Positions 1-60,035 of a stretch of 60,035 nucleotides of DNA are shown here, one piece after another; position 1 is the first letter of the stretch, and each line of letters begins with the position of its first letter. The stretch is from Deltaproteobacteria bacterium (GTDB lineage: Bacteria; Desulfobacterota; Dissulfuribacteria; Dissulfuribacterales; JALVPX01), in contig JALVVK010000024.1 in assembly GCA_027023445.1 (NCBI GenBank), positions 1-60,035 of the forward strand. Reading direction: 5' to 3'. The notes beneath the pieces were generated by a model that had not been told where the DNA came from, did not search any database, and worked only from the letters and a program-made list of their open reading frames with translations. The position numbers and the translations under genes were made by a program.

Positions 1-55
1 TCTTCAATAATATCAACAAGTTATGCTCCGCAATAACTTATTGATATTGTTAGAT
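1..55 (+). repeat. attC-like recombination site (first, at window edge)
   Basis: An inverted repeat pairs 9-24 with 33-48 (16 bp arms, one non-Watson-Crick position, 8-nt loop). It is followed by GTTAGAT at 49-55, which fits the integron core-site consensus GTTRRRY. The matching left core at about 1-7 is degenerate and may begin outside the window. Three further sites of the same design follow, which is the main support. Confidence 0.55.
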
Positions 56-110
56 TTTCCTGGTATCCCCCCAGCCATTGGAAAACTCCAGCCAATCCGC
101 CCTAAAAAAA

Positions 111-284
111 ATGGGAAACTTTAGTTACAAAGCATTAATGCCCGATTTTAAAAAACTTGTTGAAGAGGTCTATAACGAGCTAATCAACTATATAAAAAGA
201 GAAAAATTAGCAAACGTACAAGATGCTTTTAAGGAATTTTTAAACCCTCCCGAGTCTGCTTTAGAAGACCCAGGGGCTCCATAA
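111..284 (+). CDS. Small integron-cassette protein of unknown function (57 aa)
   Basis: A short ORF between two attC-like sites, in the position expected for a cassette gene. I prefer ATG at 111; a TTG at 78 in the same frame would add 11 residues. The product is charged and mostly helical (lysine-rich centre, Pro-rich C-terminus), with no membrane segment, cysteine motif or catalytic motif that I recognise. No family can be assigned. Base composition is AT-rich, like the next two cassettes and unlike the bulk of the window, which fits acquisition by recombination. The ORF could be spurious because it is short; its place in the array is the best argument for it. Confidence 0.45.
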   Translation: MGNFSYKALMPDFKKLVEEVYNELINYIKREKLANVQDAFKEFLNPPESALEDPGAP

Positions 285-319
285 TCATAGAGGTTTGGAC
301 AATAGGCAACAAGAAAAAC

Positions 320-391
320 ATCGAACAAAGGCATTCACTCTGATCCCAAAAGCCTGGCGGCTTTTGGGCCAGGTGATGCCCAGCGTTAGCT
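320..391 (+). repeat. attC site (second)
   Basis: Core GTTAGCT lies at 385-391 and a degenerate left core ATCGAAC at 320-326. Between them two nested arms pair: GGCATTCAC with GTGATGCCC, and CCCAAAAGCC with GGCTTTTGGG, separated by short unpaired bases as in folded attC sites. Total length 72 bp, typical of short attC sites. Confidence 0.7.
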
Positions 392-399
392 GTTTGTAA

Positions 400-1173
400 A
401 TGTCCTGGCAGGATGAACTAAATATGAATAATTTCTTACAAATTCTTGGGTCAATTGCATCAATTGGAGGAATCCCACTCGCCATATACCTCTATTTAAG
501 AAGTCGAGAAGCAAAATTCAGTAAATTGAAAAGAGATATCGTTAAAATATTATCCTACCAAATTGGGGAAGGAAGAAATTTATCGACATTTGAAATGCAA
601 GCTGTAATTGACTCAAAAATAAGGGAAGCAGGAATAAAGGGGAACAATTTAAGCGTTTCTGAAATTGTTGAAGACTTAGTTGCTGAAACCATCTCAAGCC
701 CAATGTTAGATAGTGAACGTAAAAAAGATATCCTGTCTAATCTAAAATCGATTCATCAAAGAGGTGACATATTATCGGTTATTGATAGATATAATTTGCA
801 GTTTACTGACTTTCTAAAGGGAATTCAAAATAAAGTAAAACTTTCACAAGAAGATTTACAAATCATTGAAACCGAGTCTCCTGAAATCAATTTGGAAAAA
901 ATTTCAAAAAAGTTAAAAAGAACAGATAAGATATCAGAAATTTTTGGTTTCATCGCAGGTATTGCTACTGTGGTGGCTATGTTTATTTCCTTATTGAGTG
1001 AATCAACCCTTACAGATTCTCTATCTGTTTTTTTTAAAGACAACCAACAATTACTTCAAATTATTCTTGGGATTACAGCTTCAATTATTGCCTCCGTGAT
1101 AACATTTTTTGTCACTCATATTTCACGAAAAAATAAAAAAAGAGAGATAAATCTAAAAAATAAAAGCAGCTAA
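400..1173 (+). CDS. Cassette-encoded membrane protein of unknown function (257 aa)
   Basis: The ORF starts 8 bp after an attC core, and its TAA stop lies inside the next attC core (1168-1174), the classical compact cassette arrangement. An in-frame ATG at 424 with an AGGA 11 bp upstream is an alternative start. One hydrophobic segment near residues 12-30 and two near residues 180-200 and 215-240 suggest a membrane-anchored protein. The charged middle part (about 35-175) is predicted helical and probably cytoplasmic, and the tail is Lys-rich. GC content is very low compared with the rest of the window, a sign of transfer. I do not recognise the family. A role in phage defence or stress would be speculation based only on cassette context. 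Confidence 0.75.
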   Translation: MSWQDELNMNNFLQILGSIASIGGIPLAIYLYLRSREAKFSKLKRDIVKILSYQIGEGRNLSTFEMQAVIDSKIREAGIKGNNLSVSEIVEDLVAETISSPMLDSERKKDILSNLKSIHQRGDILSVIDRYNLQFTDFLKGIQNKVKLSQEDLQIIETESPEINLEKISKKLKRTDKISEIFGFIAGIATVVAMFISLLSESTLTDSLSVFFKDNQQLLQIILGITASIIASVITFFVTHISRKNKKREINLKNKSS

Positions 1174-1298
1174 CAAATCATTTCAGTGGATTTGCTAACC
1201 TCGGCGGTTTTTCGAAGATCATTGGTGTAAATTTACTTCTGTGGTTATTCCAAGTTGGTTGCGGTAATTCCGCAAGCCACTGAATTCAAGCGTTAGCT
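1168..1298 (+). repeat. attC site (third, long form)
   Basis: Left core AGCTAAC at 1168-1174 is the exact complement of right core GTTAGCT at 1292-1298. The arms continue with TTCAGTGG near 1182 pairing with CCACTGAA near 1277. Length 131 bp, similar to the long attC sites of sedentary chromosomal integrons. Confidence 0.85.
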
Positions 1299-1311
1299 GT
1301 GAAATACGTGC

Positions 1312-2103
1312 ATGTATTATTCGAAGGTTAAAAGAGAAAAATATGGACCATGTAACTTATGCCGAAAGGAAGCAGATCTGACATGGGACCATGTTCCACC
1401 CAAAGGTGGAATAGAGTTGTCTTCTGTGGAAATGCGAACTATTCTGCAAACACTGTCAGGTGATCCAAATAAAGACAAATTTAGAATATCTCAGAATGGC
1501 GTAAAGTACAGAACGTTATGTAAGGATTGTAATAATTGGCTTGGGAGAGAATTTGACCCAGTTTTGAATAAATTTGCGAATGATGTGGCGCTTTTTGTAC
1601 GGTCTCCTTTGCATCTACCGCCAGTTTTTAAAATTGAAACTGTGCCGCATCGATTGATAAGGGCAATTTTAGGACATCTTGTCGCTGCGAAATCGGAATT
1701 AGACGATGTTGTTTTCGATAAACAGGTTAGAGAATTCATCTTTGATTTTGGATTACCTGTACCTGAAGAAATTAACATTTTTTACTGGATCTATCCTTAT
1801 CCGGTTCAGGTAATTCTTAGGGATGTTGCGATGCCATCAAAGCGAGGTGGTTTTTCTAATTACATGTTTTGCCATCTCCTTAAGTATTTCCCCGTAGCCT
1901 TTTTAGTATCAACGGCGAAAGAATATGAGGGCTTGTTAGAATTAACAAAGTATCGACATGCAGGGCCAGATGATATGGTCAATTTACAAATTATATTGAG
2001 TAACGTGCCTAATCAACATTGGCCAGAGGCGCCTGACAGGGGAAATATAATTTTCGGTGGGCAAGCAATGGTAAGTTCTGTAATTGGGTCACCTCGAAAA
2101 TGA
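1312..2103 (+). CDS. HNH-endonuclease-like zinc-finger protein (cassette gene, 263 aa)
   Basis: The N-terminal 80 residues carry an HNH/treble-clef signature: C14-x2-C17, then D26-H27-V-P-P-K, then C70-x2-C73-N-N. In HNH nucleases the DH pair supplies the general base and a metal ligand, the Asn orients the His, and the CxxC pairs bind a structural zinc. The remaining 180 residues have no motif I recognise and may bind a substrate or partner. The gene starts 13 bp after attC and ends 12 bp before the next attC, so it is a complete cassette without a visible promoter of its own. Likely roles for such a nuclease are DNA cleavage in restriction or abortive infection; this is inference. Composition is AT-rich relative to the chromosome. 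Confidence 0.75.
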   Translation: MYYSKVKREKYGPCNLCRKEADLTWDHVPPKGGIELSSVEMRTILQTLSGDPNKDKFRISQNGVKYRTLCKDCNNWLGREFDPVLNKFANDVALFVRSPLHLPPVFKIETVPHRLIRAILGHLVAAKSELDDVVFDKQVREFIFDFGLPVPEEINIFYWIYPYPVQVILRDVAMPSKRGGFSNYMFCHLLKYFPVAFLVSTAKEYEGLLELTKYRHAGPDDMVNLQIILSNVPNQHWPEAPDRGNIIFGGQAMVSSVIGSPRK

Positions 2104-2115
2104 TTATGAGCAAGC

Positions 2116-2190
2116 AGCTAACAAGCGGCTCAACACCGGCTGGCAACTCCGCTGCGCTCCGTTGCCAGCCGGTTAGCCGCGGCGTTAACC
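2116..2190 (+). repeat. attC site (fourth)
   Basis: Left core AGCTAAC at 2116-2122 and right core GTTAACC at 2184-2190 flank strongly paired arms (AGCGGCT with AGCCGC, CCGGCTGGCAAC with GTTGCCAGCCGG). Extra unpaired bases on one arm are typical of attC recognition. Length 75 bp. Confidence 0.85.
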
Positions 2191-2211
2191 GCCAAGGAAT
2201 AATAATACGAT

Positions 2212-2616
2212 ATGGATAATTCATTAGTTTTTTGTGGTCAATGTGGTCTTGAACTCGAAGAGGACACGAGTGTTCCCTCTGATTGTCGTAAGCCATGCCC
2301 GATGTGCGGCTCAAAGACCCGCAAGTTTCATGTAGTGCTCCAAGATACTATGACGTTCAAAAAAAAACTCCTAATTAAAGGACGCCATTCAAAAGGTAGA
2401 AAGCCGTTCATAGAAGAAGTCTCAGGTGACGATTTACACAGGAAGTCTGGTGAGTGGATGAAACTCAGGCGGGTCATAGATCGAGATAACGATATCTACC
2501 ACGAAGTAGTAATAGATCCAAAAACTGGTAAAGTGATCCACGAATGTAAAGAACCGCTTTCCAAACATCGTGGTCATGGATCTGCCAAACATAAACGAAA
2601 AAAAAAGAGCGGTTAA
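2212..2616 (+). CDS. Zinc-ribbon hypothetical protein (last cassette, 134 aa)
   Basis: The N-terminus has C8-x2-C11 and C29-x2-C32, a rubredoxin-like zinc ribbon. The C-terminal half is basic, with a DPKTGKVIHECKEPLSKH-type segment and a run of lysines at the end. Proteins with this ribbon plus basic tail recur as uncharacterised cassette or island genes; I cannot name a function. The stop codon TAA (2614-2616) lies inside GGTTAA, which looks like the left core of the next attC (GGTTAAC), but that site is not continued; a group II intron tail follows instead. GC content is higher than in the two preceding cassettes, so the cassettes probably have different origins. Confidence 0.75.
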   Translation: MDNSLVFCGQCGLELEEDTSVPSDCRKPCPMCGSKTRKFHVVLQDTMTFKKKLLIKGRHSKGRKPFIEEVSGDDLHRKSGEWMKLRRVIDRDNDIYHEVVIDPKTGKVIHECKEPLSKHRGHGSAKHKRKKKSG

Positions 2617-2686
2617 TCGGGTAGCCAGGGGTTTTTCTCCCCCAGCCCCCACACCACCTGGCATGCGGGTCCGCACCAGGCGGTTC
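2617..2686 (-). mobile_element. Group II intron 3' end (domains V and VI), truncated
   Basis: Read on the minus strand, 2686-2653 forms a 34-nt hairpin starting GAACCGCC, the size and shape of group II domain V (outer stem ACCGCCTGG with CCAGGTGGT, inner stem TGCGG-ACC-CGCA). It is followed by a GGGGGCTGGGGG / CCCCTGGCTACCC hairpin with an A-rich loop, as in domain VI, and ends CTACCCGAT at the cassette-4 stop. The preceding segment (to about 2715) also looks like the usual lead-in to domain V. No reverse transcriptase or intron 5' end is present, so the element is a remnant. Its antisense orientation in a would-be attC site fits the group IIC-attC introns, which insert in the bottom strand of attC. 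Confidence 0.55.
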
Positions 2687-2824
2687 ACGAAGATTACCGG
2701 GCCGTAGCCGGGTATTTTTGCATCAAAAACAATTGGCGGAAAGTTTATGATACCTGGAGAAACTTTCTCATGTCCGTGGCACCAGCTGCCAGATACACCT
2801 TGAGATTCGGAAGGCATGGGAACA

Positions 2825-2908
2825 TCAAGGGGCCTCAAGGGTGGAGACAAGCATTGCCAGGGTGGCAGGTGAAAATCCGTTTTTCTTGCCAAGGTTTGAT
2901 TCTGCCAT
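2825..2908 (-). other. Tiny ORF with strong ribosome binding site (27 aa)
   Basis: A GGGAGGGG motif precedes ATG at 2908 by about 7 nt, and the frame encodes MAESNLGKKNGFSPATLAML followed by seven residues and a stop. It may be the truncated 5' end of a gene destroyed when the flanking element was inserted or deleted. No homology is recognised. Apart from this and the intron tail, the 2617-2991 gap holds nothing clear. Confidence 0.25.
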
Positions 2909-2991
2909 GGTGATCCCCTCCCGATGAAAGTATATTCCATTCACCATGACATGATGACATGCCCGCCCATGGCTGGGCAGATGGGGTTTAA

Positions 2992-3912
2992 TTAGCGCTT
3001 ACGTCCACCAGCTGGCGGTCCGCTGAGGTTATTCCCTGCTTTGCGTCCACTGAGGGCGTTTACCAGTTCATCAAGGGGGGAGATGGGCAGGGCGGTGAAA
3101 GGAGCGCTGTTAAATGTTTCGGGATTTTCGACTACCCGATTGGCAGTTATTTCTCTCAGCTGGACATCCAGCCGCAGGGGGATTTGCGTGAGGTCGATTG
3201 TCATGCTGGAGGGGTAGTATGCGTTTCGTAATCCACGGAGGATTGCCGGGGCATGGTAGATGATGTTCATGTCGCCGGTGGTAACGTTGTCCGGAATGAC
3301 GGTGAAGTCCTTTCTGAAGGATGCCTCGGCTGTTTCATGGCGGCCCTTCTGGCAGCGTATGGTTATGTATGGGCTGTTGTGAGCGCCGGTGGATTCTGGG
3401 CGGCAGGGGAGGGTGTTTTGCTCAAGGACGATACTCCAGGGGTTAAGGGCAAGGCTCGCCTCCTGGAGCAGGAACGCCGGGTTAATGGCAGAGGCAGGGA
3501 TGCCGTGTCCGTTTAATGATGGGTCATGTATCATGGGCTGCCAGAAGACCCGGTTGTATTTTGGTATGTAGAGCCAGAGGGCATGTTCGTCTATCAGCAG
3601 GTCAAAGGCGGTCATTCCCAGAGGGCCCATGCCGTGAACCCTTAGGCATTGTCTGCCCTGGTCTTCCCGCCAGTTCAGCACAAACCTGATTCTCGGCCCG
3701 GCCTTGCCACGGAGCGTAATCCGGACATGTCCCCGCAGAAGCAGGCCCTTTATCCCCTCGCCCTGCGCCCGTATCTTTTGCAGCGCCGCATGATCCTCCC
3801 ATGTGGCGGCAGGCGGCGTTATGGCGCCGGGCCTGATGCAGCCGGGAAGGGATGCAAGCAGCAGGACAGGCGCGAGCACGCGGAGAAGGCGAAAGAATTC
3901 CTGTTTAGACAT
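2992..3912 (-). CDS. Outer-membrane-type lipoprotein (LolB/DUF4292-like)
   Basis: I take ATG at 3912, because it gives a normal lipoprotein signal: basic start, hydrophobic stretch LLRVLAPVLLLASL and lipobox L-P-G-C. The mature 280 residues are rich in beta-strand, with a pattern (an early conserved R/K-x-R-x-x-L-R-G-x-V-x-I region and later Y-x-P-K-x-N-x-V-F) like LolB/LppX-type antiparallel-sheet lipoproteins that hold a lipid acyl chain. Likely anchored in the outer membrane facing the periplasm. It ends with a Gly/Pro/Arg-rich tail. It is followed on its strand by a weak hairpin near 2960-2975. Assignment to the fold is moderate; the cargo or partner is unknown. Confidence 0.6.
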   Translation of the reverse strand: MSKQEFFRLLRVLAPVLLLASLPGCIRPGAITPPAATWEDHAALQKIRAQGEGIKGLLLRGHVRITLRGKAGPRIRFVLNWREDQGRQCLRVHGMGPLGMTAFDLLIDEHALWLYIPKYNRVFWQPMIHDPSLNGHGIPASAINPAFLLQEASLALNPWSIVLEQNTLPCRPESTGAHNSPYITIRCQKGRHETAEASFRKDFTVIPDNVTTGDMNIIYHAPAILRGLRNAYYPSSMTIDLTQIPLRLDVQLREITANRVVENPETFNSAPFTALPISPLDELVNALSGRKAGNNLSGPPAGGRKR

Positions 3913-3934
3913 AAAGAACACGGCGAAAAAATAA

Positions 3935-4003
3935 TCTTTGTACATATCACAAATTACAACTCACAATTTATCATTCACAATTCACAATTCATAATTTATT
4001 CCT
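3935..4003 (-). repeat. Repeat A, partial degenerate copy
   Basis: An AT-rich stretch of tandem CACAATT/ATTCACAATT units resembles the reverse complement of the middle of repeat A (compare 29070-29100). It lies between the lipoprotein and SDR genes and overlaps the SDR stop. Confidence 0.4.
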
Positions 4004-4846
4004 GCTCCCTCCAAAGGTCGGCTCTGACGGGTCCACCACGCCCTCGGGCATGTCCACGGCCCTGTCGCAGCCGAGCGCGTAGCCGCCGTCAAGCCTGAGA
4101 ACCGCCCCGGTCATGAAGGTGGCATCGGAAACCAGGAACCTGACTGCCCCTGCCACCTCTTCCACTGTGCCGATCCTGCCAAGCAGGGTATGATTTTCCA
4201 GGGCGCGGATCTGCTCTTTGGAAAGCAGACCCCAACCCCTGGTTTCCGGTCCGTGCCTTGTTTCTATGAGTCCTATCATGAGCTCGTTTACCCTTACCTT
4301 CGGGGCGGCCATCCTGGCCCATGTCTCCGTGAGGCTCTGTATTGCCCTGTTGCACAGGGAATAGCAGTCATTGAACACCAGTCCCGCAGGCCCGCTTCTG
4401 CCGATCAGTCCGGAAATGGATGATATGTTAACCACGGCTCCGTCGTCTGATTTTCTGAGCAGGGGAAGGGCGCGCTCAAAAAGGCGCCACTTGGCCGTGA
4501 CCGTGGTGTGAAATTCCAGTTCCCATTGCTTGTCCGTGTACGGGCCGTGAACAATGGGCCAGCCGCCCCTTTCGATGTTGTTGACGAGGATGTCCAGCCT
4601 GCCGAATTTTTCCATGGCGGCATCGGTCACCATTTTTACCTGTTCGTCACTGGTAAGGTCAGCCGCAAGCGTGTGAAATTCCGTGCCTGTTTCCTCCATT
4701 GCGGCCTTCATGCCCTGGAGGTTGTCCAGCCAGTCGTAATAGGGAAGCACGCAACGGACACCACGGCCCGCCAGGTCCCTCGCTATGGCAAGGCCTATCC
4801 CGCGAATGGCGCCCGCGACAATTGCCACTTTGCCTTTAAGTTCCAT
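3989..4846 (-). CDS. SDR-family oxidoreductase with atypical active site
   Basis: A 285-residue short-chain dehydrogenase/reductase. The Rossmann start has G12-x3-G16-I-G18 for NAD(P), D63 for the adenine pocket, the N89-N90 motif, catalytic-type S142/S143 and Y162. The usual YxxxK is YSLCN here, so the catalytic Lys is Asn166, and the structural Asn expected near residue 115 is Thr. It keeps a C-terminal FMTG-x-V-L-R-L-D-G-G motif of the classical SDR family. The start has a strong AAGGAGG site. The protein may be an SDR with an altered mechanism or a non-catalytic nucleotide sensor; the substrate is unknown. The gene stands alone between repeat A copies. Confidence 0.8.
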   Translation of the reverse strand: MELKGKVAIVAGAIRGIGLAIARDLAGRGVRCVLPYYDWLDNLQGMKAAMEETGTEFHTLAADLTSDEQVKMVTDAAMEKFGRLDILVNNIERGGWPIVHGPYTDKQWELEFHTTVTAKWRLFERALPLLRKSDDGAVVNISSISGLIGRSGPAGLVFNDCYSLCNRAIQSLTETWARMAAPKVRVNELMIGLIETRHGPETRGWGLLSKEQIRALENHTLLGRIGTVEEVAGAVRFLVSDATFMTGAVLRLDGGYALGCDRAVDMPEGVVDPSEPTFGGSRNKL

Positions 4847-4911
4847 TTATCCTCCTTTTGCGGTTGTTTCTTTTTTCCGTGACATTATACTAAGAGACCA
4901 AATCTTTATGC

Positions 4912-5073
4912 TAAGTGGTGCTTCGCGCCCCGGAGCATGAAAATATTGGATAAATGTTGAATTATAAATTGTGGCAAACGAGTCTTTATAACTTCAGAAG
5001 ATTATAACCATAATATGTTATTACCTTAATTCATCAATATTTAGCATTCACCATTTAACATTCGTATTTTCGG
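4912..5073 (+). repeat. Repeat A, full copy 1
   Basis: About 160 bp matching 29033-29189 in the same orientation, with common blocks GGTGCTTC, GTGCCC/GGCCCC-like centre, GAAAATATTG, AAATGTTGAATT, CCTTAATTCA, CATTTAACATT and GTATTTTCGG in the same order. The copy ends 28 bp before the next gene and fills most of the 4847-5100 gap. Confidence 0.75.
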
Positions 5074-5100
5074 ATAAAAAAGAAGACAGAGGTTACGATC

Positions 5101-5904
5101 ATGTATGCCCCCAAAGACAGAAAGGAACTCATTGTACCGGTCAGGCTGGACCTGGAAAGCACGTTTAATTTTGCCTGCGACAGGGAAATGGCGTGTTTTA
5201 CCAAATGCTGCCGGGACGCCCACATTATCCTGACTCCCCTTGACGTCATAAGAATGAAAAGACGCCTGGATCTTTCATCAGATGAATTTCTCATGATCTA
5301 TACCACCCTTGGTCACATAGAAAAGAGCGAACTCCCGGTGCCTGTTTTGAAGACGCTTGAAGACGATGAGAAAAAGTGCCCGTTCCTGGGCGGGGAGGGC
5401 TGTAAAATTTACGAAGACAGGCCGGTTGCGTGCAGGTATTATCCCATTGGCTCGGGTATGTTTCACAATAAGGATGCCGAATCAAACGAGCGTTTTTTCG
5501 CCCTGATAAAAGAACCACACTGCCTTGGCCATGGCATGGGGCAGGACTGGACCGTTGCCGAATGGCGTGAAAACCAGGGAATTGACCAGTACGATGATGC
5601 GAACAGCGGCTGGGTGGAGCTGGTGCTGAAGCGCAAGTCCCTTGGGCCTTTCATCAACATCCCGGATAAAACCCTGCAGATGTTCTTTATGGCCTGTTAC
5701 AATATAGACGCCTTCCGGCGTTTCGTCTTTGAGAGCAAGTTCCTGGATGTTTTTGTTGTTTCTCCTGAGCGCCGGGAGCAGATGGCATCTGACGACGTGG
5801 AGCTTCTTAAATTCGCCTTCGAGTGGCTGAAAAAGACCCTTTTTGGCGAGGGGGATCTGGAGATCAGGGAACTGGTCGCCGATGGCCGGTCCGTGGAGAT
5901 CTGA
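5101..5904 (+). CDS. YkgJ-family cysteine-cluster protein
   Basis: A 267-residue protein with two cysteine groups: C26-x5-C32-x3-CC at 36-37, and C93-P-F-L...C101-K-I-Y-E-D-R-P-V-A-C111-R-Y-Y-P. This is the YkgJ/Fe-S-oxidoreductase-like zinc-or-iron cluster family (UPF0153), common in deltaproteobacteria and of unknown biochemical role. The start is ATG at 5101, 28 bp after repeat A, with a purine-rich upstream site. It is convergent with a metallophosphoesterase. The spacing of the second cysteine group (x7, x9) is identical to that in the fused phosphatase at 38870-39961. Confidence 0.85.
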   Translation: MYAPKDRKELIVPVRLDLESTFNFACDREMACFTKCCRDAHIILTPLDVIRMKRRLDLSSDEFLMIYTTLGHIEKSELPVPVLKTLEDDEKKCPFLGGEGCKIYEDRPVACRYYPIGSGMFHNKDAESNERFFALIKEPHCLGHGMGQDWTVAEWRENQGIDQYDDANSGWVELVLKRKSLGPFINIPDKTLQMFFMACYNIDAFRRFVFESKFLDVFVVSPERREQMASDDVELLKFAFEWLKKTLFGEGDLEIRELVADGRSVEI

Positions 5905-5922
5905 GCCCTGAAATAGTAAGTT

Positions 5923-7218
5923 TCATATTTTTTTCAGGCTGCCGGTCCATGTCTCAAATGTGGGCTGATCCGTTTCCCTTTCATCCCTGCTGTAGAATAT
6001 GAGATAGGTCATATTTTTCCAGCCGATGAAACCGCGTCCTTCCTCGCATTTGTGGTGCCGGGTGCGCCATGTGCCTGAATTAAGATAGACATGTTCCATC
6101 ACGCCCTTCGGGGTTTCAACCGCTCGCAGGGCCTTCTGGACCGGTTCATGGGTGTGCCCGAAGACTATGTATCTCAGCCGGTTATCCAGGTGTGAGAATT
6201 CCCTGAGCGCGCCTTCCAGCAGCTCGTCCCTTGCGAAAAAGTCCTTCAGCTTATCCACCAGGCGCATCAGGCTTTCCATGGAAAAGACCTTGAATTTTTC
6301 CAGTACGAACAGGGCCGCCTGGATCTTGTCCGCCTCATCCCACGGGTTTGTCCATTTGTCATGACGTCTGTACCATTCCTCAACAAAATCCAGTCTGTTA
6401 AATTTCTTGATGAGCTCATCAACAGTGTCCTCGATTGCCTCTTTAAGGGACGCGTCCTTTTTAACCTGGTATAGCAGCCAGTCCAGTGTGGCGGAAAAGG
6501 GCCTTACGTTTTCAATCTCCTGGAAGTTTCTCTGCAGCGCCTTTTGCTCCTCGGGAGGGCGTTTTCTGATGTCTTTATGCTGCATCAACCTCCATGGAAG
6601 CCTGGCTATGAGTTCGGTGGTAATTGGGTCTCCGATTGGAACCCGCATATAGTCACTGTGCTGGAAGGAGAGTCCTCCCTCGTAATTGAACACGTCAAAT
6701 TCGTGGCCGTGACGGGCAAAAACGCCATATTTTATATCCTCGAAATAGTGTGAAAATGGTGTGTCGTCCACCGGCATCCCCAGGGACTGGCGCACCTTTT
6801 TCCTGAGGCTTTTGTACTTGTCGCACAGTCTGTCGTGGTTGCCCGGGACATAGATCCGCTCGGGTTCGGCAGGGAGCCCGAAGCTGTCCTTGAGGCTGCC
6901 CTGTAAAAGATTGAAGGTGGCCTGGTTTCTGCTGATGACGGCATCAAAGATGGCGTTGGCATTGGTCTCTATTTCTGGTTCTTTTGTCCCCCAGGGCCGT
7001 TCATCCACAGGGTACTGAAACCACTTCTCCGTCCTCAGCAGATCAAATATGTCTCCGAGAAACACAAGTCTGATTTCTTCTATTTTTCGGCCATTACCTG
7101 AAAGCCAGTCGCATATCCCGGCTATGTCCTCAAAAAAGATCCTGAAAGCGTCTGCCGGCGCGTTGTGCTGACCTGCGGTGCCGTCCACGAAATGCAAGTC
7201 ACTGATTAAGATCAGCAT
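5923..7218 (-). CDS. Calcineurin-like metallophosphoesterase
   Basis: A 431-residue protein with all metal-binding motifs of the calcineurin-like phosphoesterase fold: D7-x-H9, GDIFD near residue 53, GNHD near 125, HGHE near 170 and GHTHEP near 358. These place two metal ions for phosphoester hydrolysis. The long insertion between the third and last motifs (about 180 residues, charged and helical) is beyond the minimal domain and may form a cap or recognise the substrate. No signal peptide, so cytoplasmic. ATG 7218 has a GGAGG site. Related enzymes include UDP-diacylglucosamine hydrolases, but nothing here proves that substrate. Confidence 0.85.
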   Translation of the reverse strand: MLILISDLHFVDGTAGQHNAPADAFRIFFEDIAGICDWLSGNGRKIEEIRLVFLGDIFDLLRTEKWFQYPVDERPWGTKEPEIETNANAIFDAVISRNQATFNLLQGSLKDSFGLPAEPERIYVPGNHDRLCDKYKSLRKKVRQSLGMPVDDTPFSHYFEDIKYGVFARHGHEFDVFNYEGGLSFQHSDYMRVPIGDPITTELIARLPWRLMQHKDIRKRPPEEQKALQRNFQEIENVRPFSATLDWLLYQVKKDASLKEAIEDTVDELIKKFNRLDFVEEWYRRHDKWTNPWDEADKIQAALFVLEKFKVFSMESLMRLVDKLKDFFARDELLEGALREFSHLDNRLRYIVFGHTHEPVQKALRAVETPKGVMEHVYLNSGTWRTRHHKCEEGRGFIGWKNMTYLIFYSRDERETDQPTFETWTGSLKKI

Positions 7219-7422
7219 GCCCCACCTCCTGTTTTCTCGGTATTGAAAATTCCGTATAAAACCAGTCTATGGCCGCCGGTGCTGACTGTCAAATCAGGAT
7301 AAGGCGAAAGCTGAACCCGTTCCGGGTGGCACGATTAATAATTTTTTATTTGAAGTGGTACATTTTTTAATAAACGTATTACTTTCTGCGCCCATTCCAT
7401 TGGAACCAGGAATCAGGTGTAA

Positions 7423-7551
7423 GGATCGGTCTTGGTCGGTCCGCTCGGATTGTTTCAGGTTATGATTGACATGATCGAGGGGACCAAGGTGGTCAAGGTG
7501 CTGAATTACACGCTTTATGGCAGCGACGCGGTGGCCAGGCCGGAGGCCTAA
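7423..7551 (+). pseudogene. Possible C-terminal gene remnant
   Basis: An open frame after a stop at 7420 reads ...MIDMIEGTKVVKVLNYTLYG... and ends in TAA at 7549-7551. Codon usage looks coding, but there is no good start or ribosome site (ATG at 7462 would give a 29-residue peptide). It could be the tail of a lost gene. The rest of the 7219-7578 gap shows nothing else clear. Confidence 0.25.
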
Positions 7552-7578
7552 GACTGCTTCCAGGTAACCAGACAGGAT

Positions 7579-8526
7579 TTACCGCGAGATCCGGAGCAGG
7601 TGCGCGGCCCCCCTGAGGCCAAGGTTCGTGTCCGTAACCACCCATGTTGGGATTTTTTTCATCACCTTTTTCATCCGTCCTTTTGCCTCAAAGGCCTCCC
7701 TGAAGCCCCATCCGGCCAGCGCGTCCAGGATTCTGGGAGCGATTCCTCCCGCGATGTACACTCCGCCTGTTGCCAGGCTTTTCAGCGCCAGGTTCCCCGC
7801 CTCCGCCCCGTATATTTCCACAAAAATCCTGAGGGCCCTGGCAGCAGTTGATCCGGGATCTGACATGGCTTCGCGTGTTATCCATGCAGGGACATCCGGC
7901 TCATCCGGCAGGCCGGGAGAATCTTCCAGAAAACGGTATATGTTTACAAGGCCCGGGCCGGATAAAACCTGTTCCACGCTTACGTGTTCCCTCTCCTGAA
8001 GCAGGAATTCGAGAAGCTGTATCTGTTCCTCGCCGCGCGGGGCAAAGTCCGTGTGCCCCCCTTCTGTGGGCAGAACCCTGTAGCTGCCGGATTCGCAGGG
8101 CACGACCAGCGCCTGGCCCAGGCCCGTGCCTGCTCCAAGTACGGCCCTCGGACCTGATGGGACCCGGGACCCGCCTCCGAGGGGAATCAATTCCCCGGTT
8201 TTGAGAGTGAGTGTTCCCCATGCGGCTGCCTCAAAATCGTTCAGAAGGATGACCTTTTCAAGCCCTGTGTTTTTTCTGATGGATTCGGCGCAGAGGGTCC
8301 AGGGGATATTGGTGGCACTGACACACTGATCTTCAACCACCCCTGCCACGGCAATGGCCGCGGCCTCTGGAAGCGGCGCCCCGATCTCTGCCTGAAAAAG
8401 CTCGAAGGCCTGCTCTATCCCCTTTATTTTTGAGGAGGGATACTGCCTCTGAAACAGGATGCGATCTTCCTCAAACAGGGCCAGCCGGGCATTGGTGCCG
8501 CCTATGTCGCCTGCCAGAACCCGCAT
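7579..8526 (-). CDS. glk: Glucokinase
   Basis: A 315-residue ROK-related bacterial glucokinase (Glk family). The N-terminus M-R-V-L-A-G-D-I-G-G-T-N is the phosphate-1 motif; L-N-D-F-E-A-A-A-W-G carries the catalytic Asp, and G-A-G-T-G-L-G-Q-A is the ATP-binding loop, with V-Y-I-A-G-G-I-A-P toward the C-terminus. It phosphorylates glucose to glucose-6-phosphate with ATP in the cytoplasm. The open frame extends farther upstream, but the true start is the ATG at 8526, which begins the conserved motif and sits 2 bp after the stop of the preceding gene. It is the last gene of the rnc-era-ftsK-rng operon. Confidence 0.93.
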   Translation of the reverse strand: MRVLAGDIGGTNARLALFEEDRILFQRQYPSSKIKGIEQAFELFQAEIGAPLPEAAAIAVAGVVEDQCVSATNIPWTLCAESIRKNTGLEKVILLNDFEAAAWGTLTLKTGELIPLGGGSRVPSGPRAVLGAGTGLGQALVVPCESGSYRVLPTEGGHTDFAPRGEEQIQLLEFLLQEREHVSVEQVLSGPGLVNIYRFLEDSPGLPDEPDVPAWITREAMSDPGSTAARALRIFVEIYGAEAGNLALKSLATGGVYIAGGIAPRILDALAGWGFREAFEAKGRMKKVMKKIPTWVVTDTNLGLRGAAHLLRISR

Positions 8527-8528
8527 TT

Positions 8529-9578
8529 TCAGGACCTTATGGCCAGGGAAAGGTCCCGCGTGAGTTTGAGCGCCTTTGTCGCGAGATCCATGGGCAGCAG
8601 CCCCGTGCCGCAGCTCGGGGTGATGAGTGCCTGCGCTTTGGTAAACGCCGGGTCCGCGCCCAGCGTTTTTACCTGGCGTTCCCATTTTGCCCTGAGGCTG
8701 GGGACGTCTTCATTTTTCAGGTCTTCCTGGTTGAGGGTGGGTACAAGGCCCCAGGCGATGATACCCCCGTTTTCCATAAACCGGATAAGCTGATCCCTGA
8801 AAAGCAGAATTTTGTCAAAAAAGCTGTAGGCGTCAAAGCTTAATATGTCTATCCCGGCGGACAGAACAAGGGACCAGTCCGTGTTGGCGCACACGTGTAT
8901 GCCGCACAGGCCTTCTGCCGCGTGAATGGTCTCTATGACTTCCGCGAGATCCGCCTGGACATCTTCCTTCGGGATACTGACCATGGCGGATGAACCAAAC
9001 CCGGAAAGCCCCGGTTCATCCAGGAAAACAATGGAATCCTCCGCCGCGGACTTCATCGCTTCCACCTGGTATCGCGCCTTCATGGCAATGGCCTTGACCA
9101 CCGCTTCCCTTATCTGGGGATCAAAATAGGCCAGACGTCCATCCTGGTCCTTCAGTCCCGTCAGCATGGTGAAGGGGCCTGTGATCTGGCCCTTAAGGGC
9201 GATGGGGGGATGGTCGATGTGTTTTACCTCGTCCAGGAACGTCCTGAAACCCTTTCCCGTAGCCTCTGAGAAGGCGAAAAACGAATTTTCAAGGGCCTTC
9301 CCGCCCTCTGTAACCGAGAGGTATTCCTCAAAAAAGGTCAGTAGTTCCTGCTGAAAATCATCATTTTGCGTGTCAAAGTAGATGTTGTCCGCCTCTCCCC
9401 TGATGCCGGGGAGATTTTCCGCGAACTGGGTCAGCAGTCTTTCTTCCGGATAACAGGGTAACTGTACCCAGAGCGGTATTTCCGGTGTGTACTGCAGGAC
9501 CAGCCGGGTGGCCTCTGTGTGATCGGTATGGGGCAGACTTCCTATGAGCGTTGGAAGGGCGTTGGGCTTGAACTTCAT
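8529..9578 (-). CDS. UROD/MetE-superfamily protein, core-MetE-like
   Basis: A 349-residue TIM-barrel protein corresponding only to the C-terminal catalytic half of cobalamin-independent methionine synthase. Putative zinc ligands are H228-x-C230 (G-I-H-V-C-A-N-T-D-W), E188 in D-E-P-G and C323 in T-P-S-C-G. Proteins of this core-MetE type in anaerobes are thought to use a methyl-corrinoid rather than methyltetrahydrofolate-glutamate as donor; this role is inferred. ATG 9578 has an AAAGAGG site, better than the in-frame TTG at 9596. Cotranscribed with rng and glk. A uroporphyrinogen-decarboxylase-like methyltransferase with another acceptor is the alternative. Confidence 0.75.
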   Translation of the reverse strand: MKFKPNALPTLIGSLPHTDHTEATRLVLQYTPEIPLWVQLPCYPEERLLTQFAENLPGIRGEADNIYFDTQNDDFQQELLTFFEEYLSVTEGGKALENSFFAFSEATGKGFRTFLDEVKHIDHPPIALKGQITGPFTMLTGLKDQDGRLAYFDPQIREAVVKAIAMKARYQVEAMKSAAEDSIVFLDEPGLSGFGSSAMVSIPKEDVQADLAEVIETIHAAEGLCGIHVCANTDWSLVLSAGIDILSFDAYSFFDKILLFRDQLIRFMENGGIIAWGLVPTLNQEDLKNEDVPSLRAKWERQVKTLGADPAFTKAQALITPSCGTGLLPMDLATKALKLTRDLSLAIRS

Positions 9579-9612
9579 TTCTGCGACCTCTTTCAATACT
9601 GTTTTTCAGAAT

Positions 9613-11145
9613 TCACTTGTACCTTACCTGGTATTGTTCCAGATGCAATTCGGGTTTGGATACAATGGTAATCTGGCAGTTGAGGGAGTTTTCCAGCATC
9701 TCGATGTGTTTTTCCTCTTCATTGAGAAGCATTTCTCCGATTCTCGGATGAACCATGACCTTTATGGCACTGCATCCGGTGTGGGTTGCCTCCCTTTGTA
9801 TTTTCCTGAAGATTTCATAGCAGACGGTCCGTTTGGATTTCAGCTCGCCTGCGCCGTCGCAGTAAAAACACGGTTCGCAGAGGACCGAGCGCAGGCCGTC
9901 CCTGTTGCGTTTCCTTGTCATCTGAATCAGGCCGAGTTCTGACATCCTGAGGATGTTGGTCTTGCATTTATCCTTGTTGATGGCCTCTTTCAGCGTGTTG
10001 AAAACAGCGTCACGGCTGGCAGGGTTTTCCATGTCAATAAAATCTATGATGATAAGACCGCCTATGTTGCGCAGCCTCAACTGGTAGGCTATCTCCTTTG
10101 CCGCCTCCAGGTTTGTTTTCAGTATGGTGTCCTCCAGGTGGCGCTTGCCCACAAAACGGCCGGTGTTCACGTCTATGGCAGTAAGCGCCTCGGTTCCTTC
10201 AATTATGATGTAGCCGCCGGATTTAAGCCATACCTTTTTGCCCATGGCCCTTGCCATCTCCATTTCTATGCCGTAGGCGTCGAAGATGGGCATGGGTTGA
10301 TCGTATATTTCCACGTGGGGCTTCAGGTGATGGGCAAAGGTGTCCACAAAATCAAGGATACGATTGTATGCCTCAGGGGAGTCCACGATCAGGCGTTTCA
10401 CATCCCCGGTAAAAAGATCCCTTACCGCGCGCAGCGTGACGTCCAGGTCTTCATATACCAGGCTTGGTACAGGCAGAGAGGCTGCCTTTTTCTGGATTTT
10501 TTCCCAGAGTTTCAGTAGAAAGTCCATTTCGGCCCTGAGATCTTCGGGGCTGAGACCTTCACTGGCCGTCCTTGCAATAAAACCCAGGCCATTGGGGCGA
10601 AGTTCCTCAATAGTTGTCTTCAGGCGGTGCCTTTCATCCTCATCTTCTATGCGCCTTGAGATGCCTATGTGATTCATGGTGGGCATAAGCACAAGGTGCC
10701 TGCCTGGAAGGGAGATGTGGGACGTAACCCTTGCGCCCTTACTGCCCATGGGCTCTTTGGCTACCTGCAGAAGGATTTCCTGTCCCTCGTGAAGCAGTTC
10801 CTCTATTCTGAAGGGGGGAAGGGAGTAGTGCAGGGGATGTTCATCATCAGGCTGGCAACGTGCGTTCCCGGTTTCTTCGTATTCGGTACGGCCCAGCATG
10901 ATCTCGAATTCGGACAGGTGGTCATACACATCCGTAACATAGAGAAAGGCCGTGCGTTCAAGTCCTATGTCCACAAAGGCGGCCTGCATGCCGGGCAGCA
11001 CCCTGACGACGCGTCCCTTGTAGATATTGCCTACATATCCCCTCTCTGCCTGGCGTTCCACGTGGAATTCAACAACCAGATCGTTTTCCATGAGGGCAAC
11101 CCGGGTTTCCCAGGGCGCCGCGTTTATAATAAGTTCAGAAGACAT
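9613..11145 (-). CDS. rng: Ribonuclease G
   Basis: A 510-residue Rne/Rng-family endoribonuclease. It starts M-S-S-E-L-I-I-N, has an S1 RNA-binding domain at about 35-130 (G-Y-V-G-N-I-Y-K-G-R-V), a catalytic core with D-V-N-T-G-R and I-I-D-F-I-D-M giving the two Mg-binding aspartates, and a CEPCFYC zinc link. It lacks the long disordered RNase E tail, so G-type. It processes 16S rRNA and turns over mRNA in the cytoplasm. The start at 11145 is chosen because the preceding in-frame 45 residues are not family-like. It lies between ftsK and the core-MetE gene on the same strand. Confidence 0.93.
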   Translation of the reverse strand: MSSELIINAAPWETRVALMENDLVVEFHVERQAERGYVGNIYKGRVVRVLPGMQAAFVDIGLERTAFLYVTDVYDHLSEFEIMLGRTEYEETGNARCQPDDEHPLHYSLPPFRIEELLHEGQEILLQVAKEPMGSKGARVTSHISLPGRHLVLMPTMNHIGISRRIEDEDERHRLKTTIEELRPNGLGFIARTASEGLSPEDLRAEMDFLLKLWEKIQKKAASLPVPSLVYEDLDVTLRAVRDLFTGDVKRLIVDSPEAYNRILDFVDTFAHHLKPHVEIYDQPMPIFDAYGIEMEMARAMGKKVWLKSGGYIIIEGTEALTAIDVNTGRFVGKRHLEDTILKTNLEAAKEIAYQLRLRNIGGLIIIDFIDMENPASRDAVFNTLKEAINKDKCKTNILRMSELGLIQMTRKRNRDGLRSVLCEPCFYCDGAGELKSKRTVCYEIFRKIQREATHTGCSAIKVMVHPRIGEMLLNEEEKHIEMLENSLNCQITIVSKPELHLEQYQVRYK

Positions 11146-11215
11146 GGCCCAAATCAAACACCAATGTGCGTGAAGTTCAAGGGAAATGTCAGGCCGGGAT
11201 GTTATTGTGATGCTG

Positions 11216-13384
11216 TCAGATATCGTTATAGCCCCTGGCAAGGACCTTTCTCCTGCCCTTTGTGTCCATGGGGCTGACAATGCCTTCCTTTTCCATCTGT
11301 TCGATCATCCGGGCCGCCCGGTTATATCCAATCCGCAGTCTGCGCTGCACCATGGAGATGGAAGCCTGTCCCGCCTGGGTGACCAGTTCCACGGCTTCGT
11401 CATACTTGTCATCTATTTTTTCCGAACCTGAAGCCGTACCGCCGTCCCCGGCCTCTTCTCCGGGCAGTATCTCGGTAACGGATTCGTAATATTCCGGTTC
11501 CCCCTGGGTCTTGAGAAATTCTACTATCTGGCAGATTTCGGATTCCGTGACATAGGCCCCGTGTATCCTTTCCAGTACGGCAGAGCCTGGAGGCAGAAAA
11601 AGCATGTCTCCCATTCCCAGGAGCCTTTCGGCTCCACCAACATCAAGGATGGTTCTTGAGTCCACCTTGGAGGAGACCTTGAAGGATATCCTGGCCGGAA
11701 AATTCGCCTTTATCAGACCGGTAAGGACATCCACTGACGGGCGCTGGGTGGCCACCAGGAGGTGGATTCCAGCGGCTCTTGCCATCTGGGCCAGTCTGGC
11801 TATGGCGGATTCCACCTCCTTTGATGAGACCATCATCAGGTCCGCAAGCTCATCTATGATGACAACCAGGAAGGGCAGGGGCTGTTCGGCGGTTTTGTTG
11901 TAGCCGTTAAGGTTGCGGACGTGTGCCTCTTCCAGCAACTGGTATCTGCGTTCCATTTCCATTACCGCCCATCTTAACGCCCTTGTTGCCTCTTTGGGCT
12001 CGCTTACTACGGGGTGCAGGAGGTGTGGAATGCCGTCATAGAGTGAAAGCTCGATCCGCTTGGGGTCGATCATGAGGAGCCTGAGATCCTCTGGCCTGTG
12101 TCTGTAAAGCAGGGAGCAGATCATGGCGTTCAGGCCCACGCTTTTCCCGGTTCCGGTCGCCCCTGCTATAAGCAGATGGGGCATCCTGGCAAGGTCCGTA
12201 ACCACCGGGTTGCCAACGATGTCATGGCCAAGGGTAAGGGGAAGTTTGCCTTTGTGGGATTTGAATGCAGTGCTGGAAAGAATATCCTTGAGATATACAA
12301 TCTCCCTGTTGGCGTTGGCAAGCTCGATTCCGATGACCCCCTTGCCCGGTATGGGGGCCACGATCCGTACGCTTCTGGTCTTCAGGGCAAGGGCCAGGTC
12401 GTCGGACAGGGATGCCACCTTGTTGATTTTCACCCCTGGAGCAGGGGCGAATTCATACATGGTGACCACGGGACCTGGACAGATTTCAACCACCTTTCCC
12501 GCGACTCCGAAGTCGAGCAGCTTTTGTTCCAGGACCCTGGCATTGGTCAGGTAGATTTCCCTGTCGGTTTCCTGGGTTTCACTGGGAGCGTCCTGCAGAA
12601 AGGTGAGGGGAGGCAGTGTGAAATCCCCTGAAACGGGTTTGATCTCAAAGGCATCTTTATCTTTTCCATCATGGTTTTTCCGGGCCGTGTCCTCTTTTCT
12701 GTGGGCAATGATCCTCGGGGCCGATTCCTGATCTGGGCTGGCTGTTTTACCTGTCGGCTCCTTTGAGGCCCGGGCCTTGAGGGAGGCCCTTTTTTGCCTG
12801 ATCTGCTTTGCTGATCTGAAGATGCCGGCAAGGGTAAGTGGGGTCGCGGCCATGAGACCGGTCAGAAAGAGCACCAGGGTGATGAGCAACGCGCCCGGAA
12901 GGCCGAACCAGTACGTCAGTACCCGGTCAAGGGTGGCGCCTGCCAGGCCTCCGGGGCTGGTGCTTCCGGTCCACAGGCCTGATAGCAGGGATAAGAGAGT
13001 GCTTGTGGCCAGTATTACCAGGCTAAAGCCGGAGGCAACCCATGGATAACCGGGCAGTATTACTCTGTCAGGGAGAAAAAGGGAGAGAGACAACAGCAGA
13101 AGGAGCAGCGGGATCCACCAGCAGCCAAACCCAAGGGTGCCGACAAGGAAGGCGGCGAGATGCGCCCCCGCAGGCCCCATCCAGTTGGTGGATCCGGTCA
13201 GGCTGTAGTGAGAAAGAGCCGGGTCTTCAGGGGAATAGCTTATCAGGGCCGCCGCGATGAAAATGGCAGCGGCAAGCGCGATTATGCCGGAGCATTCCCT
13301 GAGAAAAGGGGTCCTGTCCGCGTCGGGTGGCGGATTTTTCCCGGATCTGGAATTGATTGCTTTCGAATAGTCTTTAGTTGGCAC
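11216..13384 (-). CDS. ftsK: DNA translocase FtsK/SpoIIIE
   Basis: A 722-residue FtsK. The N-terminal ~190 residues hold four or five membrane helices; a charged linker follows; the motor has Walker A G-A-T-G-T-G-K-S and Walker B L-V-V-I-I-D-E-L-A-D; the C-terminal gamma winged helix (S-M-V-Q-R-R-L-R-I-G-Y-N-R-A-A-R) reads KOPS sites. It pumps chromosome ends through the closing septum and activates XerCD. I choose the GTG at 13384, which has an AAAGG site and overlaps the previous stop by 11 bp; a TTG at 13411 would add nine residues. Confidence 0.95.
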   Translation of the reverse strand: MPTKDYSKAINSRSGKNPPPDADRTPFLRECSGIIALAAAIFIAAALISYSPEDPALSHYSLTGSTNWMGPAGAHLAAFLVGTLGFGCWWIPLLLLLLSLSLFLPDRVILPGYPWVASGFSLVILATSTLLSLLSGLWTGSTSPGGLAGATLDRVLTYWFGLPGALLITLVLFLTGLMAATPLTLAGIFRSAKQIRQKRASLKARASKEPTGKTASPDQESAPRIIAHRKEDTARKNHDGKDKDAFEIKPVSGDFTLPPLTFLQDAPSETQETDREIYLTNARVLEQKLLDFGVAGKVVEICPGPVVTMYEFAPAPGVKINKVASLSDDLALALKTRSVRIVAPIPGKGVIGIELANANREIVYLKDILSSTAFKSHKGKLPLTLGHDIVGNPVVTDLARMPHLLIAGATGTGKSVGLNAMICSLLYRHRPEDLRLLMIDPKRIELSLYDGIPHLLHPVVSEPKEATRALRWAVMEMERRYQLLEEAHVRNLNGYNKTAEQPLPFLVVIIDELADLMMVSSKEVESAIARLAQMARAAGIHLLVATQRPSVDVLTGLIKANFPARISFKVSSKVDSRTILDVGGAERLLGMGDMLFLPPGSAVLERIHGAYVTESEICQIVEFLKTQGEPEYYESVTEILPGEEAGDGGTASGSEKIDDKYDEAVELVTQAGQASISMVQRRLRIGYNRAARMIEQMEKEGIVSPMDTKGRRKVLARGYNDI

Positions 13385-13904
13385 AATTACCTTTAAAACA
13401 GTTCCAGTCAAAGGACTTTGCCATGTCCACCAGCTTGTCCTTGGGAATATTGGTCCCGGAGAAGGTGAGTATGCTCCACGAGTTTTTGTTATCAGCGCCT
13501 CCCTGATGTATCAGGATGGTCATTGATGAAGTGTGGTTTTCCCTGTCCTCCACTATATGCACGGGGTAGCCATTTATGTGTTTGGCAGAGATGGAAAGAC
13601 TGGGAGTCTTTATATTTGTGTTTTCATCATAAGGCATCCAGGAGGCCATTGCCATGGCTCCAGAGGTAAAAATTACTACAAATTCCATGTCTTCTTTCTG
13701 ATATTTTCTTGTGACGTTTGTCATCTTTGTTCCGCCTATGTCTATGGACGCGTTAAGGGGTTTGTCCGCCTTCCAGCCCGGAAGTTCCTTTAGGCAGGGA
13801 TAAAGGGCCTCTCCGGATTCCGCCGGGGCCTCGGATGGCATAAAAACGCTAAGCATGCATGTGAACAGGATAAAAAAGAATCCCATCTGTATTTTCCGTC
13901 TCAT
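13374..13904 (-). CDS. Exported protein of unknown function
   Basis: A 176-residue protein starting at an ATG with an ideal AAGGAGG site. MRRKIQMG followed by a hydrophobic stretch and A-P-A-E-S gives a Sec signal peptide, so the product is periplasmic. The mature part is a compact alpha/beta protein with three cysteines (one early, two near the C-terminus in W-N-C-x3-N-C) that could form a disulfide. No family recognised. It sits between era and ftsK with an 11-bp overlap into ftsK, so it is cotranscribed with division and RNA-processing genes. Confidence 0.8.
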   Translation of the reverse strand: MRRKIQMGFFFILFTCMLSVFMPSEAPAESGEALYPCLKELPGWKADKPLNASIDIGGTKMTNVTRKYQKEDMEFVVIFTSGAMAMASWMPYDENTNIKTPSLSISAKHINGYPVHIVEDRENHTSSMTILIHQGGADNKNSWSILTFSGTNIPKDKLVDMAKSFDWNCFKGNCAN

Positions 13905-13965
13905 GAGTCCTCCTTTTGGTTCGGTATCAGTCAGGTCATGGAGCGGCTGGCAGGGGGCGGTTTGA

Positions 13966-14898
13966 TCAGGAGACAAGACCGAGTTTTTTCAGGGCCTTTC
14001 CGTCCTTGGACCAGTCTTTAAGTACCTTGACCCACAGGTTTATGAAGACCTTGCATCCCCATATTTCCTCAAGTTCCTTCCGCGCCAGGCTCCCTATTTT
14101 TTTTATGAATTTTCCACCCTTGCCGATGATGATTCCCTTTTGCGAGGGGCGCTCCACAAATATGATGGCGTTAATGCGTATAAGATTCCGGTCCGGGTCA
14201 TATTTTAATTCGTCTATGCTTACCGCGGTTGAATAGGGGACCTCCTGCTCAGCCAGCAGGAAGATCTTTTCCCTTATCAGTTCCTCCGCCACGTCCTTTT
14301 TGCTCTGGTCGGTAATGACCGTGGCATCGTAATATTGAGGGCCCTGGGACAGCAGCCTGAGTGTTTCTTCCAATACCCTGTCCACGCCATCCCTGTAAAG
14401 AGCCGATATGGGGATCACCGCCTCGAAGGGATAGGCGCTTTTGAGGTCGTTGATCATGGGAAGGAGATTGGCCTTGGCCATCCGGTCGATCTTGTTAAGG
14501 ACCAGTATCACCGGCTTTCCCGCCTGCCGGAGCAGGTCCAGGATGGCCATTTCTCCAGGCCTGTTTCTCCTGGTTACGTCTACAACGAACAGGATAAGAT
14601 CAATGTCTTCCAGTGCCTGAGTGGCCCATCGGATGAGCATTCTGTTAAGCAGTTTTTGGGATTGATGAATGCCAGGGGTATCAACAAACACTATCTGAAA
14701 GTTGTCACCGGTGAGGATTCCCCTGATCTGTCGCCTGGTCGTCTGGGGTTTTGGCGTGGTGATGGCGACCTTTTCTCCTAACAGCTGGTTTAAAAGGGTG
14801 GATTTGCCTACGTTGGGCGCGCCTACTATGGCTACAAATCCTGATCTGAAGTCTTCCGGTATGTGAGGTTTGTCCGATCGGTTGCTTTCTCCGTCCAT
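13966..14898 (-). CDS. era: GTPase Era
   Basis: A 310-residue Era. G1 G-A-P-N-V-G-K-S, switch G3 D-T-P-G-I-H, G4 N-K-I-D and G5 S-A-L are all present, followed by the type II KH RNA-binding domain with G-I-I-I-G-K-G-G. It binds the 3' end of 16S rRNA and guides 30S assembly. The gene begins 2 bp after the rnc stop, the classical rnc-era pair. Confidence 0.97.
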   Translation of the reverse strand: MDGESNRSDKPHIPEDFRSGFVAIVGAPNVGKSTLLNQLLGEKVAITTPKPQTTRRQIRGILTGDNFQIVFVDTPGIHQSQKLLNRMLIRWATQALEDIDLILFVVDVTRRNRPGEMAILDLLRQAGKPVILVLNKIDRMAKANLLPMINDLKSAYPFEAVIPISALYRDGVDRVLEETLRLLSQGPQYYDATVITDQSKKDVAEELIREKIFLLAEQEVPYSTAVSIDELKYDPDRNLIRINAIIFVERPSQKGIIIGKGGKFIKKIGSLARKELEEIWGCKVFINLWVKVLKDWSKDGKALKKLGLVS

Positions 14899-14900
14899 AA

Positions 14901-15620
14901 TTATTTTTTTAAGATTTTCAGGGCGCGTTCTGCCGCCTGTTGTTCCGCCTCCTTTTTACTTTTTCCTGTGCCCTTGGAAACAGGCCTGCCGTTAAAATAT
15001 ACGGATACCTCAAAGGTTCTGCAGTGCGCAGGGCCTGAAATGCCTTCGAGCCGGTATTCCGGTGTTGCCTGGTATCCGGCCTGGGTAAATTCCTGAAGGG
15101 CCGTTTTGTAATCATAGGATAACCCACTGGTAAGTACCTGGTTTAAGGTGTCCTCAAATACCTTTTCGGTAAAGGCGAATACCTTTTCAATGCCTCGGTC
15201 CAGGTAAAGCGCCCCGACCAGCGCCTCAAACGCGTCCGCAAGTATGGAGGGCTTGTCCCTGCCGCCGCTTTTTTCTTCGCCCCTGCCCAGCCTGAGTGCC
15301 GCCCCGATATCAAGGTTTCTGGCCTTTTCCGCGAGACTGGTCTCGTTTACCAGCCAGGCCCTCATTTTGGTGAGGTCGCCTTCGTCATGGTCCCTGCCGA
15401 ATTTTTCGTACAACAGGTGGCTGATCACAAGTTCCAACACCGCGTCTCCAAGAAATTCCAGGCGTTCGTTGTCCTTGGAGAATGCCCTGTTTTCCCCGGT
15501 GAACGAGCGGTGTGTGAGGGCCTGGAGCAACAGTTCCGGCCGGGAGAATCTGACGCCCAGCTTTTTTTCAAGGTCGTGGATACCGGACATGCCGGGTTCC
15601 GGGAAATCGGGTCTGTCCAT
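14901..15620 (-). CDS. rnc: Ribonuclease III
   Basis: A 239-residue RNase III: catalytic domain with the signature R-L-E-F-L-G-D-A-V-L-E near residue 49 and the second acidic patch D-A-F-E-A-L-V-G-A, then a dsRNA-binding domain from about residue 165 (D-Y-K-T-A-L-Q-E-F-T-Q ... K-K-E-A-E-Q-Q-A-A). It cleaves double-stranded RNA in rRNA precursors. It is the first gene of the long minus-strand operon, whose promoter must lie in 15621-15725; I could not fix it. Confidence 0.97.
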   Translation of the reverse strand: MDRPDFPEPGMSGIHDLEKKLGVRFSRPELLLQALTHRSFTGENRAFSKDNERLEFLGDAVLELVISHLLYEKFGRDHDEGDLTKMRAWLVNETSLAEKARNLDIGAALRLGRGEEKSGGRDKPSILADAFEALVGALYLDRGIEKVFAFTEKVFEDTLNQVLTSGLSYDYKTALQEFTQAGYQATPEYRLEGISGPAHCRTFEVSVYFNGRPVSKGTGKSKKEAEQQAAERALKILKK

Positions 15621-16289
15621 AGGTTATGCAGGTATCATCCCGCGGAAAGATAAAAATAAGTGGCAGATTCCAGTCTGTTCATGAGAACTTTGTAACAAAA
15701 TATTTACAATGCAACAAGACCCTGCATGAATAAAGTACTCGATAACCTTAATCCAATTCCGCGCCCCAAAGGTCTGTTAATCGTCATGTGTACAGGTTCA
15801 CAGTGGAAAATTCCCTTGAAAGGGAAATATGTTTCCATATCAATGGAAATATTTGTTATGTCTGCGGACCAGACGCGTAAAAAGCCTGCTTGTCAGCCAG
15901 GAAAAAGCAAAAAAATAAAATTTTTCATGGAATATATATTGCATAGTTATGCTGCCTTGTATGACACCATCATGGCATCACCGAAATTTTCGTGATTTTG
16001 CGGCCCATTATCTCTCACCCCTGCATCTTATGGGGCCGGTCATCAAGATCGCACTGAAGACAAACAGGCGCCCGCTCAGGCGTACTTTATGGAGCTTTGT
16101 CGCGGTTTACGACAGGCTTTATCGTGTCATATTCGCCCTTTAATCTTGTTGTGTGTTGCACGTTTACCTGTATGTTTCGCCTCCAGATTTGCTGGTGTGT
16201 TCTAAAACATACCATTTCATTTTTTCGGCAAAGGCTTTTCTGGATCTGGATACATCTGCCGGGACCATGTCATGAAAGGAGATTTCACA
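15621..16289. other. Long intergenic region between rnc and the PEP-CTERM gene
   Basis: No convincing gene lies in these 669 bp: the open frames lack ribosome sites and known motifs. The region must hold divergent promoters. The only structured element is the palindrome pair at 15811-15849. Confidence 0.5.
15811..15849. promoter_or_regulatory. Two adjacent perfect palindromes (possible operator)
   Basis: TTCCCTT-GA-AAGGGAA at 15811-15826 is followed after 5 bp by TTTCCAT-ATCA-ATGGAAA at 15832-15849. Two perfect 7-bp inverted repeats spaced about two helical turns centre to centre suggest a binding site for a dimeric regulator. The regulated gene is unknown. Confidence 0.35.
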
Positions 16290-17057
16290 TTGAAGAAAAA
16301 GAATGAAGCCTTTTTTTTACCCTTTTTGTTTTTCTGCCTGATCGCCCTGTTTTTAGCGACAGCAGGTGTTGCCGGAGCGACTCTGTATGACATGGGAGCG
16401 GGTTTGATCTACGACAGTGATCTTGACATCATGTGGCTTCAGGATGCTAATTATGCCAGGACATCCGGGTATGACACCGATGGAAAGATGACATGGTCTG
16501 ATGCGGACCGTTGGGCGAATGATCTGACGTACGCGGGCTACAGTGACTGGCGTCTGCCCAGGGGATTTCCTGATGGGGGGGTATACATTGGTGTCTTTAG
16601 ATATGACGGTTCAACGGACTGGGGTTACAACGTGACCGATCTGACAGAAAGACGCAATGAAATGGCATACCTTTACTATGTAGAGCTTGGTAATCTGGGA
16701 AAATATGACACAAGCGGCATCCAAAGGGCATCCGGAACCTATGGCCTTATAAATCATGGTCCGTTTTTAAATATTGAAACACAGACCCCTGGTTACTGGA
16801 CTTGCACATCTACAGGGGCAGGTACATACATACGTTTCAGTTTTGCTGATTATATATATGGCCCAAACAATCAGTGGAGTGTTGGAAGCGGATTTAAGGG
16901 GAGGGATTACCCCGGTAATTTGTTTAACGCCTGGGCCGTGCGTGACTGCGATTCAGCCGAGCCTGTTCCCGAACCGGCAACCATGTTGCTGATGGGTTCC
17001 GGCCTGGCAGCCATGGCCGGGTTCCGTAAGAGGCTGAAGATGGAAACGAAAGCCTGA
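16290..17057 (+). CDS. PEP-CTERM protein with DUF1566 (Lcl-type) domain
   Basis: I choose TTG at 16290 because an AAAGGAG site lies 8 bp upstream; that site overlaps an in-frame ATG at 16272. A signal peptide (F-F-L-P-F-L-F-F-C-L-I-A-L-F) is cut near V-A-G-A. The mature part has the DUF1566 pattern (M-T-W-S-D-A-D-x-W-A-N-D-L-T-Y-A-G-Y-S-D-W-R-L-P). The end is P-V-P-E-P-A-T-M-L-L-M-G-S-G-L-A-A-M-A-G-F-R-K-R, a complete PEP-CTERM sorting signal: VPEP motif, membrane helix, basic tail. Such proteins are recognised by an exosortase and end up at the surface or in exopolysaccharide matrix. No exosortase is in the window. Confidence 0.88.
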   Translation: MKKKNEAFFLPFLFFCLIALFLATAGVAGATLYDMGAGLIYDSDLDIMWLQDANYARTSGYDTDGKMTWSDADRWANDLTYAGYSDWRLPRGFPDGGVYIGVFRYDGSTDWGYNVTDLTERRNEMAYLYYVELGNLGKYDTSGIQRASGTYGLINHGPFLNIETQTPGYWTCTSTGAGTYIRFSFADYIYGPNNQWSVGSGFKGRDYPGNLFNAWAVRDCDSAEPVPEPATMLLMGSGLAAMAGFRKRLKMETKA

Positions 17058-17439
17058 TATTAAGATATCTCATGTACACCGGCTGGCATATACGAAAGGA
17101 ACTGCCTGCCGATATTGCAGATTTCAGGCACGACAAAAAGTTTTCAGGTTCCGGTTCACGGCTGTTAACATGGCATCCGACACCTTGAAATATTGTGTAT
17201 GTGCCGGTTTATTTTACAGCCGCATGGAATCATGGTAGCAGAAATACATCACAGATATGGCCTATTATGAACCTCCTCAGAAGGGATTTGAAACAGAAGG
17301 TCATATTCCCATTATCCCGGATTGCGCATTTCAAATGCCTGAGAAAATGATTTTAGTCGAATAATTAAAGGGTTAACTGCGATTCAGCCAGATGTTTTGT
17401 TAACCTAAAAGGTGTGGTTTCCACAGTATGCATCTCAGG
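17058..17439. other. Intergenic stretch without genes
   Basis: Nothing coding is evident. A short ATTATCCCGGATT motif near 17307-17320 is the reverse of the end of repeat B and also occurs near 29250, so a decayed repeat B fragment may lie here. Confidence 0.35.
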
Positions 17440-17571
17440 CACTTGAAGCCATAATGGGCTCGCAAATTTATCGAATCTGCTGAGTTGTAGGGCGGTTGAA
17501 GTACATAAGTACGTTTGCGTGGCCCTTTGTCCTGTGTCTTCGGCAAACTTACGAGGCGCATAATCCGGGAT
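17440..17571 (+). repeat. Repeat B, full copy 1 (large palindrome)
   Basis: About 130 bp matching 53843-53970: shared blocks TTGAAGCC, GGGCTCGCAA, TTATCGAATCTGCTG, TTGAAGTACA, AAGTACGT, TGCGTG, CTTCGGCAAACTT, GCATAATCCGGGA. It is an imperfect inverted repeat, CTCGCAA at the left facing TTACGAG at the right. It ends 27 bp before the sensor kinase start. Confidence 0.75.
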
Positions 17572-17598
17572 TATTTCCAAGGAAAAGGAATAGTTCTG

Positions 17599-20500
17599 AT
17601 GGCGAAGAAACCAACCTGCGAAGAGCTTGAACAGAGGATCAGGGAGCTTGAGCTGAATTTTTACAGGTACAGAAAGGCGGGGGAGGCTTTACGTTCAGCA
17701 TATCAGGGGCTCAGAGCTGTTTTTGATGCCATCCCATGGCGCATTAACGTGGTTGATCTGGATTTTAACATTACAGATGTCAATGAATACCTTGTAAAAA
17801 GTTTCGGATTTCCTGACAGGGAGTCTGTTATTGGGCGCAAATGCTACGAGGTCCTGAAGGGCCGCGGATCGGTCTGCCCTGACTGCGCGGTGGCTGAGAC
17901 GTTCAGGACAGGGAAGCTCGGTTTCAGAAGGACTGATTCTCAGGATGAAGAACAGACTGGTGGGCGTAGTTTTGAGATATTTGCCTGTCCCCTTTCAGAT
18001 GAAAACGGCAGGTGTACAGGGGCGATAGAGTTTACCAGGGATATTACGGAATTTAACAGGCTCGAAGATGAGCGGCGGAACATGAAGGCCCGTCTCAGGG
18101 TCCTGAGGAGTCTGTCGCGCATGGTCGATGCCGATTACCAATCCCTTTGTGATAAGGTCCTGGACGAACTTCTTGCCATGACGCGCAGCAGATATGCCTT
18201 TTACGGTCTTCTCAACAGGGATGAAACCGTACTGACCGCATATTCCTGGTCAAGGGATGTGTTGAGCTCCTGCGCGGTAAAGGAAAAGATCTTTGGGTTT
18301 CCGTTGGACAAAGGCGGGCTGTGGACAGTGGCTGTGCGTGAGAGGAAATCCCTTATCGTCAATGATTATGACGCATGGCATCCGGCGAAAAGGGGAACCC
18401 CGGAGGGTCATGTCAGGCTCAGGAGATTGCTGGTCGTCCCGATTTTCATGGGCGAGCGTATTGTCGCGCTGACGGCGGTGGCAAACAAGGAATCTGATTA
18501 CACAGAGGATGATGTAAGACAGATTGAGGCCTTTTGCACCCCGGTACAGACCATTATTGCACGCAGGCGTGCGGAAAATGAACTCAGGGAGCACCTTGAT
18601 GTGCTGGGTGCCAGGATGCGGGAACGCGCGGCCATGCTTGAAGAAGAGATTATAAGGCGCAGGGAAACCGAGGCCGCGTTAAGAAAGTCCGAGGAGGACA
18701 AGACAAACATTCTACAGACCATGTCGGAACTGGTGGTCTATACGGACAGGGACATGAAGATCATCTGGGCGAACCGGGCCGCATGTGAATCACTTGGTAT
18801 GCGGCCTGATGAGCTTGTTGGAAAATATTGTTACAGCGAGTGGTTTGAGAGGAGTGAACAGTGTCCATTCTGCCCTGCCGGCGAGATTTTTAAAACCGGA
18901 AAGCCAGCGGAAGGACAGACGCGAAGCCCGGATGGCAGACAATGGCATTTCAGGGGATACCCGGTCAAGGATGAAAACGGAGATGTCACGGGAATCGTTG
19001 AGGTGGTGGAGGAGATAACGGACAAGAGGCGCGCTGAGCAGGCTTTGCGCTCTCAACTGGAGCTTGAAAAACTGGTTGCCTCTATCTCGGCGGGTTTCAT
19101 CAACCTGGCTCCGGAACAGATAGACGGGGGGATAAATCGGGCGCTTGAGACCATAGGCATCTTCTTCGGGGTTGATCGCAGTTACCTTTTCCTGCTGCGC
19201 GATAACGGGGAGAAGATGGATAATACGCATGAGTGGTGCGCTGAGGGAGTTGAGCCGCAGATAAACAACCTGAAAGGCCTGTCCGTTGACATCATTCCGT
19301 GGTGGATGGAGAAACTCAGGCGTTTTGAGGATATTTACATACCTCGCGTGGCTGACCTTCCGCCTGAGGCGGACGTTGAAAAAAATATTCTCCTGGAGCA
19401 GGATATAAGGTCACTTGTCGCTGTCCCTGTTGCCTACGAAGGTTCACTTCTGGGCTTTATCGGTTTTGATTCGGTAAGGCACGAGAGGCAATGGCCTGAG
19501 GAGGTAATCATGCTCCTTAACCTGATCGCTGAGATCTTTGCCAATGCCCTGGCACGCAGGCGGGCGATCCAGGAAAAAGCAGACCTTGAAGCCCAGCTGT
19601 TCAAGGCCCAGAAAATGGAGGCCATCGGCACGCTTGCCGGGGGCGTTGCTCATGATTTTAATAACCTGCTCATGGTGATCCAGGGGCATGTTTCCCTTAT
19701 GCTGCTGGATGCGGATTTCCAGGCCCGGAACAGGGAACACCTTGAAAGGATACGGGAGGCGGTTAAAAGCGGGGCGGATCTTACGAAACAGCTCCTTGGT
19801 TTCGCAAGGGGAGGCAAATACCAGACAATGCCCACGGATGTGAACCAGCTTGTGGAAAGGAGCGCGGAAATGTTTGGTCGCGCCAGAAAGGAGATTAAAA
19901 TTTATAAGAAATATCATCCTGATATCCATACTGTCGAGGTGGACAGGGGACAGATGGAGCAGGTATTCATGAACCTTTTTATAAATGCCTGGCAGGCCAT
20001 GCCTGGAGGGGGAGACCTTTATATTGAGACGGATAACGTGGCGCTTGAGGAGGATTATACCAGGCCGTTCGGCGTGTCTCCTGGCGATTTTGTAAAAATT
20101 TCCGTGGCTGATACGGGAAAGGGAATGGATAAGGCCACCATGGAGAGGATATTCGAGCCCTTTTTTACCACCAAGGAGATGGGGCGGGGAACAGGGCTCG
20201 GCCTTGCCTCTGCTTACGGGATCATAAGGAATCACGGCGGCATCATTGATGTGCAAAGTGAAAAGGGCAGGGGAACAACCTTTGATGTCTATCTGCCGGC
20301 ATCGGGAAGAAGTGTAAAGGAAGGGAAAAAGGAAAAAACAGCCACTATGGTGAAGGGTACGGGGACCATCCTTATCGTGGATGACGAAGAGATGATTCTT
20401 GATGTCGGACAGGCAATCCTCAAGTCCACGGGTTATAAGGTGCTGCGTGCCGGCTCCGGCAGCGAGGCCTTGCGGCTGTACAGGCAGCACGGTAATGAAA

Positions 20501-20727
20501 TTGACCTGGTGCTCCTTGACATGATCATGCCGGACATGAACGGTGGCGAGGTGTACGACAGGATAAAGGACATTGATCCGGGCGCCAGGGTCCTTCTTTC
20601 AAGCGGATACAGCATAGACGGTCAGGCGGCCGGGATACTTGAGCGTGGCTGCGATGATTTTATCCAGAAACCCTTTGATCCAGACGAGCTATCTGCCAAA
20701 ATAAGTGAGATCCTTAACCGGGGATAA
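17599..20727 (+). CDS. Hybrid sensor histidine kinase (PAS-GAF-PAS-GAF-HisKA-HATPase-REC)
   Basis: A 1042-residue soluble multi-sensor kinase. Order: PAS at about 25-140 with a C-P-D-C pair, GAF about 150-330, a coiled coil, PAS about 365-480 with C-P-F-C, GAF about 490-650, HisKA with G-G-V-A-H-D-F-N-N-L-L near 670, HATPase to about 900 (N-x-x-x-N-A-W-Q-A-M, D-T-G-K-G-M, G-x-G-L-G-L-A), receiver domain at the end with L-L-D-M-I-M-P-D-M-N-G. No transmembrane helix, so it senses a cytoplasmic cue. The paired CxxC motifs in the PAS domains are frequent in deltaproteobacterial kinases and could bind a metal or sense redox. ATG 17599 has an AAGGAA site. No partner regulator is adjacent; the target is unknown. 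Confidence 0.9.
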   Translation: MAKKPTCEELEQRIRELELNFYRYRKAGEALRSAYQGLRAVFDAIPWRINVVDLDFNITDVNEYLVKSFGFPDRESVIGRKCYEVLKGRGSVCPDCAVAETFRTGKLGFRRTDSQDEEQTGGRSFEIFACPLSDENGRCTGAIEFTRDITEFNRLEDERRNMKARLRVLRSLSRMVDADYQSLCDKVLDELLAMTRSRYAFYGLLNRDETVLTAYSWSRDVLSSCAVKEKIFGFPLDKGGLWTVAVRERKSLIVNDYDAWHPAKRGTPEGHVRLRRLLVVPIFMGERIVALTAVANKESDYTEDDVRQIEAFCTPVQTIIARRRAENELREHLDVLGARMRERAAMLEEEIIRRRETEAALRKSEEDKTNILQTMSELVVYTDRDMKIIWANRAACESLGMRPDELVGKYCYSEWFERSEQCPFCPAGEIFKTGKPAEGQTRSPDGRQWHFRGYPVKDENGDVTGIVEVVEEITDKRRAEQALRSQLELEKLVASISAGFINLAPEQIDGGINRALETIGIFFGVDRSYLFLLRDNGEKMDNTHEWCAEGVEPQINNLKGLSVDIIPWWMEKLRRFEDIYIPRVADLPPEADVEKNILLEQDIRSLVAVPVAYEGSLLGFIGFDSVRHERQWPEEVIMLLNLIAEIFANALARRRAIQEKADLEAQLFKAQKMEAIGTLAGGVAHDFNNLLMVIQGHVSLMLLDADFQARNREHLERIREAVKSGADLTKQLLGFARGGKYQTMPTDVNQLVERSAEMFGRARKEIKIYKKYHPDIHTVEVDRGQMEQVFMNLFINAWQAMPGGGDLYIETDNVALEEDYTRPFGVSPGDFVKISVADTGKGMDKATMERIFEPFFTTKEMGRGTGLGLASAYGIIRNHGGIIDVQSEKGRGTTFDVYLPASGRSVKEGKKEKTATMVKGTGTILIVDDEEMILDVGQAILKSTGYKVLRAGSGSEALRLYRQHGNEIDLVLLDMIMPDMNGGEVYDRIKDIDPGARVLLSSGYSIDGQAAGILERGCDDFIQKPFDPDELSAKISEILNRG

Positions 20728-20837
20728 CCGGCCAGATTGATATCAGCCTGATAAATGCTCCCTTGCCTTTAATTTCCACTTTAATTACCATTGCGTATAT
20801 ACGATAAGGGAAAAGGTAATCCGGGTTACATAATTGA

Positions 20838-22220
<1,383 letters not shown>

Positions 22221-22277
22221 AATCAAGGTGTAATGCCCGGCATGGTTTTCCCGCTATGCCGGGCGGTCAGAACGTGT

Positions 22278-22305
22278 ATGGGCTGCCTTCGCAGCCCATT
22301 TTTTT
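22278..22305 (+). terminator. Rho-independent terminator after eno
   Basis: ATGGGCTGC-CTTC-GCAGCCCAT with seven Ts at the end. A second hairpin without a T run (GCCCGGCAT at 22235-22243 with ATGCCGGGC at 22256-22264) precedes it. The remaining bases to 22513 show nothing. Confidence 0.9.
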
Positions 22306-22513
22306 ATCGTCCGAATCCATTGAGATGATATTCTGACGGATTAAGGCTGAGGATGATATTCCGCCTTTCTTTTTTGGTAAGATCCCTTTCCCCCGGGCCA
22401 GGTCTGCCCTTGTCCTGAACTGGAATAGGGACGCCAACCTGGATGGCTGTTCGTATCTGGATAAGCGCCTGATGTTGAGCCTGGCTTTTTGCCAGATGAG
22501 CCGGATGATACCC

Positions 22514-23065
22514 TTATTTTAATCTCAGCTTTTCCGTCTCGCGTCTGATTTCTTCCATTTTATTTAATTCGAACTTTAGCCGTGAGTTTTCGGCCTTGAG
22601 GATGGCAAGATCCTTTTTCAGCTTTTTAATCCTGGCCTCCCTTAATTTCAGCCTTGCCGCGCAGGAACCGCCTGCGGTCCTGCCGGTTTTCTTTGTTCCG
22701 CCAAGTTTATCTATCAGGCGCAGTTCTGGTATCAGCTCTTTTGAGCATTCTTTAGAACGCATAATCCTGAGATATTTATTTTTGAAACCGTCCAGGGAAT
22801 AAAGGTAAAAGGCCGATCTGCATCGGCAGACAGGGCTTTTAAGCAGATGCCTCAGTTGTCCTATGGCTATGGCCTCGTTACCCAGCTTGAGTTGTTTCAT
22901 TGCCTGCTGCAGGGCCGGGGGCTCCTGCTGCGGCGGTAAGGCCCTCGGGGGGGAGAGAATGCAACCTGACAATACGAGCATGACTATAAGGATAACTGTA
23001 TCCAAAAGGCAGCACCTTTCCCATCTGTTACGGCATCGTTTTTGTTTGGAGGGCTTTCTACCCAA
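22514..23065 (-). CDS. QseG-like lipoprotein of a two-component locus
   Basis: A 183-residue protein with a basic N-terminus, a hydrophobic stretch V-I-L-I-V-M-L-V-L and lipobox L-S-G-C, so a lipoprotein. The middle holds several cysteines (C-R-C-R and others), and the C-terminal 45 residues form a Lys/Glu-rich coiled coil. It overlaps the end of the kinase gene by 82 bp if the 23065 ATG is used, which I prefer because it provides the positive charges of the signal. Gene order kinase-lipoprotein next to a sigma-54 regulator recalls glrK-qseG-glrR of enterobacteria, where the lipoprotein modulates the kinase. Sequence similarity to QseG itself is not evident. Confidence 0.6.
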   Translation of the reverse strand: MGRKPSKQKRCRNRWERCCLLDTVILIVMLVLSGCILSPPRALPPQQEPPALQQAMKQLKLGNEAIAIGQLRHLLKSPVCRCRSAFYLYSLDGFKNKYLRIMRSKECSKELIPELRLIDKLGGTKKTGRTAGGSCAARLKLREARIKKLKKDLAILKAENSRLKFELNKMEEIRRETEKLRLK

Positions 23066-24471
23066 ATTTTTCCTCCGTGTGCCTGTATAATTTCCCTGGC
23101 TATGGCAAGCCCCAGGCCAATACCGCCTTTGCGGCGGATGGTCTGTATCTGATAAAATTTATCAAAAATTTTATCCTGTTCTTCGGGGGAGATACCGGTT
23201 CCTGTATCAATTACACCTATTTCGATGGCGGATGCAACGCCTTTTTTGTCCTTATGGACACCTCTTAATATGATTTTGACCTTTTCACCTTCAGGACTGT
23301 ACTTGATGGCATTCTGGACAATGTTCATTATTGCACGTACCATGCGGTCCCTGTCAAGGTGCATTTTTTCTCCCTGATGTTCAATATCAGTGAGGATCTG
23401 AATGCTGCGGCTGTTTGCCAGGGGGGAAAGGGTGGCAATTACCTCGCTGATTATCTCAGGCATGTTTGCCGGGCTTCTGCTGATGGGGCTGAGACCTGCC
23501 TGCATCCTGGAAAGATCCAGTAATTCGTCTATCAGGTTTTTGAATTTGCCCATACTTTCATTTAAAATAGTCACAAGTCTCTGTTGTTTTTCGTTCAAGG
23601 CACCCAGCATGGGCTCGTTGAGCAGTTTGGCAGCCTCTATCATGGAGGACAGGGGGGTTTTAAGCTCGTGGCTGGCAACCGCTATGAAATCCGATTTGAG
23701 CTGGTCCAGTTCCTTGAGCCTTCTGGTCATGTCGTTGAAGACCCCGGCCAGCTGTCCCAGTTCATCCCCTGTCTCCACGGGGATCGCCTGATCAAACTGC
23801 CCCCTGCCTATGGCAAGCGCCCCTGCCCGGAGATTATCAATTGGCCGCTTGATATATTTATAGAGAAGCCATGGAATAAGGAGCGCCAGCCCAAGGGCCG
23901 CAAGTGTGATCAGGGTGGTGAGTTTCTTTGCTCTGGACGTGGATTCGGAGACCTTTTTTGTCTTGTCCCTGAGGTCCTGTTTAAGGATTTTGTCAATGTC
24001 GTTGAGGTCATCCAGCATTCTGGACGTGAGGGCTTTGATCTGGTCCTCTGTATGGGAGGAAAGGAGGGGCATTCCATGGGATATGTTTGGTCTGGCGCTG
24101 TCATGTGCCTTTTTTACCAGTTTTTTGATGGATTCAAGTTGAAGCGAGAGATTTTCTGCCCTCTCCAGAACAGGTCCTGAGGACTTTTCCTCGATCTTTT
24201 TTATATTTTTTTTGTAGTCACTGGAGAGTTTTAGAAAGGCGCTGTAGGCGTCTTCCCTGTAGAGGCTGACATAGCGCCTGGATTCTGCTTCTATGGAAGG
24301 CAGTACCCCCCTTAGGTATTCGACTGTGGTGGAAAGCTCCACGTTTCGTTTGGCAAGATCCGTGGCGACCTTTTCAATGCAGGAAAGATAATATATGGAT
24401 ACGGTACATGGGACGATCATTATCAAAAGCAGGATCAGGTATCCTGTCAGTAACCGGTAATAAAGCCTCAT
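22984..24471 (-). CDS. GlrK-like membrane sensor histidine kinase
   Basis: A 495-residue kinase: membrane helix at about 6-28, a helical periplasmic domain to about 185, second helix T-L-I-T-L-A-A-L-G-L-A-L-L-I-P-W-L-L-Y, HAMP, HisKA with F-I-A-V-A-S-H-E-L-K-T-P-L, then HATPase with N-A-I-K-Y-S-P-E-G, D-T-G-T-G-I-S and G-L-G-L-A-I-A-R-E. It autophosphorylates on the His and should pass phosphate to the divergent response regulator at 24641-26095, whose gene starts 169 bp away. The four-helix periplasmic layout resembles GlrK/QseE. The signal is unknown. Confidence 0.88.
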   Translation of the reverse strand: MRLYYRLLTGYLILLLIMIVPCTVSIYYLSCIEKVATDLAKRNVELSTTVEYLRGVLPSIEAESRRYVSLYREDAYSAFLKLSSDYKKNIKKIEEKSSGPVLERAENLSLQLESIKKLVKKAHDSARPNISHGMPLLSSHTEDQIKALTSRMLDDLNDIDKILKQDLRDKTKKVSESTSRAKKLTTLITLAALGLALLIPWLLYKYIKRPIDNLRAGALAIGRGQFDQAIPVETGDELGQLAGVFNDMTRRLKELDQLKSDFIAVASHELKTPLSSMIEAAKLLNEPMLGALNEKQQRLVTILNESMGKFKNLIDELLDLSRMQAGLSPISRSPANMPEIISEVIATLSPLANSRSIQILTDIEHQGEKMHLDRDRMVRAIMNIVQNAIKYSPEGEKVKIILRGVHKDKKGVASAIEIGVIDTGTGISPEEQDKIFDKFYQIQTIRRKGGIGLGLAIAREIIQAHGGKIWVESPPNKNDAVTDGKGAAFWIQLSL

Positions 24472-24640
24472 TTTGTTTTTTCCCGAGGTGATTTTACCCC
24501 AACAGCCACGGGATAGTTCCCGGAACCGGATCGTGTAATGGGAGTCAAATGGTTTCTTCCGTGTATACCCGGAATCAAATTTATGTTATTTTGCATGTTC
24601 ACGCACAACACATACAATGTTTATCAGGTGAAGGGCCAAA

Positions 24641-26095
24641 ATGGAAGCACCAGATTTTGAAAATAAAAAACATAAATCCATGAAGGCGCCGAAAATCCTG
24701 CTGGTGGACGACGATGCGGCCACCGTGGAGGTTTACAAGATGCGCCTTGAAGATTTTTACGGCTATGATGTCATTGGCGTTACAGATCCTGAAGAAGCCC
24801 TGTTGGTTTTTTCCGACCAGTCCGATATTGATGTCCTGATTACCGACCAGAAGATGGGCAGGATGTCCGGCCAGGAACTGATGCGGAAATGTCTTTCCAT
24901 TGATCCCGGCCTGCAGACCATAATATTCACTGCCTACGGCACCATTGACCAGGCGGTGGAATCCATGAGGCTTGGCGCCTATACCTATCTCACCAAGCCT
25001 GTGGAACATAAACCGCTGGCCGCCCAAATTGAAAAGGCCATTGAGAAAAAGGCCCTTTTGAAACGTATTAGCGACCTGGAAGGCATACTGGAAGGCTCAA
25101 GCAGGTTTGCCGGGATGATCGGCTGCAGCAGAAAAATGCAGTATGTTTTCAGACAGATCCTTCAGCTCGCTCCCACGGACAGCACAATCAGCATATATGG
25201 GGAGTCAGGCACGGGCAAGGAGCTTGTGGCCAATGCCATACACACTCACAGCACCCGGTCTGCTGCCAATTTCGTGGCGGTCAACTGCGCGGCCATACCA
25301 GAGACACTTTTGGAGGATGAACTCTTTGGCCATGTCAAGGGCGCGTACACAAACGCGGTCAGCAGAAAGGAGGGCCTCTTTGTCCGAGCCCATAAGGGTA
25401 CCCTGTTCCTGGACGAGGTCGGTGAGATGAGCGAGGCCATGCAGGCAAAGCTGCTGAGGGTCATAGAAACAGGAGAGGTCAGACCTCTTGGCAGTGACGC
25501 GGTGAAGAAGGTAGATGTGCGCCTTGTGGTGGCGACCAAGAGAAACCTCAGGGAACAGGTGGATAAAGGGAAGTTCAGGGAAGATCTCTTTTACAGGGTT
25601 CATGTGGTACCACTGAAGATTCCTCCCCTGAGAGAAAGACCCGAGGATATCTGCCCGCTTATGTCCCATTTCCTTACCATATATTCAAACAAAATGAACA
25701 AGGGCATAAAAGGCGTTGAAAGGGGCGTGGTGGAGCGTTTCAGAACCTACGGCTGGCCGGGTAATGTCAGAGAACTGGAAAATACCGTGGAGTACCTGGT
25801 TGCCATGTCCACCGCTGAGGTTATAGGGGAGGATCTCCTGGAACATACCCCCCTTTCCCGGACAGATCGCAAGAGCAGGATTCCCCTGCTGAGAGAGGCA
25901 AAAGACGAGTTTATAAAGGAATATCTTGACAGGCTTTTCAGGTTTACCCAGGGCAATGTAAGCCAGGCAGCGAAGCTGGCCGGCTATTACAGGGCTGATT
26001 TTTACAAGTTGTTCCAGAAATATGGCATGAATCCAAAAAGTTATAAAAAAGGTCCAAAGGTCGTCAAAACCGAGGACCTGGCGGATCTGTCGTGA
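24641..26095 (+). CDS. GlrR-like sigma-54-dependent response regulator
   Basis: A 484-residue NtrC-family activator: receiver domain at about 18-135 (D-D-D, phospho-acceptor in L-I-T-D-Q-K-M), AAA+ domain with Walker A G-E-S-G-T-G-K-E, Walker B G-T-L-F-L-D-E-V-G, arginine-finger region F-R-E-D-L-F-Y-R, and a C-terminal Fis-type helix-turn-helix (N-V-S-Q-A-A-K-L-A-G-Y-Y-R-A-D-F-Y). The sigma-54-contacting loop is GAYTNA (residues 234-239) instead of GAFTGA, a variant at a normally critical Gly. Partner of the divergent kinase. It is followed 35 bp later by the phosphorylase gene. Targets may include the sigma-54-type promoter at 34935 (inference). Confidence 0.92.
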   Translation: MEAPDFENKKHKSMKAPKILLVDDDAATVEVYKMRLEDFYGYDVIGVTDPEEALLVFSDQSDIDVLITDQKMGRMSGQELMRKCLSIDPGLQTIIFTAYGTIDQAVESMRLGAYTYLTKPVEHKPLAAQIEKAIEKKALLKRISDLEGILEGSSRFAGMIGCSRKMQYVFRQILQLAPTDSTISIYGESGTGKELVANAIHTHSTRSAANFVAVNCAAIPETLLEDELFGHVKGAYTNAVSRKEGLFVRAHKGTLFLDEVGEMSEAMQAKLLRVIETGEVRPLGSDAVKKVDVRLVVATKRNLREQVDKGKFREDLFYRVHVVPLKIPPLRERPEDICPLMSHFLTIYSNKMNKGIKGVERGVVERFRTYGWPGNVRELENTVEYLVAMSTAEVIGEDLLEHTPLSRTDRKSRIPLLREAKDEFIKEYLDRLFRFTQGNVSQAAKLAGYYRADFYKLFQKYGMNPKSYKKGPKVVKTEDLADLS

Positions 26096-26129
26096 AAACA
26101 CGCGCGAAACTGCGGGGGCGGGTTGATCT

Positions 26130-26987
26130 ATGAATGTGGACATGAATGGCCAGCCTGAGGAATATAAAAAGGCGGTGGACAGATGTGTTTCTCATTTAAC
26201 CGGCCGTATCCCCTTTACGCCTGATGTATGTCTGATGCTGGGCACGGGCCTTGGCGGAATTGCGGGAGCAATGGATGTCGCCTGGTCATCCCCGTACAGG
26301 GATATTCCGGGCTTCCCCGTATCAACGGCTCCGGAGCATGCGGGGAAGCTGCTTATAGGAACAATGGGAGGCACCAGGGTCGCCCTTTTCCAGGGCAGGT
26401 TTCATTATTACGAGGGATACAGCGCAAGGCGCCTCACTCTTCCCGTAAGGGTGATGGCCTCCCTGGGAACCGGCATAATGATTGCCTGTAACGCGGCAGG
26501 CGGCCTTAACCTGGATTTTTGCTCAGGGGATCTGATGCTCATAAAAGACCACATCAACCTCATACCTGATAATCCGTTGAGAGGCGCCAACGTTGAGGGA
26601 TGGGGCCCAAGATTTCCTGACATGTCCTGCGCGTATGACAGGGGGTTAAGAAAAATTGCCCTTGAAGCTGCCGCAAACAGGGGGATAGATCTGAAAGAAG
26701 GGGTCTTTGTCGCGGTTCCGGGGCCAAGCCTTGAGACACCGGCAGAGACACGGTTTCTCAGAATGGCCGGCGCCGATGCCGTAGCCATGTCCCTTGTTCC
26801 CGAAGTGATTGTCGCCGTGCATTCAGGCATGAAGATCCTGGGTATATCGGTCATAGCCAATGTGAACAATCCTGACGCCTTTGAGCCCATACTGATCGAA
26901 GACGTAGTGGCCCAGGCCAGAAAGGCGGAGAAACGCCTGGAAGAACTTTTGGCTTCTGTGATCGTTTCACTGAACAGTCCGGGCTGA
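26130..26987 (+). CDS. Purine nucleoside phosphorylase (PNP/MTAP family)
   Basis: A 285-residue trimeric-type phosphorylase. Recognisable parts are L-G-T-G-L-G for phosphate, P-E-H-A-G-K-L, Q-G-R-F-H-Y-Y-E-G, N-A-A-G-G-L-N, L-I-K-D-H-I-N-L and P-G-P-S-L-E-T-P-A-E. It splits purine ribonucleosides with phosphate to base and ribose-1-phosphate. The substrate loop reads A-M-S-L-V-P-E where PNP usually has G-M-S-T-V-P-E and MTA phosphorylase differs, so specificity is uncertain. The next gene encodes an MTA/SAH deaminase, so methylthioinosine or inosine are plausible substrates. An in-frame ATG at 26142 is an alternative start. Confidence 0.9.
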   Translation: MNVDMNGQPEEYKKAVDRCVSHLTGRIPFTPDVCLMLGTGLGGIAGAMDVAWSSPYRDIPGFPVSTAPEHAGKLLIGTMGGTRVALFQGRFHYYEGYSARRLTLPVRVMASLGTGIMIACNAAGGLNLDFCSGDLMLIKDHINLIPDNPLRGANVEGWGPRFPDMSCAYDRGLRKIALEAAANRGIDLKEGVFVAVPGPSLETPAETRFLRMAGADAVAMSLVPEVIVAVHSGMKILGISVIANVNNPDAFEPILIEDVVAQARKAEKRLEELLASVIVSLNSPG

Positions 26988-27058
26988 GCCCATCTTCATG
27001 GCAGGATCACAGTGGTTGATTTTTCCTCCAGGCCACGAGGAAAAAGGAGCGGATTCCA

Positions 27059-28354
27059 GTGGATAAAGTTGATTTATTGATAGGAGGCGAGGTCCTGATA
27101 AGACGGCCGGGCGAAGATCCTCTGAGGGACGGAGCCGTTGCCATAAAGGACGGACTGATTGTGGATGTGGCTCCGTACGCCGAGCTTCAGGCCCGATACG
27201 ACGCCGCAAGGCTGGTTCATCGGCCGGGGGGCCTGATATTCCCCGGGCTGATCAACTGCCATACCCATGCCGCCATGACACTGTTTCGCGGCATTGCCGA
27301 CGATCTTCCTCTTAAAACCTGGCTTGAAGAACATATTTTTCCGGCCGAGGCGCGGCTTGACGCTGAAATGGTCGCTCTTGGGACGGAACTTGCCTGCGCC
27401 GAAATGATCCGCTGTGGCACGACCGGTCTTGTGGACATGTACCTGTTCGAGGACGCGGTGGCCGGTGTGGTGGACAGGGTAGGCATGAGAGGCTGGCTTG
27501 GTGAAGGGCTCTTTGATTTTCCTTCTCCCGCCTTTCCTTCAGGATACGAGGCCCTCAAGGAAACCGAAAGGCTTTTGCTGAAATGGGCGGGTCATCCCAG
27601 GATAACCATAACGGTTGATCCCCATACTCCATATACCTGTAGCCCTGAGCTGCTTGAGAAGGCAAAGAAGACGGCCGGTGAGCATAATGCCATCATAGTG
27701 ATCCACCTTGCGGAAACCCAGGGTGAAGACCTGGATATAAAGAAGCGGTTTGGCGCATCACCGGCTGAATACCTGCATGGGCTCGGGGTCCTGGACGAAA
27801 GGCTGCTGGCGGTTCATTGCGTGGCGTTGAGCCGGAGTGACATAAGTCTTCTGGCTGACACGGGAGTAAAGGTTGTGCACTGTCCTGAGAGCAACCTCAA
27901 GCTGGGTTCAGGTGTCGCGCCAGTGCCGGAATTGCTGGGCGCGGGTGTCCCGGTAATCCTTGGCACAGACGGGGCGGCAAGCAACAACGACCTGGATTTG
28001 ATGAGTGAAATGGATACCGCTGCAAAACTGCCGAAGGGACTGAAAAGAGACCCGACCCTGGTTTCCGCCTCCCAGGCCCTGTCCATGGCTACTGAATGGG
28101 CCGCCAGTGCCCTTGGCAGGGATGATCTGGGGGTACTGAAGCCAGGTGCCCAGGCGGATCTGGCAATAGTCAACCTTGATCAGGTTCATATGCGTCCCTG
28201 TTACGATCCGGTTTCCCACCTGGTTTACGTGGCAAGAAGCGGAGACGTGCAGGACGTGATGGTGGCGGGTCGTTTCCTCATGGAAGACTGGCGGTTGACC
28301 ACCATTGATGAAAAGGACCTGATGCGGCGGGTAAGGGAGGCGATGGAACGGTAA
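27059..28354 (+). CDS. mtaD: 5'-methylthioadenosine/S-adenosylhomocysteine deaminase
   Basis: A 431-residue amidohydrolase of the MtaD/TrzN type. Metal ligands: N-C-H-T-H, I-H-L-A-E, V-H-C-V-A-L-S and L-G-T-D-G-A-A-S-N-N-D. The S-N-L-K-L-G-S-G segment and E/H residues fit the adenosine-derivative deaminases. It deaminates MTA, SAH or adenosine to inosine forms, relieving inhibition of methyltransferases. It starts with GTG at 27059 behind an AAGGAG site. Together with the upstream phosphorylase it would make a two-step salvage path. A chlorohydrolase-like guanine/cytosine deaminase is a less likely alternative. Confidence 0.88.
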   Translation: MDKVDLLIGGEVLIRRPGEDPLRDGAVAIKDGLIVDVAPYAELQARYDAARLVHRPGGLIFPGLINCHTHAAMTLFRGIADDLPLKTWLEEHIFPAEARLDAEMVALGTELACAEMIRCGTTGLVDMYLFEDAVAGVVDRVGMRGWLGEGLFDFPSPAFPSGYEALKETERLLLKWAGHPRITITVDPHTPYTCSPELLEKAKKTAGEHNAIIVIHLAETQGEDLDIKKRFGASPAEYLHGLGVLDERLLAVHCVALSRSDISLLADTGVKVVHCPESNLKLGSGVAPVPELLGAGVPVILGTDGAASNNDLDLMSEMDTAAKLPKGLKRDPTLVSASQALSMATEWAASALGRDDLGVLKPGAQADLAIVNLDQVHMRPCYDPVSHLVYVARSGDVQDVMVAGRFLMEDWRLTTIDEKDLMRRVREAMER

Positions 28355-28366
28355 AATTTCCCGGAA

Positions 28367-28798
28367 TCAGGCCGGACCTGTTCCGGATATTTTTTCAAAT
28401 GCCCACCTGACCACGGGTTTTACCCTGCTGCCCACAAGGGCAAGGGCCTCTTCGTACGGTACCCAGCGGAATTCGTGGTGCTCCGGCATGCCTATCTCCG
28501 GGTTCACTGGCAGCTCCACATGTTCCTGACTGGTCCGGGCAATGTAATACCTGGCTGTTTTCCCCTTGTTATAGGGACCTGTATCCATGTATTCATAACC
28601 CCACTTGAAATCAAGCCCGGTAATAGTGGTTTCCTCCCTGACTTCCCGTATCGCGGCCTGTACGGGCTCTTCTCCCTGTTCAACAATTCCCTTGGGAAAA
28701 TCCCAGTAACGGTAGGCCCTCAGGAGCAGAAACAGCCATCTGCCCCGGTCTTTCCTGACCACTGCCACACCGCAGGAAAGTACTTTGTATCTGTTCAT
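28367..28798 (-). CDS. NUDIX hydrolase (Ap4A-hydrolase-like)
   Basis: A 143-residue NUDIX protein with the box G-I-V-E-Q-G-E-E-P-V-Q-A-A-I-R-E-V-R-E-E-T-T, matching Gx5Ex7REUxEE except for the last Gly (Thr). It hydrolyses nucleoside diphosphates linked to another group; the Y-R-Y-W-D-F-P-K-G start is like diadenosine polyphosphate hydrolases. Start: ATG 28798 begins the conserved domain; ATG 28834 would add 12 residues, but its upstream GAGGGG belongs to the tRNA terminator hairpin. Longer extensions run into the tRNA gene and are excluded. Confidence 0.85.
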   Translation of the reverse strand: MNRYKVLSCGVAVVRKDRGRWLFLLLRAYRYWDFPKGIVEQGEEPVQAAIREVREETTITGLDFKWGYEYMDTGPYNKGKTARYYIARTSQEHVELPVNPEIGMPEHHEFRWVPYEEALALVGSRVKPVVRWAFEKISGTGPA

Positions 28799-28836
28799 AG
28801 GTGTACCCCGTATCCATGAACATGCAGAAATCATTA

Positions 28837-28869
28837 AAAAACCCCTCGTCTGCAGGCAGGAGGGGTTTT
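28837..28869 (-). terminator. Rho-independent terminator after tRNA-Val
   Basis: On the minus strand AAAACCCCTC pairs with GAGGGGTTTT, loop CTGCCTGCAGAC, followed by more Ts. It lies 15 bp after the tRNA 3' end and just before the NUDIX start. Confidence 0.85.
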
Positions 28870-28883
28870 CTTGGACCTTATGA

Positions 28884-28960
28884 TGGTGGGCGGTACTGGA
28901 TTCGAACCAGTGACTTCCACCGTGTGAGGATGGCACTCTAAACCGCTGAGTTAACCGCCC
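28884..28960 (-). tRNA. tRNA-Val (anticodon CAC), CCA encoded
   Basis: The minus strand folds into a full cloverleaf: acceptor GGGCGGT with ACCGCCC, D-stem ACTC/GAGT, anticodon stem CCATC/GGTGG around loop CTCACAC (anticodon CAC), T-arm CTGGTTCGAATCCAG, discriminator A and genomic CCA. The gene is solitary, with its own promoter and terminator. Confidence 0.97.
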
Positions 28961-28970
28961 GGTGCAAAAA

Positions 28971-28999
28971 TAATTAGCCTATCTCAGGCTGAATTGCAA
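28971..28999 (-). promoter_or_regulatory. Sigma-70-type promoter of tRNA-Val
   Basis: On the minus strand TTGCAA (28999-28994), a 17-bp spacer and TAATTA (28976-28971), 10 bp before the tRNA 5' end. Sequence match and spacing are good. Confidence 0.65.
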
Positions 29000-29032
29000 G
29001 GGTAATCAGGGTCAGGGCCCGAAACTTTCATG

Positions 29033-29189
29033 CAAGCGGTGCTTCACGGCCCCAGAGCGTGAAAATATTGAATGATAAATGTTGAATTGTAAATTATGGC
29101 AAACATGTTTTTATTAAATTCAGAAAATTTTAATAGCTTAGTACCTTAATTCAACATTCAGCATTTACCATTTAACATTGTATTTTCGG
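29033..29189 (+). repeat. Repeat A, full copy 2
   Basis: Near-identical in order of blocks to 4912-5073 (see that entry), same orientation. It fills the gap between tRNA-Val and the zinc-ribbon gene. A repeat-B-like TTATCCCGGATT fragment follows near 29251. No gene is visible in 28961-29309. Confidence 0.75.
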
Positions 29190-29309
29190 TCTCTGCGTCT
29201 CGAGCGAGGCAGGCGTGAGAAAACCGTTTGCCTTGTGCTGTTTCACGGTAGATTATCCCGGATTTGCAGCTCATAATTTTTTTGGGATGTTCCTGCTCAC
29301 GGAAGCCTG

Positions 29310-29669
29310 TCAGGTATCTCCAGGGATTATTTCGTCAAGGGCCTTTTGGAAATTTTCGTCTTCCGCCACCTGTTCCAGGGACTCCGGGTCAATTTCCACT
29401 GGTTCAGCCGCAGTCTCTTCCCCTCCTTCTTTTGAGACAAGGTCGGATACGTCTATTTCTGACAGGTTGACCGGGCCCTGCGCATGTCCGGACGCCTTTT
29501 CAATCGCGGGGGGGGATCCCCCTTCATCCTCAATGTGAAACCAGCAGAGATTATCCATGGGCTGGACAAAACCGCCCAGGAGTCCTCTTGCCTCCGAAAG
29601 GTCCTGGTTACAGGACGGGCAGGTTTCCAGGTAATCAAAGGAGATTTTGCCGCATTTTGTACATCTCAT
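29310..29669 (-). CDS. Zinc-ribbon protein with acidic tail
   Basis: A 119-residue protein. The N-terminus M-R-C-T-K-C-G-K-I ... C-P-S-C-N is a CxxC...CxxC zinc ribbon in the first 22 residues. The rest is low in hydrophobic residues and rich in Glu/Asp, probably disordered. It has a GAGGG ribosome site. Short ribbon proteins of this kind are common in deltaproteobacteria and often precede membrane or regulatory domains, but none follows here. Function unknown. Confidence 0.7.
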   Translation of the reverse strand: MRCTKCGKISFDYLETCPSCNQDLSEARGLLGGFVQPMDNLCWFHIEDEGGSPPAIEKASGHAQGPVNLSEIDVSDLVSKEGGEETAAEPVEIDPESLEQVAEDENFQKALDEIIPGDT

Positions 29670-29793
29670 TTCGTTCCCTCACAAATAATTGACTTATTAG
29701 CGCGCTATTAGTAAAGAATTGGAACGGTTTAAGGGGTCGGTCAACTGTCCTGGGCCCTTTGTGTTTTATAAGAGATAAAGACCTGAAACGGGG

Positions 29794-30180
29794 ATGACAC
29801 TGATGATCTTTAAAAATTACAGCCTTTCGGAACATGGATTTTTAATTCCTTTTTTTTCTGTTGCAATACTTATCGGACTTATGTGTCTGCAACTTGCATC
29901 CTGCGCGCCAGCCCATATAAGATATCTCACCTTTGATGCCTCCCTGATAAAAAAGGGAGACACCATGGCCCGGGTGGAGAAGGTAATGGGATTCCCTGAT
30001 GCCCGGAGAATTAATTCAGCTGGGCAGGAAGAGTGGTATTATTACAGGGTTAAAAGCCATTTCTGGCAGAGGATTCCCCTGCTTGGGAAGTATCTGGGTA
30101 AAAAACAGGTGGACGCGCTACAGGTGGTATTTCAGACTGGCATAGTCCAGAGGGTTACATACTATGTTCCCGGGACATAA
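29794..30180 (+). CDS. BamE/SmpA-like lipoprotein
   Basis: A 128-residue protein with a hydrophobic signal and lipobox L-A-S-C at residues 34-37. The mature part has the SmpA/OmlA pattern: I-K-K-G-D-T-M-A-R-V-E-K-V-M-G-F-P-D, then a tyrosine-rich E-E-W-Y-Y-Y strand and V-V-F-x-x-G-I-V. BamE-type lipoproteins support the outer-membrane protein assembly machine, though stand-alone relatives have other tasks. It overlaps pcm by 17 bp, so it leads the operon 29794-31892. ATG 29803 is an alternative start. Confidence 0.75.
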   Translation: MTLMIFKNYSLSEHGFLIPFFSVAILIGLMCLQLASCAPAHIRYLTFDASLIKKGDTMARVEKVMGFPDARRINSAGQEEWYYYRVKSHFWQRIPLLGKYLGKKQVDALQVVFQTGIVQRVTYYVPGT

Positions 30181-30835
30181 CGGTTCCTATCCCCATGATT
30201 TTGAAATAGCAAGGGAACACATGGTGGCCAGGGATCTGCGGCCAAGGGGTATCAACGATCCGCGGGTCATCAGGGCAATGAGCAAGGTCCCCAGGCATCT
30301 GTTTGTGGATGAGGCACTTTGGGACCAGGCATATGGAGATTTCCCTCTTCCCATAGGATATGGGCAGACCATTTCACAGCCCTATATTGTAGCGCTGATG
30401 GCCCAGGAACTGGAACTATCCGGCCGGCAACGCGTTCTTGAAATCGGGACGGGATCAGGATACCAGGCCGCGATCCTGGCTGAGCTGGCAAGGTCTGTGT
30501 TCAGCGTGGAACGTGTTTCCGCACTGCTTTCAAGGGCGAGGAAGGTTCTTGATAAACTGGGGTATTCCAATGTCCATCTCAAACTTGATGACGGCACATG
30601 GGGTTGGAAGGACCATGCCCCCTTTGATGTTATCACTGTCGCGGCGGCATCTCCACAGATTCCTCAACCACTTCTGGATCAGCTTAATGATCCGGGTATA
30701 TTGCTGATACCCGTGGGAGATGAATACAGCCAGTCCCTGGTAAAGGTCACAAAAGAGGGTGGCCGGATTAATCAGAAGGATATGGGAGGGGTCCGATTTG
30801 TCAAGCTTGTGGGAGATCATGGATGGAAGGCTTGA
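30164..30835 (+). CDS. pcm: Protein-L-isoaspartate O-methyltransferase
   Basis: A 223-residue PCMT: V-P-R-H-L-F-V near residue 43, G-Y-G-Q-T-I-S-Q-P-Y-I-V-A, SAM motif V-L-E-I-G-T-G-S-G-Y-Q-A-A. It methylates isoaspartyl residues in aged proteins to start repair, using S-adenosylmethionine. It overlaps both neighbours (17 and 13 bp), showing translational coupling. SAH released would be handled by enzymes such as the nearby MTA/SAH deaminase. Confidence 0.94.
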   Translation: MFPGHNGSYPHDFEIAREHMVARDLRPRGINDPRVIRAMSKVPRHLFVDEALWDQAYGDFPLPIGYGQTISQPYIVALMAQELELSGRQRVLEIGTGSGYQAAILAELARSVFSVERVSALLSRARKVLDKLGYSNVHLKLDDGTWGWKDHAPFDVITVAAASPQIPQPLLDQLNDPGILLIPVGDEYSQSLVKVTKEGGRINQKDMGGVRFVKLVGDHGWKA

Positions 30836-31446
30836 AGGCCCTTGTTTTTTTTGTCCCCAACGGTCTGAGGAGAATGTACGACTGGGTGCTTTCCTGGGCG
30901 GAACACCCAAGGGCCGACCTGGCACTGGCAGTTCTCGCCTTTGCCGAGGCCTCTTTTTTCCCCATACCTCCGGATGTTTTGCTTATAGCGCTTTCTCTTT
31001 CCAGGCCCAAAAAGGCCTTCAGGTGGGCCTTTTTTTGCTCCGTTGGATCGGTTCTTGGCGGGATGGCCGGGTACGTGCTTGGCTGGCATTTCATGGCGCT
31101 CATCGGCCACCGGATACTGGATTTTTATCATCTTGCCGATAAATATGAGGTGGTCCAGCACCTGTATCAGAAATACGATGCCTGGGCCGTGGCCGCGGCG
31201 GGTTTTACTCCGCTTCCCTATAAGCTTTTTACCATTGCGGCCGGGGCGTTCGAGATAAATTTCGCCATCTTTATGGTGGCATCGGCCCTTTCCAGATCAG
31301 CCCGTTTTTTTATAGTGGCAGGTTCAATATATATATGGGGTCCTTCGATACGGCTGTTTCTTGAAAAATATTTTAACCTGTTGTCTGTTCTTTTTTTTAT
31401 TCTGCTTGTTGGAGGTTTTATTCTGATTAAATGGATTTTCAGATGA
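30823..31446 (+). CDS. YqaA-type DedA/VTT-domain membrane protein
   Basis: A 207-residue membrane protein with about five hydrophobic helices. It shows the VTT (SNARE-associated) features: F-A-E-A-S-F-F-P-I-P-P-D re-entrant loop near residue 40 and the G-F-T-P-L-P-Y-K-L-F-T-I-A-A-G-A second loop near 130. DedA relatives act in lipid-carrier recycling and envelope homeostasis; the YqaA branch is not characterised. Coupled to pcm and the next gene by overlaps. Confidence 0.87.
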   Translation: MEGLKALVFFVPNGLRRMYDWVLSWAEHPRADLALAVLAFAEASFFPIPPDVLLIALSLSRPKKAFRWAFFCSVGSVLGGMAGYVLGWHFMALIGHRILDFYHLADKYEVVQHLYQKYDAWAVAAAGFTPLPYKLFTIAAGAFEINFAIFMVASALSRSARFFIVAGSIYIWGPSIRLFLEKYFNLLSVLFFILLVGGFILIKWIFR

Positions 31447-31892
31447 AGCGAATAGGTATAATTGGGGCGGGGTTGTGCACCCCGGAGGTCTATTCCGTAG
31501 CGCAGGAAGTAGGGCGCCTGGTGGCTGACAGGGGGGCTGCTCTTTATTGCGGAGGCCTGGGAGGCGTGATGGAGGCGGCTTCCAGGGGCGCCTTCGAGAC
31601 AGGCGGGCTTACCGTGGGGATCCTGCCCGGAGCAAAGGCCGATGACGCCAATCCGTATATCACAGTGCCGGTAGTGACGGGTATGGGGCATGCCAGAAAC
31701 GTTATTCTTGTTCGTTCCTGCCAGGTTATTATTGCCATATCAGGTTCCCACGGTACCCTGTCCGAGATTGCCCTCGCCCTCAAGATGTGGAAGCCTGTTG
31801 TGGGCCTGAAGACCTGGCAGGATCTTCTGGACGTCCACTACGTGGACACAGCGGAGGATGCAGTAGATAAGGCGTTCTCCCTGCTCCCATAG
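31443..31892 (+). CDS. LOG/SLOG-type nucleotide-binding Rossmann protein (TIGR00725-like)
   Basis: A 149-residue protein: I-G-I-I-G-A-G, then Y-C-G-G-L-G-G-V-M-E-A-A-S-R-G-A and I-A-I-S-G-S-H-G-T-L-S-E-I, the loop equivalent to PGGxGT of LOG proteins. Members resemble cytokinin-activating phosphoribohydrolases and SLOG sensors that bind nucleotides or nucleotide-derived signals. I choose ATG 31443, forming ATGA with the stop of the preceding gene; an ATG lies 12 bp farther upstream. Function unproven. Confidence 0.82.
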   Translation: MKRIGIIGAGLCTPEVYSVAQEVGRLVADRGAALYCGGLGGVMEAASRGAFETGGLTVGILPGAKADDANPYITVPVVTGMGHARNVILVRSCQVIIAISGSHGTLSEIALALKMWKPVVGLKTWQDLLDVHYVDTAEDAVDKAFSLLP

Positions 31893-31906
31893 GGATATTC
31901 TCCGCG

Positions 31907-31955
31907 CGTCCTCTGCCTTGCATCTTTGGCAGACTGCGAGCCGCATAATCCGGGT
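31907..31955 (+). repeat. Repeat B, partial copy
   Basis: Matches the right third of repeat B (compare 53923-53970): CCTTGCATCTT, GGCA, ACTGCGAGC and GCATAATCCGGG. The left part is missing. Confidence 0.65.
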
Positions 31956-32015
31956 TAAACAGTTACATGGGGCAGCAGGTCTTGTTCCGTGGACCTGCCC
32001 TGTGATTGGTCAGCC

Positions 32016-33023
32016 TCATACAAGATAAAAGGAGTAGCCGCATGCCTCTTCCGCTGTTTCAACAGAGGTATCCAGACGGGCAACGGCTTTCAGCAGGCCT
32101 TGCCACGTAATCCCGGGATACGCGGTTAAAACAAGCCTTGGCCCAGGGGCATCTTCGCTCCCGCCCCAGGCAACCTGGATCTTACGGCACAGATCCTCCA
32201 CATCTTCCCTGTGTCCTCCGTGACATTCGGCCTTCTGTATTTTTTTTACAAGTTTCATCATAATGGAACGTGCCTGATCGCAGGCCGTGGGGTCTTCCGG
32301 GGCGGGTGATGACATATCCAGGCTCAGGATTTCAACGGCTGGCTGCCGCCTCAGTGATTCGTACGCCTGGTCCATCTCGTCTTTTATGTTTATACCTTCT
32401 CCTACCGGGCACAGCTCCGGGGCATCTTTCCATTGGGCATAAAGCCGGGCCCAGGCGCGAAGCCTTCTTTTCCCCTGGGCAAGCGGCGCAACCGCCTCCC
32501 TGTTGTTTTGTGCCTTCTGTCTGCCCGGGCCGGCAGGTCCTGCCAGAAGGTCCTTCAGTTTTTTTTCCCTGAAAGCTACTTCGTGGAGATCAGAGGAAAG
32601 CTCGTCCTCTCTCATGTCCAGTTCAAGGGCAAGCTCCAGGAATAACCTGGCCTTTAGGTCCTCATCATCCTGTTCGGTCCCCTTGATTGAGGCGACAATG
32701 GACTGCAGGGATTCCTCCATGGCATAGGATGCTGCCTCCATCACCGCGGCATCCGTACCTTCCCTGCCAAGCCCGATTTGGGAGGCCCATTGCTGCCAGT
32801 CCTTCAGTATGGCTTCGAACCACTCCCGCCTGTCACCCAGGGGGACGGGTACGTGGGCTATCACGGGAGCAATGCCAGCATTATCTCCATTGGCAACCGA
32901 ACCTGTGACATTCTTTTCCGATGGCAGCAACACGTGTATTTCTTTAAAAAAACGGGAAAGATGACCCCGTATGTGTCTTTTTGGATAGGTAACAGGATAT
33001 AAAATCGCCCGCAGTTCAGCCAT
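32016..33023 (-). CDS. Conserved-looking protein of unknown function
   Basis: A 335-residue soluble protein beginning M-A-E-L-R-A-I-L-Y-P-V-T-Y behind a GGGAGGG site (ATG 33023). The first third contains W-F-E-A-I-L-K-D-W-Q-Q-W; the middle is strongly helical and charged (E-x-D-D-E-D-L-K-A-R-L-F-L-E-L-A-L-E-L-D); the C-terminal part has H-G-G-H-R-E-D-V-E and several cysteines. No catalytic motif, signal peptide or membrane helix. I do not recognise a family. Monocistronic, divergent from the DUF1232 gene. Confidence 0.7.
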   Translation of the reverse strand: MAELRAILYPVTYPKRHIRGHLSRFFKEIHVLLPSEKNVTGSVANGDNAGIAPVIAHVPVPLGDRREWFEAILKDWQQWASQIGLGREGTDAAVMEAASYAMEESLQSIVASIKGTEQDDEDLKARLFLELALELDMREDELSSDLHEVAFREKKLKDLLAGPAGPGRQKAQNNREAVAPLAQGKRRLRAWARLYAQWKDAPELCPVGEGINIKDEMDQAYESLRRQPAVEILSLDMSSPAPEDPTACDQARSIMMKLVKKIQKAECHGGHREDVEDLCRKIQVAWGGSEDAPGPRLVLTAYPGITWQGLLKAVARLDTSVETAEEACGYSFYLV

Positions 33024-33154
33024 GATCCCTCCCTTGTTATTGTTTATCAAGAAATGTTGTCTTAAACGTCGCGTCAAAATGGTTTCTTGTTGTATAATTG
33101 AAGTTCAATTATATTTGTTTCAGTCAACACAGGCATTCTTTTCATGGAGAAAAA

Positions 33155-33586
33155 ATGGGCATAAACATAAAAAAAACATTTTCTGGTTCTGCCGGGGGGA
33201 ATCCCAGCCATCTGATGTCAGCCGCTGAGCAGGAATTGCGCAAGGTCATAAAACTCATACCGCGTTTTATTGGCCTCATTGTAAACCTGCTCAGGGATCC
33301 CAGGGTTTCCGCAGCGGATAAGGCCATCCTGGGAGCCACTGTGGCATACGTCCTCAATCCGGCAGACATTGTGCCGGACTGGATTCCTTTTCTGGGCATG
33401 GTGGACGATGTCTATCTTATTGTGCTGGCACTGCTGCGCCTTATGCTGAGGACCGATGACTCCGTCCTCAAGGAAAACTGGCACGGCCCTGGAGACCTGA
33501 TCCCCATTTTAAAAAAGACCGGGGATCTTGCCGTGGGCTTTCTGCCGGCAAGGGTACGCAGGGCGTTGCTTGCCAGGGTGGAATAG
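33155..33586 (+). CDS. DUF1232 (YkvA-type) membrane protein
   Basis: A 143-residue protein. The DUF1232 core is clear: L-L-R-D-P-R-V-S-A-A-D-K-A-I-L-G-A-T-V-A-Y-V-L-N-P-A-D-I-V-P-D-W-I-P-F-L-G with the D-x-V-P-D-x-I-P turn typical of the family, forming one or two membrane helices. Function unknown in general. ATG 33155 has a GGAG 6 bp upstream; the longer frame upstream is not family-like. Confidence 0.85.
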   Translation: MGINIKKTFSGSAGGNPSHLMSAAEQELRKVIKLIPRFIGLIVNLLRDPRVSAADKAILGATVAYVLNPADIVPDWIPFLGMVDDVYLIVLALLRLMLRTDDSVLKENWHGPGDLIPILKKTGDLAVGFLPARVRRALLARVE

Positions 33587-33598
33587 CCCTGTATAAAT

Positions 33599-34117
33599 TC
33601 AGGATTTTTCCATAAGAGCCTTTTTTATCAGCGGTTCCACGTCACTTGGGGTTACAAGCCCTGTAAAATGCTTTACGATATCCTGGTTGCGGTCAATGAT
33701 AAAGGTAGATGGTAATGCGTATATGTTGCCATAATCCTTGAGAACCTTCTGGGTGGCCAGGAGGACCGGATAATTTATGCCAAGTCTGCGGATAAAATCG
33801 GGTAGTATTCTTTCCCCGTTCTGGTCAACCGAGATGCCGATGACCACAAATCCTTTGCTTGCATATTTGTCCTGAAGCCGTATAAAATCAGGAATCTCCA
33901 TTCTGCAGGGCGGGCAGTATGTGGCGAAAAAATTCAGCAGCACCACCTTACCCCTGTAGTCCTTGAGGCTTACTATGTTTCCCTGGAGATTCAGGAGGTC
34001 AAAATCAGGCGCCCTTGAAGAATCCGCCTTGCCCTGGCAGGCCGGTATAAGGGTTATCATGAAGATGCAAATCAACAGAAAGGCTGTTTTCGCTCCGTCT
34101 AATTTCAAAGGGCTCAT
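33599..34117 (-). CDS. TlpA-family thiol-disulfide lipoprotein
   Basis: A 172-residue protein with a hydrophobic signal and lipobox I-P-A-C, then an AhpC/TlpA thioredoxin fold: L-L-N-F-F-A-T-Y-C-P-P-C-R with redox CPPC, V-V-I-G-I-S-V-D, and cis-Pro in A-L-P-S-T-F-I-I-D. It would act as a membrane-tethered periplasmic reductase, for example in cytochrome c maturation; the partner is unknown. Its ATG overlaps the preceding creatininase-like gene by 4 bp (ATGA). Confidence 0.88.
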   Translation of the reverse strand: MSPLKLDGAKTAFLLICIFMITLIPACQGKADSSRAPDFDLLNLQGNIVSLKDYRGKVVLLNFFATYCPPCRMEIPDFIRLQDKYASKGFVVIGISVDQNGERILPDFIRRLGINYPVLLATQKVLKDYGNIYALPSTFIIDRNQDIVKHFTGLVTPSDVEPLIKKALMEKS

Positions 34118-34848
34118 ATTGATTCCACCTCGTCAAGGGATTCAAGCTGCTTTATCATTTCCACCAATGCCACGGCCTCACGTTCTATAATGGCCTTTCC
34201 CTTTTCAGGACTGGCCTTTGAAGGATCTCCCCACACTCCGTTGGGCCAGTAACGCCGTTTGTCCCTGACAAGTATTTTCCCGGGAAACGAGGGATATTCC
34301 TCGTGGCTTGTCCCTTTGACGTCTTTGGGCCGCAGGTGAAGCATCAGGGATGTTTCCACCTCGCCGGCATGGGAGTCTCCCTTACATTCTATAAGGCCTG
34401 AAAATGGGGGAAGGGCCGTAAGATCCAGTACTGAGAGTACGGCAACCTGGCTTCGTGGTAGAGAATCCAGCACCTTTTCGCCGGCGTCCACAAGGGATGC
34501 CATGTGTGTCCCGCCCGCGTGGCCCGATATAAGCACAAAATTGCGCAGCCCGTGGGAATAAAGGGCGGTGCAGATTTCCATGGCCAGGGAACGCACAGTA
34601 AGACCCTGTAGGGTCACAGTGCCGGGGTGCTGACATGTGCTGCGGCACAGCCCGTACCAGACAGGCGGCGCCACAAATACGGGGTGCAGCCCGGCGGCTT
34701 CTTTGGCAAGTTCATAGACGTGGATTGTGTCTGTGCCGAGGGGCAGATGTGATCCATGTTCCTCTACCGAGCCAAAGGGTACTATTATGGTGCGTGTTTT
34801 GGTCAGGCCCTTTTGAAAATCAGGCATGGTAATATTTTCCAGAATCAT
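34114..34848 (-). CDS. Creatininase-family amidohydrolase
   Basis: A 244-residue protein with the family metal ligands: P-F-G-S-V-E-E-H-G-S-H-L-P-L-G-T-D-T, S-G-H-A-G-G-T-H and D-S-H-A-G-E-V-E-T-S. Relatives include creatinine amidohydrolase, formamide hydrolases of riboflavin/F420 routes and MftE peptidases, so the substrate cannot be set. I choose ATG 34848, as the first 12 residues of the open frame are not family-like. Cotranscribed with the TlpA-like lipoprotein. Confidence 0.82.
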   Translation of the reverse strand: MILENITMPDFQKGLTKTRTIIVPFGSVEEHGSHLPLGTDTIHVYELAKEAAGLHPVFVAPPVWYGLCRSTCQHPGTVTLQGLTVRSLAMEICTALYSHGLRNFVLISGHAGGTHMASLVDAGEKVLDSLPRSQVAVLSVLDLTALPPFSGLIECKGDSHAGEVETSLMLHLRPKDVKGTSHEEYPSFPGKILVRDKRRYWPNGVWGDPSKASPEKGKAIIEREAVALVEMIKQLESLDEVESI

Positions 34849-34934
34849 GGGACTAAATCTACTTTTATGACGAGGTCTTGTCAATTTGGATCAACAGCCC
34901 TAATTTTTTATGCGGGAATTATGTGTCGCGTTCC

Positions 34935-34951
34935 TTGGTATGAAAATTGCT
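34935..34951 (+). promoter_or_regulatory. Sigma-54-type promoter (-24/-12)
   Basis: TTGGTATGAAAATTGCT matches YTGGCACGRNNNTTGCW at all but two positions and keeps the essential GG-N10-GC. It points toward the 99-residue gene at 35136, about 180 bp away. No upstream activator site was identified. Confidence 0.5.
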
Positions 34952-35135
34952 TAAATTTTAGACCGAAGGCTCAACGGGATAAGGTCTTTTGTTAATCTGA
35001 GCTTTTATGAGCTATTTTTACAGTAAAATGCTTGCTTCCTCGTTAGGTGTTGGGCTAAAATAGCTCCATGAAATTTTTGTGTGTTCTGGCTGGATTCCAA
35101 GTAAAAATCCCTGAATTCAGATGAAAGGTTGAGAC

Positions 35136-35435
35136 ATGGGGGAAGTGGTAAATATAAGTGAGGGCAGGCGGTCTCGCAGGGGCCGGTCCAGAAGGCTTGA
35201 AAATATCAAGGACGAGCTGCTGCGGTTTCACGGGATAGACCTGGACGAGCTGCTTTCCTCAGAACCCGCCTCAAGCCTGACCATTGATCAGTTTGAGGAC
35301 CTGACTGAAAAGATTCTTGCCACGGTGGATGATTTCTGTGAGGAATATCCGAATGTGACTATCCACGATGTGCTTTATACGCTTGAAAACGTTAAGGATA
35401 TCATTCGGGATAATACGCCGGCAGACGAAGACTGA
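35136..35435 (+). CDS. Small acidic protein of unknown function
   Basis: A 99-residue protein: an Arg-rich head (G-R-R-S-R-R-G-R-S-R-R) followed by an acidic helical body with L-T-E-K-I-L-A-T-V-D-D-F-C and V-L-Y-T-L-E-N-V. No membrane helix or known motif. The start has an AAAGG site and the gene is downstream of a sigma-54-like promoter. Function unknown; could be a nucleic-acid- or protein-binding regulator. Confidence 0.65.
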   Translation: MGEVVNISEGRRSRRGRSRRLENIKDELLRFHGIDLDELLSSEPASSLTIDQFEDLTEKILATVDDFCEEYPNVTIHDVLYTLENVKDIIRDNTPADED

Positions 35436-35461
35436 TCATATGGCTTTGCGGGTTTACGGTT

Positions 35462-35686
35462 TTAAGGTTTTTCCACTACGATCTGGGCGGCTTCATCATG
35501 CCTCAGGCTTACATGATAACCCTTTACCATGTATTCCACAGGGTCCCTCAGGGGAGCGTATTTTACTACGGTAATCTCAGATCCGGCGACAAAGCCCATT
35601 TCCAGGAGGCGTTTTTTGAAAGGGCCATTTGCCAACAGACGCACCACTATCCCTTTTTCGCCCGCCCGCAGATCATCCAGTGTCAT
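35462..35686 (-). CDS. FeoA-domain protein
   Basis: A 74-residue SH3-like FeoA protein: M-T-L-D-D-L-R-A-G-E-K-G-I-V, R-L-L-E-M-G-F-V-A-G-S-E-I-T-V and L-R-D-P-V-E-Y at the usual spacing. FeoA normally supports the ferrous-iron transporter FeoB, but no feoB is adjacent, so this is a solitary copy, common in sulfate reducers. Convergent with the acidic protein gene. Confidence 0.9.
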   Translation of the reverse strand: MTLDDLRAGEKGIVVRLLANGPFKKRLLEMGFVAGSEITVVKYAPLRDPVEYMVKGYHVSLRHDEAAQIVVEKP

Positions 35687-35880
35687 GATATCTATTCCTA
35701 CAGATAGTATATAGTTATGAATTTACAGTAAATAATTCAGGAAAAAACAAACTGAACGTATATAACACATTATCAGGGCCTTGGCATCTGTTTTCCGTAT
35801 GGACCAGATAAAAACAGGATTCATGAACAGAGCCTAATTGTGTGGCGTCCTGAACAATACCCGTGGAAAGGCGGTAGGTT

Positions 35881-36267
35881 ATGGCAAAAGTTGCAGTTGG
35901 AGGCTCCAGAACCATTGACTCCTATGAACTGATAAAGAGCGCCCTGGACAGTTTGCTGGTCGAGGGCGATATTGTGCTGTCAGGCAATGCTCCGGGGGCA
36001 GACCGGTTCGGCGAACGTTATGCAGAAGAAACTGGTCTGGAGTCTAAAATTATTCCATCTGAATGGGACAAACACGGTCTCAAGGCCACCATGATGAGAA
36101 ACGAGGTTATCCTCAAGGCCTCGGACTTTGTTATCTGTTTCTGGGACGGCGAGTCCCAGGGAACAAGGCATATGCTGGAGATCGCCAGAAGGGCAAGGAA
36201 ACTTCTGGCCGAGGTGCGGCCTGACGGATACATGAAGCTTTTTTTAAACCCGAGAAGGCTTTATTGA
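35881..36267 (+). CDS. SLOG-domain (DUF2493/YspA-like) protein
   Basis: A 128-residue Rossmann-like protein: V-A-V-G-G-S-R-T near the N-terminus, L-S-G-N-A-P-G-A-D-R-F-G-E-R-Y-A, a conserved middle R-N-E-V-I-L-K-A-S-D and F-W-D-G-E-S-Q-G-T-R. DUF2493 proteins are SLOG-family ligand or nucleotide binders, often in defence or signalling contexts. It ends 18 bp before the next gene, suggesting an operon with the PEP-synthase-like and phosphatase genes. Confidence 0.85.
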   Translation: MAKVAVGGSRTIDSYELIKSALDSLLVEGDIVLSGNAPGADRFGERYAEETGLESKIIPSEWDKHGLKATMMRNEVILKASDFVICFWDGESQGTRHMLEIARRARKLLAEVRPDGYMKLFLNPRRLY

Positions 36268-36285
36268 GGTCTTAATGGAACATTA

Positions 36286-38856
36286 ATGGGACATTCCCTG
36301 AACACGCTTTTCAGATACCTGACAATAAACATCCTTTCTCCGGGCACGGTTTTAAAGGAAAAATACGAGGCCTTTAAGCTGCTTCTGGAGATGGACCAGA
36401 AGGCCCATGAATTCATGGTCGATATAGAGGATATATATTACAGGCATCGGCGTGTGGATCAGGCGTGTGTCGAGGTAAAATATGAATCGCTTTCCCGTGC
36501 AGTTGCCACCATGGTGGAATGCCTCTACAGGATGTCTCCCCCCGGATATGGCAACCTCAGGGATTATTTCAGGAAAATAGATATATCCATAAGGTTCATA
36601 CTGAGTCCAGGCAAAAAGGATGAATCTCCTCCTTACGCCATAACCATTGACAAGCTTGACGAGGAGCGCCAGAAACTGGCAGGAGGTAAGGGAGGCAATC
36701 TGGCTACACTGACCAGAAGGCTGAGGCTGCCTTGCCCCCGAGGCTTTGTGATCACCACCAATGCCTTTTACAGATTTATGGCATATAATGGCCTTGAAGA
36801 CCGGATACGTGATCATCTGGCCCGCCTTGATATATCAAAAACCGCGTGTCTGGAGGCCACATCCGCGAAAATTATGGGCCTCATAAGGGCTTCACGGGTT
36901 CCTCCTGACGTGGAAGTGGAGATATCCTCGATTATCCATTCCCTGTGGGATTCTGGCAGGCGAGAGACAAGGCTTGCGGTGAGAAGCAGCGCGGTTGCCG
37001 AAGATACCAACAGTTCCTTTGCCGGTCAGTATCTCACTCTGCTGAACGTGAAACCTGAAAATTGTATATGGGCCTACAAAGAGATATTGGCCAGCAAGTA
37101 TCTTCCCACGGCTCTATGCTACCGCATACATTACGGACTCTCTGACGCGGAAACCCCCATGGCTGTCCTGGTTTTTGAGACCATAGACTCGATGTCAAGC
37201 GGTGTGATTTACACAATGGACCTTGACGGAAGGCGTAAGGACATACTCGTTATAAATTCCATCTGGGGCATGGGAGAGCTTCTCGTGGGAGGCAGGACCT
37301 CTGCCGATATCTTTCGATTCAGAAAGGTGAGGCCTCCAGAGCTGCTTTCTGCGAATCCGGGACATAAACCGGTAAAGATGATCTGCGGCAGAAGTGAAGA
37401 CCTTGAAATTGTCCGTGTAAGGGAGGATCAGCAAAGGGCCCTTTCCCTTTCAGAAGATGATGCCATGCGTCTTGCTTCGTGGGCAATGGATACGGAAGAA
37501 CATTATGGACGCGCCCAGGACATGGAATGGTGCCAGGATCATCAGGGACGTCTTTTTATTCTTCAGGCCAGACCCCTTAATATCGACGGGGAGGATGAAA
37601 GGAAGGCGCCGGCCCCTGCGGATATTCCCAACGAGGTGCTTTTGTCCGGGGGACATCCTGCCTCCCCGGGCACAGGCTTTGGCAAGGTTTTCCGACTGAA
37701 TCGTCTTTCTGATCTGGAGCTGGTACCCAGCGGGGTAATTCTTGTGGCCAGGGAGGCCCCTCCATATTTTATGGCCATTATGGACCGTATAAACGCCATC
37801 GTTACAGATCTCGGAAGTACGGAAAGCCATCTTGCCTCGGTGGCAAGGGAGTTTGGAATTCCTCTACTGGTTAACACGGAAAAGGCCACTTCTGTCCTGC
37901 CGGATGGTCAGGAAGTTACGGTGCACGCGGATAATCGTACCGTTTACAGGGGTAAGGCTGAAGTCCTCCTTGACGCTGTCGGGACCACCAAGAAAAATCC
38001 CTTTGAACAGAGCCCCCTTATGACCAGGCTTAAATCCATGATGGGCTTTGTGGCCCAACTGCGGATGATTGATCCGGATTCGCCTGACTTTGTCCCGGAA
38101 AGCTGCAGAAGCCTTCACGACATAATAAGGTTCGTTCATGAGAAGGCCGTAAGCGAGATGTTCCTTACAGGAGGAGGGCGGCGCGGAGGGACAGCAAGAG
38201 GAGGCAAAAAGCTGATAAGCGATCTGCCCATTCTTTTCTATGTTTTCGATGTCGGCGGGGGGCTTGTTCCAGGAGCAGAAAACAGGAAAGAGGTCACCAT
38301 TGAGGATGTTTTAAGCAATCCGATGAAGGCGGTATGGAAGGGGTTGACCGATCCCGGCATAAAGTGGTCTGAGTTCGAGCACTTTGCGTGGGAGGATTAT
38401 GACAACATAATGTTGAGCGGGGGGGTCATAAGCAGGGCATCCCCGTCTCTTGCCAGCTTTGCCATAGTATCTGAAGACTATTTGAATCTAAGTATTCGTT
38501 TCGGATACCATTTTGTGATTGTTGACGCTCTTTGCCGAAGGGATTTTCATGGGAATTACATAATGTTCCGTTTCAATGGCGGAGGAGGGGATATATCGGG
38601 CAGGCTGCTTCGTGCCAGATTCCTGAAGGAGGTCCTGGAGCGAAACGGATTCAAGGTCGAAACCAGAGGCGATCTGATAGACGCCAGGATCCAGGAACAG
38701 CCCAGGGGATCCATCTGCGAAAAATTGATATGGGTCGGCAGGTTGCTGGGGGCCACCAGATTAATGGATATGTACCTGAAAAATCCGGAAGACGTGTCCA
38801 AATACGTCTCCGAGTTTTTAAACGGGAAGTCCTATTTCGTCGCTGAAGGAGAGTAA
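36286..38856 (+). CDS. PEP-synthase-like phosphotransferase with unknown C-terminal domain
   Basis: An 856-residue protein. After a helical N-terminal domain of about 120 residues comes a PPDK/PEP-synthase ATP-grasp domain (G-G-K-G-G-N-L-A-T, L-A-V-R-S-S-A-V-A-E-D, L-F-I-L-Q-A-R-P at about 130-430), then the swivelling phosphohistidine domain (D-L-G-S-T-E-S-H-L-A-S-V-A-R-E-F-G-I-P) with His515. Instead of the PEP-binding barrel there is a 270-residue C-terminal domain (G-G-G-L-V-P-G, R-F-N-G-G-G-G-D) that I cannot assign. It should therefore phosphorylate something other than pyruvate, as rifampin phosphotransferase does with a different third domain. ATP and His phosphorylation are inferred from family. 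Cotranscribed with the phosphatase 13 bp downstream. Confidence 0.8.
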   Translation: MGHSLNTLFRYLTINILSPGTVLKEKYEAFKLLLEMDQKAHEFMVDIEDIYYRHRRVDQACVEVKYESLSRAVATMVECLYRMSPPGYGNLRDYFRKIDISIRFILSPGKKDESPPYAITIDKLDEERQKLAGGKGGNLATLTRRLRLPCPRGFVITTNAFYRFMAYNGLEDRIRDHLARLDISKTACLEATSAKIMGLIRASRVPPDVEVEISSIIHSLWDSGRRETRLAVRSSAVAEDTNSSFAGQYLTLLNVKPENCIWAYKEILASKYLPTALCYRIHYGLSDAETPMAVLVFETIDSMSSGVIYTMDLDGRRKDILVINSIWGMGELLVGGRTSADIFRFRKVRPPELLSANPGHKPVKMICGRSEDLEIVRVREDQQRALSLSEDDAMRLASWAMDTEEHYGRAQDMEWCQDHQGRLFILQARPLNIDGEDERKAPAPADIPNEVLLSGGHPASPGTGFGKVFRLNRLSDLELVPSGVILVAREAPPYFMAIMDRINAIVTDLGSTESHLASVAREFGIPLLVNTEKATSVLPDGQEVTVHADNRTVYRGKAEVLLDAVGTTKKNPFEQSPLMTRLKSMMGFVAQLRMIDPDSPDFVPESCRSLHDIIRFVHEKAVSEMFLTGGGRRGGTARGGKKLISDLPILFYVFDVGGGLVPGAENRKEVTIEDVLSNPMKAVWKGLTDPGIKWSEFEHFAWEDYDNIMLSGGVISRASPSLASFAIVSEDYLNLSIRFGYHFVIVDALCRRDFHGNYIMFRFNGGGGDISGRLLRARFLKEVLERNGFKVETRGDLIDARIQEQPRGSICEKLIWVGRLLGATRLMDMYLKNPEDVSKYVSEFLNGKSYFVAEGE

Positions 38857-38869
38857 TAATTATATTTTT

Positions 38870-39961
38870 ATGTCATATTATCAACTTACCTGGATCACAC
38901 CAAATCTCGCCGTGGGCTATGCGCCCATGTCTTATGCTGAACTTGACAGTATCAGGGATCAGGGAATCGATGCAATAGTCAATCTTTGTGGAGAATTCTG
39001 CGATCTTCATGAGATAGAAGAAGGCTCCGGCTTTGAGGTTTATTATCTGCCCATTCCCGATGAAAGCGCGCCGGATCTTGAAGAGATGGAGAAGGCGCTG
39101 GAATGGCTGGATGAGGCCATTTATCTGGGCAAAAAGGTTCTTGTGCACTGTCGTCACGGCATAGGCAGAACAGGCACATTTGTAACCGCGTACCTTTTGC
39201 GCCGGGGGCTGGGGCTAAAGACCGCTTCAAAGAAGATGAAAAACACCAGGGCAAATCCCACCAACTACAGCCAGTGGCGCCTGCTCAAAAAATACGGCAG
39301 GAGCCAGGGAGTTCTGAAGATAAGGGAACCGAGCCTGGAAAGCAGACACGTTGTTGATCTTTCAGTATTTTTTTCAGAATACGAGGCCCTGGTCAGGGAT
39401 GTGGAGGAAAAAATTTCCAGCGCCGCCAGCCAGACAGCGGAGATACCTGCCTGTGGGAGGGATAAGGATGAGTGTTGCGCGGAGTATCTTGAACTCGGTC
39501 TTATGGAGGCCATTTACATAAGCAATAAGATCAACAGGTCGCTTCACCTGGACCAGAGAAAAGACGCGATCAACAGGGCAATCGAGGTTTCAAGGATAAT
39601 ACGGGAATTAAAAAGCAGTGTTTCACAGGAGGAAATGATCCAGGCCTACAGGCAAAGGAACCTGATTTGTCCCCTGAGCGTGGCGGGCAGGTGTCTTTTA
39701 TTTGATTATCGGCCTGTCAGATGTCGTATCTATGGCGTTAATCCCGGTCTTCTGGATAAAGGCTTAATTGATTCGGTGCTGGATAATCTGTCAAGGGAGA
39801 TATTTTTTGCGCTTTCAGGCGCCTTCCTGGAAAAAAAGAAGATTCTTTTTTCCATGGCGGATATAGTGTCCGGGCGTTTTATTCAGGGGTATTTTCACCT
39901 TCTCGCCGGAATGCCGAAACCGGGAGCACATGCGGGGAAATTTTCTTCTCCCAGGGTATGA
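38870..39961 (+). CDS. Dual-specificity phosphatase fused to a YkgJ-like cysteine cluster
   Basis: A 363-residue protein. Residues 1-145 form a dual-specificity phosphatase: active site H93-C94-R-H-G-I-G-R100-T, general acid region P-I-P-D-E. Residues 150-330 carry C195, C202-C203, C267, C275 and C285; C267-x7-C275-x9-C285 with G-R-C-L-L-F-D-Y-R-P-V-R-C-R matches the second half of YkgJ proteins, including the one at 5101-5904. So a phosphatase is joined to a putative metal- or Fe-S-binding domain. It may reverse phosphorylation of the preceding PEP-synthase-like enzyme or of a shared substrate (inference). Confidence 0.82.
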   Translation: MSYYQLTWITPNLAVGYAPMSYAELDSIRDQGIDAIVNLCGEFCDLHEIEEGSGFEVYYLPIPDESAPDLEEMEKALEWLDEAIYLGKKVLVHCRHGIGRTGTFVTAYLLRRGLGLKTASKKMKNTRANPTNYSQWRLLKKYGRSQGVLKIREPSLESRHVVDLSVFFSEYEALVRDVEEKISSAASQTAEIPACGRDKDECCAEYLELGLMEAIYISNKINRSLHLDQRKDAINRAIEVSRIIRELKSSVSQEEMIQAYRQRNLICPLSVAGRCLLFDYRPVRCRIYGVNPGLLDKGLIDSVLDNLSREIFFALSGAFLEKKKILFSMADIVSGRFIQGYFHLLAGMPKPGAHAGKFSSPRV

Positions 39962-39985
39962 TTAACAGGACGATGAATCCCCTGT

Positions 39986-40010
39986 ATGTCCTTGTGTGTC
40001 CATGGCTGAT
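39986..40010 (-). repeat. Repeat C, copy 1 (25 bp)
   Basis: On the minus strand it matches 53557-53581 at 24 of 25 positions; core ATCAGCCATGGACACACA. It lies after the phosphatase gene, before the terminator. Confidence 0.6.
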
Positions 40011-40034
40011 CAAAAAATACATTTTCGGATAGAA

Positions 40035-40064
40035 AGGCCGCCCGGTTAACCAGGCGGCCTTTTT
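40035..40064. terminator. Bidirectional terminator between phosphatase and glutamate synthase
   Basis: AGGCCGCC at 40035-40042 pairs with GGCGGCCT at 40053-40060, followed by TTTTT on the plus strand and by a run of pyrimidines on the minus strand. It separates two convergent operons. Confidence 0.85.
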
Positions 40065-40114
40065 CATGCGTATGGGGAAATCAGTGTTTTCGGACCATCC
40101 CGGATAACGCCTGA

Positions 40115-42451
40115 TTAATAGGAATGCATGACCCAGATACCACAGGGACATGTATCCGCGCAGAAGCCGCAGGCAATGCACTTGTCATCGTCCGATACAT
40201 AGGCATAGCCCATATCGTCTTCTGTCTTTATCCGGGAGATGGCTCCTGTGGGGCAGATGGTCTCGCACATATGGCAGTCGCGGCATGTGCCGCAGCTCAT
40301 ACACCGGACCGCCAGCTCCTCTGGGGTGCGGGCATGGCATCTTTCCGGCGCGTAATGTTCCGGAGTGAGCCTTTTAAGGGGAACCACCTCCCGCTCAAAG
40401 GGTTTGAATTCCTCTCCCCTGATATCACAGAGAATGGCGTGTGCCGCGGTTTTGCCTCTTCCAAGGGCGTTTGTGGCAAGTCCGGGTTTTTCAACATCAC
40501 CGATTGCCAGGACTTTCGGGTCACTGGTTCTCGCGGCCTTGTCCGTCTTTATCCAGGAGGCACCTCCCACTGTCACTACCTCAACCGTTTCAGGAAGGAA
40601 GTTAAGGGCAGGAACATCGCCTATTGAAATAATCACGGTCTGAGCCGGATACAGTTCATCTGCCGCGTCGATAAGGCCCTGTTCAGTTACCTCTTTGGTC
40701 TGCACAGGCCATTTAAATTTGGCTCCAAGGGCCTCAGCCGCCTTCCTCTCCTTGCCAAAGGCAAGTGGTTTCTGGATGTCAACAAGGGTGACTTCCTGGG
40801 CACCAAGCCGGTACGCCTCACAGGCCACGTCACATCCGACGTTACCCGCTCCGATAATGACCACCTGTTTACCCACACTGGGCGGGTTATCGCTCTTGGC
40901 CATCTTTAAGAAATCAAGGGCGGGTATTACCCTTTCATGGCCCGGGAAGGGTATTTTTCTCGGCTCGTGGGTTCCAACCGCCACAATCACATAGTCGAAT
41001 TCCTTTTCAAGTTCAAGGAATTTGTCCTTTGTCATTGTGACGTTGAAATGAACATTAATATTGGGTGTTGCAAGAAACCTGCTGATTTCCGCTTCCCACA
41101 CGGCACGGGGCAAACGCTCCCACGGTATTACCTGCGCAAGTTTCCCCCCGAGCTTGTTGTCTTTTTCAAAGATGTGGGCCTCCACCCCGGCCTTAGCGAG
41201 CTGCCACGCCGCGTTCATGCCCGCGGGTCCCCCTCCAATAATCGCCACCTTCCTGCCAATGGGTTTTGCAACCTTGGGAGGAGGAAGGTCCTTTGCGTGC
41301 CTGCCAAGAACCGCCACGTCAATACTTTCGTCCACAACCTGGCGGGAGCAATGCTGCATGCAGAGATTGGGACAGATATATCCGCATACGGATGCGGGAA
41401 GAGGCGTATACTCAAGGATCATTTCGTATGCCTCTTTTGTCTTTCCTTCTCTTAAAAGCCGCAACCTTTCAATGGTGGGGATATGCACCGGGCAGTAGTA
41501 TTCGCATGGCGCGGCATTTTTTCTGTTGGCCCAGAAAGGCCTTCTTCTGCGCAGCTCTCCTGTTTCGATCAGGCCTATGGGGCTTCTGTCAAGACCGGGA
41601 GCCAGGTCTCTCAGGGGATCACCACCTCCAAAACCCTTGTCCCAGATCCTTTGGCGGAACTCCTTCATGGGCATATCGCCCGCAAACAGAAGTGAAATTT
41701 CGTGAGGCGGAATGGATACAAGCATTTTCCACTGGCTTCTGTCCGAAAGCTCTTCAAGCAGATCGGTTCTGCCAATTTTTTCAAGATAGACTGGCAGACG
41801 GTCGATAAGCCATTTCCACTGCTCGTCATCAGGAAGCACCGCCTTTACGTTTGTCCTGGAATAGGATTTGTCAGTGGCCCCGCGGTAATAGATCCATCCG
41901 CCGACCATGCCCACACATGGTCTGTATCCCAGCACGTTGTTCGGGGTCTTGGGATCAACACCGCATACAACGCCGATACCGCCGCAGTTGAATTCGGCAA
42001 AGGTGTCTCCAACAGAACCAAGCACCCACAATTCCGGCCGTTCGTAGTCGGGGTTCCACTTGGTCATGGTAAGGCCCCTCGCGCCAATGGACCCGCCTAT
42101 GAAAACCTTGCCCTGGGCCATGGCGTTACAGACGCCGTTTGTGGCATCACCTAAGACGGTTATTTCCGCGCCGATGTTCAGGTAGCCCACATCATCAGAG
42201 GCGGAACCATGGCAGATTATGCTGGTCCCGGGCATTCCCATGGAACCGAGGCGCTGACCGCAGGGACCCTTTACATGCACTTCATAGGGCGTGCCGTCAC
42301 TCTTTAACCTTCCCCCGACGTTATGCTGGCCAAAGGTCTCGAGTATCAGCTTATGAGACTTGCGGGCGGCCTCCTGCACCATTTCCTCAAACTGTTTTGA
42401 GCTGATACGCCGGCCATGCTTGTCAATTCCTTTTATGATTACTTCACTCAC
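40115..42451 (-). CDS. Glutamate synthase, GXGXG domain fused to GltD-type oxidoreductase with ferredoxin modules
   Basis: A 778-residue fusion. Residues 1-280 are the GltB C-terminal beta-helix domain (G-G-S-I-G-A-R-G, G-V-V-C-G-V); then a GltD-like part with an N-terminal cysteine group (C-E-Y-Y-C-P-V-H, C-G-Y-I-C-P-N-L-C), FAD site V-A-I-I-G-G-G-P-A-G and NAD(P)H site V-V-I-I-G-A-G-N-V-G; the C-terminus carries two [4Fe-4S] motifs (C-M-S-C-G-T-C-x2-C-x2-C, C-I-A-C-G-F-C). Start GTG 42451 has a GGAGAG site. Third gene of a split, archaeal-type glutamate synthase operon. It would pass electrons from NAD(P)H or ferredoxin to the FMN subunit. Confidence 0.88.
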   Translation of the reverse strand: MSEVIIKGIDKHGRRISSKQFEEMVQEAARKSHKLILETFGQHNVGGRLKSDGTPYEVHVKGPCGQRLGSMGMPGTSIICHGSASDDVGYLNIGAEITVLGDATNGVCNAMAQGKVFIGGSIGARGLTMTKWNPDYERPELWVLGSVGDTFAEFNCGGIGVVCGVDPKTPNNVLGYRPCVGMVGGWIYYRGATDKSYSRTNVKAVLPDDEQWKWLIDRLPVYLEKIGRTDLLEELSDRSQWKMLVSIPPHEISLLFAGDMPMKEFRQRIWDKGFGGGDPLRDLAPGLDRSPIGLIETGELRRRRPFWANRKNAAPCEYYCPVHIPTIERLRLLREGKTKEAYEMILEYTPLPASVCGYICPNLCMQHCSRQVVDESIDVAVLGRHAKDLPPPKVAKPIGRKVAIIGGGPAGMNAAWQLAKAGVEAHIFEKDNKLGGKLAQVIPWERLPRAVWEAEISRFLATPNINVHFNVTMTKDKFLELEKEFDYVIVAVGTHEPRKIPFPGHERVIPALDFLKMAKSDNPPSVGKQVVIIGAGNVGCDVACEAYRLGAQEVTLVDIQKPLAFGKERKAAEALGAKFKWPVQTKEVTEQGLIDAADELYPAQTVIISIGDVPALNFLPETVEVVTVGGASWIKTDKAARTSDPKVLAIGDVEKPGLATNALGRGKTAAHAILCDIRGEEFKPFEREVVPLKRLTPEHYAPERCHARTPEELAVRCMSCGTCRDCHMCETICPTGAISRIKTEDDMGYAYVSDDDKCIACGFCADTCPCGIWVMHSY

Positions 42452-42547
42452 TTTTTCTCTCCGGTAAGGGATAAAAACCGGCCCGTGATTAACAGGCGCT
42501 GCGGGACAGGGCCTGGTCAAGACGGGCGATGCACATTGGTAAAAAAC

Positions 42548-44188
42548 CTAACATACGTATTTTATCTGGAGCCTCCTGGCCACAGCCTCATCGTCTATCC
42601 CAATGGCGTCAGACATTCCTATGGGCAGACTCTGTGAACGCCCCAGAGGCGCCATTATCTTCTTTATTTCCAGGTTGATGGCCTTGAAGGTGTCTACCAC
42701 CCTCTGGGCCACCTCGTCCGGGTCAAGCCTCCGGTAAAGCTTTGGGTTCTGACTCGTTATGCCCTTTGGACAGAGCCCGATGTTGCAGACATTGCAGCGG
42801 TTGTATTCACTGCCAAGGCATCCGGCCGCGGCCTGCATTATGTATTTGCCCATGTGGACACCACTTGCCCCAAGCATTATGAGCGCCATTCCATTCTGGG
42901 TCACATTCCCGTTTTTGCCCACGCCGCCTGCGGCAAACAGAGGTATCTCGTTCTGGCGGCCCTGCGCGCACAGATCCAGGTAACATTCACGCAGGTTGGA
43001 GGCTATCGGATGTCCCATTGCGTCCATGCTGACATTGTAAGCCGCCCCTGTTCCGCCATCTATCCCGTCTATCAGGAGGCCCGCGGCATAGGGATTCCGC
43101 ACGAGATTGTTGAGCACCGCCTTTGCCGAGGTGCTGCCCGATATCTTCGGATAGACAGGCACACGGAAATTCCACGCCATGGACATGGTCTGGATCATCT
43201 TCATCACGGATTCTTCAATGGAGTACAGGGTCTGATGAACAGGGGGAGATGGAAGATCAACGCCTTCGGGAACGCCCCTGAGCCTTGCGATCAGCTTGCT
43301 GACCTTGTACCACATGAGCAGGCCTCCATCCCCTGGCTTTGCTCCCTGGCCATACTTGATCTCGATGGCGGCCGGATCGCACTGCATCTCGGGAATGGCC
43401 CTGATGATCTCGTCCCAGCCAAAATAGCCGGAGGCGATCTGGAGTATGATGTATTTTAAGAATTTGCTCTTCAGCACCCAGGGAGGGCACCCTCCCTCGC
43501 CTGTAGCCATTACAACAGGTATCCCCAGGACCTCGTTGCAGTATGCCACTCCCTGAAGCAGGCCCAGCCACATATTCGGGGAGAGAGCGCCAAAGGACAT
43601 GGAACCGATAATAAAGGGGAAAATTTCGCGGACAGGTGGAATCCATTCACCCTTGGCCCTGCGGCTCAGGTATTCCTCAGGAGGAAGCACCCTGCCCAGA
43701 AGGGTATTGACCTGGAATTCATGTCTTCCGGCATCAAGGGCGGGATCAGTAAGCATTGAAATCCGGTCAAATATAATCCTGTCAAGCAGGCTCGGTCCCG
43801 GGGTGTTTCTCCTGCCCCCTCTTTTTACCGCGTTGCCGCCCTTGGTGCTCTGGAACCTGAAGCGGTCAATGGTGGGATTAGGAACCGGACCGATAGCCTC
43901 GTTGGGGCATACGGTAGCGCACATCCCGCAGCCGATACAGCGGTGTTCCACGTCTGTTCTCTGACGTATGCCTACAAATGTCTTGAATGAGTTTCCCCTC
44001 TCCGTTGAATTGAGCGCTATCTTGGGCATGCGCTTGCGCATGTAGCTCAGTCTGATGGCGCCCACAGGGCATACAGACGTACACCTGCCGCAGAGTGTGC
44101 ACCTGGACTCGTCATGCTCGACGATCCAGGGCATGTCCTTTACGCTCAGGCTGTCTGGGGAAGAGGGAATGGATCGAATTGAGACCAT
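42548..44188 (-). CDS. Glutamate synthase FMN-binding subunit with two 4Fe-4S motifs
   Basis: A 546-residue protein. Two ferredoxin motifs sit in the first 90 residues (C-T-L-C-G-R-C-x3-C-P, C-I-G-C-G-M-C-x3-C-P). The barrel follows with F-I-I-G-S-M-S-F-G-A-L-S, E-I-K-Y-G-Q-G-A-K-P-G and G-I-D-G-G-T-G-A-A, the FMN and 2-oxoglutarate site of glutamate synthase, and a cysteine cluster C-N-V-C-N-I-G-L-C-P-K-G for the 3Fe-4S centre. It aminates 2-oxoglutarate to glutamate with ammonia from the amidotransferase subunit. ATG 44188 has a GGAG site and overlaps the upstream gene by 43 bp. Confidence 0.93.
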   Translation of the reverse strand: MVSIRSIPSSPDSLSVKDMPWIVEHDESRCTLCGRCTSVCPVGAIRLSYMRKRMPKIALNSTERGNSFKTFVGIRQRTDVEHRCIGCGMCATVCPNEAIGPVPNPTIDRFRFQSTKGGNAVKRGGRRNTPGPSLLDRIIFDRISMLTDPALDAGRHEFQVNTLLGRVLPPEEYLSRRAKGEWIPPVREIFPFIIGSMSFGALSPNMWLGLLQGVAYCNEVLGIPVVMATGEGGCPPWVLKSKFLKYIILQIASGYFGWDEIIRAIPEMQCDPAAIEIKYGQGAKPGDGGLLMWYKVSKLIARLRGVPEGVDLPSPPVHQTLYSIEESVMKMIQTMSMAWNFRVPVYPKISGSTSAKAVLNNLVRNPYAAGLLIDGIDGGTGAAYNVSMDAMGHPIASNLRECYLDLCAQGRQNEIPLFAAGGVGKNGNVTQNGMALIMLGASGVHMGKYIMQAAAGCLGSEYNRCNVCNIGLCPKGITSQNPKLYRRLDPDEVAQRVVDTFKAINLEIKKIMAPLGRSQSLPIGMSDAIGIDDEAVARRLQIKYVC

Positions 44189-45288
44189 ATCTTAAACTCC
44201 TGTCGTTCAGGTGGAATCACTACCGTGTGTTCACGCATTGGTTGAAAATCAAGGTGACGGTCCCTGTCAGGGATCATGGCGTCAAGCCCGCACATCTCAG
44301 AGGCCATGGCCCATTCTCCGTCCCTGCCTCCAACGGTGGCAGGTCTCAGTTTCTTGGCATCCATAACGAGTATGCAGGTTTCATCCGGCAGGCTTCCCAT
44401 GACACAGTTAGGACCGTCAATTATCAGCCTGCGGCAGCTGTTTCTGAGTCCGAGAAGGAAATCCCCCTGGGGATGTTTTTCCAGTTCCTCGGCCTTAAGC
44501 GGGGTGATTACATGTTTATATGCCTGAAGTGGCAGTTTTAGCTTTTTTGTCACGTAGTGCAGGATGTGCGTAAAGACCTCGCTGTCTGACTGATATCCCA
44601 CATAGGCGGGATAATGACGGCCTGTCAGCCAGTCCCTTATGGGCACGAACGCCGTATTTTCACCATTTGTCATGGTGCCGATACCCTGTATGAAAAATGG
44701 ATGGCAGGCGTAGAGGTTGATCCCGTAGTTTGTGTTCTGACGTCCCTGGGCCATGCAGATACGGGATTTTATCCTCCCGGAGTCAAGTCCGAGGGCCTGG
44801 CCGACCTCCAGTGGCCAGCCAACCTCTTTTATCATGACTACGTCGGGCCAGAATGAAAACACGGTGAGGTCTCCGTTGTGTTCCTCTCCATTCCTTCGGA
44901 TGGCAAGCCTTGTGAAGGTCAGTTTTTCGTCTATTTCGTCCTGAGGGAGGTCCTGCCACTCGTCAGGGGTCTTGTAGACCATGACGAAATATTTATATCT
45001 GTCCTTGGATTCTATCTTGGTGAGATCAAGGTCAAATTCATGATCATATTTGAGTTCATATCCCCTTGCCTGCATAAAATGATTGAGCCTGCGCAGGGCG
45101 TCTTCGGTGTGGGCTATGCCGGAGAGTATGGGCTGGGTTGGCTGGTAGTTGAAATCAGCGAACTCGACTCCCCGCAACAAAAGTCCCAAACCGCTTCCGT
45201 CATATCCCTCCTGCATGGCCTCCATGGCCTTGAGTATGTCATAGGGAGAAAACGGCTCGCTTGCGGTTTTCATGGCTAACCGGCACAT
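44146..45288 (-). CDS. Class II glutamine amidotransferase subunit of glutamate synthase
   Basis: A 380-residue Ntn-hydrolase. Met-Cys at the start places Cys2 as the nucleophile after Met removal; G-Y-D-G-S-G-L-G-L follows. Other conserved parts are G-I-A-H-T and N-Y-G-I-N. It releases ammonia from glutamine for the FMN subunit. First gene of the three-gene minus-strand operon; the promoter lies in 45289-45767. The split arrangement (amidotransferase, FMN barrel, GXGXG-GltD) is that of archaeal-type enzymes, not of the large bacterial GltB. Confidence 0.92.
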   Translation of the reverse strand: MCRLAMKTASEPFSPYDILKAMEAMQEGYDGSGLGLLLRGVEFADFNYQPTQPILSGIAHTEDALRRLNHFMQARGYELKYDHEFDLDLTKIESKDRYKYFVMVYKTPDEWQDLPQDEIDEKLTFTRLAIRRNGEEHNGDLTVFSFWPDVVMIKEVGWPLEVGQALGLDSGRIKSRICMAQGRQNTNYGINLYACHPFFIQGIGTMTNGENTAFVPIRDWLTGRHYPAYVGYQSDSEVFTHILHYVTKKLKLPLQAYKHVITPLKAEELEKHPQGDFLLGLRNSCRRLIIDGPNCVMGSLPDETCILVMDAKKLRPATVGGRDGEWAMASEMCGLDAMIPDRDRHLDFQPMREHTVVIPPERQEFKIWSQFDPFPLPQTA

Positions 45289-45767
45289 AAAAAACTCCTT
45301 TAATACTAAAAGGTATGATTTGCCTGAAAATACAATGCTAAATAGTAAATCCTGAATGTTAAATTAAATTAAGGTGCTGAATTATTATTTCCTTTCTCCT
45401 TAAAGGCCTGTCAGGGGCAGGCAGTATGTCGGCAAATAGGGGACATACAATGAAAATTAAGGATTGTCAATGAGGTCGGGACGCGGGGTTGGACCTCCGG
45501 CTGGTTTTTGTGATTTTTGCGGTTCCCTCTACATTTTTTTGTAAGGAGCAAGATATCATGTCTGTTGGTGAAACGCCCGATATGGAATTTTTTATTTTTT
45601 GAAATCAGTAAGGTATATATAACAAAGGTCAAAGGCAGATTTGCCCCCGGAAAAAATTGACTTTTCAGGCAGGTTAGGCTTACATATGTTGATATAATTT
45701 AGGGTGCCGTTACGGGATTTTGCGTGTGTTCCTGAGACGTCCCTGCTGCATATTTCGGGAGTGACTC
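45289..45767. promoter_or_regulatory. Divergent control region of glutamate synthase and Hdr-Flx operons
   Basis: This 479-bp gene-free region separates two divergent operons. A perfect -10 box TATAAT at 45693-45698 faces the Hdr operon, without a clear -35. A repeat A fragment lies on the glutamate synthase side. A GGGAG ribosome site precedes ATG 45768. No palindrome stands out. Confidence 0.45.
45325..45381 (-). repeat. Repeat A, partial copy in reverse
   Basis: The reverse complement matches the right end of the full copies: CAGCACCTTAATT, AACATTCAG, ATTTA, TTTAGCATTGTATTTTC (compare 29138-29187). Confidence 0.6.
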
Positions 45768-47000
45768 ATGGCGGAAAAAAGACAATCAGGTCTTTCCAGG
45801 ATAAGGTCAAGGGTGAAGGCGACAATAAAATCGCGATTTCCCGGGGCCAACATGGATTACTGCCTTACGTGCGGGCTTTGCGCAAGCGGGTGTCCGGCAA
45901 CTGGCATAGATGGGATGGATCCGAGGAAGTTCCTCAGGCTTCTTGCCCTCGGGCAGGACGAGGAAATAATGAATACGGACTGGATCTATGTTTGCACCAT
46001 GTGCCAGAGGTGTAAATACGCCTGCCCGATGGATATAAATATCGGACGTATAGTTTACGAGGTCCGGGGGCTGAGGCCAAGGGACAGGCGTCCGCGAAAC
46101 CTGCAGAAGACATGTGATTTTCAGAAGACCTCATGCAGTACCGGGATTTCAGATAAGGATTTTGTCTGGGTAGTAAATGACGTGCTGGAAGAAGTCCGCC
46201 AGAATGAACCCGAGTGGGCGGATCTCGAGGCCCCAATAGACAGGAAGGGAGCTGAGTATTTCCTTAACCAGAACGCCAAGGATCCCACGGTATCTCCAGA
46301 GGAAATGGTGCTCGTGTGGAAGATTCTTCACGAGGCGGGAGTGAGCTGGACCTATTCTTCAAAATGGTGGGACGGGGCAAATTACTGTCTCTTTACAGGG
46401 GACAGCGAGGACTTTGAGGCCACGGTCAGGGCCCAGGTGGAGACAGTAAATGAGCTGGGCTGTAAATACTACCTGAATACAGAGTGCGGACATATATATT
46501 ATGCCGTACGTGAGGGCATAAAGCGGTTCAATATACCCCACCGGTTTGAGGTAATAAGCATAGTTTCGCTTTATGCCCAGCTTATAAGAGACGGCCGCCT
46601 GCTTGTGGATCCCTCGTGGAACTCGGATGGCCTTAAATTCACCGTGCAGGATCCCTGCAAGTTGATCAGGCAGGGCGGGGGGGATTCTCTGGCCGAGGAT
46701 TTGCGGTTTGTGATAAAGAGCGTGGCCGGGGAAGAGAATTTTGTGGACGTGTGGCCCAATAAATCCAACAATTATTGCTGTGGCGGTGGCGGGGGCGCGC
46801 TTCAGGCCGGTTTCAAGGACCAGAGGCGCAGGTTTGGCCGGCTCAAGTTCGATCAGCTGAATGCCACGGGCGCGGATGTGGTCATTACCCCGTGCTACAA
46901 CTGCCACAGCCATATAATGGATCTTGGTGAATTTTACGGGGGTAAGTGGCGGGTGACCCACCTGTGGGACTGGATCGTAAAGGCTATGGTCAGGAAATAG
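45768..47000 (+). CDS. Fused HdrC-HdrB heterodisulfide reductase-like subunit
   Basis: A 410-residue protein. The N-terminal HdrC part has two [4Fe-4S] motifs (C-L-T-C-G-L-C-A-S-G-C-P near residue 27 and C-T-M-C-Q-R-C-K-Y-A-C-P near 75). The rest is HdrB-like, with one full CCG domain (D-P-C-K, N-Y-C-C-G-G-G-G-G, T-P-C-Y-N-C-H) that would hold a non-cubane disulfide-reducing cluster, and an earlier degenerate CCG region (T-E-C-G-H). It should pass electrons from HdrA to a disulfide such as DsrC-trisulfide; the acceptor is inferred. First gene of the operon, 15 bp before hdrA. Confidence 0.88.
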   Translation: MAEKRQSGLSRIRSRVKATIKSRFPGANMDYCLTCGLCASGCPATGIDGMDPRKFLRLLALGQDEEIMNTDWIYVCTMCQRCKYACPMDINIGRIVYEVRGLRPRDRRPRNLQKTCDFQKTSCSTGISDKDFVWVVNDVLEEVRQNEPEWADLEAPIDRKGAEYFLNQNAKDPTVSPEEMVLVWKILHEAGVSWTYSSKWWDGANYCLFTGDSEDFEATVRAQVETVNELGCKYYLNTECGHIYYAVREGIKRFNIPHRFEVISIVSLYAQLIRDGRLLVDPSWNSDGLKFTVQDPCKLIRQGGGDSLAEDLRFVIKSVAGEENFVDVWPNKSNNYCCGGGGGALQAGFKDQRRRFGRLKFDQLNATGADVVITPCYNCHSHIMDLGEFYGGKWRVTHLWDWIVKAMVRK

Positions 47001-47015
47001 ACGGCGAGGGGGATT

Positions 47016-50000
47016 ATGGCAGCACCAAAAGGCTCGGTCCTTGTTGTAGGCGGAGGGATAGCGGGTGTCCAGGCTGCTCTGGATCTGGCTAACAGCGGAT
47101 TTTACGTACATCTGGTGGAAAGCACGGCGGCCATTGGCGGCAGGATGGCCCAACTGGACAAGACCTTTCCCACAAATGACTGTTCGGCCTGTATTCTTTC
47201 TCCCAAGCTGGTTGAGTGCGGGAGGCATCTTAATATCAACCTGCTGACCCTGTCGGACGTGGAGTCTGTTGAAGGAGAGCCGGGTGCGTTCAGGGTCGTG
47301 GTGAGACAGCGCCCAAGATACGTTGACACGGAAAAGTGTCTCGCATGCGGCACCTGCGCGGAAAAATGCCCGAAGAAGGTCCCTGATGACTTCAACCTCG
47401 GGCTGGGAAAACGCAAGGCCGTGTATCTCAGGTTTCCCCAGGCCGTTCCCCTGAAGTATGCCATTGACCCTGAATATTGCATATACATAAACAAGCCGGG
47501 CAGGTGCGGCATGTGCGCCAAGGTCTGTCCCACAGGGGCGATAAACCTTGAGGACACGGAGAAGAAACATGTGCTTGATGTGGGGGCCGTGATCCTTGCG
47601 CCCGGTTTTTCCGCCTTTGATCCGTCCGTGCTGGATTATACCGGTTATGGGAGGTTCCCGAATGTTGTTACCTCCATGGATTTTGAGCGTCTCCTGAGCC
47701 CTTCAGGGCCTACCGAGGGCCATCTCCAGAGGCCGTCGGATAAAAAGGAGCCGAAGAGGATAGCCTGGCTCCAGTGTATCGGCTCCAGGGACATCAACAG
47801 GGCATGCCATGGATATTGTTCAAGTGTATGCTGCATGTATGCCATAAAACAGGCGGTTATTGCCAGGGAACACGCAGGGAAGGATGTTTCCGCCGATATC
47901 TTCTACATGGACATGCGAACCCATGGCAAGGAGTTCGAGGCGTATTACAACCGCGCAAGTGACGAGGGCATTGCCTTTCACAGGGCACGGGTACATACGG
48001 TTTCTCCTGCGGCTGACGGCGATCTTGTCCTCCGTTATGCCGATGAACAGGGCCGCGTCCGGGAAGAGGAATTTGACATGGTTGTCCTGTCCGTGGGTCT
48101 TGAGCTTGATTCCAGGGCTCTGGACCTGGCCGGCCGGCTTGGAGTCGCGCTTGATGCGGATAATTTTATAGCGACCGATACCTTCAGGCCGGTTGTCACT
48201 AACAGGCCGGGTGTGTATGTGTGCGGGGCCGCCTCCGAGCCCAAGGACATTCCGCAGTCTGTCATGGAGGCAAGCGCCGCCGCCCTTGAGGCCCAGAGGC
48301 TGCTGCACGGAGCCCGCTGGCAGGAAACCAGGACAAAGGAATTTCCGCCTGAACGTGATGTGCATGCCGAGCCTCCGCGCATAGGCGTGTTCGTGTGTCA
48401 TTGCGGCATAAATATAGCCGGGGTCGTTGATGTGAAGGATGTAACCGAATACGCGAAGGGTTTGCCCGGTGTGGTTATTGCCCAGGACAACCTTTTCACC
48501 TGCTCCCAGGATACCATTGACCAGATGGCAAAGACCATAAGGGAACACGGCCTGAACCGCGTGGTGGTCGCATCGTGCACGCCCAGGACACATGAGCCCC
48601 TGTTCCAGGAGACCCTGAGGGAGGCCGGCATCAACAAGTTCCTGTTCGAGATGGCCAATATCAGGGACCAGGATTCATGGGTTCATCAGAATCAGCCGGA
48701 ACAGGCCACTAAAAAGGCAAAGGATCTTGTGCGCATGGCGGTTGCCAAGGTCGCAAGAAAGCAGCCTCTTCCTTACAATTCAGTGCCTGTGTTCAAGAGC
48801 GCTCTCGTCGTGGGTGCCGGGGTTGCGGGCATGAGCGCCGCCCTTTCCCTGGCTGATCAGGGTTTCCCCGTAACGCTGGTTGAAAGGAAGGACCGCCTTG
48901 GCGGCCACGCTGTGAAGTTTTACAGGACGTGGCAGGGAGCCGAGGTCAAACCCTTTCTGGAAAATCTGAGTCGGCAGGTTCTCTCCCATGAGAATATCAA
49001 TGTCAGATTCGGTGTCACGGTAAGTGATGTTGAGGGCTCGGTTGGAAGGTTTCATACCACCCTTTCCGATGGTTCCGCCCTGGACCACGGTGTGGCCATC
49101 CTTGCCGTGGGGGCTGAATCGTATAAGCCCGGAAAAGGAACATTTGCCCGGGACGCGTCCAGCCCGTGGGGCAGGGAGACCTTTTTCCACGGCGCAAGGC
49201 CGGATGTCTATACCCTGCTTGAGCTTGACCAGGTTTTCATAAAAGATCCTTCCAGCCTGTCCGGTGCGAACCAGGCGGTCTTTATCCACTGCGTGGGATC
49301 AAGGATTCCGGAGCGGCCTTACTGCAGCAGGGTGTGCTGTACGCATGCCATTGATCAGGCACTTAAACTCAAGGAACTCAATCCTGATATGGATGTCATA
49401 ATGCTGTACAGGGACATCCGCACCTATGGCCAGAGAGAGAAGCTTTACCAGGAGGCGAGGGCAAAAGGTATTCTGTTTGTCCGTTATGATCTGGATCATC
49501 TTCCTAAGGTTGGCGAGGAAGGCGGCGGGCTGGTGGTTCAGGCCCATGATCCTGTTCTGGATATGGATGTCCGCTTTAATCCGGATTTCCTTGTATTGGC
49601 ATCCGCGGTCCGGCCAAGGGACGATGTGGGAGGGCTCGCAAAGCTTTTCAAATGCGCTCTCAGTGAAGACAATTTCATGCTGGAGGCGCACATGAAGCTG
49701 AGACCGGTGGATTTTGCCACAGACGGAGTTTATCTGGCAGGGCTGTGCCATTACCCCAAGCCAATGGATGAGGCCATTGCCCAGGCCCAGGCGGCAGCGG
49801 CAAGGGCCGCCACTGTTCTTTCCCGCGACGAGGTTCCTGCCGAGAGTGTTACGGCAGAGGTCGATACCCGCAAGTGTACAGGGTGCGGCGTGTGCGTCAG
49901 AATTTGCCCTTACCACGCAGTAAGCCCTGATCCGGCCCTGAGGGTGGCAGTGGTGGATACGGGCCTTTGCAAGGGGTGCGGTGCATGCGTGGCGGGCTGC

Positions 50001-50078
50001 AGGTCTGACGCGATAACACTTAAAAATATGGGTAATGAGCAGATACTGGCGGCCGTGGACGCTGCGATGGAGGAGTGA
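47016..50078 (+). CDS. hdrA: Long HdrA-like flavoprotein (two flavin domains)
   Basis: A 1020-residue HdrA. FAD site 1 V-V-G-G-G-I-A-G is at the N-terminus, followed by N-D-C-S-A-C-I-L-S-P-K-L-V-E-C and two ferredoxin motifs (C-L-A-C-G-T-C, C-G-M-C-A-K-V-C-P). A middle HdrA core begins G-V-F-V-C-H-C-G-I-N-I. A second FAD site V-V-G-A-G-V-A-G is near residue 597, and two ferredoxin motifs end the protein (C-T-G-C-G-V-C, C-K-G-C-G-A-C). Ordinary HdrA is about 650 residues; this one is a duplicated-flavoprotein form. In Hdr complexes HdrA FAD is the electron-bifurcating centre. Confidence 0.9.
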   Translation: MAAPKGSVLVVGGGIAGVQAALDLANSGFYVHLVESTAAIGGRMAQLDKTFPTNDCSACILSPKLVECGRHLNINLLTLSDVESVEGEPGAFRVVVRQRPRYVDTEKCLACGTCAEKCPKKVPDDFNLGLGKRKAVYLRFPQAVPLKYAIDPEYCIYINKPGRCGMCAKVCPTGAINLEDTEKKHVLDVGAVILAPGFSAFDPSVLDYTGYGRFPNVVTSMDFERLLSPSGPTEGHLQRPSDKKEPKRIAWLQCIGSRDINRACHGYCSSVCCMYAIKQAVIAREHAGKDVSADIFYMDMRTHGKEFEAYYNRASDEGIAFHRARVHTVSPAADGDLVLRYADEQGRVREEEFDMVVLSVGLELDSRALDLAGRLGVALDADNFIATDTFRPVVTNRPGVYVCGAASEPKDIPQSVMEASAAALEAQRLLHGARWQETRTKEFPPERDVHAEPPRIGVFVCHCGINIAGVVDVKDVTEYAKGLPGVVIAQDNLFTCSQDTIDQMAKTIREHGLNRVVVASCTPRTHEPLFQETLREAGINKFLFEMANIRDQDSWVHQNQPEQATKKAKDLVRMAVAKVARKQPLPYNSVPVFKSALVVGAGVAGMSAALSLADQGFPVTLVERKDRLGGHAVKFYRTWQGAEVKPFLENLSRQVLSHENINVRFGVTVSDVEGSVGRFHTTLSDGSALDHGVAILAVGAESYKPGKGTFARDASSPWGRETFFHGARPDVYTLLELDQVFIKDPSSLSGANQAVFIHCVGSRIPERPYCSRVCCTHAIDQALKLKELNPDMDVIMLYRDIRTYGQREKLYQEARAKGILFVRYDLDHLPKVGEEGGGLVVQAHDPVLDMDVRFNPDFLVLASAVRPRDDVGGLAKLFKCALSEDNFMLEAHMKLRPVDFATDGVYLAGLCHYPKPMDEAIAQAQAAAARAATVLSRDEVPAESVTAEVDTRKCTGCGVCVRICPYHAVSPDPALRVAVVDTGLCKGCGACVAGCRSDAITLKNMGNEQILAAVDAAMEE

Positions 50079-50089
50079 GGGATTTGTCA

Positions 50090-50515
50090 ATGGAAACAAA
50101 AAAATGGGAACCCAGGATCGTTGCCTTTTTGTGTAACTGGTGCAGTTATGCCGGCGCGGATCTTGCCGGGGTGAGCCGCTACCAGTATCCGCCAAGCCTG
50201 CGTATAATCCGGGTTCCATGTTCCGGAAGGGTGAGCGCGAATATGGTTCTGGATGCCCTCAAGTCGGGTGCCGACGGGGTCCTTGTTTCCGGGTGTCATC
50301 CAGGGGACTGTCATTATATCAGCGGCAACATGTATGCCCGCAGGCGTCTGGCCCTGTTAAAGAGCCTGCTTGAGTTCATCGGGATAGAGCCTGAGCGTTT
50401 CAATGTGTCCTGGATCTCCGCATCCGAGGGGAAACAGTTTGCGGAGGTGGCCAGGGAGGTTACGGAAAAGGTGAGAGCGCTCGGTCCGGCCAGGCACCTG
50501 GTAAAGGATTTTTAA
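50090..50515 (+). CDS. flxD: FlxD/MvhD-type [2Fe-2S] protein
   Basis: A 141-residue MvhD homologue with the family cysteines: F-L-C-N-W-C-S-Y-A-G-A-D, V-P-C-S-G-R and G-C-H-P-G-D-C-H-Y. MvhD carries electrons from the donor module into HdrA. ATG 50090 has a GAGGG site; a GTG at 50075 overlaps the hdrA stop by 4 bp and is an alternative. Here it links HdrA to the FlxABC NADH module. Confidence 0.9.
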   Translation: METKKWEPRIVAFLCNWCSYAGADLAGVSRYQYPPSLRIIRVPCSGRVSANMVLDALKSGADGVLVSGCHPGDCHYISGNMYARRRLALLKSLLEFIGIEPERFNVSWISASEGKQFAEVAREVTEKVRALGPARHLVKDF

Positions 50516-50548
50516 CAAGATTTTCTGAATAAGAGGAAGGACCCAGTG

Positions 50549-51631
50549 ATGGAGAGTTCCAGCAGCAAGATAACAGACGAGATCAGGGCAGAGGCCTCCC
50601 GTCTTCTTTCATCCGGAGAGGTGGCGGCCTTCCTGGGTTTTGTTCCCGGAAGCCTTCCCATGACCGTGAGGCCCTTTGTGGCAAGGAGTTCCGAGGATGC
50701 CGCAAGGCTCGTGTGGAACAGTTTTTGTGTGATGAACCTGGCAAATTACCTGCCGGAGGTGCTTAAATCCGTGGAGCCTCCAAGGGGTCCCGGGGATCCC
50801 GAGCCGGAAGGACCACTTCCAAGGGTAGGGGTGCTGGCTACCGGCTGCTGGTCCAGGAACATGGTGGTCCAGATCCAGGAAAACCGCATTCAGCGGGATC
50901 GTGTTGTCATCCTTGGGATAAGCAGCCGCGGCATGGTGGATCGGAAGAAGGTTCTTGCCCGTCTTGGAGGCAGAGAGGCCCTGAAGGTCGAGGAGCAGGA
51001 TCATTCGCTACTGGTTTCCGGACGCGCTTTCAATGAGGAGATTCCAAGGTGGGAGGTTGTCAGGGATAACTGCCGCAGCTGTGTACATCCTGATCCGGTA
51101 ATATGGGACATCATGATAGGAGAGAGGGCCGGAGACCGGCAGAATGCGAACCGCTTCGCCCAGGTGGAGGAAATCGAGTCACTGGCCCCGGAGGAACGCT
51201 GGGCCTGGTTTCAGGAAGAGATTTCATCCTGTATACGCTGTTATGCCTGCAGGAACGCGTGTCCCCTGTGTTACTGCCCAACCTGTTTCGTGGACGATTC
51301 AAGGCCGCAATGGGTGGGCAAGAGCATTGAACCGGTGGATACGGCGATTTTTCATATCCTGCGTGCCTATCACTGTGCCGGCAGGTGCACGGATTGCGGT
51401 GCGTGCGAAAGCGCCTGTCCCATGGGTATCCGGATGAGACTTTTTACGAAGAAACTTGAGAAGGACGTTCTGGAAATGTACGGGGCAGAAGCCGGCATGG
51501 ATCCGGAGACTCCATTGCCTCTCAGCACTTTCAGCCCTGATGATCCCCAGGATTTTATAGTTACAGGCCAGGAGTCACCGAAATCCACAGGTGATGAAGC
51601 AGGGCGTTCCGGGGAGGTGTCACAGTCGTGA
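50549..51631 (+). CDS. flxC: FlxC-like iron-sulfur subunit
   Basis: A 360-residue protein. The last third has two [4Fe-4S] motifs (C-I-R-C-Y-A-C-R-N-A-C-P with C-Y-C-P-T-C-F, and C-T-D-C-G-A-C-E-S-A-C-P); a single extra C-R-S-C lies near residue 178. The N-terminal half is an alpha/beta domain (G-V-L-A-T-G-C-W-S-R-N) without a motif I know. Gene order and cluster content fit FlxC of the Flx-Hdr complex. ATG 50549 has an AGGAAGG site; its stop overlaps flxB by 4 bp (GTGA). Confidence 0.85.
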   Translation: MESSSSKITDEIRAEASRLLSSGEVAAFLGFVPGSLPMTVRPFVARSSEDAARLVWNSFCVMNLANYLPEVLKSVEPPRGPGDPEPEGPLPRVGVLATGCWSRNMVVQIQENRIQRDRVVILGISSRGMVDRKKVLARLGGREALKVEEQDHSLLVSGRAFNEEIPRWEVVRDNCRSCVHPDPVIWDIMIGERAGDRQNANRFAQVEEIESLAPEERWAWFQEEISSCIRCYACRNACPLCYCPTCFVDDSRPQWVGKSIEPVDTAIFHILRAYHCAGRCTDCGACESACPMGIRMRLFTKKLEKDVLEMYGAEAGMDPETPLPLSTFSPDDPQDFIVTGQESPKSTGDEAGRSGEVSQS

Positions 51632-52662
51632 AAGTCTACAAGATTTCCCGAGAGGGCCTGGATAAATGGATAAAACATTGGACTGAATCCTATGATGTCT
51701 TCGGGCCGGTGGAAAAAAACGAAAACGGCATGACGGACTGGGCGGAGGTAAAAGGGCTGGATGAGATCTCAACGGCCCCCGGCACCACGAAACAGCCCAT
51801 AAAGACCTTTTATCTTCCCCAGCCGGAAACCCTTTTTACCTTTACATCCAGGGGCGGGGAACCTGACTCGGACGTCCTTAAGGAAACCCTGGATGAAGGC
51901 AGGCCAAGGGTGCTTTTTGGCGTGAGGCCCTGTGACGCCAGGAGCGTCACGCTGAACGGTCTTGCCTATGAGGAGGATCCATACTACATGGCCAATGTGG
52001 AGCGGACCCTGCTGGTGGGGGTTTCCTGCAGGGAACAGTGCGGCACCTGTTTCTGCAGGTGGGTTGGGGGATCCCCGTTTGGCACCGAGGGGCTGGATAT
52101 ACTTCTGATTGAGACAGAACAGAATTTTGTCGCAGAGGCGCTTACCGATCGCGGGGTATCCCTGGTCGAGGCGGGTGGCGGCGCGCGGGAGGCATCCGGT
52201 GAAGACCTTGCCATGGTCGAATCCATGCGGCAGGAGGCAGAGCAGGCCATGAGCGCCATGCCTGATACGGCGGAAACCCTGCGCTCAAAGGATCTCATGT
52301 CAATGTATAACGCGGATTTCTGGGGCGGCCTGTCAGAGTCCTGTATCAATTGCGGGGCCTGTACCTTCCTTTGCCCCACCTGTTATTGTTTTGACATCCA
52401 GGACGAGGTGGTCCGTAAAAAGGGACGGAGAATTCGCTACTGGGATTCCTGCATGTTTCCCCTTTTTACCCAGCACGCGTCCGGACATAATCCAAGGGGG
52501 CAGAAGGTACAGAGGGTCAGGAACCGTTTTATGCACAAGCTAAAATATTTTCCGGATCGGTTCGGCCCGGTTTCGTGCGTTGGATGTGGCAGGTGCATAA
52601 GGGAGTGTCCGGTGAATATTGATATTCGGGAGGTCCTGAGAGATCTCCTCGGGGTGGAGTGA
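51628..52662 (+). CDS. flxB: FlxB-like 4Fe-4S subunit (AsrA/HydB-type)
   Basis: A 344-residue protein of the sulfhydrogenase beta/AsrA type. Cysteines: G-V-R-P-C-D-A-R, C-R-E-Q-C-G-T-C-F-C, then C-I-N-C-G-A-C-T-F-L-C-P-T-C-Y-C and C-V-G-C-G-R-C-I-R-E-C-P. It relays electrons between FlxA and FlxC/FlxD. It starts with GTG overlapping the flxC stop. The family is also found in anaerobic sulfite reductase, but no AsrC is here. Confidence 0.87.
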   Translation: MKVYKISREGLDKWIKHWTESYDVFGPVEKNENGMTDWAEVKGLDEISTAPGTTKQPIKTFYLPQPETLFTFTSRGGEPDSDVLKETLDEGRPRVLFGVRPCDARSVTLNGLAYEEDPYYMANVERTLLVGVSCREQCGTCFCRWVGGSPFGTEGLDILLIETEQNFVAEALTDRGVSLVEAGGGAREASGEDLAMVESMRQEAEQAMSAMPDTAETLRSKDLMSMYNADFWGGLSESCINCGACTFLCPTCYCFDIQDEVVRKKGRRIRYWDSCMFPLFTQHASGHNPRGQKVQRVRNRFMHKLKYFPDRFGPVSCVGCGRCIRECPVNIDIREVLRDLLGVE

Positions 52663-52665
52663 GTA

Positions 52666-53526
52666 ATGGCAGAGTCAAAGAAGGAACAGATCAACAATCC
52701 GTACATGCCATTTCCTGCCAGGATTGAAGACATTATCGTGGAGACCGAGGACGGCAACCTCAAGACATTCAGACTCATGCTTGAAAGACCGGAGGACCGT
52801 GAGAACTGGTCCCATGTTCCCGGCCAGTTTGCCATGCTGAGCCTGGCGGGCAGGGGAGAGATTCCCATAGGAATTGCCTCCTCTCCCACGGAGAAGGACG
52901 GCCTGCTGTTCACGGTAAACAAGGCAGGTGTCGTGACAGGAGCGCTTCATTCCATGGAAGTCGGCGCGTCCGTGGGGGTACGCGGTCCCCTTGGAAATGG
53001 ATTCCCCGTGGACTCAGAGCTTAAGGGGAAAAATATCGTGATTATCGCAGGGGGGTTTGCCTTTACAACCTTGAGGGCCACCCTTTTGTACATGCTTGCA
53101 AACCGGCGGGATTACGGCCGTATAACCGTCATCTACGGGGCGAGAACCCCTGGTATGCTGCTTTACAGGAAAGAGCTGGAAGAATGGCAGAAAAGAGACG
53201 ACGTGGAGATGCATGTAACCATTGACAGGGAGACACAGGGCTGGACGGGGCTGGTGGGGTTTGTTCCCACTGTTGCCGGCCAGGTGGCCCCTTCCCCGGA
53301 GAACGCCGTGGCGCTGATATGCGGCCCGCCCGTCATGATCAAGTTTACCATGCCGCCCCTGGAGAAGATAGGCTGGACCGATGAACAGGTGTATCTTTCC
53401 CTTGAGAACCGCATGAAGTGCGGCATCGGAATATGCGGCCACTGCAACTGCGGCCCTGTATATGTCTGCAAGGATGGCCCGGTATTTACACGGGCTGAGG
53501 TAATGAAACTGCCGGTGGAATTTTAA
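52666..53526 (+). CDS. flxA: FlxA-like FAD/NAD-binding subunit
   Basis: A 286-residue ferredoxin-NAD reductase-type protein (PyrK/AsrB fold). FAD part: H-V-P-G-Q-F-A-M-L-S and P-I-G-I-A-S-S-P-T; nucleotide part: I-I-A-G-G-F-A-F-T-T-L and I-C-G-P-P-V-M-I; C-terminal [2Fe-2S] cysteines K-C-G-I-G-I-C-G-H-C-N-C-G-P-V-Y-V-C. It would oxidise NADH and feed HdrA. Last gene of the operon; no strong terminator follows. Confidence 0.92.
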   Translation: MAESKKEQINNPYMPFPARIEDIIVETEDGNLKTFRLMLERPEDRENWSHVPGQFAMLSLAGRGEIPIGIASSPTEKDGLLFTVNKAGVVTGALHSMEVGASVGVRGPLGNGFPVDSELKGKNIVIIAGGFAFTTLRATLLYMLANRRDYGRITVIYGARTPGMLLYRKELEEWQKRDDVEMHVTIDRETQGWTGLVGFVPTVAGQVAPSPENAVALICGPPVMIKFTMPPLEKIGWTDEQVYLSLENRMKCGIGICGHCNCGPVYVCKDGPVFTRAEVMKLPVEF

Positions 53527-53556
53527 CCGGTCTGCCTTATCAGAAAATTTTGTTCA

Positions 53557-53581
53557 ATCAGCCATGGACACACATGGACAT
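53557..53581 (+). repeat. Repeat C, copy 2 (25 bp)
   Basis: Differs at one base from the reverse complement of 39986-40010. It lies 30 bp after flxA, a position after the last gene of an operon like copy 1. Confidence 0.6.
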
Positions 53582-53699
53582 GCGGGGATGTTCTGCCCTG
53601 TCGGCGTGGCAGGGCGGAAACGGTATTCGCAAAGCCACGTGTTTTTTTAACGACTTTCCTTCTCCCGGATTATCCACCATCTCGCCATATGGTTCCATT

Positions 53700-53743
53700 T
53701 GTCATTTAAATGTAACTTTTGCGTCATCTGATTGTAACATTGA
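53700..53743 (+). promoter_or_regulatory. Tandem PhoB boxes
   Basis: Four units spaced exactly 11 bp: TGTCAT (53700), TGTAAC (53711), CGTCAT (53722), TGTAAC (53733). This is the direct-repeat pattern of two adjacent Pho boxes. AAACAT/CATATC near 53750-53757 could serve as -10. It lies 290 bp upstream of pstS, with repeat B in between. Confidence 0.8.
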
Positions 53744-53842
53744 CCATGTAAACATATCTCCAATCGAATTTATCAAGGAAATAGCTCATAATTTATAGCT
53801 CATGGATCATGGTTGGAGGTAAAAGGCATGATTTTTGTAACT

Positions 53843-53970
53843 ATTGAAGCCGCAAGGGGCTCGCAATTTTATCGAATCTGCTGCGTTGTCGGGTACTTGA
53901 AGTACACAAGTACGTCTGCGTGCCCTTCGCCTTGCATCTTCGGCAAACTTGCGAGCTGCATAATCCGGGA
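53843..53970 (+). repeat. Repeat B, full copy 2 (large palindrome)
   Basis: About 128 bp. Outer arms CTCGCAA (53860-53866) and TTGCGAG (53949-53955) face each other, and TACTTG (53894-53899) pairs with CAAGTA (53907-53912) at the centre. It matches 17440-17571 block by block. Outside the Pho boxes and this repeat nothing else is seen in 53527-54034. Confidence 0.78.
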
Positions 53971-54034
53971 TGACCTGTGAACCATGGATCAACTTTCATG
54001 TCCATAAAAGTTTAAAGGATGTCAGGAGGTAAAA

Positions 54035-55114
54035 ATGAATCAGAGTTCTTGTTGCTTTAACCTTTTTGAAAAGATGTCTGTCCAGGTGGCGCTGATATTG
54101 CTGCTGCTGTTTGCAGGAGTGAACCAGGCGGTTGCGGGGAGGATAATCTCCGGTGCCGGTGCCACGTTCCCTTATCCGGTGTATTCCCAGTGGGCCTATG
54201 AATATGCCAGAAATACAGGTGTCCGTCTGAATTACCAGTCTATTGGTTCAGGCGGGGGTATCAGGCAGATAAAGGCAGGGACTGTGGATTTCGGTGCATC
54301 GGACGCGCCTCTTGCCGCTGACGACCTTAAAAAAAGCGGTCTTATCCAGTTTCCCATGATAATGGGTGGTGTGGTGCCGGTGGTTAATCTCAGGGGAATA
54401 AAAAATGCCCAGTTGAGGCTTGACCAGGAATGCATTGTCGGGATTTTCATGGGAAAGATCAAGAAATGGAATGATCCAAGGATCAGGGCATTGAATCCCG
54501 GCCTGAATCTTCCACCTTGGGACATTACTGTGGTGCATCGCTCGGATGGATCCGGCACAACCTGGATTTTCAGCCATTACCTGGCCGCTGTTTCAGACGA
54601 GTGGAAAACCAAGGTAGGTGCGGGCAAGGCCCTCAGGTGGCCTGTAGGTCTTGGCGGCAAGGGTAACGAGGGGGTGGCGGCCTATGTGAAAAGGGTGAAA
54701 GGCGCCATAGGTTACGTTGAATTCGCCTATGCCCTTCAGAATAAACTGACCGCGGTATGTCTCAGGAACAGGGATGGCAATTTTGTTGCCCCGACCCTTG
54801 AAAGCTTTCAGACGGCAGCCAGGGAGGCGGACTGGGCCAACACTCCGGGCATGGCGGTAGTTCTTGTGAACCAGCCGGGAGCACAGGCCTGGCCCATTAC
54901 CGGGGCCTCTTTTATTCTTCTTCACAGGGAAGAGAAAGATTGCGGCAACATAGTTGAAATATTAAAGTTTTTTGACTGGTGTTACCGCAGTGGCGGAAAA
55001 ATGGCAGTCAGGTTGCTTTATGTCCCCATTCCGGAAAATGTCTATAATGTGGTGGAAAAAAGGTGGGCCACAGACATAACCTGTAATGGAGCTCCTGTAT
55101 GGCCTGTCCATTAA
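54035..55114 (+). CDS. pstS: Phosphate-binding protein PstS
   Basis: A 359-residue periplasmic protein. A long N-terminal region with hydrophobic stretch V-A-L-I-L-L-L-L-F-A-G-V ends at A-V-A-G, a signal peptide. Phosphate ligands: G-A-G-A-T-F-P, S-I-G-S-G-G-G-I, G-A-S-D-A-P and H-R-S-D-G-S-G-T-T. It captures phosphate for the PstCAB ABC transporter, which is not in this window. AGGAGG lies 5 bp before ATG. Control by PhoB through the boxes at 53700 is likely. Confidence 0.95.
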   Translation: MNQSSCCFNLFEKMSVQVALILLLLFAGVNQAVAGRIISGAGATFPYPVYSQWAYEYARNTGVRLNYQSIGSGGGIRQIKAGTVDFGASDAPLAADDLKKSGLIQFPMIMGGVVPVVNLRGIKNAQLRLDQECIVGIFMGKIKKWNDPRIRALNPGLNLPPWDITVVHRSDGSGTTWIFSHYLAAVSDEWKTKVGAGKALRWPVGLGGKGNEGVAAYVKRVKGAIGYVEFAYALQNKLTAVCLRNRDGNFVAPTLESFQTAAREADWANTPGMAVVLVNQPGAQAWPITGASFILLHREEKDCGNIVEILKFFDWCYRSGGKMAVRLLYVPIPENVYNVVEKRWATDITCNGAPVWPVH

Positions 55115-55207
55115 CCTGATTTAAAACCCAGAACAAGACCCTGTTTTTTCATTCTTTGGCCGGGGCGGTCCCGGAACGGGGTACTCTATACTCAACAGGA
55201 GAGAAAG

Positions 55208-56515
55208 ATGATAAAGAAGATTTTTGTCACGCTGATCCTTTGTTTCACCATGGGCGTACTGCCGGTTCATGCCACGGGTAATATGGATCCGTTGTTGAAG
55301 ATCCTTATTAAAAAGGGCGTTTTGACCAGACAGGAGGCAATGGAGGTGCAGAAAGAGGCCAATGAAATGGGGACAAATGAAGCAGATGGGGTAACTTCCT
55401 CGTCCGGGCTTCCTCATGAGTTGAAGGGCCTGAAAAATGTCAAGCTGGGCGTGCTGGCATACTTTGATTATTCCATTGGCAAAGAACCCCTGTCAGGCAA
55501 CCAGGCATCGTCCTTCAGCCGTTTCAGCATTACCCGGGGCTACGTGACCCTGAAGAAAAAGATCAATCCTTTCCTGGGGGCAAGGGTTACCACAGACATA
55601 CACCGGGACAGCACCGGAGATTACAAGATAAGGCTCAAGTATATGTACGCGGAGCTGAAGCCCCGTGATTTTGGTTTTTTTACCGACATGAAGGCCGAGG
55701 TCGGGCAGGGCCACATACCCTGGCTTGATTTTGAGGAACACGTTAATCCCTACAGAAGCCAGGGCACCATGGCCATTGAAAGGGCGGGGGTGTTTAATTC
55801 TGCGGATGTTGGAATCAGTATCAGGGGCAATTTTGGCGGAGAGCTTGATGATCCTGAGGCCCTTGTGGGCAATACCCATTACGCCGGAAGGTTCGGCACA
55901 TGGCATATTGGCGTTTACAATGGCTCCGGATATCACACCTCAGAACACAACAGCAACAAGGTGGTTGAAGGCCGTATCACCCTCAGGCCCTTTCCCGACG
56001 TGGTGCCAGGGCTTCAGTTCAGCTATCTTGGCATGGCCGGAGAGGGCAACACGGATTACAATGGTTCATATGCTGACTACTATGTGAATCTTGGAATGGT
56101 AAGCTTTCAGCATCCGAGGTTCATCCTTACCGGGCAGTATTTCCAGACCACTGGAAACGCCAAGGGCACCTGGGTAAAAACAGATACATCGGGAAATATT
56201 GTCTCTGATCTCAAGACACGGTGTTATTCCTTTTTCGGAAATGTCAGGCTGCCGGTGTTAAACGACAGGTTGAACATGTTTGGCCGCTACGACCACTTTA
56301 ACCCTGATGTCAACGGGGATATTTCAAGTAATGCCGCCTACAAGATGTATATCGGCGGGTTGGCCTATGACCTTGGCCATGAAAATCAGGTGCTTCTCGC
56401 CTATGAAACAACGGATTATGAGGTAGACAATGCCGGGAAAGGCAAGGCGCCTGTGACAGGCACCAACCTTGGAGATGATTACAAGGTTCAGGTGGTTTAC
56501 CAGATGCATTTTTAA
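55208..56515 (+). CDS. Outer-membrane porin (phosphate-selective OprO/OprP-like)
   Basis: A 435-residue protein: signal peptide cut after P-V-H-A, a short helical segment L-L-K-I-L-I-K-K-G-V-L-T-R-Q-E-A that often starts this porin class, then about 380 residues of alternating strands rich in Gly, Tyr and Asp ending in M-H-F with a C-terminal Phe, the barrel signature. Next to pstS (94 bp) it probably admits phosphate across the outer membrane. It has an AGGAG site and a terminator at 56577-56617. Confidence 0.85.
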   Translation: MIKKIFVTLILCFTMGVLPVHATGNMDPLLKILIKKGVLTRQEAMEVQKEANEMGTNEADGVTSSSGLPHELKGLKNVKLGVLAYFDYSIGKEPLSGNQASSFSRFSITRGYVTLKKKINPFLGARVTTDIHRDSTGDYKIRLKYMYAELKPRDFGFFTDMKAEVGQGHIPWLDFEEHVNPYRSQGTMAIERAGVFNSADVGISIRGNFGGELDDPEALVGNTHYAGRFGTWHIGVYNGSGYHTSEHNSNKVVEGRITLRPFPDVVPGLQFSYLGMAGEGNTDYNGSYADYYVNLGMVSFQHPRFILTGQYFQTTGNAKGTWVKTDTSGNIVSDLKTRCYSFFGNVRLPVLNDRLNMFGRYDHFNPDVNGDISSNAAYKMYIGGLAYDLGHENQVLLAYETTDYEVDNAGKGKAPVTGTNLGDDYKVQVVYQMHF

Positions 56516-56559
56516 CCGGTGCAATGAGGAGATAATTCCCCGGACAAGGCTAAACCTCC

Positions 56560-57255
56560 CTATTTCCTCACCGGGCAGGAGGCCCCCAGGATGGATTCCA
56601 GGGGAGCCTCCTTTTTTATGGTTTCTATTATCTTGTCCGGATCATCCAGGATGTGAAAAAGGGAAAGATCCTCTGGCGAGATGGTCCCCTGTTTAAAGAG
56701 AGTTTTTTCCATCCAGGTTAAAAGGCCCTTCCAGAAGTCACTGCCAACGAGGATTACGGGGAAAGGCCTGATTTTTTTTGTCTGGATAAGGGTTATGGCC
56801 TCAAAGAATTCGTCCAGGGTTCCATATCCTCCGGGCATGCAGATAAAGGCCACAGCGTATTTTACCAGCATCACCTTGCGGATGAAAAAATACCTGAAAC
56901 CAAGATTTATATTGGCGTATGGGTTGGGTTTCTGTTCATGAGGTAATTTTATGTTCAGCCCTGCGGAAAGGCCGTTTGCCTCCATGGCACCCTTGTTGGC
57001 CGCCTCCATGATGCCGGGCCCACCTCCTGTGACAACCGAATATCCTGTCCTGGCCAGTCCTTTTGCTATGGTTTCGGTCAGCTGATAGGTAGAGGATTCC
57101 TGGCGTATCCTGGCCGAACCAAAAATGGCAACCGCGGGGTATATTTTCCCAAGGGCCTCAAATCCATCAACGAATTCAGCCAGTATTCTGAACATCCGCC
57201 AACATTCATCGGCGTTAAGCTCGTTAAGGACATATCTTTGTGTATTGTTCTTCAT
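56560..57255 (-). CDS. LOG-family Rossmann protein (TIGR00730-like)
   Basis: A 231-residue LOG protein: A-I-F-G-S-A-R, T-G-G-G-P-G-I-M-E-A-A-N-K-G-A, and the catalytic-type P-G-G-Y-G-T-L-D-E-F-F-E-A. The family hydrolyses nucleotide 5'-monophosphates at the glycosidic bond (LOG enzymes, PpnN-like); the substrate here is unknown. ATG 57255 is chosen over an ATG 12 bp upstream. It follows recO on the same strand. Confidence 0.9.
   Translation of the reverse strand: MKNNTQRYVLNELNADECWRMFRILAEFVDGFEALGKIYPAVAIFGSARIRQESSTYQLTETIAKGLARTGYSVVTGGGPGIMEAANKGAMEANGLSAGLNIKLPHEQKPNPYANINLGFRYFFIRKVMLVKYAVAFICMPGGYGTLDEFFEAITLIQTKKIRPFPVILVGSDFWKGLLTWMEKTLFKQGTISPEDLSLFHILDDPDKIIETIKKEAPLESILGASCPVRK
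56577..56617 (+). terminator. Terminator of porin operon, inside the end of the LOG gene
   Basis: AGGAGGCCCCC pairs with GGGGAGCCTCCT, followed by six Ts, on the plus strand. It overlaps the last codons of the convergent LOG gene. Confidence 0.75.
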
Positions 57256-57293
57256 GTTAACTCTCAAGGTCCTGCTGAGGATTCATAGATTTA

Positions 57294-58016
57294 TCATCGT
57301 AAAATTTTTTGCAGGACTTTATATGATGCAGGGCATCTGTGCAAATGCCGGCAATGGAGTTCACGTATGAGGTCCCAGGATTTATCAAGTGATTCCTGGC
57401 TGAGAATCAGCCGGTGAAGGAGTTCCTGCCTGGTACGTGTGATATGCTCCAATGTCTTGAATACGCCGGGAGAAGGTTCCAGGTTTGCGCACAGATCTGT
57501 TGCCGGGCATGATACCTGGGAACAGATCTGTGCGGTTTGCCTGTAGCCGGCGCAACGTGCCCAGTCAGGGGCATAGCCTGCCAGGGAGAGCAGGCGTGTT
57601 TTGAAAAACAGGGTTATTTTTTGCGGGGCCATGTCCTGGCTCAGCATATCAAGAAGCCAGACCAGAAGGTTAAATATCCGTGCCTGTGGATCTCCCTCCA
57701 CGGTCCACATTTGAACCAGTTCGCAGCACAGGGACGCAAAGGCATACATCCTTATGTCTGTTCTGAGGGATGGAAGGTTTTTTTCGATCTGAGCGGCGTC
57801 GATCCTGAAGAGACCTGATGATCTCGATGGAACCAGGATGGCATTGATCAGGGTAAAGGGTTCAAGGGCATTTAGAAACCGTTTCCTGCTTCTTTTGGCC
57901 CCTTTTGCCACGGCCTTTATCTTGCCATCAGGGGCGCAAAGGGTAACAAGCAGGTCAGATTCTCCCATGTCGCGGGAGGACAATACGATGGCCCTGGTTT
58001 CTAAAGGGGCTGGCAT
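57294..58016 (-). CDS. recO: DNA repair protein RecO
   Basis: A 240-residue RecO: OB-fold start T-R-A-I-V-L-S-S-R-D-M-G-E-S-D-L-L, K-G-A-K-R-S-R-K-R-F, and four cysteines in C-A-G-Y ... C-S-Q-V-S-C ... C for the zinc site. It loads RecA with RecR in recombinational repair. ATG 58016 shares a base with the stop of the upstream gene (TGATG), so translation is coupled. Confidence 0.92.
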   Translation of the reverse strand: MPAPLETRAIVLSSRDMGESDLLVTLCAPDGKIKAVAKGAKRSRKRFLNALEPFTLINAILVPSRSSGLFRIDAAQIEKNLPSLRTDIRMYAFASLCCELVQMWTVEGDPQARIFNLLVWLLDMLSQDMAPQKITLFFKTRLLSLAGYAPDWARCAGYRQTAQICSQVSCPATDLCANLEPSPGVFKTLEHITRTRQELLHRLILSQESLDKSWDLIRELHCRHLHRCPASYKVLQKILR

Positions 58017-58411
58017 CAGGGACGGCGGAATAACCAGTAGGCAAGGCCTACCAATATGGACACGATGGCACCGATTATCCATTTGAACCAGGAGCGAGGC
58101 TCCTCCCGGGGTTGATCTCCGGAGTCCGTGCTTGTAGAAGTTGTTTCTTCCAAGGTGTCCTTTTCCCTGTCAGCGGCCTTTTCTTCATCATAGCGAAGGA
58201 GCGCGTCTTCCGGGACAAGGCCTATGAATTCCGCGTAGCTTTTGATAAAGCCCCTGATGAATACCTCGGCAGGCAGTTCATTCCACTGATCGGCCTCCAT
58301 TGCCTTAAGCATGCGGATGTCGATCTTTGTGCAGTCGGATATTTCCTCCAGGGAGATCTGCCTTAGATGCCGTTCCCGCTTTAGGTATTCTCCAAAGGTT
58401 TCTTTTGCCAT
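58016..58411 (-). CDS. RodZ-like helix-turn-helix membrane protein
   Basis: A 131-residue protein: N-terminal XRE-type HTH (G-E-Y-L-K-R-E-R-H-L-R-Q-I-S-L-E-E-I-S ... G-F-I-K-S-Y-A-E-F-I-G-L) as in RodZ, an acidic disordered linker, then one membrane helix W-I-I-G-A-I-V-S-I-L-V-G-L-A-Y-W-L. The periplasmic beta-domain of full RodZ is missing, so this is a short form. RodZ links MreB to the membrane; whether this protein does so is inference. Confidence 0.85.
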   Translation of the reverse strand: MAKETFGEYLKRERHLRQISLEEISDCTKIDIRMLKAMEADQWNELPAEVFIRGFIKSYAEFIGLVPEDALLRYDEEKAADREKDTLEETTSTSTDSGDQPREEPRSWFKWIIGAIVSILVGLAYWLFRRP

Positions 58412-58438
58412 CTGACTCGGTAAATATCTCTGTCTGCG

Positions 58439-59419
58439 TTAAAGCAGGATCCTGATGGTGGATTTGGATCTCAGGTCCTGCAGCCATTGTTCGAAACGCG
58501 CGTTAACCTGTTTGCGGTATAGCTCGTTGCGAACTTTTTCCATTATTCTTTTGTCAACAGATTTTGTCCCAGTTTCAATCGCCTTTAACCTGAATATCTG
58601 GAATCCAACCGGCGTGTCCACAATGGCGGAAAAATCTCCCTGCTTAAGCCTCAGAACGGCATTCCTGACAAAGGGCGCCATTTCCTTTTTGGTAAAGGCG
58701 CCGAGAAGCCCTTTGGTTTTCCCGTCCGGCAGGTCTGAATAACGGGCGGCAACGGCTCCGAAGTCTTTGCCCGCCTTAAGCTCGGACAGCGCCTGCTCAG
58801 CCTTTGCCCGGGCCTTGGCCCTTGAGGCGCTATCCTGTGGATCCTTTGGAACAATACATATGTGTTGAAGCACATAACGGGGGGTATTCCCCTGGATATC
58901 CACCCCGGATACAGGATGTTTTTTAAGATATGAAATCACCTGTTGGTCAGTTATAACGATTTTGGACTTGACCTGGGCGTTTATCAATTGCGCTCTCTCA
59001 ATCTGCTGGCGAATTTCTTTTTTGTAATCCTTCAGGCTGAAGCCGTCCGCAGCCAGTTTTTTCTTCAGCTGTTCCAGGCTGATGTTGTTTTCTTGACAGA
59101 TTCTCTGCACGGTTGCGTCCACATCCCTGTCAGAAACCTTGATTCCCAGCTTGTTGATCTCTTTTTCTATGAGGTGTTCATCTATGAGCTGGGGAAGGAT
59201 TTTCGCATAAATTTCTTTCTTTTTTTCGTCACTAATCTTAGATTTCTTAATCTTTTTAAGATATTGCTGGATAACAGGGGCTGCTTTCTGTTCCAGTTCA
59301 GAAAGGGTTATGACATCATTGTTGACTATTGCAACAATTCTGTCAACGATTGCCGCACTGGACGAGGTAGCCCAGATTGTAAGAAACAGAAGTACTAAAA
59401 GACAATCTGCAATTTTCAT
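58439..59419 (-). CDS. SurA-like periplasmic peptidyl-prolyl isomerase
   Basis: A 326-residue exported chaperone: signal peptide ends near S-S-S-A-A, a SurA-N domain V-D-R-I-V-A-I-V-N-N-D-V-I-T-L-S-E-L, then one parvulin domain (L-K-A-G-K-D-F-G-A-V-A-A-R-Y-S-D, T-P-V-G-F-Q-I-F-R-L) and a short C-terminal tail. SurA has two parvulin domains; this form has one. It assists outer-membrane protein folding. ATG 59419 has an AAAGGAA site. Confidence 0.88.
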   Translation of the reverse strand: MKIADCLLVLLFLTIWATSSSAAIVDRIVAIVNNDVITLSELEQKAAPVIQQYLKKIKKSKISDEKKKEIYAKILPQLIDEHLIEKEINKLGIKVSDRDVDATVQRICQENNISLEQLKKKLAADGFSLKDYKKEIRQQIERAQLINAQVKSKIVITDQQVISYLKKHPVSGVDIQGNTPRYVLQHICIVPKDPQDSASRAKARAKAEQALSELKAGKDFGAVAARYSDLPDGKTKGLLGAFTKKEMAPFVRNAVLRLKQGDFSAIVDTPVGFQIFRLKAIETGTKSVDKRIMEKVRNELYRKQVNARFEQWLQDLRSKSTIRILL

Positions 59420-59466
59420 ACACACTTTCCTTTGATTTGAAGATTTTTGGCAATCAGCCCACGTTT

Positions 59467-60035
59467 TCAATGTGTACCATTTACCATTTTCAGAAGGGGC
59501 TGCAAGCTTTTTTGGACGTTTTGCAGGTACCGTATGGAACCACCTTCATCAGAGCCGGGCCTCATGTCAACGACAAGACGCTGATCAGGCAGGAGACGCC
59601 ATGTCTTTTTCGTCTTTATGAGGTTCAGTATGCCTTCAATACATGGAGGTCCTTCCGAGCCAAAGGCCATGACAAGTTTTCTGGGGCCCGGCCCCCTGGA
59701 GGCGTCTAACCGGGTTATGTTCAGCGCTCTGAGTAACCTTTTTATCTCAATGAGTTCAAATAGATTTTGTGTCTCCATGGGCAGCGGGCCAAATCTGTCC
59801 CTCATTTCCACTGCCAGGTCTTCCGCCTCCTCCCTGCTTTCAGAACGTGAGAGCCTGCGGTAAAGTCCGAGTCTGAGCTCCATGTCAGGCACGTATGATT
59901 CCGGAAGAAACGCAGGGACGCCCAGGTTTATTTCCGGGTCCATGTAGTCTTTCACAGGCTGGCCCTTCAGTTCTTCAACGGCCTTTTGAAGCAGGTCCAG
60001 ATACATTTCATAGCCTACCTCGGCTATCTGTCCGG
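59467..60035 (-). CDS. mfd: Transcription-repair coupling factor Mfd, C-terminal part
   Basis: Open to the right edge; the visible 189 residues are the end of the protein: G-Q-I-A-E-V-G-Y-E-M-Y-L-D-L-L-Q-K-A-V and the TRCF regulatory domain (L-G-V-P-A-F-L-P-E-S-Y-V, R-L-G-L-Y-R-R-L, E-M-R-D-R-F-G-P-L-P). Mfd removes stalled RNA polymerase and recruits excision repair. The start and motor domains lie outside the window. The downstream surA-like gene begins 48 bp later. Confidence 0.93.
   Translation of the reverse strand, partial: GQIAEVGYEMYLDLLQKAVEELKGQPVKDYMDPEINLGVPAFLPESYVPDMELRLGLYRRLSRSESREEAEDLAVEMRDRFGPLPMETQNLFELIEIKRLLRALNITRLDASRGPGPRKLVMAFGSEGPPCIEGILNLIKTKKTWRLLPDQRLVVDMRPGSDEGGSIRYLQNVQKSLQPLLKMVNGTH

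Follow-up and report, generated by a model that had tools for sequence, protein, structure and literature searches.

A probable integrase-less integron remnant between an IS-like repeat and a truncated group II intron

The cassette array at the contig end

The window analysed here, a stretch of 60,035 nucleotides (60 kb), is the entire contig C24 of a draft genome of 2.24 Mb that consists of 142 contigs and is 99.4% complete. Position 1 is the contig end, and nothing is readable to its left. The left part of the window holds four co-oriented units (cassettes A to D) that lie between the end of a repeated element and a group II intron fragment, beyond which chromosomal genes begin. The features are as follows, with attC scores from the covariance models R1 and R2 described below.

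1–124, strand not given: end of a repeated IS-like element and assembly break, shared as 124 identical bp by five contig ends
125–385, plus strand: cassette A, cut short at its 5′ end by the repeat (~125–284 of the coding sequence remains), ending with the attC site at 320–391
320–391, plus strand: attC of cassette A (R2, 29.0 bits, E 2e-5)
386–1292, plus strand: cassette B, ORF 400/424–1173 (249–257 aa), bounded by two attC sites
1168–1298, plus strand: attC of cassette B, 131 bp (R1, 44.6 bits, E 1.7e-8; R2, 42.9 bits, E 3e-9)
1293–2184, plus strand: cassette C, ORF 1312–2103 (263 aa), HNH-like (CxxC...H...CxxCN; PF14279, PHROG 21495)
2116–2190, plus strand: attC of cassette C (R2, 42.8 bits, E 3e-9)
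2185–2615, plus strand: cassette D, ORF 2212–2616 (134 aa), zinc-ribbon protein with a basic tail; its attC is an R″ half-core only
2616–2772, minus strand: 5′-truncated group II intron, antisense to the cassettes (RF00029)
2992–3945, minus strand: chromosomal gene outside the array, with relatives elsewhere in the order (27 other genomes)

The units are compact and carry a single ORF each, as a preliminary description of this DNA had it, and the array is indeed more AT-rich than the chromosome, with 38.2% G+C where the remainder of the window has 51.9%. Outside the array no 800-bp window falls below 42.9% G+C, and cassette B has 32.6%.

Two covariance models were used to locate attC sites. 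Model R1, for which class 1 resistance integrons supplied seven attC sites and a cyanobacterial plasmid one more, was run over the whole window and found the site at 1168–1298 with confidence and nothing else. Because R1 was too narrow, model R2 was built on 16 attC sites that adjoin intI in other genomes of the order, together with three class 1 sites; none of them came from the present genome. The R2 structure contains 87% standard pairs, and neither any of 500 shuffles nor any slid version equalled its covariation. Unfiltered scans covered the full 60-kb window and selected contigs of the genome. In the window, unfiltered R2 identified exactly three attC sites, all on the plus strand, of canonical geometry and within 1.9 kb of one another. 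The next match (E 0.89) falls on the opposite strand of one of the three, and no other site in the 60 kb was found at E < 0.8. A strict geometric scan gave no match in 300 Markov-random 3-kb sequences and, in the window, passes only the site at 1168.

The three sites are alike in having an R″ core of 7 bases, spacers of 5 bases and, on the 3′ side, of 6 bases, three pairs and, at position 16, an extrahelical base; their cores are of the GTTRRRY/RYYYAAC type, as had been proposed. The bottom strands are predicted to fold well (z −5.0 for the single-stranded DNA fold of the bottom strand of 320–391); this same site has a poorly matched R core and the lowest score of the three. The loop of the site at 2116–2190, TCCGCTGCGCTCC, recurs among the attC sites of arrays of the order that carry intI.

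In a genuine cassette, the R″ core at the 3′ end is complementary to the cassette's own first bases. Cassettes B and C start with TTAGCTGT and end with GCAGCTAA, each with 7/8 complementarity, and cassette D starts with TTAACCGC and ends with GCGGTTAA (G/TTAACCGCC ... AGCGGTTA(A)), with 8/8. Such complementarity is thus present in B, C and D; the start of cassette A is lost. The ORF at 78–284 (68 aa) starts within the repeat and only ~125–284 belongs to the cassette, so cassette A is truncated. Two stop codons lie in cores, as previously remarked: TAA at 1171–1173 in AGCTAAC, and TAA at 2614–2616 in GGTTAA.

Comparison of the cassette proteins with PADLOC defence models, Pfam and NCBIfam assigned nothing over cut-off. 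The protein of cassette B, for which no family scored over cut-off and no relative was found in 297 genomes of the phylum or in plasmids, has an apparent N-terminal and two C-terminal membrane segments, as judged by eye. The HNH-like protein of cassette C matches PF14279 below threshold and PHROG 21495 at E 1e-15. A single-protein scan of a collection of genome contigs with this protein gave no match; its relatives came from an alignment scan, and occur in Ignavibacteria, Bacteroidetes, Proteobacteria, cyanobacteria, Firmicutes and others, often outside arrays. Two of them lie directly beside attC (loci L092 and L104): in a gammaproteobacterial metagenome-assembled genome the HNH-like gene is directly followed by attC (L092, 927–1779), and in Marinobacter litoralis attC directly precedes the gene (L104, 361–1237). 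This HNH-like family, related to PHROG 21495, is a recurrent cassette passenger beside attC in unrelated bacteria. Relatives of the cassette D protein are few and distant (Thermomicrobium and Rhodococcus plasmids, and one in the 297 genomes of the phylum).

Repeat and intron at the two boundaries

Positions 1–124 are identical at the ends of five contigs (C24, C45, C67, C8 and C97), and in all five unique sequence begins at the same base, after ...GGGAAACTTTAG. The repeat folds as a strong hairpin ~70 bases from the end of the element, and a diverged copy of this hairpin is found near the start of C95 (L144, 150–192). No transposase was seen for the repeat, of which one shared end is represented in five places while the interior is unassembled. 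We consider 1–124 to be probably one end of an insertion sequence, at which the assembly was interrupted. The same repeated element lies behind several assembly breaks of the genome. Since the left side is a collapsed repeat, there could be further cassettes past it, or an intI missing from the assembly.

The preliminary description counted four attC-like sites and suggested a covariance-model search. Three sites (320–391, 1168–1298 and 2116–2190) scored clearly in that search. The leftmost candidate, at positions 1–60, was rejected: it is part of the 124-bp repeat and was scored by neither R1 nor R2 over the whole window, and it had been called attC because the repeat forms a hairpin. Both boundaries of the array, the IS-like repeat and the group II intron, had been overlooked; the flanks were out of reach for that description.

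On the right, the array does not finish with a fourth attC; the attC of the last cassette is cut at R″ by the intron. A match to RF00029 (domains 5–6) at 2616–2685 on the minus strand scores 45 bits (cut-off 40) and places the intron 3′ end exactly at 2616, in the R″ core of cassette D's attC. Five further copies of this 3′ end, three on C1 and one each on C27 and C50, all adjoin attC-R″-like sequence. The position reported for group IIC-attC introns is TTGT/T within R″, on the bottom strand of attC, and their orientation is antisense to that of the cassettes (PMC7923331). The 3′ junctions of the window copy and of the five others follow this TTGT/T rule; the 5′ junction of the window copy is lost. 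In one C1 copy both junctions are legible (GGCATTGT/intron/TAAGCTT). The 5′ exon of another C1 copy differs (CAGCCGCTGG), so that the rule does not hold cleanly for 5′ junctions. Intron-related matches comprise RF00029, RF02001, RF01998 and maturase fragments; no maturase over the family cut-off was found in the genome, where only fragments occur.

More dispersed repeats, ~89–96% identical to stretches of C82, C59 and C29, lie at positions 2766–3000, after the intron fragment and before the first chromosomal gene. An empty site was sought by way of the right-flank gene, whose relatives were too distant for comparison.

Integron pieces elsewhere in the genome

A second array lies on C1 at 12.3–16.3 kb (L021, 4300–8300, minus strand) and encodes ORFs of 128, 230 and 155 aa together with a MazE/MazF pair (PF04014, PF02452). 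It is a further CALIN (a cluster of attC sites lacking an integron integrase), interrupted by three group II introns, all at the same attC position (R″ cores). A lone cassette, which reaches to ~7505 in L084 and has an ORF of 433–466 aa, lies between chromosomal genes on C126. The attC sites of these two pieces are the following.

C1 15821–15893, array on the minus strand: attC, 53 bits
C1 14180–14312, array on the minus strand: attC, 28 bits
C1 12999–13072, array on the minus strand: attC, 23 bits
C126 82060–82151 (L084, 6061–6152), strand not given: attC of the lone cassette, 49 bits

The ends of the C126 cassette match each other (G/TTGTGCC...GGCACAAC; GGCACAAC / GTTGTGCC), and this cassette is possibly an attG-type insertion. 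The sequence AATGGTAAAT is seen on both of its flanks.

No intI is present in the window, in agreement with the preliminary description. The sole integron integrase of the genome is encoded on C14 (L018, 3393–4322), internal to the contig and 3.4 kb from its left end. It matches TIGR02249 at 356 bits (cut-off 265) and shares 44% identity with IntI1 across 97% of its length. In an alignment that also contained IntI1 and 17 IntI proteins from the order, the C14 protein is without 16 residues where the 17 relatives and IntI1 have ALxRKYPxA..., the IntI-specific helix that lies between conserved boxes, and carries H277N, a change of the catalytic histidine of HxxR (HisII) that all 17 relatives and IntI1 keep. 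From IntI structures, the IntI-specific segment is known to contact the extrahelical bases of attC. The ORF is open, and R146, K171, R280, H303 and Y312 are retained (five of the six positions of R-K-H-R-H-Y). No attC was found beside this intI or anywhere on C14; with the IntI patch and HisII gone and no attC adjoining, what lies on C14 falls short of a complete integron. Across the order, intI occurs in 24 of 46 genomes, and in relatives with a whole IntI the gene adjoins attC sites of the same type as those in the window. The C14 IntI is probably inactive.

An array probably without a working integrase

Taken together, positions 125–2615 are very likely an integrase-less integron remnant (CALIN) of four co-oriented cassettes with three intact attC sites, an IS-like repeat on the left and a group II intron on the right. 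At least two clustered attC sites, as in a CALIN, are present, and the 60-kb window contains no intI, its left side being cut by the assembly break. The preliminary description was right about the nature of the array. It had left the choice between the far end of a chromosomal integron and an integrase-less cluster, of which the CALIN fits better, as the sole IntI is on C14, damaged and away from any attC. The cassettes would most likely have been captured in the past by an integron integrase acting on attC hairpins. The IS-like repeat truncates the first cassette, and the attC of cassette D is interrupted by the group II intron, which would have entered its folded bottom strand at TTGT/T. In this genome the integron now appears to be dismantled, decaying and dispersed. 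Because the single IntI is isolated, has no adjoining attC and is probably inactive, the array would be effectively frozen.

It is conceivable, because the window begins at a contig end inside a repeat, that the window instead belongs to a larger and complete chromosomal integron, as its distal end, with intI and attI to the left of the assembly break; the orientation of the cassettes places the attI side on the left, and about half of the genomes of the order carry intI. An intact intI could likewise be absent from the assembly only. We nevertheless hold the distal-end reading to be unlikely, since the only IntI found in the genome is internal to C14, has no attC around it and bears two lesions. 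A quite improbable alternative is that this IntI acts in trans, with the arrays on C24 and C1 and the cassette on C126 as targets of a working dispersed system that uses attG-like sites. The lone C126 cassette with its matching ends would suit such a system, as would the open C14 ORF with its remaining catalytic R, K, R, H and Y, and attG insertion has a precedent in other integrases, reported in literature cited in PMC12901181. Against it, HisII and the IntI-specific patch are lost where relatives keep them, and the introns and the repeat sit undisturbed in the arrays. A live, diverged C14 integrase that does without the extrahelical-base patch and goes on inserting cassettes at scattered genomic positions in this lineage is highly improbable.

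An explanation of the inverted repeats as terminators of transcription, or as palindromes that arose by chance between ordinary genes, has almost no probability. Hairpins alone are common and relatives of cassette C often lie outside arrays, but the sites score against the profile with canonical spacers and the extrahelical base, R″/R′ complementarity spans each cassette, and the unfiltered R2 scan already contradicts this explanation, as it finds three sites within 1.9 kb and no more in the remainder of the window.

Read as an integrase-less remnant, the locus belongs to a kind of system that is already known (CALIN), is ordinary among such remnants and leaves the picture of integron function unchanged. 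One genome here displays the stages that have been proposed for integron decay: a lone integrase without its defining helix and one catalytic residue, two or more places with orphan arrays, a single isolated cassette, and attC sites blocked by group II introns. CALINs have been proposed to be degraded integrons (PMC9024848). As in the CALIN of IntegronFinder, the array has at least two close attC sites, one ORF per unit and no intI in the 60-kb window; it departs from a typical CALIN in nothing essential, except that both ends are damaged by mobile elements. A close parallel is the CALIN of Halorhodospira halochloris (PMC7923331), with truncated group II introns, toxin–antitoxin cassettes in the arrays of the genome and an insertion element at the edge. 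The introns of H. halochloris, however, belong to group IIB and its genome has no intI at all, whereas here the insertion point is of the IIC-attC kind and a damaged intI is present. The intron resembles group IIC-attC introns in its location in the attC R″ core at TTGT/T and its antisense orientation to the cassettes; it differs from them in that the window copy is only a 3′ fragment, in a genome where no intact maturase was found. Finally, the array shares with the chromosomal integrons of the same order the attC family with the TCCGCTGCGCTCC loop, but in those integrons the arrays adjoin an IntI with a complete patch and HisII.
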